From a virus, in IMG/VR virus record IMGVR_UViG_3300044540_000109, positions 1 through 30,719 of that record: 30,719 bases of DNA; one strand, given 5' to 3'. Under the pieces are notes generated by a model. The model ran no database searches and had not been told where the DNA came from. It worked only from the letters and a program-made list of their open reading frames with translations. Within the stretch, counting starts at the first letter, position 1, and each line of letters starts with the position of its first letter. Position numbers and translations under genes: made by a program. Positions 1-30,719 of the stretch are shown piece after piece.

Positions 1-231
1 ATATTGGGAACCATCATCACTGTTACTTATGTACCAGTTTCTTGGCTCATACTCTCCCAATATATCATAGATATTATCTAAGTTGTTTATTGGAATATAC
101 GTTGCTCCACTAAGACACTTAGAATATAATCTGGTTGATACTAGTTCTTGTTTTAAATAATCATATTCAGTTTTAGCTAATTTATCATCTCTAAAAACCC
201 ACTTATTATAATCACTATCAAATACCCACAT
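1..231 (-). CDS. Hypothetical protein, C-terminus cut by the window edge
   Basis: An open minus-strand frame of 77 codons starts at the ATG at 229-231 and runs without a stop to base 1, so only the N-terminal part is visible. It begins MWVFDSDYNKW and is rich in Tyr, Asp and Asn, with no motif I recognise. It lies 6 nt downstream of the stop of the gene at 238-453 and is probably co-transcribed with it. The start is inferred from position and the downstream open frame only. The family is unknown. Confidence 0.6.
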   Translation of the reverse strand, partial: MWVFDSDYNKWVFRDDKLAKTEYDYLKQELVSTRLYSKCLSGATYIPINNLDNIYDILGEYEPRNWYISNSDDGSQY

Positions 232-237
232 ACTTAT

Positions 238-453
238 TTATTTTTTTACATTTAATTCCCAAATAACAGTCTTACTATTTATTATAACATCATTTTTTAA
301 TATTACAACACCAGACCGCTTTAGTATTTTTTTAAGATCCTTTATAAAACCTTTATACTGATATAAATCATCTATATAATTCGATACATCTATGATATGA
401 TAATCCTCTTTTGAGAAAATTAAGTCATAGATTAGTTTTTCTAACTCACTCAC
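238..453 (-). CDS. Small hypothetical protein (71 aa)
   Basis: The 71-residue product has a GTG start (451-453) and is soluble, with alternating acidic and basic residues and a lysine-rich middle (FIKDLKKILKRSG). I recognise no family. A WTAATATATA motif lies on the minus strand at 458-467, exactly 4 nt before the GTG. The next minus-strand gene starts 6 nt after its stop, so the two likely form an operon. It is transcribed away from the PhoH-like gene at 542. Confidence 0.6.
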   Translation of the reverse strand: MSELEKLIYDLIFSKEDYHIIDVSNYIDDLYQYKGFIKDLKKILKRSGVVILKNDVIINSKTVIWELNVKK

Positions 454-457
454 AAAT

Positions 458-467
458 TATATATTAA
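458..467 (-). promoter_or_regulatory. Candidate phage late promoter (TTAATATATA)
   Basis: TTAATATATA on the minus strand, preceded by a T run and 4 nt from the GTG start of the 71-aa gene. It is one of a recurring set in this window. The role is inferred from repetition upstream of genes and from the gp55-like sigma factor encoded at 27087. Confidence 0.4.
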
Positions 468-516
468 AACTGCATAGGTTCTTAACATAAAATTAATCGG
501 ATAGATAAGGAAGATA

Positions 517-526
517 TTAATATATA
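517..526 (+). promoter_or_regulatory. Candidate phage late promoter (TTAATATATA)
   Basis: TTAATATATA followed by an A-rich leader, 15 nt before the ATG of the PhoH-like gene. It forms a divergent pair with the copy at 458-467. Confidence 0.4.
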
Positions 527-541
527 AAAATAAAACTATAT

Positions 542-1309
542 ATGAGAAGAGCCACAGTAAAGAAGGATGAAGCATTAGTAAAGGTTGATCCAAAAGTTGT
601 TAGTAAGGTAGTTACAAAAGTTCCAACTTTTGATATTACTAAAATATCTTTTGAATTGAAATGTAAGAATGAATCTCAAAAAAATCTTGTTAATTTAATT
701 AATAAAAATGAGATTACAATATGCTCTGGTCCTGCCGGTACTGGTAAAACTTTTATAGCTTGCGCACAAGCATTAAAATTATTAAAGAAAGATGATAAGT
801 TCAACAGAATAATCTTAGTTAAAAGTGTAACAGAATTAGAAGGTGAATCAGTTGGTTATTTGAAAGGTGGACTTGAAGAAAAAATGTATCCTTATACATT
901 ATCATTCTTAGATAACTTTCACAAAATCATTGGTGAAGATAATACTAAGAGAATGTTGGATATGAAAATGATTGAAGTTCTACCATTAGCTTATATAAGA
1001 GGAAGAAGTATTGATAACGCAATCATTATTGTAGATGAGGCACAAAATATCTCTCTTAAAAATATGAGATCAACAATGACTAGAATCGGTGAATATTCAA
1101 AAATGATTATAACAGGTGATAGTAAACAAATCGATATGAAGAACAGAAGATTATCTTCATTAGACACAGTTGTTAAAATGTTCAATGAGAAAACAGGAGT
1201 TGGTACAATGACTTTTCAAGTTTCTGATATTGTAAGAAGCAAAGTAGTTATGATGATTGAAAATGAATTTGATGCTTGGGAAGAAGCAAATATAGATAAA
1301 TTGAAATAA
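542..1309 (+). CDS. phoH: PhoH-like P-loop ATPase
   Basis: The 255-aa protein is a PhoH-family ATPase, the nucleotide-binding domain shared with the N-terminal part of superfamily 1 helicases. Walker A is GPAGTGKT (63-70) and Walker B is IIIVDEAQN (161-169). A TGDSKQID stretch downstream matches the family's third conserved block. PhoH homologues are common in large myoviruses, where their role is unsettled: they may act in RNA metabolism or phosphate-stress responses. The first 40 residues are basic and poorly conserved. The length fits phage PhoH proteins without extra RNA-binding domains. The gene is preceded by a late-type motif and followed at once by a strong terminator, so it is probably a single-gene unit. 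Confidence 0.92.
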   Translation: MRRATVKKDEALVKVDPKVVSKVVTKVPTFDITKISFELKCKNESQKNLVNLINKNEITICSGPAGTGKTFIACAQALKLLKKDDKFNRIILVKSVTELEGESVGYLKGGLEEKMYPYTLSFLDNFHKIIGEDNTKRMLDMKMIEVLPLAYIRGRSIDNAIIIVDEAQNISLKNMRSTMTRIGEYSKMIITGDSKQIDMKNRRLSSLDTVVKMFNEKTGVGTMTFQVSDIVRSKVVMMIENEFDAWEEANIDKLK

Positions 1310-1315
1310 TATTTA

Positions 1316-1346
1316 AAATCCACTATTATTATAGTGGATTTTTTTA
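1316..1346 (+). terminator. Rho-independent terminator after phoH
   Basis: Perfect 11-bp stem AAATCCACTAT / ATAGTGGATTT with a TATT loop, followed by a T run. It starts 6 nt after the phoH stop. Confidence 0.9.
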
Positions 1347-1369
1347 TCCAAATATTTTTAAAAAAGTTG

Positions 1370-1377
1370 TATCTTTG
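1370..1377 (+). promoter_or_regulatory. Bacteroidetes-type promoter, TATCTTTG -7 element
   Basis: TATCTTTG matches the Bacteroidetes sigma-A -7 consensus TAnnTTTG. It is followed by a GTAAAAAATAAACA leader and then the ATG at 1394. The same element plus leader recurs at 15783, 16728 and 19172. Confidence 0.8.
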
Positions 1378-1393
1378 TAAAAAATAAACAATT

Positions 1394-1711
1394 ATGGAGG
1401 TTAAAGTTAAGAAATTTGTTTCAAAATATACAGGTAGAATATTCAATACCAATGACGAAGTTATTGACACATTCTCTTGCTCAGAAGAATTAATGGATTA
1501 TAGATTCCAATTACTTGCGGAAAATATAACTGACCAATATGTTATATTTGATTTTGATGAAAGTCAGAGAAAATGTCAAATCATTGATGGTGGTATCGAA
1601 AATCACCCAGACTATACATTAACAATGACAGAAATTGCTAGAAGTATCTATAACTCTAGAATCAATGATTCTAAAAACACTGGTGGAGTTGAATACAGAT
1701 CGTTTTATTAA
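1394..1711 (+). CDS. Hypothetical protein (105 aa)
   Basis: The 105-residue protein begins MEVKVKKFVSKYTGR. It is mildly acidic and has no transmembrane segment or recognisable catalytic motif. The start is well placed: 16 nt after the TATCTTTG promoter element and the A-rich leader seen at other genes of this class. It lies alone between the phoH terminator and the late-type motif of the next gene, so it is probably its own transcription unit read by the host RNA polymerase. I do not recognise the family. Confidence 0.7.
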   Translation: MEVKVKKFVSKYTGRIFNTNDEVIDTFSCSEELMDYRFQLLAENITDQYVIFDFDESQRKCQIIDGGIENHPDYTLTMTEIARSIYNSRINDSKNTGGVEYRSFY

Positions 1712-1727
1712 TTTATGATATTTATTT

Positions 1728-1737
1728 TTAATATATA
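1728..1737 (+). promoter_or_regulatory. Candidate phage late promoter (TTAATATATA)
   Basis: TTAATATATA inside a longer T5AATATATA, 20 nt before the ATG at 1758. It precedes the pair of leader-bearing cysteine-rich genes. Confidence 0.45.
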
Positions 1738-1757
1738 ATTAAAAATAAATCGATTAA

Positions 1758-2219
1758 ATGAAATATTTAAAAAGTATAACTGAAATGTTAGATCCTATGG
1801 GAAAATGGGATGCTACTATACCTGCACTTGAAAAACCAAGCGGTACTTGTGAAGACTGTGATGGTCAAGGATTCGTATTATGGGGTAAATCAGGTATTAA
1901 GAAGAAATGCTACGGATGTGATGGTCAAGGTTTCAACGGTGAAAAAGGTAATACACCTTGTCAATGGTGTGAAGCTAAAGGAAGTCCTTGTGATATATGC
2001 GAAGAAGAAGAATATACTTGCGTAGATTGTAAAGATACATTTAAAGAAGAATGTAATACTTGCAATGGCGAAGGTAGCTATACTTGTGATGATTGCAATG
2101 GTAATGGAAATGATAGTGAGAATATAGATGAAAATTGCTACGGATGTGATGGTACCGGATTACGTGATTGTGATAATTGCTACGCAACAGGTGCAGTTGA
2201 TTGTTCAAGCTGTTGTTAA
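1758..2219 (+). CDS. Cysteine-rich DnaJ-zinc-finger-like protein with N-terminal leader
   Basis: The 153-aa protein carries ten CxxC pairs, many in the DnaJ cysteine-rich form CxxCxGxG (for example CEDCDGQG, CYGCDGQG, CNTCNGEG, CYGCDGTG). This implies several zinc sites. There is no J domain and no C-terminal DnaJ substrate domain. The N-terminus MKYLKSITEM matches the shared leader, with I-T-E at residues 7-9. Its first 17 residues are almost the same as those of the next gene, whose body is shorter and differently arranged. DnaJ-type zinc modules bind unfolded protein or partner proteins. Packaging in the head is inferred from the leader. Confidence 0.8.
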   Translation: MKYLKSITEMLDPMGKWDATIPALEKPSGTCEDCDGQGFVLWGKSGIKKKCYGCDGQGFNGEKGNTPCQWCEAKGSPCDICEEEEYTCVDCKDTFKEECNTCNGEGSYTCDDCNGNGNDSENIDENCYGCDGTGLRDCDNCYATGAVDCSSCC

Positions 2220-2238
2220 TTAAAAAAATAAAATATAA

Positions 2239-2505
2239 ATGAGATATTTAAGAAGTATAACTGAAATGTTTGATCCAATGGGAAGTTGGGATCCTAGACA
2301 ATTAGATGAAAAACCATCGGATTCTGACTTTGATGTAGAATTAGGTGATGATATAGAAACCCCTCCAGGTAAATGTCCTGTTTGTAAAGGTGGTGGAGAT
2401 GAAGTATGTACAGAACGACACTTTGAAGATAATGATTGTGAAAAATGTGATGGTACCGGTCTATTCTGGTGCAGAACTTGTGATGGTCAAGGTATTATAA
2501 AATAA
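2239..2505 (+). CDS. Small DnaJ-zinc-finger-like protein with the same leader
   Basis: The 88-aa protein is a paralogue of the preceding gene. It opens with MRYLRSITEMFDPMG, almost identical to its neighbour, then has an acidic linker (about 25-50) and one compact zinc-finger module with CPVC, CEKCDGTG and CRTCDGQG. Four CxxC half-sites would be expected for two zinc ions. A lone Cys (EVC) and the Cys two residues before CEKC may complete the set. It starts 19 nt after the upstream stop and ends at a terminator, so the two genes form one transcript. The leader suggests co-packaging; function is not known. Confidence 0.75.
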   Translation: MRYLRSITEMFDPMGSWDPRQLDEKPSDSDFDVELGDDIETPPGKCPVCKGGGDEVCTERHFEDNDCEKCDGTGLFWCRTCDGQGIIK

Positions 2506-2507
2506 TA

Positions 2508-2537
2508 AAAGTCCTCTTTATGAGGACTTTTTCTTTT
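2508..2537 (+). terminator. Terminator between convergent genes
   Basis: Stem AAAGTCCTC / GAGGACTTT with a TTTAT loop and a T-rich tail. It ends the plus-strand pair and lies just past the stop of the minus-strand GNAT gene, so it may serve both strands. Confidence 0.85.
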
Positions 2538-2999
2538 TTAAAAACGCTTTATAGTATAATAACTATGTGCATCTTCACTATGTAACTCTCTTCTTTTTAA
2601 CCAATTATCTATATTATGTAATCCCTTTAAATGTTGTCCAAATACGAATTTATATCCATTGGATTTAGCATAATTTTCAAACCAATCCTTTAATAATTCA
2701 CCAAATCCCTTACCTCTAAATTCAGGCTTTACCGCAAGTGCTATACCCTCTAAGCCTTTATCACCATCCAATACCTTAGGCGCTACTAAATAACATCCAA
2801 TTATCTTACCATTTAAAGTTAATTTAGAACTTAAATCGAAATGTGTAACTTCTCTTATATATTCTTGGTTATCATCATATGACATTACGTTAGAGAAAAT
2901 TATACTAGCCATATCAACAATTTCATCTATATCATCACTTGATATTTCTTCAATCTTTGGCTTCTTAAACGAATTAAATGTATTGATATATTTAGACAT
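2538..2999 (-). CDS. GNAT-family N-acetyltransferase
   Basis: The 153-aa protein is the size of a single GNAT domain. Motif A is visible as a beta strand followed by the acetyl-CoA pyrophosphate loop in VKPEFRGKGFGELL (90-103), with R95-G-K-G-F-G100. GNAT enzymes move an acetyl group from acetyl-CoA to an amine; the substrate cannot be read from the sequence. The N-terminus MSKYINTFNSF vaguely resembles the shared leader but lacks its glutamate. It is the last gene of a minus-strand run with the RuvC-like gene, 14 nt apart. Confidence 0.85.
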   Translation of the reverse strand: MSKYINTFNSFKKPKIEEISSDDIDEIVDMASIIFSNVMSYDDNQEYIREVTHFDLSSKLTLNGKIIGCYLVAPKVLDGDKGLEGIALAVKPEFRGKGFGELLKDWFENYAKSNGYKFVFGQHLKGLHNIDNWLKRRELHSEDAHSYYTIKRF

Positions 3000-3013
3000 A
3001 TTGTTTTTATTTT

Positions 3014-3724
3014 TTATTCATTTGCTTTATTTAAAACGTGATATAAAATAATACCATCGTTTATATCTTCAAATGGTTTAGGAACAGTCGAAACCGCCAT
3101 AATTTCATTTTTTAAAGATTTACATAACTTAAACCAATCATTATCAATCTCATTATTCTCAACGATACTTAAAAACATACCGTGCTTAGTAAAACTACCA
3201 CCAGAAACACCATCATTGTTCTTATAAACCCATTTATCCTTTTTCTTACCCTCGTTAATAGGTGCATATGTCAATTTACACGATTCTAGCTTCAATGTAG
3301 ATGGAGAAAATACAACTATATCCTCTGATACCAAATCAAAAAGTTTCTTTCTTAAAAGAGTCGAAAATGTAACCAAATCAATTATCGCTCCCGCATTAGA
3401 ACTATATGAATATCCCTCAATACCAATCTTAGTAGGTTTAGTAGAATCAATATTCAATAATATATCCTTTATAATGTTATCAGTAATTAAATCATAATCT
3501 TTCAATTTTATTAACTCACCATCAGAATACTCTTTAAACTCTCTATAATCGATAAATTTATACTCAACAAATTGCTCTGCTAATTTAAACCATTTTGTCA
3601 TTCCTGTCTTCTTATAAACAGTCGATTCTCTACAGTAATTGTAGATTTTAAAACTATCACCACTAGATACAACCATTGCAGTTGATATTAAACTAGGGTC
3701 TATTGCTACTATATTATACTTCAT
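3014..3724 (-). CDS. RuvC-like Holliday junction resolvase
   Basis: The 236-aa protein has an RNase H/RuvC-type fold. It opens with a beta strand carrying an acidic residue and a helix-capping Ser (VAIDPSLISTAM, D9). The second acid is in IGIEGYSYSS (E103), and the last pair is in FEDINDGIIL (D220 and D223). This spacing of acids is typical of metal-dependent resolvases. In a T4-like phage such an enzyme would cut branched DNA before packaging, the role of gp49 in T4, though gp49 belongs to another fold. An RNase-H-like nuclease of other specificity is possible. A late-type variant (TTATATATA) lies just upstream on the minus strand. Confidence 0.75.
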   Translation of the reverse strand: MKYNIVAIDPSLISTAMVVSSGDSFKIYNYCRESTVYKKTGMTKWFKLAEQFVEYKFIDYREFKEYSDGELIKLKDYDLITDNIIKDILLNIDSTKPTKIGIEGYSYSSNAGAIIDLVTFSTLLRKKLFDLVSEDIVVFSPSTLKLESCKLTYAPINEGKKKDKWVYKNNDGVSGGSFTKHGMFLSIVENNEIDNDWFKLCKSLKNEIMAVSTVPKPFEDINDGIILYHVLNKANE

Positions 3725-3756
3725 TTATTAAAAATTTATAGTATATATAAGTAAGA

Positions 3757-4428
3757 CTAATCCCTATTCAGATTTTTCTTTAACCACTCTATTTTACTCT
3801 CATGAATCAAAACACAAGGACTCGATAAAAAAAACTCACAGCCATTACCACCCTTTCCCTTATCCAAATATTGGAAATTTTCAGTATATGTAACTTTAGT
3901 AAAATCATCTTTACTAATTGCTCTTCCATCAATAGTCATATTCTTACCATCAAGATTAATAACATCATCAGTCAAACTATCAATATTTTGAAGATTAACC
4001 TTTTTTCTATCATCAGACATTGCCCATAAATCAAATACAGGACAAAATACAATTTCACTATCGTCAAATGGTATAACCAAATAAACATCACCTTTAACTA
4101 TTCTCTCACAAATATCTTTATCAGTACCACCAATTAATGAATTCTTTCTAACAACCGGATATTCATCTGTTTTATTCGCAATATCATTGAAAAAATCTTT
4201 AAAAGCTAATGGATCAGCATTTCTAGGAGCAGGTTTAAATAATTCAAAATTGTATTTTTTAGCTCTAGATCTCCACAATTGTGTATTACTAAATGAAAAG
4301 TTTTTGCAATTCTCATCCAATATCTGTAAAACATCAGCACCGTTAATCTCCTTAGTCCTATTAATAATAGGTAAGCTTTTATCAGGTCTAGCCAAGCTCT
4401 CAACAAATATTTCGTATTTCTTAATCAT
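3757..4428 (-). CDS. Leader-bearing protein, paralogue of next gene; possible ADP-ribosyltransferase-like fold
   Basis: The 223-aa protein starts MIKKYEIFVE, matching the shared leader with F-V-E at residues 8-10. The body aligns with the product of 4428-5045 in ENCKNFSF, LWR, a KDFF block, KNSLIGGT, YLVIPFD and a terminal WLKKNLN. Conserved LWR, a Ser-rich strand and an IPFD strand recall a family of phage proteins that look like ADP-ribosyltransferases (R...S...E order). I cannot see a convincing catalytic ExE, so this is a weak inference. It follows the upstream gene head to tail. TATAAATA, the T4 late-promoter consensus, lies on the minus strand at 4433-4440, 4 nt before the ATG. Confidence 0.6.
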   Translation of the reverse strand: MIKKYEIFVESLARPDKSLPIINRTKEINGADVLQILDENCKNFSFSNTQLWRSRAKKYNFELFKPAPRNADPLAFKDFFNDIANKTDEYPVVRKNSLIGGTDKDICERIVKGDVYLVIPFDDSEIVFCPVFDLWAMSDDRKKVNLQNIDSLTDDVINLDGKNMTIDGRAISKDDFTKVTYTENFQYLDKGKGGNGCEFFLSSPCVLIHESKIEWLKKNLNRD

Positions 4429-5045
4429 TATTTATTTATATTTTCTTTCAACCAATCTATTTTATCCATACCCAATAATAAACAATTTGAGTTTGTGAAA
4501 AATTCATATCCGAAACTTTTAACCTTTTCGTAATAACTAGCTATATTAGAAGACATTAAGATACTCTTTAATTCATCATTAGGAACTTTGAAATTCTCAT
4601 CATAATTCTTTAATAAGAAAATATCATCAGAGAAAACTTGTTTAACTTTAGACCATAATGCAATATCAGGAGAACCTGCGAATATTATATTAGCATTGTC
4701 AAATGGTATAACTAAAAACATTTTATAACCACTACCAAACATATCAGAACCAGCTTCTGTTGTAGATCCAATTAAACTTTTATATCTCGGTACAACATAA
4801 CCCTTCCTATTATCAAAAAAGTCTTTATAATCATAATTACCAATTGTTCTAGCTCTCTCAGCTTCTAAATACAATCCAAAATCACCAAAACTACTATTGG
4901 ATTTTCTATACAACATATCATTATCAAATGAAAAATTCTTACAATTTTCTCTAATAACATCTAAAAACTCAGCATCAGTAAGTTTCTTAGTTCTAGTCTC
5001 GGATTCCAAATCCTTAAATTCATTATATTCTAAAATTTTACGCAT
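4428..5045 (-). CDS. Leader-bearing protein, paralogue of the 3757 gene
   Basis: The 205-aa protein starts MRKILEYNEF, giving the leader ending Y-N-E (7-9). It shares with its downstream neighbour the blocks RENCKNFSF, YKDFF, YKSLIGST, FLVIPFDNANIIF and WLKENINK, while the stretches between have diverged. This indicates an old tandem duplication. The possible Arg of an ADP-ribosyltransferase-like site is in LYRKS, and the Ser in SLIGST; no clear ExE follows. It overlaps the next gene start by one base. Its promoter region is shared divergently with the membrane operon at 5100. Confidence 0.6.
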   Translation of the reverse strand: MRKILEYNEFKDLESETRTKKLTDAEFLDVIRENCKNFSFDNDMLYRKSNSSFGDFGLYLEAERARTIGNYDYKDFFDNRKGYVVPRYKSLIGSTTEAGSDMFGSGYKMFLVIPFDNANIIFAGSPDIALWSKVKQVFSDDIFLLKNYDENFKVPNDELKSILMSSNIASYYEKVKSFGYEFFTNSNCLLLGMDKIDWLKENINK

Positions 5046-5074
5046 ATTTACTTTTTTATTTAATCTATATATTA

Positions 5075-5082
5075 TATATTTG
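5075..5082 (+). promoter_or_regulatory. Bacteroidetes-type promoter, TATATTTG -7 element
   Basis: TATATTTG fits TAnnTTTG and lies 17 nt before the ATG at 5100. The same AT-rich block contains a minus-strand AATATATA for the divergent gene at 5045, so the two promoters probably overlap. Confidence 0.65.
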
Positions 5083-5099
5083 TACCAAAAAATAATTAT

Positions 5100-5555
5100 A
5101 TGCTATCAACAATATTCTCAGCAAGCCCAATCGTACTATTAGTAATTATGCTAGGAAGAGCAATCTATCTAAGTAGAAAGAAAGAGCCAATCGTACTAAA
5201 TATGTCATATGGTAATATATGCTACTCTTGTAAAGAAGATATACACGAAGAATATAATTATGATAACAAAGATAATCATACTCTCTGCAAATCCTGTAAA
5301 AGAGACGAAACACTAAATAATCTTACAAATAACCTTTTTAAATATAGAGAAAAATTCCTAAGATTCCAAGGAGAACATCCTATAAAATTATCCTGGATAA
5401 TGTTAGGAACAATGATTTCCTTATCAATATTAGATGGTTTAATAAGACACTTTACCGGTATAAGCCTTAAAATGGGAACAATAGGAAATATAATATACAT
5501 ACTATTATCAATGTATAGAATTGAAATGTCATTTAGAACAAAAAAACAAATATAA
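5100..5555 (+). CDS. Membrane protein with internal zinc ribbon
   Basis: The 151-aa protein has a hydrophobic N-terminal segment (about 3-20), then a basic RKK stretch. A zinc ribbon with two CxxC pairs follows (CYSC at about 41-44; CKSC at about 63-66), then two C-terminal hydrophobic segments (about 98-115 and 122-140). It is paralogous to the product of 5823-6311 in layout and in the CYSCK / LCKSCKR blocks. The positive charges after the first segment suggest that the zinc ribbon faces the cytoplasm. It is the first gene of a three-gene operon under a host-type promoter. A role in membrane remodelling or superinfection exclusion would be plausible but is not shown. Confidence 0.7.
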   Translation: MLSTIFSASPIVLLVIMLGRAIYLSRKKEPIVLNMSYGNICYSCKEDIHEEYNYDNKDNHTLCKSCKRDETLNNLTNNLFKYREKFLRFQGEHPIKLSWIMLGTMISLSILDGLIRHFTGISLKMGTIGNIIYILLSMYRIEMSFRTKKQI

Positions 5556-5556
5556 A

Positions 5557-5823
5557 ATGAATAAAAAAACAAATAGAGAAATAAGTAAAATTCTAGCGAA
5601 CTTTGCAATTGTAATGATAATAGTAGCAACTCTATTCTCATTCGAATCAGAACACCGAATATTATACGCAATAAATATTGTATTGTATGTAACAAGTATA
5701 TTCCTAGGACTTAAAGGAATTACCATTAATACAGAAGGTAAAAATAAACTATTCGACTGGCAAGCAAAAACTGGACTAATTGGTATTATCATATTTATAA
5801 TCTCCTTATTCGTAAACTACTAA
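5557..5823 (+). CDS. Small membrane protein with three transmembrane segments
   Basis: The 88-aa protein starts at the ATG one base after the upstream stop, a better start than in-frame codons inside the preceding gene. Three hydrophobic stretches are visible (about 13-28, 36-51 and 71-87), joined by a charged loop (TEGKNKLFDWQAK). There are no cysteines. Its stop TAA overlaps the ATG of the next gene by one base. The tight coupling suggests the three products are made in fixed ratio and may form one membrane complex. The family is unknown. Confidence 0.65.
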   Translation: MNKKTNREISKILANFAIVMIIVATLFSFESEHRILYAINIVLYVTSIFLGLKGITINTEGKNKLFDWQAKTGLIGIIIFIISLFVNY

Positions 5824-6311
5824 TGTCAATGTTTATAATAATTCTATCATTCGTTGTAATGCTTTCTGCAATAATAAGACTATACTTTCTAAGTAAGAAA
5901 AGTGAAGCAATATCAGCCAGAGTTGAAAGAGGTTATATCTGCTATTCTTGTAAAGGTGATATAGATATAACCGAACCCGAATTCTCCTTTAATATGGTTT
6001 TAAGAGAATTAGATGGGGAAGATGATTACATATTATGTAAATCTTGTAAAAGAAATGATAAGCTGAATATACTAACAAGCGAAACATTTAATACTAAAAT
6101 AGATAAAGTTAAACTATTCATCTATCGTAATAGCTCTTTAATACTCAAAGTAGGTTTAACTTTAATGATTGTTTTTTTAATATTGGATTGGGTAATATAC
6201 TTTCTAACAGATGTTAAACTCAATATGAGCGCAATTTATAATACAATATATTGGATTTTCACACTATATCGACAAGAACTTATATACAGAAAAAATCCCT
6301 CTAATATTTAG
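5823..6311 (+). CDS. Membrane protein with internal zinc ribbon, paralogue of 5100 gene
   Basis: The 162-aa protein repeats the layout of the product of 5100-5555: an N-terminal hydrophobic segment (about 3-22), a zinc ribbon (CYSC, then CKSC about 35 residues later), and two hydrophobic segments near the C-terminus (about 108-128 and 135-150). The LYRQE end resembles MYRIE of its paralogue. The two flank the three-TM protein, giving a symmetrical A-B-A' operon. Its TAG stop (6309-6311) sits inside the terminator hairpin. Confidence 0.7.
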   Translation: MSMFIIILSFVVMLSAIIRLYFLSKKSEAISARVERGYICYSCKGDIDITEPEFSFNMVLRELDGEDDYILCKSCKRNDKLNILTSETFNTKIDKVKLFIYRNSSLILKVGLTLMIVFLILDWVIYFLTDVKLNMSAIYNTIYWIFTLYRQELIYRKNPSNI

Positions 6312-6322
6312 AGGGATTTTTA
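6293..6322 (+). terminator. Terminator of the membrane operon
   Basis: Perfect 12-bp stem AAATCCCTCTAA / TTAGAGGGATTT with a 3-nt loop and a T run. The stop codon of the last gene lies in its 3' arm. Confidence 0.9.
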
Positions 6323-6352
6323 AAATAAAGGGTCGTTTAACGACTACCACCA

Positions 6353-6374
6353 ATTTGTTTTTTCGAAAACAAAT
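6353..6374. terminator. Hairpin with TTCG loop past the H1-like gene
   Basis: Stem ATTTGTTTT / AAAACAAAT closing a TTCG tetraloop on the plus strand. It lies 6 nt beyond the stop of the minus-strand gene at 6380, where it could end that transcript. It lacks a clean T run on the minus strand, and a small palindrome GTCGTTTAACGAC (6332-6344) lies next to it. Confidence 0.4.
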
Positions 6375-6379
6375 AAAAA

Positions 6380-6553
6380 TTATTCAGATTTAGACTCATT
6401 AACAGAAGCTGTTCTGTAAGGAGTTACTAATTTTTTAATCTCTCCTAATGCCTTACGTGCATCAGCTAGATTTCTTTTCTTAGTACCATTGTGCGCTGCA
6501 TCAAATTGCTCCCACAAAGCTTTCAACTGTTCGTAAATTTCTTGTTTGTTCAT
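6380..6553 (-). CDS. Small histone H1-like (Hc1-type) protein
   Basis: This 57-aa minus-strand gene has an ATG at 6551-6553 and a stop at 6380-6382. The sequence runs from MNKQEIYEQLK through GTKKRNLADARKALGEIKK to a tail of YRTASVNESK. The pattern of an amphipathic helix, a Gly-rich basic turn, an A-R-K-A helix and a terminal R-x-x-SV-x-ESK matches the small histone H1-like Hc1 proteins common in Bacteroidetes and their phages, as I recall that family. It would bind DNA non-specifically. It lies downstream of uvsX, separated by a hairpin. The homology is judged by eye. Confidence 0.55.
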   Translation of the reverse strand: MNKQEIYEQLKALWEQFDAAHNGTKKRNLADARKALGEIKKLVTPYRTASVNESKSE

Positions 6554-6573
6554 AACTTTTTTATTTTTTATTT

Positions 6574-6597
6574 AAGCACTCCAATAAAAGAGTGCTT
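6574..6597 (-). terminator. Hairpin between uvsX and the H1-like gene
   Basis: Stem AAGCACTC / GAGTGCTT with an 8-nt loop, 34 nt past the uvsX stop on the minus strand, followed by an AT-rich tract. It may act as a partial terminator that sets the level of the downstream H1-like gene. Confidence 0.6.
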
Positions 6598-6631
6598 TAC
6601 TTATATTAAATTAAACTTAATAAGTTTAATC

Positions 6632-7870
6632 CTATCCGAAAATATCATCAGCATCTAAAGCGTCTGAGTTAGTGAATCCATTAGAATCATCATCCTCTTC
6701 TGTATCACCGATAGCATCGGTAAATTCTTTTTCAACATCTTCTATTTCAGTTAATGACTTAAATCTAAAGTAATCGTTTACGATAGGTGCCATTTTTTCA
6801 AGAACTTCTTGTGTGAAGATTTCTTGTGTGAATAGATTCTTAGTCGTAACTTTTTTATCTAAGTGTGAAATATGCCAGAAGTTACCACCCGGTTTAAATG
6901 TCATTTCTCCTGTTGATTTATCAACTTCATATTTACCTTTTGCAATACCAATTTTATCAAAATACTCTGGACGACAGAAAGCATCTAATCCTGTGTATGG
7001 ATTCATACCAGTAGCAAATGAAATATCAAATCTGATTTTCTTAGGTTTAGCTAATCTTGATTTTTGTGTTTTGAATAAAACTGAAATACCAGATGCACCT
7101 AAATCCATATCATCCTCTTGTCCTGTTTTAAGTTGAGATTTTGACATCATACCGATCACTGAAGCACTGTATAATAGACCATTTCCGCCCTTCATCACAC
7201 TTTTGGGAAACATGTCGAGCGTTAAGTACGTATGATTAGCTACTAAAAGAGGAATATCCAAGTAACCTAAGTCGGTATTAATACTTCTAAACAAAGATCC
7301 AAGTGCTTTTGCTTTTGTCATATCTTGTTTAATATCACCTTTTAACAAATCGTTTTTCTCTTTATTAGAAGCCATTTGTCCTAATGAGTCAATAACAATC
7401 ATTAATTTAGGTAGTTCGTATCCATCAAGTTTCTGAGCTTTTAAATCATCAATTAATTGAGTTAACAACATATTAACATCTTCTACTTTATTAGAACGAA
7501 TTAATCTAAATCTATCGATTGAGTTATCAACACCATATTTAGGCAAATCTTCTAAGTCGATTGCGTTCTCAGTATCAATATAGATAACACAATACCCAGC
7601 TTTTTGAGCGTGTTTAGCACAAGAGAAACACATAAATGATTTACCTGCTCCTGACTCTCCAGCGAATACACTAATTCTATTAGTAGCGATACCACCACCT
7701 AATAGTCTTCCTGACATTGCCGCGTCAACTAAATAAACACCGGTTGATATAAACACTTTTTCTTTTATTTCCTTTTCGATTACGATTGGAATACTTTTAC
7801 CTATATTATCTAATATAGTACCTACTTTACTAAATTCGAATTTTTTTCCTTCTTTAACTTGTTTTGCCAT
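6632..7870 (-). CDS. uvsX: UvsX-like recombinase (RecA family)
   Basis: The 412-aa protein is a RecA/Rad51-superfamily strand-exchange protein of the T4 UvsX type. Walker A is GESGAGKS (71-78), and Walker B is LMIVIDSL (156-163). A long RecA core follows, then a C-terminal acidic tail (EEDDDSNG near 395). UvsX forms filaments on single-stranded DNA and drives recombination-dependent replication and repair. The length is close to T4 UvsX (about 390 residues). It is transcribed from a minus-strand leader with a TTATATATA-type element about 25 nt or more upstream. The homing-endonuclease-like gene lies head to head at 7992. Confidence 0.93.
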   Translation of the reverse strand: MAKQVKEGKKFEFSKVGTILDNIGKSIPIVIEKEIKEKVFISTGVYLVDAAMSGRLLGGGIATNRISVFAGESGAGKSFMCFSCAKHAQKAGYCVIYIDTENAIDLEDLPKYGVDNSIDRFRLIRSNKVEDVNMLLTQLIDDLKAQKLDGYELPKLMIVIDSLGQMASNKEKNDLLKGDIKQDMTKAKALGSLFRSINTDLGYLDIPLLVANHTYLTLDMFPKSVMKGGNGLLYSASVIGMMSKSQLKTGQEDDMDLGASGISVLFKTQKSRLAKPKKIRFDISFATGMNPYTGLDAFCRPEYFDKIGIAKGKYEVDKSTGEMTFKPGGNFWHISHLDKKVTTKNLFTQEIFTQEVLEKMAPIVNDYFRFKSLTEIEDVEKEFTDAIGDTEEDDDSNGFTNSDALDADDIFG

Positions 7871-7977
7871 AATTTATATTTTTAATTTTGTTATAAAGTA
7901 TATATAATTCTTCCGTTACCCTCTTTGATTATATACAAGAAACACCACAATAAATAAACAAAGGGAGAAATATGTTT

Positions 7978-7987
7978 ATAATATATA
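7978..7987 (+). promoter_or_regulatory. Candidate late promoter (ATAATATATA), 4 nt from the start codon
   Basis: ATAATATATA precedes the ATG at 7992 with only TAAT between them. The same 4-nt spacing is seen at 458, 11599, 17388 and 20393. Confidence 0.35.
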
Positions 7988-7991
7988 TAAT

Positions 7992-9053
7992 ATGACAAAA
8001 CAAGAATTCTTAGAAAGAGCAAGAGAAACACACGGATATAAATATCAATATCCATATTTACCCGATAAAATTTTATCACAAGATGATATTATTATAGAAT
8101 ATAAAGGAGTTGAATATACACAACGTGTAGTTAAACACATACTATTAGGTAGATGCCCTGAAAAAAATACACCAACAAAAACTACAAAAGAGTTCATAGC
8201 AGAAGCAGAAGCGGTATGGGGTAAAGATAAATATGATTATTCATTAACTGAATATAAAGGTGCTTTAAAGAAAATTAAAGTGAAATATGATGGTATCATC
8301 TTTGAACAAACAGCGGTATCACATTTGAGATCAGCACCTGAATTAAATATGAATCAAGAGTATTTTATAAAAAGAGCTATCGATAAATGGGGTAAGAAAT
8401 ATGATTATTCATTAGTTGAATATACGAATTGTAAATCTAAAGTAAAAATAATTTATAATAAGACTGGTGAAATATACGAACAAACACCATCATTACATCT
8501 TTCTTGTGCTCCAGAAAATATTCATCTTTCGGTAAGGAAAACAACCGAACAGTTTATAATTGAAGGAAATAGAGTTCATGATTTCAAATATTCTTATAAT
8601 AAGACAGAATATATAAAAAACAATATTAAAGTTATTATTACTTGTCCAATACATGGTGATTTTACACAAAATCCACTATCACACGTACAAGGTATTGGTT
8701 GCGCTAGCTGCAATGAAAGTAAAGGCGAAAAAGCTATTTCTAAGTATTTAGATAAGAATTTAATATCTTATTATAGACAGCATAAATTTGAAGATTGTAA
8801 AAATATATTTCAACTACCTTTTGATTTTTATATTCCATCTAAAAGACTTATAATTGAGTTTGATGGTAAGCAACATTACGAACCGATGGTATTTTTTGGT
8901 GGTGTTGAAGCTTATGAGAGATTGAAAGTAAATGATAATATAAAGAATGAGTATTGCGAGGATAACTACATTGATTTAGTTAGAATTCGATATGATTCGA
9001 TTGATAATATTGTAAGTATATTGGATGGTATATTTAAAAAGACAACTTGTTAG
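7992..9053 (+). CDS. Homing-endonuclease-like protein with four N-terminal repeats
   Basis: The 353-aa protein has four repeats of about 55-60 residues (roughly 3-58, 64-118, 120-175, 185-240), each with a KYxYS-x-x-EY core. The last carries a zinc-ribbon-like ending with CPIHGDF and CASC. These resemble the DNA-binding repeats found next to phage nuclease domains. The C-terminal domain (about 243-350) has GEKAI, LPFDFYIP, IIEFDGKQHY and a closing strand, as in PD-(D/E)xK or EDxHD (Vsr-like) nucleases; candidate acids are E246, D278 and E289, with D291 and H295. A free-standing homing endonuclease is the best guess. It stands alone next to uvsX. Confidence 0.65.
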   Translation: MTKQEFLERARETHGYKYQYPYLPDKILSQDDIIIEYKGVEYTQRVVKHILLGRCPEKNTPTKTTKEFIAEAEAVWGKDKYDYSLTEYKGALKKIKVKYDGIIFEQTAVSHLRSAPELNMNQEYFIKRAIDKWGKKYDYSLVEYTNCKSKVKIIYNKTGEIYEQTPSLHLSCAPENIHLSVRKTTEQFIIEGNRVHDFKYSYNKTEYIKNNIKVIITCPIHGDFTQNPLSHVQGIGCASCNESKGEKAISKYLDKNLISYYRQHKFEDCKNIFQLPFDFYIPSKRLIIEFDGKQHYEPMVFFGGVEAYERLKVNDNIKNEYCEDNYIDLVRIRYDSIDNIVSILDGIFKKTTC

Positions 9054-9066
9054 GTTGTCTTTTTTG
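9036..9066. terminator. Bidirectional terminator with both stop codons in its loop
   Basis: Stem AAAAAGACAAC / GTTGTCTTTTT with loop TTGTTAG. The plus-strand gene stops with TAG (9051-9053) and the minus-strand gene with TAA (read from 9052 to 9050), both inside the loop. T runs exist on both strands. Confidence 0.9.
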
Positions 9067-9421
9067 GGTTTATATAACAATTTATATAATCATAACCAGT
9101 AGTAATCCTAACGACTAAAGCAGTATTATCATATCTTATTCTTAATTTAGAAATGCTATCATTAACATCATTTAATGTACTTGATAAGTATGTATGGTAA
9201 TCCACCAACGAACTAATCTCATTCTCTTCTATAAAAGATGTCGTATTATTTTTCTCTTCTACATCCAATTTTATATTAACTATATAATAATACGAGCCTT
9301 TAGAGTTAGGATTCTCGGCTTTTACAACTTCACTATTATTATCCAGAAATTCCACAAAACACTCTTCAATATATTCAATTAGTGAATCATCTAAACTTTC
9401 ATTAAATTTTCTTATTTTCAT
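9050..9421 (-). CDS. Tandem paralogue 1 (leader MKIRKFNE)
   Basis: The 123-aa protein starts at the ATG at 9419-9421, chosen because all its relatives begin MKIRKFNE; an upstream in-frame ATG would add 16 unrelated residues. After the leader comes the family block IEYIEECFVEFLDNNSE. A variable middle follows, then a C-terminal KLRIRYDNTALVVR motif shared with its neighbours. It contains no cysteines beyond the one in the block and no membrane segment. It is last in the seven-gene minus-strand operon and ends in the bidirectional terminator. The function is unknown; packaging in the head is inferred from the leader. Confidence 0.75.
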   Translation of the reverse strand: MKIRKFNESLDDSLIEYIEECFVEFLDNNSEVVKAENPNSKGSYYYIVNIKLDVEEKNNTTSFIEENEISSLVDYHTYLSSTLNDVNDSISKLRIRYDNTALVVRITTGYDYINCYINPKKTT

Positions 9422-9432
9422 TTCTATTCTCT

Positions 9433-9798
9433 TTATTTCTGTGGTATTAAAAACACTGTAAAAAAGCATTTATTATTTATATAATTAAAGTTAGTTCTAA
9501 CAATCAACGAACTTTCATCATATTTAATTCTAAGTCTTTCAACTGCTTCAACAACATCGGACATTTTTTTGGATAAGCTATTAATTTCATTATACATAAT
9601 CATAAATTTCTCTTCACTCATAATAGCAGAGTTTTTTGGAACTATATTATTATCCTTTTTGTCACAAATAATTACTATCTCTAGATAAGATTCCTCATTT
9701 TTCAAGTATGCACCATCATCAAATAATTCGACAAAACAATCCTCAATATATTCTATTAGTTCATCAGAAACGTTTTCGTTAAATTTTCGTATTTTCAT
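9433..9798 (-). CDS. Tandem paralogue 2 (leader MKIRKFNE)
   Basis: The 121-aa protein has MKIRKFNENVSDE followed by LIEYIEDCFVELFDDGA and a C-terminal RLRIKYDESSLIVR. Paralogue 1 is its closest relative by eye, since both have an S/D-rich linker and the same basic C-terminal strand. The middle (about 35-80) differs from other members except for hydrophobic spacing, and has a lysine- and aspartate-rich loop (CDKKDNN). It lies 11 nt upstream of paralogue 1's start. Confidence 0.75.
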   Translation of the reverse strand: MKIRKFNENVSDELIEYIEDCFVELFDDGAYLKNEESYLEIVIICDKKDNNIVPKNSAIMSEEKFMIMYNEINSLSKKMSDVVEAVERLRIKYDESSLIVRTNFNYINNKCFFTVFLIPQK

Positions 9799-9802
9799 TT
9801 TA

Positions 9803-10144
9803 TTAATTTATTTTAGTGAATATTATTTGAAGGTTACTATCTGTTGATGACATACCAACTGATATTTTTACATCACTATCATATTTAGTTTTAATTCTAT
9901 CGATATATACATCAACATCACCAATAATATCATTTAATTTAGCGATATTATCTTTTAACTCTTTACAGTCATATTGCTTATTAAACTTTATGTTAAAGCA
10001 TTCTGGTATAATTACAGCACAATATCCACTAGAATTTATTCTATCATAGAATACGGATCCACTATCTATATACTCAGCAAAACAGTCTTGCACATATTCA
10101 ATAATATCGATATTAGAATTTTCGTTAAATTTTCTTATTTTCAT
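9803..10144 (-). CDS. Tandem paralogue 3 (leader MKIRKFNE)
   Basis: The 113-aa protein is the shortest of the array. The leader MKIRKFNEN is followed by IIEYVQDCFAEYIDSGS. The middle contains a CFNIKFNKQYDCKE stretch with two extra cysteines not seen in the other members. The C-terminal IDRIKTKYDSDVKISV keeps the family's basic strand. It begins 1 nt after the stop of paralogue 4 and ends 4 nt before the start of paralogue 2, so translation is probably coupled. Confidence 0.75.
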   Translation of the reverse strand: MKIRKFNENSNIDIIEYVQDCFAEYIDSGSVFYDRINSSGYCAVIIPECFNIKFNKQYDCKELKDNIAKLNDIIGDVDVYIDRIKTKYDSDVKISVGMSSTDSNLQIIFTKIN

Positions 10145-10145
10145 T

Positions 10146-10511
10146 TTATATTAGTGATTTAAAATGTAATTGTATATAATACCCAGATACTCTTGCTTCG
10201 ACTTCTAGTTTACTTTCATCGAATTTTGACAATACCATTTCAAGTCCTTGTTGGATTCTCTCTGATATTTCAGCTGCTTCTATTATATTATCAAATATAG
10301 AGTCTATTTGTTTATTTTTAAGAATCCACGAAAATTGCAATGATGGTATTACAAATTTTATGACTAGATTATCCAATCCTTCTGATGTTACAAATTCTTC
10401 AACCTCTGAGCCATTATCGATAAACTCAACAAAACAATCTTTTACATATTCGATAATTTTTTCAGTATTTGAAAAACTAGTTATATCTTCGTTAAATTTT
10501 CTTATTTTCAT
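10146..10511 (-). CDS. Tandem paralogue 4 (leader MKIRKFNE)
   Basis: The 121-aa protein begins MKIRKFNEDITSFSN and continues EKIIEYVKDCFVEFIDNGSE. This is almost identical to paralogue 5 over the first 36 residues, and the DNA is nearly identical there too. The rest of the two proteins has diverged strongly, which fits recent duplication or gene conversion of the 5' part. A helix (IIEAAEISERIQQGLEMVLSK) and a final LEVEARVSGYYIQ strand follow. Confidence 0.75.
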   Translation of the reverse strand: MKIRKFNEDITSFSNTEKIIEYVKDCFVEFIDNGSEVEEFVTSEGLDNLVIKFVIPSLQFSWILKNKQIDSIFDNIIEAAEISERIQQGLEMVLSKFDESKLEVEARVSGYYIQLHFKSLI

Positions 10512-10514
10512 TTT
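10420..10514. repeat. Direct repeat copy A (paralogue 4, 5' end)
   Basis: About 95 bases covering the first 28 or so codons and start region of paralogue 4. They match 10795-10889 at all but a handful of positions, mostly around the Ser-Asn versus Ser-Asp site. Confidence 0.75.
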
Positions 10515-10526
10515 TGTTTTTATTTT

Positions 10527-10886
10527 TTAATGTGTTAAAAACCTTATATCTATACCGGTTGAAATAATACCCATTTCAATTGTTAATACATTAGTATTAT
10601 ATCTATTTCTAATACTATCAATTGCGATTCTAATACCTTCAATAATATCACTAAATTCTCTAACATTATCAAATACGTCATTACAAGCATCATCAGTATA
10701 TCTAACAGAAAAAGTATCATTGATTTGTACATTTGGCATCCCAAATGAAATTGATAAAATATCATTATAATACGCTATATTAGCACCATCATCTATAAAC
10801 TCAACGAAACAATCTTTTACATATTCGATAATTTTTTCATTATCAGAAAAACTAGTTATATCTTCGTTAAATTTTCTTATTTTCAT
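10527..10886 (-). CDS. Tandem paralogue 5 (leader MKIRKFNE)
   Basis: The 119-aa protein starts MKIRKFNEDITSFSD and shares its first third with paralogue 4. The central part is variable, with a VRYTDDACNDVFDNV helix. A C-terminal IDSIRNRYNTNVLTIEM strand is equivalent to KYDES in the other copies. It lies 8 nt downstream of paralogue 6 and 15 nt upstream of paralogue 4. It has no predicted enzyme motif. Confidence 0.75.
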   Translation of the reverse strand: MKIRKFNEDITSFSDNEKIIEYVKDCFVEFIDDGANIAYYNDILSISFGMPNVQINDTFSVRYTDDACNDVFDNVREFSDIIEGIRIAIDSIRNRYNTNVLTIEMGIISTGIDIRFLTH

Positions 10887-10889
10887 TTT
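10795..10889. repeat. Direct repeat copy B (paralogue 5, 5' end)
   Basis: Second copy of the repeat at 10420-10514, covering the 5' end of paralogue 5. The matching ends abruptly further into the gene. Confidence 0.75.
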
Positions 10890-10894
10890 TATTT

Positions 10895-11269
10895 TTATTT
10901 TATTTCTCTAAGAAAGCAGGTTATTACCTTCTTATCCACTTTATCACCATCAGAATCATATTTATCTTCAACTTTAATTCTGATATGTAATTGATCATTA
11001 TATTTACTTTTTATTTTTTCAATACAATAATCTATATTTTGAAAAATATCATTAAAATTATTAATCTTATCAATAATATCATTGGCTTCAAACAATTTAC
11101 CATTAAGATTAAAGTCAATATTATATGGTATCTTTATCGCTATTATATTTTTATCTTTTGAGAAGCTTTCTAATACAACTGATCCATTATCCAAAAACTC
11201 AACAAAACAGTCTTTAACATATTCGAAGTCAACAGCAGTTGAGCTTTCGTTAAATTTTTTTAGTCTCAT
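10895..11269 (-). CDS. Tandem paralogue 6 (leader MRLKKFNE)
   Basis: The 124-aa protein has a slightly different leader (MRLKKFNESS) and then FEYVKDCFVEFLDNGS, the same core as the other five. Its C-terminal half is more charged (KVEDKYDSDGDKVDKK). It is the most divergent and first of the six array members in transcription order. Its ATG follows the stop of the 11271 gene by one base. The conserved CFVEF(L/I)D block right after the leader may be a folding or docking helix. Confidence 0.75.
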   Translation of the reverse strand: MRLKKFNESSTAVDFEYVKDCFVEFLDNGSVVLESFSKDKNIIAIKIPYNIDFNLNGKLFEANDIIDKINNFNDIFQNIDYCIEKIKSKYNDQLHIRIKVEDKYDSDGDKVDKKVITCFLREIK

Positions 11270-11270
11270 A

Positions 11271-11594
11271 TTATTTTCTAAATTTACTAGGGTACATTGT
11301 TCTAAGTTCGTGACCTTGTGGTATATCGGATACTTTTATACCCATAACTTTTTTCTCTGGTCCAACATCTTTACCATCCATTAGAAAGTTATTATTACTT
11401 GCCCAAGTTTCGATATTTCTAGTGAATGATTGTCCAACATTGAAAGGGAATCTAACATTTCGTTTATTTTCGATTTCTTTTATTTTACCATCACTTGATT
11501 TAGTAACTTTTATTATTAGGCTAGGATTTCTTGTACTGGTAAATACGATAACTTTATCGCTACCAAATTCTTCGAATATTTTTATATGTTTCAT
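11271..11594 (-). CDS. Leader-bearing protein (MKHIKIFEE), first gene of the array operon
   Basis: The 107-aa protein starts MKHIKIFEEFGSDK, matching the leader with F-E-E (7-9). The body is not related to the six paralogues: it is basic and has a strand-rich look (VIVFTSTRNPSLIIKVTK). It ends with a GHELRTMYPSKFRK tail. It is the first gene of the minus-strand operon, and its ATG lies 4 nt after a TTAATATATA motif. The shared leader with an unrelated body is good evidence that the leader is a separate functional unit. The family is unknown. Confidence 0.7.
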   Translation of the reverse strand: MKHIKIFEEFGSDKVIVFTSTRNPSLIIKVTKSSDGKIKEIENKRNVRFPFNVGQSFTRNIETWASNNNFLMDGKDVGPEKKVMGIKVSDIPQGHELRTMYPSKFRK

Positions 11595-11598
11595 AAAG

Positions 11599-11608
11599 TA
11601 TATATTAA
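11599..11608 (-). promoter_or_regulatory. Candidate late promoter of the seven-gene array operon
   Basis: TTAATATATA on the minus strand, preceded by T5 and separated from the ATG by CTTT only. It would drive all the genes from 11594 down to the terminator at 9036. Confidence 0.45.
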
Positions 11609-11618
11609 AAATTTTAAT

Positions 11619-11626
11619 TAACTTTG
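11619..11626 (+). promoter_or_regulatory. Bacteroidetes-type promoter, TAACTTTG
   Basis: TAACTTTG fits TAnnTTTG and ends only 4 nt before the ATG at 11631, so the transcript would be leaderless or nearly so. Confidence 0.5.
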
Positions 11627-11630
11627 TATT

Positions 11631-11813
11631 ATGAAGAGACTTATGATTGAAAAAGCTAAATTGAAACTGTTAATAAATTCTATATATGGTAATGGTGTAT
11701 CCGATAATAGGAATAAGACAGCATTAAATGATAAATATATTACTATTGCTAGGAATATGGCTAGAATTAGAAAGAGAATAACAAAAATTAAAAGAATATT
11801 AGATGCAAGATAG
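11631..11813 (+). CDS. Small basic protein (60 aa)
   Basis: The 60-aa protein is strongly basic (MKRLMIEKAKLK at the start; ARIRKRITKIKRILDAR at the end) and probably helical, so it could bind nucleic acid. It does not carry the shared leader, since no hydrophobic-x-Glu follows at residues 7-9 in the usual setting. The next gene overlaps it by 11 bases. It starts a run of small plus-strand genes behind a TAACTTTG element. Confidence 0.6.
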   Translation: MKRLMIEKAKLKLLINSIYGNGVSDNRNKTALNDKYITIARNMARIRKRITKIKRILDAR

Positions 11814-12108
11814 TGATGAAAAGTGGGTAGATGCGTATTACATAACGTGTGTTAAAAAATACAAGACGTTAGATGAAGGTTCTTCATACAGAGTTTCTGG
11901 TAGAGGAAATTTAGAGTTCAATAATGCTGATGGTGCTCAGGGTAAAAAAGGTTATGGTCTTATGATAACACAAGATAGGTGGGCTAGTAAAACCGGTAAC
12001 ATTGATTATTATTTAACATTAGAGGAATTGAATGATTATTTCTGTTCTGATGAAGAGGATTTTACTAGATATAAACGTGATTTAAAAATAAATGATATTT
12101 TAGATTAG
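11803..12108 (+). CDS. Hypothetical small protein with SH3-like N-terminal pattern (101 aa)
   Basis: The 101-aa protein has an early YYITCVKKYKTLDEGSSYRV stretch that looks like a small beta-barrel domain seen in many phage proteins (Val-Cys-x-x-x-x-x-x-L-x-x-G-x-x-Y-x-V). A Gly/Trp-rich centre follows (RWASKTGNIDYYLT). The C-terminus KINDILD resembles the KIDDILG end of the next gene product, so the two are probably distant paralogues. Its stop is followed after 1 base by the next ATG. There is no catalytic signature. Confidence 0.6.
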   Translation: MQDSDEKWVDAYYITCVKKYKTLDEGSSYRVSGRGNLEFNNADGAQGKKGYGLMITQDRWASKTGNIDYYLTLEELNDYFCSDEEDFTRYKRDLKINDILD

Positions 12109-12109
12109 A

Positions 12110-12328
12110 ATGGGATGTGAGCCAAAAAGAATACCGAACGAAGAATTGATTTGTATTAAGGAATTACAAGGCTTTACACTGAATAGAATATATAAAGTTT
12201 ATCGTGCTGCTAATTCAAATATTCTCAAAATAATTGACGATGATGGATTTGTAGATACTATCAGTGATGAATTTTTCATATCAATGAGTGAGTTTAGAGA
12301 TTCTAAAATAGATGATATATTAGGATAA
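12110..12328 (+). CDS. Small hypothetical protein, probable distant paralogue of 11803 gene
   Basis: The 72-aa protein reads LICIKELQGFTLNRIYKVYR near its start, the same beta-barrel-like pattern as its neighbour. A short acidic segment (IIDDDGFVDTISDEFF) follows, and it ends SKIDDILG. It may be a stand-alone SH3-like fold. It ends the first short operon; a separate promoter follows. Confidence 0.55.
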   Translation: MGCEPKRIPNEELICIKELQGFTLNRIYKVYRAANSNILKIIDDDGFVDTISDEFFISMSEFRDSKIDDILG

Positions 12329-12343
12329 TGTAATTATTATACT

Positions 12344-12351
12344 TACTTTTG
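12344..12351 (+). promoter_or_regulatory. Bacteroidetes-type promoter, TACTTTTG
   Basis: TACTTTTG fits TAnnTTTG and lies 16 nt before the ATG at 12368, after TTATTATACT. Confidence 0.55.
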
Positions 12352-12367
12352 TATAAAATTAGAAAAG

Positions 12368-12877
12368 ATGGAAACAGATAAAATAAAGGTTATATTTCTT
12401 GACATTGATGGCGTTTTAAATGTCTATGGTACAGATTATGACCAATATGGTCAGATATTCCACGAACATTTTGTAGAGAATTTAAGAACAGTCGTAAATA
12501 AAACTGGTGCTAAAATAGTTATATCCAGCACTTGGAGGTTTTCGGGTATTGAGAGAATGAGAGAGTTATGGGAATTCAGAAACTTACCTGGTGAGGTAAT
12601 TGGTATTACTATCGATTGTTATGATTTGATTAAAGAGGGTAGATTTGAGTTTTATGACGATGTTACTCGTGGACACGAGATTCAAGATTGGATTGATGAT
12701 AATGTAAATAGAATTCAGAATTATGTTATTTTTGACGATGATAATGATTTTCTTCCTGGGCAGAGAGGAAATTTTGTAAGAACTTCTAATAATATTAATC
12801 ACAGTGATTGTGTTGATATTGGTTATGGTTTGACTAAGATATGTGCTGAGAAAGCTATTAGAATTTTAAACAATTAA
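12368..12877 (+). CDS. HAD-superfamily phosphatase-like protein (Swiss-army-knife RNA repair type)
   Basis: The 169-aa protein has the HAD signature: motif I FLDIDGVLN (D12, D14), motif II ISSTWR (52-57), and motif IV IFDDDNDF with a run of aspartates (123-125). The RGHEIQDWID block (101-110) between them is typical of the HAD domain in Swiss-army-knife RNA repair proteins and related phage proteins. Such enzymes remove or transfer phosphate through an aspartyl-phosphate at D12. The substrate is not visible; RNA or nucleotide ends would fit, given the ligase and nucleotidyltransferase genes downstream. It has its own TAnnTTTG promoter and is followed 3 nt later by the 12881 gene. Confidence 0.8.
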   Translation: METDKIKVIFLDIDGVLNVYGTDYDQYGQIFHEHFVENLRTVVNKTGAKIVISSTWRFSGIERMRELWEFRNLPGEVIGITIDCYDLIKEGRFEFYDDVTRGHEIQDWIDDNVNRIQNYVIFDDDNDFLPGQRGNFVRTSNNINHSDCVDIGYGLTKICAEKAIRILNN

Positions 12878-12880
12878 TAG

Positions 12881-13156
12881 ATGGCTGACATAGGAGATGT
12901 TTTCATATTAAAATATGACGAGAAGGATAAGAAAAATCGTTGTGTATATTACAGAAAAAGATATACTATAACGGATATTTCTAAATCCTATAAAACAGTG
13001 TTTTATAACGATAATAGAACAAATTATAAATGTAAGTGTGTTAGGTGTAGTGACACGAAAGTTCGTAAAAATGTTTTGGTTAAAGATATAATCATTGTCG
13101 AAACAAAGTTACAAGCATCTAGAAATTTAGTACTTCAAAATTTAGGAATATGGTAG
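12881..13156 (+). CDS. Small cysteine-containing basic protein (91 aa)
   Basis: The 91-aa protein begins MADIGDVFILKYDEKD. A basic region carries CKCVRC, possibly a small metal site together with the C of NRCVYY. I recognise no family. The end overlaps the next start by 7 bases, which suggests translational coupling in the operon that begins with the HAD gene. Confidence 0.6.
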   Translation: MADIGDVFILKYDEKDKKNRCVYYRKRYTITDISKSYKTVFYNDNRTNYKCKCVRCSDTKVRKNVLVKDIIIVETKLQASRNLVLQNLGIW

Positions 13157-13449
13157 AATCTTTAATAATAAAATTAGTAAATCTAAGAGCAAAGAAAAGA
13201 CTTGCTACAAATGATTATAACTATGAATTAGCGGCAGATATTAGAGCAGAAGAACAAGGTATTTTAAAGCAAATTTATGAGCAGTTATCACCAATTGAAA
13301 ATCTTATTACCAATAATATTAAATTTACCAATCTAAAAGGCACTGATAAACTTCAACAATATATGATGGAAAAATATAGTATTGATATGAGTGAAAGTAC
13401 TGATAAAGAAATCATCAGGGCTTTGAAATTAAATGAATTAGGAATTTAA
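13150..13449 (+). CDS. Small protein with UVR-like helical motif (99 aa)
   Basis: The 99-aa protein carries KKRLATNDYNYELAADIRAEE (about 15-35), which looks like the UVR helical hairpin of UvrB/UvrC and ClpC-like proteins (A-x-x-x-x-D-Y-x-x-A-A-x-I-R-x-x-E). The C-terminal half ends in EIIRALKLNELGI, closely like the end of the next gene product (QIIREMKINYLNL). It may mediate protein-protein contact rather than catalysis. The similarity is recognised by eye only. Confidence 0.55.
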   Translation: MVESLIIKLVNLRAKKRLATNDYNYELAADIRAEEQGILKQIYEQLSPIENLITNNIKFTNLKGTDKLQQYMMEKYSIDMSESTDKEIIRALKLNELGI

Positions 13450-13450
13450 A

Positions 13451-13735
13451 ATGAGCGAGATAGATAAACTTATCATTAAGCTTTTGGAAGTTTTTATAAT
13501 TAGACAAAAGCTTAATGATTTAGGTAGAGAAGAAGAATCATATACTTATGTATTGACAGAGGTTGACTTACTATGTGATATTTTCTATTTAATTAATGAT
13601 AAAGGTAAATATACATATTCGAATGCAATAGAACTTATTAATAAGTATTTAGAATATAAGTTCGGAATTAATTTAAATGATTATGATAGTAATCAAATTA
13701 TCAGAGAAATGAAAATAAACTATTTAAATTTATGA
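13451..13735 (+). CDS. Small helical protein, paralogue of 13150 gene (94 aa)
   Basis: The 94-aa protein shares with the 13150 product a DKLIIKLLEV-like start, a KYLEYKFGINL segment, and the IIREMKINYLNL end. Its UVR-like motif is degraded (RQKLNDLGREEESYTYVL). Two adjacent copies with similar ends indicate local duplication. It overlaps the next start by 4 bases (ATGA), so coupling is likely. Confidence 0.6.
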   Translation: MSEIDKLIIKLLEVFIIRQKLNDLGREEESYTYVLTEVDLLCDIFYLINDKGKYTYSNAIELINKYLEYKFGINLNDYDSNQIIREMKINYLNL

Positions 13736-14040
13736 AAGATATAATATTTATTATAAATAATTTATTTCTACATAATGAAATAATATCTACTAATAACGAG
13801 TTTTACATATATATGGGATTTCAACCGGATATTCTTTTACCACCCGAAACTCTGTATTTTATTTATAATCAAGTTTTAGAGCCTAATAGCGGTAATTTAG
13901 AAACTGGTGATGTTTCATATATCTTAGCTGATAATTTAAAAGCTAAACTGGAAGATTTAAATTTCATAAGTAAATTAGATAAGAGCTACTTTTTACAAGC
14001 GATTAGAAATTTGAGATTAGCCAAATTAGAAATTGAATAA
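13732..14040 (+). CDS. Small hypothetical protein (102 aa)
   Basis: The 102-aa product has a hydrophobic but not clearly membrane-spanning start (IIFIINNLFLHN) and a proline-rich middle (QPDILLPPETL). It ends in a helix LQAIRNLRLAKLEIE, loosely like the ends of the two previous gene products. It may be a third, diverged member. It is the last gene of this operon before the promoter at 14047. Confidence 0.55.
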   Translation: MKDIIFIINNLFLHNEIISTNNEFYIYMGFQPDILLPPETLYFIYNQVLEPNSGNLETGDVSYILADNLKAKLEDLNFISKLDKSYFLQAIRNLRLAKLEIE

Positions 14041-14046
14041 AATAAA

Positions 14047-14077
14047 TTTGTAGTTTAGATATATAGTTCTATCTTTG
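14047..14077 (+). promoter_or_regulatory. Bacteroidetes-type promoter with TTTG -33 and TATCTTTG -7
   Basis: TTTG at 14047-14050, 19 nt spacer, then TATCTTTG at 14070-14077. Both elements of the Bacteroidetes consensus are present. The ATG follows at 14094. Confidence 0.85.
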
Positions 14078-14093
14078 TAAAAAAATTAATATT

Positions 14094-14384
14094 ATGGATA
14101 GATTAGATAGCGGTACAGGTTTAAAAGTTGCGCACTTAGTAAATGCTTATTTAGAGTATTCTAAGCATAATAGGCAATTATCTAAATATACATATTTAGG
14201 TTATATCGAAGCTTGTTTGGTTAATTTCGGTGTTATTGAAAGTAAGGTAAATGGTATGGCTGATTACTCGAAAATTATTGAATATACTACTTTCTTCGGT
14301 AGAAAGAAATCATATGAAGAAAGTAGAGAACAAACTGTGATCCGTTTAACAAAAGAATTTTTAAAAGAAAACAATTTAATCTAA
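14094..14384 (+). CDS. Hypothetical protein (96 aa)
   Basis: The 96-aa protein is mainly helical with mixed charges (for example KVAHLVNAYLEYSKH and EQTVIRLTKEFLKENN). I recognise no family. It is the first gene after a well-formed host-type promoter. Its TAA overlaps the ATG of the Nudix gene by one base (TAATG), so it is translationally coupled to it and may share a pathway. Confidence 0.65.
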   Translation: MDRLDSGTGLKVAHLVNAYLEYSKHNRQLSKYTYLGYIEACLVNFGVIESKVNGMADYSKIIEYTTFFGRKKSYEESREQTVIRLTKEFLKENNLI

Positions 14385-14812
14385 TGAGAAAATCTGCTGG
14401 TGTAATTATTATCCTAAAAAACACTAAAGTTTTACTATGTCACTCTACAAATTCTCCTTGGTACAAAACTTACTCTTTCCCAAAGGGTGGTATTGAAAAG
14501 GGCGAGACTAAGATGGAGGCTGCTATAAGAGAATTGAAAGAAGAAACCTCTATTAAAATTAAAAAGTCACAGATACTTGATGAAGATCCTATTTGTGTTG
14601 AGTATAAAGATAAGAAAGGTGAAATCTATAAGAAAGTATATTTATACAGAGTTTATATTAATGATATTTCTGAAATTGGATTAAAGAGCGAAATTGTACC
14701 TAAGAAAAATCTTCAAATTGAAGAAATTGATTGGTGTGGTTTTCTATCTAAGAAAGAAGCTTCTAATAAAATATTCTTTAGAGTTGAGCATTTCTTAGAA
14801 CTAATAGACTAA
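14384..14812 (+). CDS. Nudix hydrolase (142 aa)
   Basis: The 142-aa protein is a single Nudix domain with the box G-x5-E-x7-REL-x-EE intact (GGIEKGE then REL, about 35-57). The consensus Gly is replaced by Ser (KEETSI). Nudix enzymes split nucleoside diphosphates linked to another group. The KGG start and small size resemble MutT/Ap4A-type enzymes, but the substrate is not determined by the box. It is the second gene of an operon under a host-type promoter, so early expression is likely. It is one of three Nudix genes in the window, and they differ greatly from one another. Confidence 0.9.
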   Translation: MRKSAGVIIILKNTKVLLCHSTNSPWYKTYSFPKGGIEKGETKMEAAIRELKEETSIKIKKSQILDEDPICVEYKDKKGEIYKKVYLYRVYINDISEIGLKSEIVPKKNLQIEEIDWCGFLSKKEASNKIFFRVEHFLELID

Positions 14813-14839
14813 TTCTCAATATAATTCATAAAAATTTTT

Positions 14840-15163
14840 ATGAAAAAAATAAAATTAGATTTAGATAATCCAATATTTACATTTTATGTAGATATTACAA
14901 GCGTATCTAGACAAAAAGCTGAGGAAATGATGGCTGATATAAGACACAGTATGGACATATACGAAAATGTAACTATGTGGTTTGTAGCAGGCGATCAAAA
15001 TAAAATAGAATGTGTTTATAGTGGTAAACGAACAGAATCGAATCTTGATAGTTTAATAGAATCGATTAATGAAAGAATTGATATTCTATCAAAGTCAAGT
15101 AACTTTGAAGATTTTAAAATAAACATCCGAGATTGGCGTCTCGATAACTTAATAAATATTTAA
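14840..15163 (+). CDS. Hypothetical protein (107 aa)
   Basis: The 107-aa protein contains a TFYVDITSVSRQKAEEMMADI stretch and an MWFVAGDQNKIECVYSG strand. It looks like a small alpha/beta protein that I recall from other large phages but cannot name. It follows the Nudix gene after 27 nt and precedes the next ATG by a single nucleotide. It is likely part of the same operon, which ends at the terminator at 15753. Confidence 0.6.
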   Translation: MKKIKLDLDNPIFTFYVDITSVSRQKAEEMMADIRHSMDIYENVTMWFVAGDQNKIECVYSGKRTESNLDSLIESINERIDILSKSSNFEDFKINIRDWRLDNLINI

Positions 15164-15164
15164 A

Positions 15165-15383
15165 ATGAAAGACGAATATATATACTTTATAGCATACCCA
15201 GGTGGTGATAGAACAAAACTAAGCGTTTGTTACGAAAGTACATATACTGAGTATGAAATAAATGATTATGCCGTAGCATCACGAAAGAGGTGGGATAATC
15301 CGGAAGAAGCTAATTCTTATTGCAAGATATTAGCTAAAGAAAATAATCTAATCTATGTAAATGATGATGGTTATTTAGATTAA
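15165..15383 (+). CDS. Small hypothetical protein (72 aa)
   Basis: The 72-aa product reads IYFIAYPGGDRTKLSVCYES near its start and closes with YCKILAKENNLIYVNDDG. It probably forms a small beta sheet. The family is unknown. The ATG is 2 nt past the upstream stop, and the 15398 gene follows after 14 nt. Confidence 0.55.
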   Translation: MKDEYIYFIAYPGGDRTKLSVCYESTYTEYEINDYAVASRKRWDNPEEANSYCKILAKENNLIYVNDDGYLD

Positions 15384-15397
15384 AATAAAATAATCTA

Positions 15398-15766
15398 ATG
15401 CAAAGAATAAAAGATAAATATTGTCCTGTAAGAAGGGAATTAAAGTTAGACCATGAGTGTTGGTGGTGGTATGATGATTATGATGATTATGATGAATATT
15501 ATGATAGATATTATTTTGATCATTTAACAGAGAAAACACAAGCTGCTGAAATACTTGATATTTATTTAGAAAATAAAGAATATTATACTAGACGAAGAAA
15601 ACAGGAAAACTACACTCCTTATCATATAGTAGATATGGAGTCTATATTTAGTATATCTGAAAGAAGAGAGAGGTTAATTGATAGATTATTGGATGAAGAA
15701 GAGATAGTTTTTCGAAGACCATTATTCAGAGATTTATTTAAAGATATTTTAGAAAAAGCATCCTAG
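15398..15766 (+). CDS. Hypothetical protein with Tyr/Asp/Trp-rich segment (122 aa)
   Basis: The 122-aa protein has an unusual low-complexity stretch at about 22-42 (WWWYDDYDDYDEYYDRYYF), after which it becomes charged and helical (RRERLIDRLLDEEEIVF). Such stretches can be flexible, metal-binding or aggregation-prone. No enzyme motif is visible. The TAG stop lies in the loop of the terminator that ends this operon. Confidence 0.6.
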   Translation: MQRIKDKYCPVRRELKLDHECWWWYDDYDDYDEYYDRYYFDHLTEKTQAAEILDIYLENKEYYTRRRKQENYTPYHIVDMESIFSISERRERLIDRLLDEEEIVFRRPLFRDLFKDILEKAS

Positions 15767-15780
15767 TTGGATGCTTTTTT
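15753..15780 (+). terminator. Terminator with stop codon in its loop
   Basis: Stem AAAAAGCATCC / GGATGCTTTTT with loop TAGTT, where the TAG is the stop of the 15398 gene. It ends the 14094-15766 operon, and a promoter starts 3 nt later. Confidence 0.9.
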
Positions 15781-15782
15781 AT

Positions 15783-15790
15783 TATCTTTG
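15783..15790 (+). promoter_or_regulatory. Bacteroidetes-type promoter, TATCTTTG
   Basis: TATCTTTG directly after the terminator T run, with a CAAAAATAAAACGAT leader to the ATG at 15807. Confidence 0.75.
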
Positions 15791-15806
15791 TCAAAAATAA
15801 AACGAT

Positions 15807-15959
15807 ATGGAAATCTTCAACGACTTAGAGAATAGAGAATTTGATAATAATCAAATCGATTACTTATTATCAATTAGCAATGATTTCAATAGCAGAATTG
15901 CTGTTGAGCATATCGGAGCAACATACACACGAGAAAATATAAACGACTTACCATTTTAA
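15807..15959 (+). CDS. Small hypothetical protein (50 aa)
   Basis: This 50-aa frame runs from the ATG at 15807 to the TAA at 15957-15959. It reads MEIFNDLENREFDNNQ and ends YTRENINDLPF. The evidence for a real gene is its position: it follows a TATCTTTG promoter and the typical leader at the usual distance, and the ATG of the nucleotidyltransferase comes 1 base after its stop. It is acidic and has no known domain. Confidence 0.6.
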   Translation: MEIFNDLENREFDNNQIDYLLSISNDFNSRIAVEHIGATYTRENINDLPF

Positions 15960-15960
15960 T

Positions 15961-16680
15961 ATGAATTTTGAAGCAGAACTTAGAGACATAAAAATAAACC
16001 TAATAAACGGATCCGACTTCGATTTAACCATCACTGATGAAAATAAATCGAGGTTTAAGAATGAGCTTAGGTTTCTAAAAGAAACATGTCCTAATGATAT
16101 AATTACAGGTTCTCTTGCACTTAATCTTTATGGTCTATTCAATAGACAAGTTAAAGATATTGATGTTTTAATCAAAGACAAGGATAGACACAGTAATTAT
16201 TTAATTGCTATTGATCAATATAACCTATCTACACCTGAAATAGAAGAAAGTAATCGCTTGGGTTATATCTTCTTAGATTATAAACTACCGAATCTTTTTT
16301 TAGATAAAATTGAGAAATTTCTTACTTCTAAATATCCTATCATAGATTATATGATTGAAATATTTTTGAGAAGAACTGTAAATATTATTTTAAATATTTT
16401 TACGCAAAGAGTTAACTATACTCTGGATTATTTTCTAGATAATGGTGACAACAAATTCGAAACATTTGAATTTGAAGGACACACTTATAAAGTTCATAAT
16501 TTACTGAATATCATCAGTAAGAAAATAGAAATGATGGGAAGTACCGATTGGGCACATATTACTTATATGACTAGAGTACAAAGAGAGACACATCAAAAGC
16601 ATAAAAGCGATTTAAACGTAATCTTCTCAAATCTGAAATATAAAGATGTTTCAGATACCGCAATCACGAGAATTATATAA
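15961..16680 (+). CDS. Nucleotidyltransferase-fold protein (Pol beta superfamily)
   Basis: The 239-aa protein has the start of a Pol beta-type nucleotidyltransferase: a Gly-Ser helix in ITGSLALNLYGLF (48-60) and the metal-binding DIDVLI (66-71). A third acidic residue is likely in a later strand. This layout occurs in AbiEii/MNT-type toxins and in tRNA or antibiotic nucleotidyltransferases. A long helical C-terminal part follows (about 100-239). It is co-transcribed with the 50-aa gene. Transfer of NMP to RNA, DNA or protein is possible, but the substrate is unknown. Confidence 0.7.
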   Translation: MNFEAELRDIKINLINGSDFDLTITDENKSRFKNELRFLKETCPNDIITGSLALNLYGLFNRQVKDIDVLIKDKDRHSNYLIAIDQYNLSTPEIEESNRLGYIFLDYKLPNLFLDKIEKFLTSKYPIIDYMIEIFLRRTVNIILNIFTQRVNYTLDYFLDNGDNKFETFEFEGHTYKVHNLLNIISKKIEMMGSTDWAHITYMTRVQRETHQKHKSDLNVIFSNLKYKDVSDTAITRII

Positions 16681-16727
16681 TATTATAATTATATATCATG
16701 ATGTTGCATGTTTTTACAATTATTCCG

Positions 16728-16735
16728 TATCTTTG
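16728..16735 (+). promoter_or_regulatory. Bacteroidetes-type promoter, TATCTTTG
   Basis: TATCTTTG, then GTAAAAAATAAAAAC and the ATG at 16750. It overlaps a possible upstream in-frame ATG at 16708, which is therefore unlikely to be the real start. Confidence 0.75.
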
Positions 16736-16749
16736 TAAAAAATAAAAAC

Positions 16750-17385
16750 ATGCTTTATAAAACTTTTAGATATATTTACCCACCTCGTCCTAAGAATGCA
16801 GTAGCACCATCTGACCTCCCATTTTGGGATAATGGTAGTATGATTGCTGAACCAAAACTTAATGGTTCAAACTGCATTCTATTTATTAGTCCGGAAAAAG
16901 TCTATGCAATGAATAGGCACAATCAATCATTAACAATGTTTAATTTAACAAAAGAAGAAATCGACTCTATCTACAGAGGTACTGGCGGTTGGATGGTTGT
17001 TAACGGAGAATATATGAATAAAAGTCAATCAGATGAAAATGGAGCTGTTTTTAATCACAAACTTGTGATTTTTGACATTCTTGTTCTTGATTCAAATTAT
17101 ATGGTTGGTTCGACGTTTAAACAGCGTGTTGAATTACTTGATGATTTATACGGGACAGAAGAATGTGATAAACCATTTTTATATGGAATTTCAGAAAATG
17201 TATATAGAGTTAAATATTACTTAGATGGGTTTAGTAAATTATACGAAGACTTGGTTAAGATTGATATGTATGAAGGAGTTGTTCTTAAAAGAGCAAATGC
17301 TAAGTTAGAGCTTGGTATTTCAGAGATGAATAATGTTAAGAGTCAAATCAAATGTCGTAAACCAACCAAAAACTATAAATTCTAA
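16750..17385 (+). CDS. RNA/DNA ligase-like nucleotidyltransferase
   Basis: The 211-aa protein is an adenylyltransferase domain of the ATP-dependent ligase superfamily. Motif I is EPKLNGSN with the lysine to be adenylated at K36. NGEY with E87 and FDILVL (108-113) follow as the III/IIIa region. Motif IV is EGVVLK (175-180), and motif V is near QIKCRK (K201). KLNGSN looks more like Rnl2-type RNA ligases than DNA ligases. No OB-fold or C-terminal domain is present, so it is a minimal version. The start is the ATG after the TATCTTTG promoter, which removes 14 N-terminal residues of a longer frame. Confidence 0.8.
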   Translation: MLYKTFRYIYPPRPKNAVAPSDLPFWDNGSMIAEPKLNGSNCILFISPEKVYAMNRHNQSLTMFNLTKEEIDSIYRGTGGWMVVNGEYMNKSQSDENGAVFNHKLVIFDILVLDSNYMVGSTFKQRVELLDDLYGTEECDKPFLYGISENVYRVKYYLDGFSKLYEDLVKIDMYEGVVLKRANAKLELGISEMNNVKSQIKCRKPTKNYKF

Positions 17386-17387
17386 TT

Positions 17388-17397
17388 TTAATATATA
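17388..17397 (+). promoter_or_regulatory. Candidate phage late promoter (TTAATATATA), 4 nt from start
   Basis: TTAATATATA directly after the ligase stop, separated from the ATG at 17402 by CAAA. It would drive the three-gene set 17402-19125. Confidence 0.4.
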
Positions 17398-17401
17398 CAA
17401 A

Positions 17402-17893
17402 ATGAAAATAGATACATTTACAGAATCATTGAATGATAAGTATGTCTTCAAGACTAAGGAACAACTTGATACAATGTCTAAAACAGAAGTTGAAGATTAT
17501 AGACATAAAATAGTACAAAATAATATCGGTTGGGCTCCAAAAGATCCAAAGAAATTATCGATACTAAGACAAGTACAAAAAGATTGGAAACAATATACAG
17601 ATGAAATCGATGCTTATTTATTAGTTAGATTTAAACAAGATGAATTCGATAAGTATGATAAATGGATTAAGCAAGATGCTGAAAGTGATCCAAATGATCA
17701 TAGTACTGATACTAAAACAGTTAGATTGCTATCTGGAATACTTAATAGAGAAAATGGTAAAGAACTTATGTTTTCTGTTAGTTTATCATCAGATCTTAAA
17801 AAAATCGGTGGAGAATTTAAATACATATTCGGTGTAGAAATTGATAAAACAGCATTTCCGGATATTTTCAAATATAAAAAAATAATAGATTAA
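17402..17893 (+). CDS. Leader-bearing protein (MKIDTFTE), 163 aa
   Basis: The start is the ATG at 17402, because the shared leader MKIDTFTES begins here; a longer frame reaches into the ligase gene. The leader ends F-T-E (6-8) and continues SLNDKYVF, close to the SLDD after the leader of array paralogue 1. The body is charged and helical, with an IDAYLLVRFKQDEFDKYDKW segment; no catalytic motif is seen. The Nudix gene starts right after its stop. Packaging is inferred from the leader, and the function is unknown. Confidence 0.7.
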   Translation: MKIDTFTESLNDKYVFKTKEQLDTMSKTEVEDYRHKIVQNNIGWAPKDPKKLSILRQVQKDWKQYTDEIDAYLLVRFKQDEFDKYDKWIKQDAESDPNDHSTDTKTVRLLSGILNRENGKELMFSVSLSSDLKKIGGEFKYIFGVEIDKTAFPDIFKYKKIID

Positions 17894-18469
17894 ATGGACA
17901 AATTTTCCTCATTAAAACCAAAAGAGGTTATTGATAATGATAGTAAAGATAAAGTAATATTCTCGAATGATCACTTAAAGATTATTCAATATGAAGATTG
18001 GTCAATAATAAAAGAGAATGATGGTGCTTTTTGTATTCCTTATCTAATTGAAAAGAATCAAATCGTAATCAGAAACGAATATATACCAACATTTAAATAT
18101 GTTGATTCACAAGAATATCATATTACATTAGTTGGTGGTTCAATCGAAAACGGTGAATCACCTGAAACAGCTATGTTAAGAGAACTTGAAGAAGAAGCGG
18201 GAATAGTTCTTAATGAGAATTATAATCTTCAAGCTTTAAAGCCTTTATTTATTAGTAAAGGAATCACGCAAAAATTACATCTATACATAATACCTCTGAA
18301 CGAAAGAGAATATACTGAAGTTACTGCTGTTGGGGATGGTTCTAAAGCAGAAAAACTAAGTAGATCAGTAAAGGTAGATGTAAAATTTATTAACTCTTTA
18401 AACACGTCAGATTTAATTACTGATTATATGTTAATGAAAGTTAAAGAATATATGAATTTATTGAAATGA
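17894..18469 (+). CDS. Nudix hydrolase, ADP-ribose pyrophosphatase-like (191 aa)
   Basis: The 191-aa protein has a perfect Nudix box: G-x5-E-x7-RELEEEAGI (about 82-104). The N-terminal strands (FCIPYLIEKNQIVIRNEYIP) and the position of the box after LVGG are like ADP-ribose pyrophosphatases, which make AMP and ribose-5-phosphate. It sits between two leader-bearing genes: its ATG abuts the upstream stop, and its own stop overlaps the next start by 4 bases. It does not itself carry the leader. The operon is preceded by a late-type motif, unlike the Nudix genes at 14384 and 26613. Confidence 0.88.
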   Translation: MDKFSSLKPKEVIDNDSKDKVIFSNDHLKIIQYEDWSIIKENDGAFCIPYLIEKNQIVIRNEYIPTFKYVDSQEYHITLVGGSIENGESPETAMLRELEEEAGIVLNENYNLQALKPLFISKGITQKLHLYIIPLNEREYTEVTAVGDGSKAEKLSRSVKVDVKFINSLNTSDLITDYMLMKVKEYMNLLK

Positions 18470-19125
18470 GAATAAGAAGATTTAACGAATCAAAGGAAGA
18501 AGATTTAGAAGAATATTTTATTGATTTTATCGATTATGGATTTTCTTATACTAACCAATTAAATAAATTCTTCTTAAAGTTAAATATCAAAGACAAGCAA
18601 GTAGATTTTAGTGAAATCTATGCTATGTATGATATGCTTATTAATAGATTATTAGATACAAAAGGTATTTCAAAGACAGTTTTTGAATTTAAAGAAACTG
18701 TTATAAATGTTATGGTTGAAATAGCAAATAAAATGACTGATGAAGATGTTATCATAAAAGTTATTTTTAAAGGACAAGAGTTAAAATTAAAACCTTTTGG
18801 TGTAAGAATTTATAGTTATATTACCGATTCTGTGCCTAACAAGAAAACTATTTATTCAATAACATTAGAATGTTATGATATTAATAATGTTAAAAAATTA
18901 ATAACTTGGAGTGTTAAGAATGGTGGACACGTAACTGATCAAATAACAAAAGATAATAGTCTTGTAAGAATAGGTGGAAACAATATAAAAATAGATATTG
19001 AAAATGCTACTATAATATTTAATAGTATTATAGATAAAAGTATAGTGCAACTATACCTAGATAATGATAGAGGATTAGGAGTATTTAAAGAAATAATGAC
19101 ACCTGAAATGTTATCAAAAATATAA
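18466..19125 (+). CDS. Leader-bearing protein related to the tandem array (219 aa)
   Basis: The 219-aa protein starts MRIRRFNESKEEDLEEY and continues FIDFIDYGFSY, which is recognisably the leader plus (C)FVEFIDNGS block of the 9050-11269 array. It is therefore a dispersed and longer relative. The extra 100 or so residues form a second region (about 110-219) with many beta strands and no motif I know. It overlaps the Nudix stop by 4 bases and ends at a strong terminator. A packaged protein is suspected from the leader. Confidence 0.7.
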   Translation: MRIRRFNESKEEDLEEYFIDFIDYGFSYTNQLNKFFLKLNIKDKQVDFSEIYAMYDMLINRLLDTKGISKTVFEFKETVINVMVEIANKMTDEDVIIKVIFKGQELKLKPFGVRIYSYITDSVPNKKTIYSITLECYDINNVKKLITWSVKNGGHVTDQITKDNSLVRIGGNNIKIDIENATIIFNSIIDKSIVQLYLDNDRGLGVFKEIMTPEMLSKI

Positions 19126-19149
19126 CCCTTCTTATGAAGGGTTTTTTTA
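19124..19149 (+). terminator. Terminator after the 17402-19125 operon
   Basis: Stem AACCCTTC / GAAGGGTT with a TTAT loop and a T7 run. The TAA stop overlaps its 5' edge. Confidence 0.9.
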
Positions 19150-19171
19150 TTGTATAACTGAAAAAAAGGAT

Positions 19172-19179
19172 TATCTTTG
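19172..19179 (+). promoter_or_regulatory. Bacteroidetes-type promoter, TATCTTTG
   Basis: TATCTTTG with the usual TAGAAAAATAAACAGAT leader to the ATG at 19197. A TTG lies about 19 nt upstream as a weak -33 element. Confidence 0.8.
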
Positions 19180-19196
19180 TAGAAAAATAAACAGAT

Positions 19197-19991
19197 ATGA
19201 TAACAAGAGTCGCACCATCACCTACCGGATTTTTTCACTTAGGAACATTGGTTATAGCACAATTAAATTACTTAATGGCGAGAGCAAATAAAGGAACCTT
19301 TATTCTTAGAATTGACGATACTGATCAAGATAGAAATAAAGACGAATATATTGACTATATCTATTCTCAAATGAGTGACTTTGGATTGGATCATGACATT
19401 ACATTCAAACAATCAGATAGATTGGCTAGATATGCTGATGTAGCTGCTAAAATTGGTAAAAAAACTGATGATGGATACGTTTTAGATATGGTATCTAATA
19501 CAGGAGATTTATACGATATGGTAATACTTAGAAATAACGGATTCCCAACATATAACTTCTGTTCTATTTTAGATGATTATGATTATGATGTTACGAATAT
19601 TATTCGTGGTGCTGATCATATCGCAAACGAATTCAAACAAAAACAGATTTGGGATAGAATTTGTAAAGTATATGGGGACAAAACTTTCCCATCAGTTACA
19701 CATATGGGACTTTTGTTTGATGGTGCTAAAAAACTATCTAAAAGAAGTGGTAACGGAACTACACAGGATTATAGTGACTTTGATAAAGATGCTATTTTAA
19801 ATTGGTTGGTTAAATTTGGATGGTCACATCCCGATCCTAAATTTGATAAACACTACCCGACTTTAAGTATGACTCAAATGACTCAAATTTTTAATGATGG
19901 GAAAATTCTTAAAAACAATTGTAAAATTGATAGAAATAAATTAATATTCTTAGACAAGAAATGGAAAGGAATAAAAAAAGCCACTTTATAG
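19197..19991 (+). CDS. Minimal glutamyl-tRNA synthetase-like protein, catalytic core only
   Basis: The 264-aa protein is a class I GluRS-type catalytic core. It has APSPTGFFHLGT with the HIGH motif as HLGT (14-17), the glutamate-site strand FILRIDDTDQDR (35-46), PTYNFCSILDD, RGADHIAN and the KMSKS loop as KLSKRSG (179-185). A short stem-contact region (KIDRNKLIFLDKKW) follows, and the protein ends where the anticodon-binding domain of full GluRS (about 470 residues) would begin. It is thus nearer in size to GluQ-type tRNA(Asp)-modifying enzymes (about 300 residues). It may charge or modify a tRNA, or act on another acceptor. I see no tRNA gene nearby. Confidence 0.85.
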   Translation: MITRVAPSPTGFFHLGTLVIAQLNYLMARANKGTFILRIDDTDQDRNKDEYIDYIYSQMSDFGLDHDITFKQSDRLARYADVAAKIGKKTDDGYVLDMVSNTGDLYDMVILRNNGFPTYNFCSILDDYDYDVTNIIRGADHIANEFKQKQIWDRICKVYGDKTFPSVTHMGLLFDGAKKLSKRSGNGTTQDYSDFDKDAILNWLVKFGWSHPDPKFDKHYPTLSMTQMTQIFNDGKILKNNCKIDRNKLIFLDKKWKGIKKATL

Positions 19992-20006
19992 TGGCTTTTT
20001 CTTTTT
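19975..20006 (+). terminator. Terminator with the GluRS-like stop inside
   Basis: Stem AAAAAGCCACT / AGTGGCTTTTT with a TTAT loop and a T-rich tail. The TAG stop (19989-19991) spans loop and 3' arm, so the last four codons are part of the hairpin. It also separates the gene from the convergent gp25-like gene. Confidence 0.9.
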
Positions 20007-20388
20007 ATGTAATTGTAGTATAAACATCGTAACCTGATATGGTAAACATTATAACCATATACTCTTGATAGTTATTCGGATCATTAAAGAACTCGACAGT
20101 TAACTCATAACCAATTTGATCAATCTCAGGTATATAATCTGCAATCTGAGCCATTATTTCACCTTTCACCGAATCAGCGGATAAACTCGTTTCGTGCAAT
20201 AACTCTAAAAGATTCGCACCAAGATTAGGTTCACCTAATACTTCACCTTTATTAGTGAATATTATAATCTCATACTTTTGAACTATTACTCTAACAACGT
20301 CATCCTCTATTAACTCAGTTTCATTAAAATCTGGGTGTCCTGGATAACCAATGTAAAAATCTATAAAATTAAAATTACTATTTGCCAT
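20005..20388 (-). CDS. 25: Baseplate wedge protein, gp25-like
   Basis: The 127-aa protein starts at the ATG at 20386-20388 (MANSNFNFID), 4 nt from a TTTATATATA element; a longer frame upstream is hydrophobic and unlikely. The core VVRVIVQKYEIIIFTNKGEV followed by GEPNLGANLLELL and a later helix with IPEID matches the gp25/W family (helix, then TxxGExx, then P-x-G-x-x-L). In T4, gp25 joins the inner baseplate wedge to the tail tube hub and starts sheath assembly. The length is almost the same as T4 gp25 (132 aa). Confidence 0.8.
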   Translation of the reverse strand: MANSNFNFIDFYIGYPGHPDFNETELIEDDVVRVIVQKYEIIIFTNKGEVLGEPNLGANLLELLHETSLSADSVKGEIMAQIADYIPEIDQIGYELTVEFFNDPNNYQEYMVIMFTISGYDVYTTIT

Positions 20389-20392
20389 ATAG

Positions 20393-20402
20393 TATATATA
20401 AA
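20393..20402 (-). promoter_or_regulatory. Candidate late promoter variant (TTTATATATA), 4 nt from the gp25 start
   Basis: TTTATATATA on the minus strand, separated by CTAT from the gp25 ATG. It is divergent from the plus-strand motif at 20406. Confidence 0.35.
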
Positions 20403-20405
20403 AAA

Positions 20406-20415
20406 ATAATATATA
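20406..20415 (+). promoter_or_regulatory. Candidate late promoter (ATAATATATA)
   Basis: ATAATATATA, 19 nt before the ATG of the leader-bearing gene at 20435. Confidence 0.4.
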
Positions 20416-20434
20416 CATAAAAATATTTATCAAA

Positions 20435-21352
20435 ATGAGATACTTAAAGCTCTACGAATACTTTATGTTTAATAACATGGAACTTAATTATAATTATGAA
20501 GAAGTATTTAGAGAAAGATTTAAAGAAAAAGAATTCACCGATGATGATTTTGCAACTATTAAAGATTTGCTAGAGAAAGATTGTAAAGAGTTTTTAGATG
20601 AACTAAAAAGTAAAAATCAAAAGCCTATATTTAGAGGTGTTAAGAATAAAGACGATGTTGATAATGGTATTTATATAAAAAGCAGTAGAACTGATAGAAG
20701 AACAAAAGATAGTAACCCATTTTTCTCAGATCTTTTTAATGATAAATTCGAAGAAGTATTAGGTGTTAAATTAAGAAGTGAAGGAGTATTTGCAACAAAG
20801 AATCCTAATACAGCAGGTGACTATGGCACAGCATATATGTTTTTCCCAATCGGAAAATATAGATATTTTGTAAATAAAGAAATAAGCGATCTTTATTCTA
20901 ATATTAGTGATAACTTCTCAGATGAGAGAAGTTTAAAATTCGGATGGGAATATAAATACAACAGACCAAACTCTGGTTCATTACTTTACTCGAAATCAAA
21001 TGGTAGTTTCTCATATAATGACAAAGTTTACAGCGACTCACCTGATGATACTATTGCACAAATTAAAAAGGAATATCCAGAATTAGAAGATAAGAGCTAT
21101 TCAGTAATAAAAGATATGTTAACGTGGATACCTGCAATTTCTTGGGAAGATTTCTTAAAAGAAAAGACTGATGCACAGAATAAAATGATTGATAAAATTG
21201 TAAGTGGTTATGAAGAAGGGAAAATGGAAGATATGATGCTGCAAGAAATGACTTTCATTTGCGAAAAATACTATTTAGTAGATACCGGATTCTATGATAT
21301 GATGTGTAATTATTTAGAAGGAAAACATTTAAATCAACCTCGTGTTGGATAA
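20435..21352 (+). CDS. Leader-bearing protein with ADP-ribosyltransferase-like features (305 aa)
   Basis: The 305-aa protein starts MRYLKLYEYF, with the leader ending L-Y-E (6-8). The body has PIFRGVKN with an Arg-Gly pair, SSRTDRR, and FNDKFEEVLGVKLRSEGVFAT followed by AGDYGTAYMFFPIG. This pattern of RG, a strand with S-x-G-V-F-A-T, and YG...FFPIG occurs in a family of hypothetical proteins in T4-like phages. It resembles the ADP-ribosyltransferase arrangement (Arg, then Ser-Thr strand, then Glu); a catalytic Glu is not certain. T4 itself packages and injects the ART Alt, so a packaged ART would have precedent. The gene ends convergent to gp44 at a shared terminator. Confidence 0.65.
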   Translation: MRYLKLYEYFMFNNMELNYNYEEVFRERFKEKEFTDDDFATIKDLLEKDCKEFLDELKSKNQKPIFRGVKNKDDVDNGIYIKSSRTDRRTKDSNPFFSDLFNDKFEEVLGVKLRSEGVFATKNPNTAGDYGTAYMFFPIGKYRYFVNKEISDLYSNISDNFSDERSLKFGWEYKYNRPNSGSLLYSKSNGSFSYNDKVYSDSPDDTIAQIKKEYPELEDKSYSVIKDMLTWIPAISWEDFLKEKTDAQNKMIDKIVSGYEEGKMEDMMLQEMTFICEKYYLVDTGFYDMMCNYLEGKHLNQPRVG

Positions 21353-21355
21353 CAA

Positions 21356-21383
21356 AAAAACCAGTCTTAGACTGGTTTTTTTA
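21356..21383. terminator. Bidirectional terminator; minus-strand stop codon is its loop
   Basis: Stem AAAAACCAGTC / GACTGGTTTTT with a 3-nt loop TTA (21367-21369), which is the gp44 stop codon read on the minus strand. Long T runs exist on both strands. Confidence 0.9.
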
Positions 21384-22338
21384 ATATATCTCTAAATTTG
21401 CCAACAACGGTAATACCTAATATTATTGGGTCAATAGATGTTTCTAATTTATTATAATAGTCAGAAATCACATAACTAGTTTCGAATAGTTTTGATACAT
21501 CATCTTTCTTCTCATTAAAAGCCCATTCTATAAAAGGTCTTCCTAATAAAGTAAACATAGCATCAATCTTCTCAGCGCCAAAGTTATTCATTAAAAAATG
21601 ATATATTTGATCGTATGTTAAATCATCATATAAACATTTGTATAAATCAAGTTTGACTTTATTTGAAATTGTTGATGAGCCATTGCTTAACGCACCGGTT
21701 TCAATATAACCTTGAACTTCAACCATTATCGATCTAAAATCAGGAAACTTTTTCTTAATAATATTCACAAGATCATCTTTCGGAATCTCAGCATTTTCAG
21801 CAGGTAATATTGTATTAAGAATTCTTTTATAAATTTCTTGTTGCAAGAACTTTTCTTCTTCAGGGTTCTGACAGTTGAAATCTATTTGTTTAATTCTCGA
21901 TTTTATACCGTCTGATATTTTGTTAATATGATTCGTAGTTATAATGAATCTAACATTTTTATTATACTTCTCAATAAAAGCTTTAAATGCATCTTGGAAG
22001 TTAATACTAACTCTCTCAAACTCATCTAAAAACACATATTTAATATCTGAATTCGTATCCATAATAGAAGTAAACTTACAAAAGTCATCTATCTGAGTTC
22101 TAAGAACATCGATAGAAGTATCAATCGAACAGTTCAATTCTAAAAAAGGAGTATCTTTTGCATATTTACCAACTAAAATTCGAGCTAAACTTGTTTTACC
22201 TGTACCATAATGTCCGTGAAAGATATAATGTTGAGTAACACCATTCTTAAATTGTTCTTTAATTCTAGGTAAAAGGATAACATCCTCAATAGTTTTAGGA
22301 CGCCATTTCTCCCATAATAATAATTTCTTTATTGACAT
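21367..22338 (-). CDS. 44: Sliding-clamp loader large subunit, gp44-like AAA+ ATPase
   Basis: The 323-aa protein is an AAA+ clamp loader. The N-terminus LWEKWRPKTIEDVIL is typical of RFC-type subunits. Walker A is GHYGTGKT (42-49), Walker B is VFLDEFE (102-108), and sensor I is IITTNH. The SRC-like motif is KSRIKQIDF, which lacks the usual Cys as in T4 gp44. T4 gp44 (319 aa) forms a 4:1 complex with gp62 that loads the gp45 clamp; neither partner is visible here. It is expressed alone from the minus strand, between the gp15-like gene and the 20435 gene. Confidence 0.92.
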   Translation of the reverse strand: MSIKKLLLWEKWRPKTIEDVILLPRIKEQFKNGVTQHYIFHGHYGTGKTSLARILVGKYAKDTPFLELNCSIDTSIDVLRTQIDDFCKFTSIMDTNSDIKYVFLDEFERVSINFQDAFKAFIEKYNKNVRFIITTNHINKISDGIKSRIKQIDFNCQNPEEEKFLQQEIYKRILNTILPAENAEIPKDDLVNIIKKKFPDFRSIMVEVQGYIETGALSNGSSTISNKVKLDLYKCLYDDLTYDQIYHFLMNNFGAEKIDAMFTLLGRPFIEWAFNEKKDDVSKLFETSYVISDYYNKLETSIDPIILGITVVGKFRDILKKPV

Positions 22339-22410
22339 ATCTATAATTTTTATAAAATATATATCAATAAGTATTAGAAAAGTTTGCCCAAAATTGGAAA
22401 GACGTACTTT

Positions 22411-22420
22411 TTAATATATA
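22411..22420 (+). promoter_or_regulatory. Candidate phage late promoter (TTAATATATA)
   Basis: TTAATATATA after T5, 23 nt before the ATG of the gp15-like gene, a typical late structural gene. Confidence 0.5.
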
Positions 22421-22443
22421 TCCTATAAAATAAAATAACTTAT

Positions 22444-23229
22444 ATGATAGGTGATAAATTCAACTATGATGATTCTTTCTTTAGAGACTTAACAGTTTGT
22501 GTTCTAGATACTTTAGAAGGAGAAATTAAATGGGTAAATCGATTTACTTCTGGTGATTTAAATGTTAGCGTACCTTTTTATTATTCAATGACTGGTGATG
22601 AGAGATTTCTCTTAGATTCATTTGCAGATGATATTGTATCTGGTGATACAAGTGGTAACGGTAGATATGTTGAATTAAATACAGACATTATACCAAGAGG
22701 ACACATAACATTAACAGGATTTAATATACGAAGTGATGAGTTTGCAAACCCACACGTTTGGCTTAGAACAATTGTTGAGAATGAAAGCGAAATTAAAAGC
22801 ATTTTAGGTAGAGTAAGATCTATACCGGTTAGTGCTAATTATGATTTAGAAATTTTATTAGCAAGCGAATTGGATATATTCAAGTGTAGTCAAGCTATTA
22901 TGGATACTCTATGGTTGTATAAATTTATGTATTTCGAACACAATTCTATGAGTATAGATGCTGTTATTATGCTACCTGATACAAATGGAATCGAGTTGGT
23001 TAGAGAGAAAAATATGACTTCTGACAATACGATTAAATTGAAAGTGTCTTTCGAGGTACAAACATATTATCCGGCTTACAGAAAAGATAGAGATACGGAA
23101 GATGGATATTATATGGAACCTAAGAGAACAAAATGGTTCAACAATATTTTGAAATCTGGTGAACAATCTAAGCCTAGAAATGATAATCCGAGTTCTAGAG
23201 AAATTAAACCTAGAAATAACGATAAGTAA
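22444..23229 (+). CDS. 15: Tail sheath stabiliser / tail terminator, gp15-like
   Basis: The 261-aa protein aligns by eye with T4 gp15 (272 aa). Shared blocks are an F-x-x-x-F-x-R/D-L start, SGDLNVSVPFYYS (T4: SGDKFIRVPITYAS), a DIIPRGHITLTGF strand, an EL-I-x-x-x-E-D-I/M-F helix, and LKVSFEVQTYYPAY near the end (T4: WSLTFEVNGWMYPP). In T4, gp15 forms a hexamer on the tail and binds the neck proteins. The tail from about 225 is basic, Ser/Asn-rich and probably disordered. It has a late-type motif upstream and a weak hairpin downstream (around 23222-23260). Confidence 0.8.
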   Translation: MIGDKFNYDDSFFRDLTVCVLDTLEGEIKWVNRFTSGDLNVSVPFYYSMTGDERFLLDSFADDIVSGDTSGNGRYVELNTDIIPRGHITLTGFNIRSDEFANPHVWLRTIVENESEIKSILGRVRSIPVSANYDLEILLASELDIFKCSQAIMDTLWLYKFMYFEHNSMSIDAVIMLPDTNGIELVREKNMTSDNTIKLKVSFEVQTYYPAYRKDRDTEDGYYMEPKRTKWFNNILKSGEQSKPRNDNPSSREIKPRNNDK

Positions 23230-23259
23230 AAAAAAGTGGCAAAAAACGGCTTTTTTACT

Positions 23260-23269
23260 ATAATATATA
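23260..23269 (+). promoter_or_regulatory. Candidate late promoter (ATAATATATA)
   Basis: ATAATATATA, 28 nt before the ATG of the 426-aa gene. Confidence 0.35.
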
Positions 23270-23297
23270 GTTATATAAAAAAAAATAAATTTTAAAT

Positions 23298-24578
23298 ATG
23301 AAGAATCTTAAACTTGAATTGTTTAACTTCAAAAAGGACCTTTCCTTAGATCAGGAAGAGATATTTGTGATTGTTGAGAGTCATATGAATGCTTGTAACC
23401 AATATTCTGAAAAAAACATAATCACATCACTTAATGAAAGATTAAAGCCTTATACTTATGATAAGAGTGTTAAATCTTTATTGGAGAACCTTAATGTTGA
23501 TATGGCAAACTATGAATTGTTATACGAATTAAAGAACTTATATTCTGTTCTTAACTCTAAAAACCAAGGTGAACTTTATAGACAACCTATAAACGTATTA
23601 CTACAAACTATTAACTTAGAAACAGACCAAGATAGAATGTCTAAAGTTCTTAATGAATTAGCTGTTTATGACTGGGTTCCTGAAATTAAAGTTTTCGTTC
23701 ATAACTTAACTAAATCTCCAGAGAAAAGAAGTAATCTTTTAAGTGGTGGTAGCGCAGAATCAATATACACTATTGTTGAGCAAGTTGAAGATGGACACAT
23801 TGCTCTTGTTAGAGATTCTTGGTTCCTTTTAACTGAGAACAGCATTGAAAAAACATTATTAGAAAATCATATTAAAGATGATGAAACTTTAAGAAGTCTT
23901 AGAACTCTTGAAACTGCTATGAAATATTCTTCAATATCTGAAAATAGAATCAATTTCAGAATTTCTGAATATATGACAATTGGAATTGGTGTTGGTAAAA
24001 AAGGATTATTCATTAATGATGATGAACTTAACGGTGAAACTACATTAGAAAGTTTATTTAATTCTCCAATCGTTCCAATCGTAAACAAAAACTTTTACCC
24101 TGTTATTTTAGAAACATCTAAAAACTTAGATAAATTCGTAGAATTAGACGTTGTTAAAAGAGTTAACAATTTAGTTAATCCTTATTTAGAAGTGTTCGCT
24201 TTCAACTATAAAGCAAGTACTTTCATTTACAGATGTGATGAGAGATATGGTAACTCATTCTTCAAATACGATAGCGCAATTGAACTAGTTAATGAAGTTA
24301 GAAATGAATTGAACTATGATTTAACTTATTTTTATGAGAACAAATTGAGTAAAGAAATGATTGTTAAAAGAAAACTTGAAGATAAAGAAAGAGAAATAAC
24401 AATGAAATTGGAAGATATTAACTTTAATGTTGATAAAATCAAAGGAACTATTCAAATGATCGGTGAATCAGAAACATTATCAACTGCTCTTAACAATTTA
24501 GAGAAAAGACAAAAATCGTTGAATGCTGAATTAGATGCTGTTAAAGAATTGAAATATAACGAAAGAAGCAAAGCATAA
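23298..24578 (+). CDS. Hypothetical, probably virion-associated protein (426 aa)
   Basis: The 426-aa protein has mixed helices and strands and a C-terminal coiled coil (about 355-420, with repeated K, E and L in heptad spacing, starting YENKLSKEMIVKRKLE). Its start MKNLKLELF looks only vaguely like the shared leader and lacks hydrophobic-x-Glu at the right place. I do not recognise the family. Its position after gp15, its late-type motif and its size suggest a structural or assembly protein. The 24578 leader gene overlaps its stop by one base. Confidence 0.65.
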   Translation: MKNLKLELFNFKKDLSLDQEEIFVIVESHMNACNQYSEKNIITSLNERLKPYTYDKSVKSLLENLNVDMANYELLYELKNLYSVLNSKNQGELYRQPINVLLQTINLETDQDRMSKVLNELAVYDWVPEIKVFVHNLTKSPEKRSNLLSGGSAESIYTIVEQVEDGHIALVRDSWFLLTENSIEKTLLENHIKDDETLRSLRTLETAMKYSSISENRINFRISEYMTIGIGVGKKGLFINDDELNGETTLESLFNSPIVPIVNKNFYPVILETSKNLDKFVELDVVKRVNNLVNPYLEVFAFNYKASTFIYRCDERYGNSFFKYDSAIELVNEVRNELNYDLTYFYENKLSKEMIVKRKLEDKEREITMKLEDINFNVDKIKGTIQMIGESETLSTALNNLEKRQKSLNAELDAVKELKYNERSKA

Positions 24579-24799
24579 TGAATCATTTAAGAAAATTCAA
24601 TGAAAGAATGACAGATGAAGATCTTGAAAAATCTATTAACCGTATGACTAAAGCCTTAGAGAAAACTCTTGGTGTTACGGTTAGCGAAGATGGCATAATA
24701 ACTGTTAAAAACTTCTGGGGAGGACTTATATGCAAATTAGGTGTTAGAGAAGGTAGATTTGAAAAAATAGATGATAAAACATACAAAGCTAAAGAATAA
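24578..24799 (+). CDS. Small leader-bearing protein (MNHLRKFNE), 73 aa
   Basis: The 73-aa protein begins MNHLRKFNERMTDEDLEK. The leader ends F-N-E (7-9), and removal at that Glu would leave about 64 residues. The mature part has a helix (SINRMTKALEKTL) and a strand-rich end (ITVKNFWGGLICKLG). It is coupled to the 426-aa gene by a TAATG overlap and ends at a strong terminator. It is the smallest body seen with the leader. Its size and basic character resemble small internal head proteins, by analogy with T4 IPs. Confidence 0.7.
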   Translation: MNHLRKFNERMTDEDLEKSINRMTKALEKTLGVTVSEDGIITVKNFWGGLICKLGVREGRFEKIDDKTYKAKE

Positions 24800-24803
24800 T
24801 TGA

Positions 24804-24837
24804 AAAATACTCACTGAAAAGTGAGTATTTTTTTTAT
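24804..24837 (+). terminator. Terminator with GAAA tetraloop
   Basis: Perfect 12-bp stem AAAATACTCACT / AGTGAGTATTTT with a GAAA loop and a T run, just after the 24578 gene. Confidence 0.92.
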
Positions 24838-24887
24838 ATAAACTATTTTAAACTTTAATAATATAACACTAACTAAAATTCAACAAT

Positions 24888-25715
24888 ATGATTTCCAAAG
24901 ATATTATAAGCGGTAAACACGAACTAACAATTCTATCGAATCCAGAAGTAGATAGAAATCTACCAAAATATAAAACTGATAATAAATCAAGTTTCAACTC
25001 AGGCTCATTCTCAATTGGTGTTTCAGGTGGTTTTAATATGGATAACTCAGATTCTAAAGAAATTAAAGAAGGGTTTATATCACGATTGTTAAAATCATTT
25101 AAAAGAACTAAAAAAGAGAAAGTTGATTTCAATGAAGTTAAAGCTTTCTTTGAAAATATTAAAGTTGATATTAAGAAATTAAATACAGAAGATTCTGATA
25201 TTATAGACATATATTTGGATCAAATCGAAAAAGCTAAAAGCACTGGGCAACAAGCATTAGTAGATATGTTACTAGAGAAAAGTAAAACTGTCGGTTATGA
25301 ATCATTATTATTAAATAATGGTATTACACGATTTATCGAATCAGATACAATTGTTAAATATTACCAAATGCTGAAGCATAAGAAATTACTTAAACTAGTT
25401 TATATTAAAAACTTCGTTAGAATAATTCCTAATGATATTATTGAAGAAAAATTGAGAGTTGATGAACTAAAAATATTCGATAACTATGTTGTACTTGGCT
25501 TTGACAAGGATGATAAAATGTCAAAAATGACTAAGAAGGAAATCGAAAAAGCTAAGGATCCTATTTTATTCGGTATTATAAAAGGAAGTAATCGATTATA
25601 CTTTATCGGTGAATGGGAAGATGAACACTGCGACTTGACACTAGATGAGATTTATGAAAAGACAAATGTTGAGAAGAAAAAACTAAACAAATCAAATATT
25701 ATAGAAACTGCTTAA
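24888..25715 (+). CDS. Hypothetical protein (275 aa)
   Basis: The 275-aa protein has a Ser/Gly/Asn-rich stretch near its start (about 37-58), and a lysine-rich region around residue 70. A helical core follows, and then a strand-rich part with YFIGEWEDEH. I do not recognise it. It is clearly a real gene, with a good ATG, a terminator at its end and codon use like its neighbours. The position between probable virion genes suggests an assembly role, but nothing in the sequence shows this. Confidence 0.65.
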   Translation: MISKDIISGKHELTILSNPEVDRNLPKYKTDNKSSFNSGSFSIGVSGGFNMDNSDSKEIKEGFISRLLKSFKRTKKEKVDFNEVKAFFENIKVDIKKLNTEDSDIIDIYLDQIEKAKSTGQQALVDMLLEKSKTVGYESLLLNNGITRFIESDTIVKYYQMLKHKKLLKLVYIKNFVRIIPNDIIEEKLRVDELKIFDNYVVLGFDKDDKMSKMTKKEIEKAKDPILFGIIKGSNRLYFIGEWEDEHCDLTLDEIYEKTNVEKKKLNKSNIIETA

Positions 25716-25734
25716 ATTAAGCAGTTTTTTGTTT
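25705..25734 (+). terminator. Terminator with stop codon at stem tip
   Basis: Stem AAACTGCTTAA / TTAAGCAGTTT with one unpaired A, then a T run. The TAA stop (25713-25715) is at the tip of the 5' arm. Confidence 0.88.
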
Positions 25735-25744
25735 TTAATATATA
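25735..25744 (+). promoter_or_regulatory. Candidate phage late promoter (TTAATATATA)
   Basis: TTAATATATA right after the terminator T run, 21 nt before the ATG at 25766. Confidence 0.45.
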
Positions 25745-25765
25745 CCTGTAAAAAATAACATAATT

Positions 25766-26554
25766 ATGAAACTGAAACCTATAACTAAGCTATTTTTACT
25801 ATGCGCTACTCTACTTACATTATTTATAAGTACATTCGTCTTGATAGATAAGACTTTTAAGAAAATAAATACTTGTAGCGATAGAGTTGCTATTTATAAT
25901 GATAGCATCTTAACTATAAAAGGAGAATTTAACAAATATTTAATTCATGATGATATTAATATCAATAATTTAAATAGAACAGAATATATAAACAATTCTA
26001 ATACGAGATTAGATTCGCTTAATCATTATATCAAAAGTGATGAAATCAAAGAGCTTGCAAAAAGGAAAGAATTCTTTATAAAGTCACTAGTTATGAAGAG
26101 CTATAAGGTTAAAGAAACTTACGGTGTTATTAAATATGAAGTTACAAAAGGATCGTGGATATTTAAAAAGACATCTACTAAAAAGATAATTTATAAAAAG
26201 ATTGACAGAACTGAAATAGAAAATTTAAATAAAACAGAATTCTTAAATAAGAACATCATATATAAATACAATATTAATAATGATAAAATAAATCTTAGAT
26301 TAAATGAAATTGTTACTAATAAGATAAATGAATTACAAGTAGATAAGTCTAATCTTCTGAAAATAAAAGCAGTGGAAACTAAGAATATAATTACTCTATT
26401 GGAAATAATCGCAATAGTTACCATAGTAATTATAATATCATTACTATTAAGTATTATCAGAGATATTAGATATATTATGAGAAAGAATAATATGGATAAA
26501 GTAACGCTATCGTTTCTTGTTGATTATATAAAAGAAAATAAAAACCACTCATAA
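25766..26554 (+). CDS. Membrane protein with two terminal transmembrane segments (262 aa)
   Basis: The 262-aa protein has an N-terminal hydrophobic segment (LFLLCATLLTLFISTFVLID, about 9-28) and a second near the C-terminus (about 212-232, IITLLEIIAIVTIVIIISLLL). Between them is a large charged region (about 30-210) with many Asn and Lys, probably coiled. A basic tail follows (RDIRYIMRKNN). The layout resembles sensor- or holin-associated proteins, but the family is unknown. Its TAA lies in the loop of the following terminator, and a late-type motif precedes it. Confidence 0.65.
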   Translation: MKLKPITKLFLLCATLLTLFISTFVLIDKTFKKINTCSDRVAIYNDSILTIKGEFNKYLIHDDININNLNRTEYINNSNTRLDSLNHYIKSDEIKELAKRKEFFIKSLVMKSYKVKETYGVIKYEVTKGSWIFKKTSTKKIIYKKIDRTEIENLNKTEFLNKNIIYKYNINNDKINLRLNEIVTNKINELQVDKSNLLKIKAVETKNIITLLEIIAIVTIVIIISLLLSIIRDIRYIMRKNNMDKVTLSFLVDYIKENKNHS

Positions 26555-26565
26555 GAGTGGTTTTT
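26542..26565 (+). terminator. Terminator with stop codon in loop
   Basis: Stem AAACCACTC / GAGTGGTTT with loop ATAA. The loop holds the stop codon of the 25766 gene (26552-26554), and a T run follows. Confidence 0.9.
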
Positions 26566-26579
26566 CTATTTATTAGTTG

Positions 26580-26587
26580 TATATTTG
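26580..26587 (+). promoter_or_regulatory. Bacteroidetes-type promoter, TATATTTG
   Basis: TATATTTG fits TAnnTTTG; the leader CAAAAACAAATAAACA leads to the ATG at 26613. Confidence 0.7.
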
Positions 26588-26612
26588 CACTGTAATCAAA
26601 AACAAATAAACA

Positions 26613-26996
26613 ATGATGAAAAAGACAGCTCAAATAGTTCTTATCAACGACGAAGGCTTAGTATTAGGCGTATCAAGAAAAGATAATCACGACGACTTTG
26701 GCTTACCGGGCGGCAAAATGGATCCAGAAGATTTAAACGACCCAATTACTACTTGTATCAGAGAAACTAAAGAAGAAACAGGCTTAGACGTTTCAGTATC
26801 AGAATTAATATTTGCTAGTCATGACAATGGCTTTATGAATTATACATACATCGGAACTTGTTCAGGAGTTATTAATTACGACGAACCACACATTGTTAAA
26901 TATGTTAAATTCGAAGAATTGAATAAAGGTTCATTTGGCGAATTTAATAAATTAGTAGAAAAATCATTAAAATCATTAGGAGTTAAGCTAAAATAA
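26613..26996 (+). CDS. Nudix hydrolase with a two-residue longer box (127 aa)
   Basis: The 127-aa protein is a small Nudix enzyme. The box is GGKMDPED followed by RETKEETGL (about 33-58), but the spacing between the Gly-rich start and REL-like part is two residues longer than the consensus, and the first Glu is shifted. The C-terminal half is short. It might hydrolyse a nucleotide like its relatives, though the altered spacing makes activity less sure. It has a host-type promoter. A second Met two codons in (MKK) is an equally possible start. The TAA lies in a weak AGCTAAA hairpin. Confidence 0.85.
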   Translation: MMKKTAQIVLINDEGLVLGVSRKDNHDDFGLPGGKMDPEDLNDPITTCIRETKEETGLDVSVSELIFASHDNGFMNYTYIGTCSGVINYDEPHIVKYVKFEELNKGSFGEFNKLVEKSLKSLGVKLK

Positions 26997-27086
26997 TTTA
27001 GCTAAAATAAACTTATTCTTAATATATTCATATAACATGAATGAAATAGATTTCTTAAATCTATTTAAAAAAGAGTAAAATTATTA

Positions 27087-27461
27087 ATGACTAATCAATA
27101 TTTAAATAACAAAGAACTATACATCGAAATTATAGTTAGTAAAGCACAAGGCAGGTTAACGAGGAATGCAGAAAGAATGCTAGAGCTTTTAGCAAAAAAA
27201 ACAATTAAAAAAATGCGATATTGGTCTAATGACGATAAGCTTGATTGTTATCAAACAGGGTTATTAGATATGTTCGAAAATTGGTATAACTTTAACGAAG
27301 ATAAGTCAATAAATGCTTTTGCTTATTTCACTGAAATATTCAAACGTGGATTAGCAAAAGGTTGGAACAACTTATACAAGAAAAAAGGAGATAATGAGCA
27401 TCAAATAAAGCTAATATCTATCAACGGAGCGAATGATGGTAACGGACTACATTCAATATAA
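27087..27461 (+). CDS. 55: Late-transcription sigma factor, gp55-like
   Basis: The 124-aa protein starts MTNQYLNNKELYIEII, close to T4 gp55 (YVNNKELLQAII). It keeps the region-2-like DCYQTGLLDMFENWYNF and AFAYFTEIFKRGLA. T4 gp55 (185 aa) directs host RNA polymerase to late promoters (TATAAATA); this one is shorter, ending soon after the region-2-like part. Its presence is the basis for reading WTAATATATA as a late promoter. A 13-codon frame (27037-27078) and a TTAATATAT-like tract lie upstream and may be regulatory. It ends in a strong terminator. Confidence 0.85.
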   Translation: MTNQYLNNKELYIEIIVSKAQGRLTRNAERMLELLAKKTIKKMRYWSNDDKLDCYQTGLLDMFENWYNFNEDKSINAFAYFTEIFKRGLAKGWNNLYKKKGDNEHQIKLISINGANDGNGLHSI

Positions 27462-27468
27462 ATAATAA

Positions 27469-27497
27469 AAAACCACAATAAACTTATTGTGGTTTTT
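27469..27497 (+). terminator. Terminator after the gp55-like gene
   Basis: Stem AAAACCACAATA / TATTGTGGTTTT with an AACT loop and a T run. An in-frame GTG of the next gene lies inside it, so the real start is taken to be the ATG at 27510. Confidence 0.92.
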
Positions 27498-27509
27498 TTA
27501 TATCAAAGT

Positions 27510-27812
27510 ATGGAAAATTTATCACGATTCGCTTTATTACAATTATGGGAACACTCTACTAAAGAGGGTAGTATGCCTGATGGTTGTACACTACACATAA
27601 ATGATGAAAATAGACAAGACTTTATTGAAAATGTCTTTAAGAAAAGAACTAGGAAAACTCCTAAACGTTATATTCGTCCAATTGGAAGTTATATCGATGT
27701 AGAGCTGACTAATGATATTTATAAAATCTTAACTGAGAAAGGATCCATTAAAATTAAACAATTCGAATTTAGAAATTTAATCGATTTAAAAGATATTGTA
27801 ATTTATGAGTAA
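27510..27812 (+). CDS. Hypothetical protein (100 aa)
   Basis: The 100-aa protein begins MENLSRFALLQLWEHS and carries MPDGCTLHINDENRQDFI and a later RPIGSYIDVELTND segment. This arrangement recurs in small phage proteins I have seen but cannot name. The ATG at 27510 is preferred over the upstream GTG, which lies in a terminator. The next gene overlaps its end by 8 bases, so the two are coupled. Confidence 0.6.
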   Translation: MENLSRFALLQLWEHSTKEGSMPDGCTLHINDENRQDFIENVFKKRTRKTPKRYIRPIGSYIDVELTNDIYKILTEKGSIKIKQFEFRNLIDLKDIVIYE

Positions 27813-28251
27813 GTGGGAAAAGTCTGAGGGTTATATAGGATATGGTACAGAATTCGATTATGTTTATACGAGAACAATAATCAAAACTAGAATCGTTTCT
27901 TTAGTCGAATATATTAGAATTGTTAAGTATAACAGTGATGATGATTACTGGTATCCGGTATCGCCATCCACTGGCGAGGTTATATTTGATAATCTTACTA
28001 TCAATCCAGATAACACAGGTTTATATTATAATAAAGCAATTACATTTAATGGAGATTTTAGAAATTACAATTATGGTAATAAATTTATACACCGTTTATT
28101 ATCTTTTATTTTTGATAAAAGTAGAAGTGTAGCGAGCTTTGATAAAATAATACACTCTAAATATATGAAATTAGATTTTGTTGGTTCTATTGTTAGAAAA
28201 CATTATAAAAAATTCACTCGTGAAGAAAGGCTTAATGAGATTGGTATTTAA
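27805..28251 (+). CDS. Hypothetical protein (148 aa)
   Basis: The 148-aa protein is rich in Tyr, Asp and Asn in the first half (YGTEFDYVYTR, DDDYWYPVSPSTGE) and basic in the second (RKHYKKFTREERLNEIGI). I recognise no family. It overlaps the upstream gene by 8 bases and converges on the gp4-like gene with a 4-base overlap of the two stops. Its start is coupled and therefore fairly secure. Confidence 0.6.
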   Translation: MSKWEKSEGYIGYGTEFDYVYTRTIIKTRIVSLVEYIRIVKYNSDDDYWYPVSPSTGEVIFDNLTINPDNTGLYYNKAITFNGDFRNYNYGNKFIHRLLSFIFDKSRSVASFDKIIHSKYMKLDFVGSIVRKHYKKFTREERLNEIGI

Positions 28252-28772
28252 ACATTAAATTTATTTAAATGCTTCTCTGTAATTATAATAAATTCATAAC
28301 CCATTTTATTACACCATTTAATCATCGTTTCCCATTTGTCACGATTTTTTTGAGCCATCTTTAAATCATACTCGAATCCTCTAAGCTTTTTTAAGCCGTC
28401 TGGTACAACTAATTTATTTTCGGTTAACTTTATCACCATATCGTATTCTTTTTGCGGTTTAACCTCTATTACAACCTCTTTAAGAGTACCATCAGACAAT
28501 CTCATTCGATAAAAGAAATCAGGATAGTATCTGTGGTTTTTTACTTTAACATCACCGTTATCGAAGTGAGTCATTTGATAAGGTATTTCCAAACACTCAG
28601 CACCCCATTGAAATATGTCAGTTTTGTGATCCAACCAAAACATTATCTTCTTCTCCCAAGAACTTCTATAATAAATACCTCCTTCATTATTAAGTTTTAA
28701 TACTTTATCTTTATTCTTAGGCACATAATTACCTCCGTGGTACTTAGTATTGCTTGGTTTAGAATTTATCAT
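28248..28772 (-). CDS. 4: Head completion protein, gp4-like
   Basis: The 174-aa protein aligns by eye with T4 gp4 (also called gp50/gp4, about 150 aa): Y-R-S-S-W-E-K (residues about 36-42), IPYQ, HRYYPDFFYRM and VVIEVKPQKE. The order Glu, Asp and Glu-x-Lys in the PDFF and VIEVKP strands is that of a PD-(D/E)xK nuclease fold. T4 gp4 completes the DNA-filled head before the tail joins. It stands near a probable gp2 gene, as in T4, where genes 2, 4 and 53 are adjacent. The extra N-terminal 30 residues are Lys/Asn-rich. Confidence 0.85.
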   Translation of the reverse strand: MINSKPSNTKYHGGNYVPKNKDKVLKLNNEGGIYYRSSWEKKIMFWLDHKTDIFQWGAECLEIPYQMTHFDNGDVKVKNHRYYPDFFYRMRLSDGTLKEVVIEVKPQKEYDMVIKLTENKLVVPDGLKKLRGFEYDLKMAQKNRDKWETMIKWCNKMGYEFIIITEKHLNKFNV

Positions 28773-28803
28773 TGTAATCGCTTATTTTTATTATATCTAT
28801 ATA

Positions 28804-28813
28804 TTAATATATA
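28804..28813 (+). promoter_or_regulatory. Candidate phage late promoter (TTAATATATA)
   Basis: TTAATATATA, 16 nt before the ATG at 28830. Surrounding TATATA tracts also lie upstream of the divergent gp4 gene. Confidence 0.45.
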
Positions 28814-28829
28814 TAAACAAAAACTAAAT

Positions 28830-29525
28830 ATGGGTGAACTAATTGAAAGAGTTAAATTGAGTTTATTAGCAAATGGTAATGGAATACCAGATAATTTTAA
28901 AAACAATTCATTATTTTTCTATGATAAATATCAGAAATCAGGTAAAGATGTATTATCAATAAACATAGGCGAGATAAATCCAGGTGGGTTTTATTTTTTT
29001 CACTATATGGATGATAGTAATTGGATGAAATACGCTCCGGTATTTGTAGCTGATTATAAAAAGCTAAATAATCAAGTCGTTGTATATGCTGTTAACTTTA
29101 ACTTTGTTCCAATCGAAATAAGAACAATGATATTTGATAAGTATATTACCGAAAAGGATTTTGAATTAAATAACTATTTAAAAACAGACTTTCAAGGAAT
29201 GTATGCCGAAATAAGAAAACTAGGATTTGAATATGCATTAATGGAATTTAATGCTGTTCAGTTGGTTAGAGTTCATAGAATACATTTAGAATTATTATCT
29301 AGATTTTTATATTCACAACATCCTATAAACATATATGATCCTAAAAAATTATATTCAATATGGAGTGCTAAAATAGCAAATAGAGATCAAAGACATAAAG
29401 AGTTAGCATCTTCCCTATTATCAGACTTCTATGATATTAATAATGAAATTTCAGAGAAATATGATGTACTCAACGGACACATTAAGAGAATGCAAGCAAG
29501 TATGACTAAATATGGTAAAGGTTAA
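28830..29525 (+). CDS. Probable DNA end protector, gp2-like
   Basis: The 231-aa protein starts at the ATG at 28830, after a late-type motif; a longer upstream frame is a translation of the promoter region. It has INPGGFYFFHYMDD, MKYAPVFVADYKK and VVYAVNFNFVPIEIRTMIFDK. In T4-like phages a comparable pattern (PG-x-x-Y-x-F-x-Y, then Y-x-P, then N-x-x-Y/F-L/V-P-x-x-x-R) occurs in proteins annotated as DNA end protector gp2. The C-terminus is helical (SLLSDFYDINNEISEKY). The neighbouring gp4 supports this reading. The assignment is from memory of the family pattern, so moderate at best. Confidence 0.5.
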   Translation: MGELIERVKLSLLANGNGIPDNFKNNSLFFYDKYQKSGKDVLSINIGEINPGGFYFFHYMDDSNWMKYAPVFVADYKKLNNQVVVYAVNFNFVPIEIRTMIFDKYITEKDFELNNYLKTDFQGMYAEIRKLGFEYALMEFNAVQLVRVHRIHLELLSRFLYSQHPINIYDPKKLYSIWSAKIANRDQRHKELASSLLSDFYDINNEISEKYDVLNGHIKRMQASMTKYGKG

Positions 29526-29530
29526 AAATA

Positions 29531-29559
29531 AAAAAGACACTATTCAGTGTCTTTTTTTT
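29531..29559. terminator. Bidirectional terminator; minus-strand stop in the loop region
   Basis: Stem AAAAAGACACT / AGTGTCTTTTT with an ATTC loop and T runs on both strands. The minus-strand gene's stop (29540-29542) spans the stem tip and loop. Confidence 0.9.
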
Positions 29560-30718
29560 GATACCACTTTAATGTATGTTTTACATCAGCGTTAAATTCC
29601 TTATCATCAATACTTGCAAAGTCACTAAAACTAGGATTAATTTTACTACTAAAATATTGCTGATCAGCATAACCATTAAATATATCAATTAAATTTTTAT
29701 CTTTTAAATCATCATATTCAAGATCATCTAGCCAATCTATATTAAATTTAATTTTATAGATAACGACATTAGCATCTCTATCTTTTATAGTTGTTAAAAA
29801 ACCTCTACTTGACATATCTATTTCATCTGCTACTATTTTATCAAATGCTGTCTCAATATTAGCATCATGTTCAGCACATATTGCACCTAAATATAAATCC
29901 GAATAATTGTTTCTAATATCAGATATTAAATCTAAATCCGTATTTTCACACATATCATTAAGAGTCGAATAGAATCTTTCTTTTAATAGAAACTCCACTA
30001 AATCATCGTATGAAGTGTAATCTAAATCATATCTTGAATTCATTTCATCAAACCCTATTTCATCAACTAATATTTTAATTACATCTTTTTGATTATCTGT
30101 ATCAAGATGATATCTAAATAAATCATCTACATTCGGTCTAAAATCACTATTATCATATTTATCATAATCAATACCATTGATCAACTCTTCAACATAATCT
30201 TCATTTCTTCCCAATAAGTAATATGCTAAATTTTCTTGTGAAATGTGTATATATAAATGATTTTCAATTATTTCATCTACTTTCCAATTATAATATTCCA
30301 TTAATTCCAATTCGCCTATTTTAACCTTAACATCTTTATCATAAATTAAAACTTGTAAATTTCCTTCTAATTCCATATCATCATCGATACTTATATCATT
30401 TCCTATAACAAGTGAATCTATATCCAAGATACCATTATCATCTTTTAGAATAACTTTATATTTATGATCCGCTTTATTATTAGAAAAAAGATCCAATTGA
30501 ATATTCTTTTTTTCTTTCTCTATCGATTCTATATATTCAATAGCACTTTTAAACGAGTCCGTTAAATCATCATTATTACTACGCTTAGGCTCTATTATAG
30601 TTAGAACCTTACATGGTATAAGTTCTTTACCATACTCAGCAAGTTCATTTATTTCAAAGTTTGATTCATCAGTTGCATCAATAAATACATTTTGAGGTGA
30701 GATAGTAAATCCACTATC
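29540..30718 (-). CDS. Large acidic protein, N-terminus cut by the window edge
   Basis: The minus-strand frame is open from the window's right edge (30718) to the TAG at 29540, about 392 residues. An in-frame TTG at 30494-30496 could be mistaken for a start, but coding continues upstream of it (NVFIDATDES, SAIEYIESIEKEKK), so the real start lies outside the window. The protein is acidic, with many Asp-Asp and Asp-Tyr pairs, and mainly helical in the middle (about 130-300). No catalytic motif or membrane segment is visible. The family is unknown. Confidence 0.65.
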   Translation of the reverse strand, partial: DSGFTISPQNVFIDATDESNFEINELAEYGKELIPCKVLTIIEPKRSNNDDLTDSFKSAIEYIESIEKEKKNIQLDLFSNNKADHKYKVILKDDNGILDIDSLVIGNDISIDDDMELEGNLQVLIYDKDVKVKIGELELMEYYNWKVDEIIENHLYIHISQENLAYYLLGRNEDYVEELINGIDYDKYDNSDFRPNVDDLFRYHLDTDNQKDVIKILVDEIGFDEMNSRYDLDYTSYDDLVEFLLKERFYSTLNDMCENTDLDLISDIRNNYSDLYLGAICAEHDANIETAFDKIVADEIDMSSRGFLTTIKDRDANVVIYKIKFNIDWLDDLEYDDLKDKNLIDIFNGYADQQYFSSKINPSFSDFASIDDKEFNADVKHTLKWYQKKDTE

Positions 30719-30719
30719 T

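Follow-up and report, generated by a model that had tools for sequence, protein, structure and literature searches.

Six neighbouring genes whose products open with the same few residues and then part ways raise the question of what a fixed leader does in front of variable bodies. They lie in a window that comprises an entire virus record of 30,719 bases and that, judged by sequence likeness, is a fragment of a phage akin to the 634-735 kb "Mahaphage" genomes: its uvsX is 79% identical to that of LR745206.1 (634,780 bp) and 76% identical to that of LR756502.1 (642,428 bp), and LR756504.1 (636 kb) and LR756501.1 (735 kb) rank next by likeness of this gene. The genomes above 634 kb of Al-Shayeb et al. 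2020 belong to the Mahaphage clade, with Bacteroidetes as predicted hosts (PMC7162821). An initial alignment-based scan of viral contigs returned pattern matches, none of which was confirmed as a relative; uvsX synteny and profile searches were therefore used, and 43 further relatives were gathered through uvsX. The features discussed below are collected in Table 1. The start of A1 was set at position 9421 (leader MKIRKFNES) instead of the longest-frame start at 9469, a choice that is almost certainly right.

Table 1. Features of the array locus and other tagged genes of the window
Feature	Position	Strand	Length	Remarks
uvsX/RecA-like gene	6632..7870	-		downstream of array; synteny anchor for the 43 relatives
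HNH/homing-type endonuclease	7992..9053	+		PHROG 559, E 4e-64; between array and uvsX
A1	9050..9421	-	123 aa	starts MKIRKFNESLDDSLIEYIEECFVEFLD; start = leader ATG
A1 leader MKIRKFNE	9398..9421	-		putative capsid-targeting propeptide; cleavage predicted after E8
A2	9433..9798	-	121 aa	starts MKIRKFNENV
A3	9803..10144	-	113 aa	starts MKIRKFNENS; AlphaFold-modelled
A4	10146..10511	-	121 aa	starts MKIRKFNEDITSFS
A5	10527..10886	-	119 aa	
A6	10895..11269	-	124 aa	starts MRLKKFNESS
Neighbouring tagged gene	11271..11594	-	107 aa	starts MKHIKIFEEFGSDKVIVFTSTRNP
Dispersed tagged gene D1	18466..19125	+	219 aa	starts MRIRRFNESKEEDLEEYFIDFIDYGF

The initial annotation described six tandem paralogues at 9050-11269 with a fixed leader and a conserved block, and this description is borne out. 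All six are minus-strand open reading frames (ORFs) with pairwise BLAST E values from 2e-10 to 2e-28, which excludes chance, and the leader (MKIRKFNE in A1-A5, MRLKKFNE in A6) and the block [IF]EY[IV]xxCFxE..D are seen in every member of the alignment. Eleven columns are invariant, namely M1, K5, F6, N7 and E8 of the leader and E21, Y22, C26, F27, E29 and D32 (A5 numbering) of the block. The bodies had been said to diverge; their identity within one genome is indeed low (10-40%), but they are not unrelated, being homologous over the whole length with one predicted domain. Structure prediction, which had been proposed at the same time, gave this family a common fold with confidence: the AlphaFold model of A3, built with 12 relatives, is a single domain (mean pLDDT 83, pTM 0.72) in the order helix-strand-strand-long helix-strand-strand (alpha-beta-beta-alpha-beta-beta), in front of which the leader is disordered (residues 4-8). 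What had been taken for a basic strand near the end (R/K-x-R/K-Y/F-D/N) is placed by this model at the C-terminal end of the long helix 2. Without their leader the six proteins measure 105-116 aa and are acidic (pI 4.1-4.9). The family has no significant match among Pfam and PHROG families, nothing below E 0.03 in a profile search of the PDB and nothing below 0.06 when its fold was compared with the PDB by Foldseek; a match of A5 to the DNA mimic ocr (E 0.044) was dismissed as chance.

The leader is not specific to the array family and recurs throughout the genomes of the relatives. In the two complete closest relatives, leaders of the type MK[HY][LI][KR]x[FY](N)E open 86 of 936 ORFs in one and 110 of 971 in the other, as counted by mechanical ORF calling and with a weight matrix that had been trained on these genomes. 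An unbiased N-terminal test of the LR745206 ORFs finds K2/L4/K5 in 42 cases against 0.18 expected from internal methionines, and the enrichment is similar in LR756502, LR756504 and the 186-kb contig G005. Pooling the two complete relatives, G005 and the window, which contributed 15 candidates picked by eye, gives 225 tagged proteins that fall into 154 body clusters, 127 of them singletons. A site of the form hydrophobic-x-E or (F/Y)E is present at residues 7-18 in 209 of 214 leaders, compared with 65 of 214 at about residues 19-30. Since the codon usage of the leader broadly tracks the background, its conservation is that of a peptide. The exact DNA pattern for MKHLK[KR]FNE matches 74 viral stretches, in almost every case where an ORF starts, and these stretches belong to 43 body clusters. 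In 257 Gb of prokaryote genomes it has one match (L281), which reaches a stop after 36 residues and was judged an internal chance match. It could be argued from the near-identical 5' DNA of several paralogues (A4/A5 and a gene pair in L268) that the leaders are alike as a consequence of duplication and recombination, or because they serve as a translation-initiation signal, with no targeting involved; the spread of the leader over so many body clusters, its background-like codons and the retention of its hydrophobic spacing and glutamate despite residue changes make this very improbable.

Tagged genes tend to lie side by side (34 adjacent pairs where 10 were expected in one genome, 53 where 13 were expected in the other), and their products have a lower pI than those of untagged genes (median 4.8 versus 5.7 in LR745206). 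Those of known type in the relatives encode an Rnl1-type RNA ligase, a lysozyme/endolysin, an M15 peptidase, GNAT and HNH proteins, and PADLOC gave only isolated, weak matches among the tagged proteins. Within the window, the tagged gene next to the array has relatives in the same island of L012, L018, L026, L027, L034, L049 and L050, and also in L268. D1 had been presented as a dispersed relative of the array; the leader and first block are common to both, but nothing more is, and D1 represents a tagged family in its own right, whose orthologues are found in L026 and L049 (31% identity). Its AlphaFold model (pLDDT 55), too weak beyond secondary-structure order, opens helix-strand-strand-helix as the array family does. 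Our literature search, mainly of open papers, did not turn up any account of a tag of this kind for these phages.

What, then, might be the destination of the tag? Although the 30.7-kb window has no recognised head genes, the relatives encode T4-type ones (gp23, E 1.8e-26; gp20, E 2.7e-57; terminase, E 9e-21); a gp21-like protease and gp23 were found in the complete relatives W01-W04, and gp20 was tested in W01. The protease aligns with T4 gp21, including the conserved ELNHP/EFDHP and SSR motifs, and its ORF is fused to a scaffold-like region of 11-13 tandem 14-aa repeats with the consensus KNIxYSEY[IL]AE(N/H/S)LD, each of which contains a protease motif and resembles YQEFIAEA, the core of the T4 capsid-targeting sequence (CTS). 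A Lak phage, taken as an outgroup, has a gp21-like fusion and neither this leader nor the 14-aa repeat. It is worth mentioning that the Lak phage possesses a recurrent N-terminus of its own, MNKxIKxL(L/M)E.

In T4 IPIII, targeting depends on residues 4 and 7 and processing on residues 8 and 10, the gp21 motif being L/I-x-E (PMC9026906); IPII and IPIII of T4 start with MKTYQEFIAE|A. The L4 and F7 of MKHLKxF in the relatives stand at the targeting positions of IPIII, and the MKIRKFNE of the window (I3/F6) is one residue shorter with the i, i+3 spacing kept. The terminal glutamate of the leaders is near-universal, while in the window, W01 and W02 the residue at P3 of the presumed site is usually F/Y, in place of the L/I of T4. 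Many leaders of W03 and W04 carry L/I-N-E; they end in F[IL]NE|[SAN], as in MKHLKRFKTFINE|S or MKNFTRFINE|N, and stand midway between MKHLKRFNE|S and the form seen in T4. Of the 17 capsid proteins that were read, 16 have a pro-domain with INE|N at its end and one has IHE there; the position of this end suggests that it is the processing site, and it resembles the leader end FNE|S/N. The tag may thus imitate one core repeat and dock on the core.

The suggestion of the initial annotation that the leader is a packaging tag accordingly gains support from the head genes, the CTS geometry, the capsid site and the spread over more than 150 body clusters. We consider it probable that the leader is a T4-type CTS and that the six proteins are packaged and ejected, and probably directed at the host; packaging, cleavage, ejection and a host target are what we infer from these likenesses. 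The tagged RNA ligase, lysozyme and M15 peptidase fit poorly with a leader that serves internal head proteins only and were counted against that reading, as were the F/Y at P3, the acidity of the six proteins, the roughly 100 tags per genome where T4 has four, the lack of recognised head genes in the window, and the Lak phage, whose gp21-like fusion comes with neither the leader nor the repeat. The three enzymes would sit more easily with a leader that addresses tail or baseplate assembly, an intracellular compartment made by the phage, or the host surface or membrane, all the more as the PHROG annotation describes the Rnl1-type ligase as a catalyst of tail-fibre attachment and as P3 differs from the T4 motif. 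Such a destination seems improbable to us, because the leader is devoid of a hydrophobic secretion core, because its geometry and glutamate fit the CTS, the end of the capsid pro-domain and the core repeats, and because injection would also make sense for an RNA ligase with an early role in tRNA repair.

If the leader is a CTS, it remains to account for the array itself. The site that extends from uvsX to its upstream neighbours is a turnover hotspot, in agreement with the copy-number variation that had been anticipated: the family has 0-6 copies per island, with six in the window, three at the same place in L013, L014 and L028, two in L268, one in L012, L019 and L025 and none in the closest uvsX relatives, L007-L009. 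The island is wholly replaced in close relatives, and the wider array family is dispersed in LR745206 and LR756502. Among the 39 uvsX islands examined, 29 have one or more genes with a strictly matching leader, and 27 have an HNH-type endonuclease recognised by motif. Growth of the family by tandem duplication, as initially put forward, is supported; the diversifying pressure invoked along with it is not. The synonymous sites among the six paralogues are saturated, which makes their dN/dS meaningless, and the sole unsaturated orthologue pair, L012 versus L268, on which the estimate rests, gives 0.153/0.691 = 0.22 overall and 0.24 in the body. Recombination at the common 5' module accounts at least as well for a fixed leader with a variable body. 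The first 32 codons of A4 and A5 are nearly identical (26 of 29 codons at identical residues are the same) and their bodies share 24% identity, so that the two genes look mosaic; in the gene pair of L268, likewise, the leader codons are identical and the bodies have diverged. Such patterns speak for recombination at this 5' module rather than for simple drift.

The purifying selection in the only measurable pair, taken together with the single predicted fold, is also what one would expect if the leader did target the capsid and the six proteins were structural, serving as core filler or in head size and DNA condensation as do T4 gp67 and gp68. The huge genomes of these phages need large and complex cores, and T4 IPIII has itself been linked to head assembly (PMC9026906). 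We nevertheless find a structural role unlikely, as a copy number ranging from none to six and the replacement of whole islands are unlike an essential part, as the bodies diverge so widely within one genome, and as the six array proteins contain no scaffold-like coiled repeats.

Cargo that is ejected and likely acts on the host thus remains our preferred reading of the six array proteins, the host-directed part being drawn from analogy with T4. Its internal proteins have been described as diverse defence proteins of which the CTS is the sole common part (PMC3012670), IPIII is required by T4 on one E. coli strain (PMC9391042), and anti-restriction roles have been invoked for the variable internal proteins (PMC3012670, PMC9391042). 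We propose that the 8-9 residues of the leader, with hydrophobics three apart (I3/F6, or L4/F7 when the leader has nine residues) and a glutamate after them, would draw the tagged protein into the prohead core, where the head-maturation protease would cut after the glutamate. The mature product would consist of a single alpha-beta-beta-alpha-beta-beta domain, small and acidic, whose target would most likely lie in the host, be it a defence or a takeover factor. The array would have been born by tandem duplication at a hotspot beside uvsX and a homing endonuclease, and recombination at the common 5' module could re-tag divergent bodies. It is tempting to extend this scheme and to hypothesize that Mahaphage-type phages inject some 85-110 different proteins by means of one short tag that mimics the 14-aa repeat of the fused protease-scaffold core, with hotspots such as the uvsX island that swap cargo through 5'-module recombination, a conjecture for which we see the chances as evenly balanced.

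Most genes of the largest phages have no assigned function. If the proposal is true, the tag would allow the proteins that the largest known phages inject to be listed from sequence alone, and the idea of internal proteins would be widened from the four of T4 to about one tenth of a genome. It would also provide a large list of candidates for anti-defence or takeover roles in Bacteroidota, which are predicted to host the genomes above 634 kb, and a concrete loading mechanism is suggested by the fusion of the protease to a scaffold whose repeats resemble the CTS.

It is chiefly the CTS that defines T4-like internal proteins. Like IPI, IPII, IPIII and Alt of T4, the proteins considered here carry, ahead of several different bodies, a short N-terminal propeptide in which two hydrophobic residues stand three apart and a glutamate comes last, in a phage group with a gp21-type protease, a gp23/gp20 head and cargo that varies between phages. 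Unlike T4 with its four tagged proteins, there are about 85-110 tagged ORFs per genome, and most leaders end in F/Y-N-E instead of L/I-x-E. The internal proteins of T4 are basic, whereas the six array proteins are acidic and so depart from the small basic body; because this is a real difference, we claim that they probably work like the CTS-tagged internal proteins of T4, short of strict membership. The array family, moreover, has no sequence match or convincing fold match to solved structures, IPI, IPII and IPIII included. Large phages such as phiKZ and SPN3US also have heads with many ejected proteins, some of them cut after glutamate by the prohead protease (PMC5694885); in SPN3US the motif is A-x-E, the propeptides are mostly long (>100 aa) and processed proteins are few, whereas here one short tag is found on dozens of genes. 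Finally, the [LI]AE sites in the protease-fusion repeats of the relatives recall those of T4 gp22 (LIAE, LAE, IAE), but unlike gp21 and gp22, the protease and the scaffold-like region, with its regular repeats, form one polypeptide.

An endonuclease of the HNH/homing type adjoins uvsX in the window, and its position is conserved in most related phages, since its motif was found in 27 of the 39 uvsX-adjacent islands. This enzyme may drive the turnover of the tagged genes lying next to it.

Features of the window and of related phages
Feature	Source	Coordinates
HNH/homing-type endonuclease, strand opposite to adjoining uvsX	window	7992-9053
Tandem paralogue pair, tag-like starts MIKKYEIFVES and MRKILEYNEF	window	3757-4428, 4428-5045
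Two cysteine-rich ORFs, CxxCxGxG, DnaJ-type	window	1758-2219, 2239-2505
Glutamyl/glutaminyl-tRNA synthetase-like ORF, 264 aa, PSPTGFFHLGTL	window	19197-19991
T4 Rnl1-type RNA ligase, leader-like start	LR756502 (stretch L111)	11690-12961
ORF with N-terminus resembling that of the LR756502 ligase	LR745206.1	470485-471747
Phage lysozyme, leader MRYIKTFNE	LR756502 (stretch L111)	9926-10687
gp21-like protease and scaffold-like region, one fusion	LR745206.1 (stretches L064/L065)	198546-200669

The tandem pair represents a second, small tagged array in the window. Both DnaJ-type ORFs open with M[KR]YL[KR]SITEM, a leader variant with an ITE ending. A separate tagged tandem family, carrying the leader plus REELQDFCETHLAYLLDEGYEI, was observed in three other stretches (L250, L255 and L260), its paralogues being adjacent like those of the array in the window.

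If the Rnl1-type ligase is packaged, tRNA repair would be possible from the first moment of infection. The lysozyme, though it carries the leader, is not the kind of protein expected inside a phage head. The synthetase-like ORF is shorter than a usual full synthetase.

The scaffold-like part of the protease fusion contains 14-aa units, KNIxYSEY[IL]AE(N/H/S)LD, 11-13 in tandem, and equivalent protease-scaffold fusions occur in LR756502, LR756504 and LR756501. The protease fusion of Lak phage is devoid of these repeats. Within the first 420 kb of Lak-A1 (MK250016.1), several proteins share a recurrent N-terminus, MNKxIKxL(L/M)ESLFDD, which is possibly the Lak counterpart of the leader tag.

What the first reader, a model, noticed from the sequence alone, without database searches (positions are those of the whole stretch)
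19197..19991. Phage-encoded minimal glutamyl-tRNA synthetase core
The protein retains HIGH-type (HLGT), LRIDDTD and KMSKS-type (KLSKRSG) motifs but stops before the anticodon-binding domain, at 264 residues. It sits behind a host-type promoter, with its stop built into the terminator, so it is not a recent accidental truncation. Possible roles include tRNA modification like GluQ-RS, charging a trimmed tRNA, or glutamylating another acceptor. I recall few phage cases of GluRS-like cores.
Basis: partly seen in the sequence, partly recalled or inferred. Interest (0 to 1): 0.72.

Follow-up and report, generated by a model that had tools for sequence, protein, structure and literature searches.

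The report
Huge-phage stripped glutamyl-tRNA synthetase family
Very large bacterial viruses carry a conserved, pared-down version of the enzyme that loads glutamate onto transfer RNA, apparently catalytically intact but without the usual parts that grip the RNA, so it may be a natural minimal synthetase or a glutamate-attaching enzyme with a new target.

Summary
Confirmed and enlarged. Window 19197-19991 (+) encodes a 264-aa GluRS-type catalytic core behind a Bacteroidetes-like promoter, with its stop inside a terminator hairpin. It is no remnant: 28 records carry this clade (A), with dN/dS about 0.06-0.17 in eight pairs. A sister clade B (10 more viral contigs up to 608 kb, four plasmid records) keeps 24-49 residues of the insert and also lacks the anticodon domain. 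A and B form one clade (100/99) apart from full-length GluRS and GluQRS. Predicted folds match GluRS (Z 28-33); glutamate/ATP-site residues are invariant in 29 sequences, with a few HIGH/KMSKS exceptions. Complete phage LR745206.1 (635 kb) also encodes a full-length GluRS, so there the core is an extra enzyme. The same phages carry stripped LeuRS-, ValRS- and Asx-type synthetases, and the core lies somewhat nearer tRNA genes than expected (p=0.014). Most likely it activates glutamate and charges (phage) tRNA with the bare core; other acceptors are not excluded. It fails tested definitions of both GluRS and GluQRS. No activity has been shown.

The parts
19197..19991 (+). ORF of the GluRS-like core (264 aa): Rossmann catalytic domain plus stem-contact fold, no anticodon-binding domain
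19236..19247 (+). HIGH-type motif HLGT (residues 14-17)
   Evidence: sequence; His in 15 of 17 clade A and 12 of 12 clade B sequences, Gln in 2 A
19305..19325 (+). LRIDDTD motif (residues 37-43)
   Evidence: sequence; D40 in 29 of 29 A+B sequences
19455..19517 (+). stub (residues 87-107) standing where GluRS has the acceptor-stem-recognition insert
   Evidence: 16-21 residues in clade A, 43-86 in 77 bacterial GluRS
19551..19559 (+). TYN (residues 119-121 region of PTYNF): Tyr119, glutamate-site residue (Tyr187 in T. thermophilus, numbering recalled)
   Evidence: Tyr in 29 of 29 A+B sequences
19605..19619 (+). RGADH (residues 137-141): Arg137, glutamate-side-chain residue (Arg205 in T. thermophilus, numbering recalled)
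   Evidence: Arg in 29 of 29 A+B sequences
19731..19751 (+). KMSKS-type motif KLSKRSG (residues 179-185)
   Evidence: sequence; Lys182 in 29 of 29
19953..19988 (+). lysine-rich C-terminal tail (residues 253-264, net +4)
   Evidence: tail net charge is +2 to +5 in all 16 clade A sequences examined
19150..19179 (+). Bacteroidetes-type promoter: TTG 19150-19152, 19-nt spacer, TATCTTTG 19172-19179
   Evidence: consensus recalled
19975..20000 (+). intrinsic terminator; stop codon 19989-19991 lies inside the hairpin
19124..19143 (+). terminator of the upstream gene, insulating the core gene

Best explanation
The gene belongs to a monophyletic family of stand-alone GluRS cores carried by huge phages and a few plasmids. 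Shown by sequence: they descend from bacterial-type GluRS, keep the catalytic Rossmann fold and stem-contact fold, and have lost the anticodon-binding domain and most or part of the acceptor-stem-recognition insert. Inferred: the enzyme still makes glutamyl-adenylate. Inferred, less certain: it passes glutamate to the 3' end of tRNA, chiefly phage tRNA, gripping it only through the active site, the stem-contact fold and a lysine-rich C-terminal helix and tail, with no anticodon reading. It would be one of several stripped synthetases by which these phages top up charged tRNA late in infection. The confidence given is for tRNA charging; for glutamate activation as such I would say about 0.8.
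For: Active-site residues R4, A6, S8, D40, Y119, R137, K182 are invariant in 17 A and 12 B sequences. Arg137, the position where GlnRS has Cys229 (recalled; mutant C229R is 2rd2), predicts glutamate, not glutamine. Fold match to GluRS Z=28.4 (A) and 32.6 (B). Purifying selection, dN/dS about 0.06-0.17 in eight pairs. The same phages carry stripped LeuRS-like (419-422 aa; W01, G003, G007), ValRS-like (443 aa; W01) and Asx-like class II (ORFs of 286-306 codons; G002, G007, G009, W04) synthetases, some within 6-12 kb of the core. The core lies nearer tRNA genes than other ORFs do: Fisher p=0.014 over 12 records; in G024 it is 511 nt from three tRNA-Glu genes, as near as only 1% of ORFs. No other GluRS/GlnRS domain appears in any of the 10 clade B viral contigs (up to 607,744 bp) or the 19 clade A contigs searched. 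A bacterial GluRS with an anticodon domain (L090, 459 aa) has only a 43-residue insert, so shrinking the insert is compatible with an ordinary synthetase. Urzymes, without insert or anticodon domain, are reported to aminoacylate tRNA (PMC10810186, passages).
Against: In the one complete core-bearing genome, LR745206.1, a full-length GluRS (390.5 bits, cut-off 290) and a GlnRS-like protein are also encoded, so the core is not needed there to charge Glu or Gln. Both usual tRNA-gripping parts are reduced or missing. tRNA proximity is weak in clade A alone (p=0.03, driven by one record), absent in several records, and there is no tRNA in the window itself. HIGH His is Gln in 2 of 17 A sequences, and KMSKS is altered in 3 of 12 B sequences. 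Two core-bearing plasmid/phage loci (L387, L410) have no tRNA within the flanks examined.
Confidence: 0.42

Rival explanations
1. The core activates glutamate but passes it to a non-tRNA acceptor (a protein, nucleobase, lipid or small molecule), as other synthetase paralogs that lost tRNA-binding parts do (MshC, HisZ and PoxA recalled).
For: Loss of both tRNA-gripping parts with an intact active site; a full-length GluRS and GlnRS-like protein coexist in LR745206.1; long stem branch to the family (2.05 for clade A).
Against: No conserved neighbour gene that could be the acceptor or its modifying partner: no family beside the core is shared by more than three of 27 loci. It keeps company with tRNAs and other stripped synthetases.
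Confidence: 0.22
2. The core modifies tRNA away from the 3' end, as GluQRS glutamylates queuosine 34 of tRNA-Asp.
For: Same overall reduction (no anticodon domain) and size; GluQRS matches the folds next best after GluRS (4a91 Z=22.7 for A, 27.6 for B). Host queuosine could be the target.
Against: Not in the GluQRS clade; 115 bits against a cut-off of 276.7; GluQRS keeps a 67-68-residue insert; none of 12 phage records has TGT and only weak QueC matches occur in 1 of 12.
Confidence: 0.13
3. The core works in trans: it docks on the host or phage GluRS, or on another protein that brings the tRNA.
For: It is an exact subset of GluRS domains; full GluRS is present in LR745206.1.
Against: No separate anticodon domain in 9 of 10 records, and the one found belongs to the full-length GluRS; no separate PF00749 hit covering the missing insert; no conserved partner gene.
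Confidence: 0.1
4. Non-catalytic: a decoy or regulator, for example soaking up a toxin kinase that phosphorylates the KLSKR serine of GltX (HipA, recalled).
For: The KLSKR loop is kept; serine in 17 of 17 A and 11 of 12 B sequences.
Against: The whole active site, not only this loop, is under constraint; one B member has Ala at the serine and two lack the Arg.
Confidence: 0.1
5. A decaying remnant of a full-length phage GluRS.
For: One relative (L413) is split by a frameshift and the Variovorax copy is cut by an IS21-type element.
Against: Same two losses throughout one monophyletic family of 42 records; dN/dS about 0.06-0.17; own promoter and terminator; not derived from the phages' full-length GluRS.
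Confidence: 0.03

Closest known systems
Bacterial glutamyl-tRNA synthetase (GltX, TIGR00464, EC 6.1.1.17)
   Same: Catalytic and stem-contact folds, HIGH/KMSKS motifs, glutamate-site residues; best PDB and fold matches.
   Different: No anticodon-binding domain; insert of 16-21 (A) or 24-49 (B) residues instead of mostly 74-86; below the family cut-off (195.6 against 290 bits; 232.7-271.4 for five B proteins); separate clade.
Glutamyl-queuosine tRNA(Asp) synthetase (GluQRS/YadB, TIGR03838)
   Same: Also a GluRS paralog without the anticodon-binding domain, of about 300 aa.
   Different: GluQRS keeps a 67-68-residue insert (2 sequences), its KMSKS reads KLSKQ, and it forms its own branch; the phage family does not reach its cut-off.
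Class I synthetase urzymes (laboratory constructs)
   Same: Catalytic core without acceptor insert and anticodon domain; urzymes are reported to aminoacylate tRNA (PMC10810186, passages seen).
   Different: The phage protein is natural, keeps the stem-contact fold and connecting strands, and is twice the expected urzyme length (about 130 aa in that paper).
Full-length GluRS of huge phages (Al-Shayeb et al. 2020, PMC7162821, Extended Data Fig. 7 legend and section 8 read)
   Same: Same phage group; LR745206.1 carries both.
   Different: 492 aa with anticodon domain; different branch of the tree; 27% identical to the core.

Membership tests
Bacterial GluRS (TIGR00464) | Class I Glu/Gln catalytic domain with HIGH and KMSKS | tested here: met
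   PF00749 144.4 bits against 23.4; motifs conserved
Bacterial GluRS (TIGR00464) | Whole-protein score over the curated cut-off | tested here: not met
   195.6 against 289.95 bits; W01 full-length GluRS as control 390.5
Bacterial GluRS (TIGR00464) | Helical anticodon-binding domain | tested here: not met
   protein ends after stem-contact fold; Anticodon_2 absent from 9 of 10 records
Bacterial GluRS (TIGR00464) | Acceptor-stem-recognition insert | tested here: not met
   16-21 residues against 43-86 in 77 bacterial GluRS
Bacterial GluRS (TIGR00464) | Charges tRNA-Glu | not testable with these tools
   needs an assay
GluQRS (TIGR03838) | Whole-protein score over the curated cut-off | tested here: not met
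   115.1 against 276.7 bits
GluQRS (TIGR03838) | Groups with GluQRS in a tree | tested here: not met
   GluQRS rows branch apart; all cores one clade, 100/100 and 100/99; only two GluQRS rows were used and they have long branches
GluQRS (TIGR03838) | Keeps a Cys-containing insert of about 67 residues | tested here: not met
   stub without Cys in 15 of 16 clade A sequences
GluQRS (TIGR03838) | Glutamylates queuosine 34 of tRNA-Asp | not testable with these tools
   no TGT in 12 phage records; host queuosine not excluded
Phage GluRS-core family described here | One clade, no anticodon domain, shrunken insert | tested here: met
Urzyme-like natural synthetase | Aminoacylates tRNA without insert and anticodon domain | not testable with these tools
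   architecture only

The most novel reading that the evidence does not exclude
A living synthetase that reads no anticodon: huge phages keep a GluRS reduced almost to the ancestral catalytic core, which charges tRNA (or a shorter acceptor RNA) by itself, as one of a set of stripped phage synthetases (Glu, Leu, Val, Asx). It would be the natural counterpart of laboratory urzymes and of the proposed stage of synthetase evolution before acceptor-stem and anticodon modules were added, re-created by loss.
Probability: 0.3. Interest if true: 0.9.

Novelty: new variant of a known kind. Interest (0 to 1): 0.72.

Why it matters
Synthetase evolution is usually told as modules added to a minimal core, and whether such a core can do useful work in a cell has been tested only with engineered fragments. 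A conserved natural family without an anticodon domain and with a shrunken acceptor insert makes that directly testable. If instead it glutamylates something other than a tRNA 3' end, it is a new type of phage-encoded amino-acid ligase. Either way it bears on why huge phages carry tRNAs, synthetases and elongation factors.

Tried and rejected
Split GluRS in trans: Anticodon_2 was sought in 10 records and found only in the full-length GluRS of LR745206.1; no separate piece of PF00749 covers the missing insert. Rejected.

Queuosine link: TGT 0 of 12 records, QueC weak in 1 of 12. A phage queuosine pathway is not supported.

Operon or neighbour guilt: no neighbour family is shared by more than three of the 27 loci compared. 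Ten genes around the window core are mostly unknowns; clamp loader, baseplate wedge and late sigma factor were recognised. Uninformative for function.

tRNA adjacency: in clade A alone only p=0.03, carried by G002 (28 nt from tRNA-Trp); G009, G005 and LR745206.1 have distant tRNAs. With three clade B records p=0.014. G014 had no tRNA and was dropped from the test. The 12 records are those I could fetch, not a random sample. Kept as weak support.

No core-type protein was noted among these 80; the rest of the bacterial collection was not examined. The two bacterial GluRS with short inserts (L090 43, L105 51) are told as evidence against treating the insert loss as proof of a new acceptor.

Literature: (search listings); passages or sections of PMC7162821, PMC9437257, PMC7373986, PMC10810186, PMC3542578. 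None of the listings or passages seen describes this family. Supplements of PMC7162821 were not read, so whether its GluRS tree holds core sequences is unknown. T. thermophilus and GlnRS residue numbers, Bacteroidetes promoter consensus, HipA, MshC, HisZ, PoxA are recalled.

Full report
What is there. Window 19197-19991 (+) encodes a 264-residue protein. It matches the class I Glu/Gln catalytic domain PF00749 with 144.4 bits (cut-off 23.4) and bacterial GluRS better than GluQRS (195.6 against 115.1 bits; both below their cut-offs). The gene has a Bacteroidetes-type promoter (TTG, 19 nt, TATCTTTG) and ends inside its own terminator. The window is a viral record of 30,719 bp. Nearby genes include a clamp loader, a baseplate wedge and a late sigma factor, and one gene is 78-79% identical at DNA level to two huge phages of the 'Mahaphage' size class, LR745206.1 and LR756502.1 (the clade's Bacteroidetes hosts are from PMC7162821, passages).

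Two losses. The protein stops at the end of the stem-contact fold, so the anticodon-binding domain is missing. The alignment to solved GluRS also jumps from query 87 to query 103 while skipping about 74 target residues. Across 17 clade A sequences this stretch has 16-21 residues; 77 bacterial GluRS have 43-86, mostly 74-86; two GluQRS have 67-68 and eight phage or plasmid-borne full-length GluRS 81-93. By place and length this is the subclass Ib module, 'loop flanked by two helices', acceptor-stem recognition, 63-100 aa, in Table 1 of PMC10810186 (passages); that mapping is my inference. The predicted structure is confident (pLDDT 92.8, pTM 0.91) and matches GluRS: 2ja2 and 1j09 Z 28.4, 2.1 A, 254-259 residues; GluQRS 4a91 Z 22.7.

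A family. Close relatives: LR745206.1 (73%), 22 IMG/VR contigs, three more and L391, 28 records with the window (clade A; several are near-identical copies, and L023 and L078 are partial). A search of plasmids brought a 310-aa protein on Methylobacterium indicum pVL1_2 and a 263-aa, IS-interrupted one on three Variovorax plasmids; the latter led to ten more viral contigs of 63-608 kb. These clade B proteins are 269-302 aa in the nine intact viral members, have no anticodon domain and keep 24-49 residues of the insert. A clade B model (pLDDT 89.2) also matches GluRS (7k86 Z 32.6, 2.2 A, 282 residues). In a tree of 61 rows, with columns filled in under 75% of rows dropped, 17 A and 11 B rows form one clade, support 100/99, apart from full-length GluRS (including that of the same phages) and from two GluQRS. 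An earlier 55-row tree gave clade A 100/100 with a long stem. A and B share derived residues (T17, G171, D217, G235).

It is maintained. dN/dS (NG86) is about 0.06-0.17 in eight of nine pairs computed; dS is saturated in several and not defined in the ninth. Residues R4, A6, S8, D40, Y119, R137 and K182 are invariant in 29 of 29 sequences. Exceptions: HIGH His is Gln in 2 of 17 A; in B, D41 is Asn in 1, D43 Asn in 2, the KMSKS Ser is Ala in 1 and its Arg is Ser in 2 of 12, with one gap.

Company it keeps. LR745206.1, a complete 634,780-bp genome, also has a full-length 492-aa GluRS with anticodon domain, a GlnRS-like protein (by sequence; not scored against the GlnRS model) and 59-61 tRNAs. 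LR756502.1, LR756504.1 and LR756501.1 have full-length PF00749 proteins and no core. The 19 clade A contigs and the 10 clade B viral contigs searched have only the core, but all may be fragments. LeuRS-like proteins of 419-422 aa occur in LR745206.1, G003 and G007, a ValRS-like one of 443 aa in LR745206.1 10 kb from the core with EF-G and a MetRS-like gene between, and Asx-type class II ORFs of 286-306 codons in G002, G007, G009 and LR756501.1. All score far below the cut-offs of their full-length families. The core lies nearer to tRNA genes than most ORFs do: combined p=0.014 over 12 records, 0.03 for nine clade A records alone. In G024 it is 511 nt from three tRNA-Glu genes. The nearest tRNA is within 1 kb in 6 of the 13 loci and the plasmids that were scanned.

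Mechanism. Shown: ancestry, domain content, conserved active site, selection. Inferred: glutamyl-adenylate formation with glutamate specificity (Arg137). Less certain: transfer to tRNA. For it speak the other stripped synthetases, tRNA proximity, the absence of any other GluRS in most records, and reports that urzymes can aminoacylate tRNA (PMC10810186). Against it speak the full-length GluRS in the one complete genome and the loss of both gripping parts. A bacterial GluRS with an anticodon domain but a 43-residue insert (L090) shows that the smaller insert alone does not imply a new acceptor. I put tRNA charging at 0.42, a non-tRNA acceptor at 0.22, tRNA modification at 0.13, a trans-acting role and a decoy at 0.1 each.

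Known or new. It is neither GluRS nor GluQRS by tested features. It works like a GluRS core at least in architecture. I found no description of it in ten paper searches, which cover open-licence papers only. I rate it a new variant of a known kind: a synthetase paralog family with an unusually reduced build.

Noticed in passing
LR745206.1 404831-406099; G003 271618-272886; G007 35498-36757 (L249, L282, L336): LeuRS-like proteins of 419-422 aa against an 843-position family model; PF00133 alignment jumps from about 245-258 to 295, consistent with loss of the editing insert.
   Followed up: partly
LR745206.1 30017-35709 (L230): Translation island 6-12 kb from the core: EF-G (654 aa, over cut-off), MetRS-like (457 aa) and a stripped ValRS-like protein (443 aa).
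   Followed up: partly
G007 40044-40898, G009 77186-77980, G002 163994-164758, LR756501.1 88649-89446: Class II Asx-type catalytic domains in ORFs of 286-306 codons, too short for an anticodon domain: stripped synthetases exist in both classes.
   Followed up: partly
L003 724-, L017 1475-: Two clade A cores from different branches both read MQIGN instead of FHLGT at the HIGH motif and both have a gene of one family (f38, GIY-YIG-like by eye) directly upstream: possible recombination or convergence.
   Followed up: no
L387 (M. indicum pVL1_2): The plasmid looks phage-like around the core (RusA, toprim, SSB, DnaQ, YqaJ recombinase, tRNA isopentenyltransferase).
   Followed up: no
L386 (Variovorax sp. 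SRS16 plasmid 2): The clade B core is cut at its 3' end by an IS21-type element, beside five tRNA genes, peptidyl-tRNA hydrolase, NAD kinase, NUDIX and AlkB genes: possibly the remains of a huge phage.
   Followed up: no
L413 8001-: The clade B core is split into two adjacent frames (230 and 74 aa): frameshift or sequencing error.
   Followed up: no
L090 5959-7338: Bacterial GluRS of 459 aa with a 43-residue insert, two genes downstream of hemA (recognised by eye): a natural intermediate for the insert loss.
   Followed up: partly
L018 6464-14991, L022 5635-15851, L004 16370-16459: Several phage tRNAs have odd anticodon loops for ARAGORN (two- or four-base anticodons, calls marked ???).
   Followed up: no
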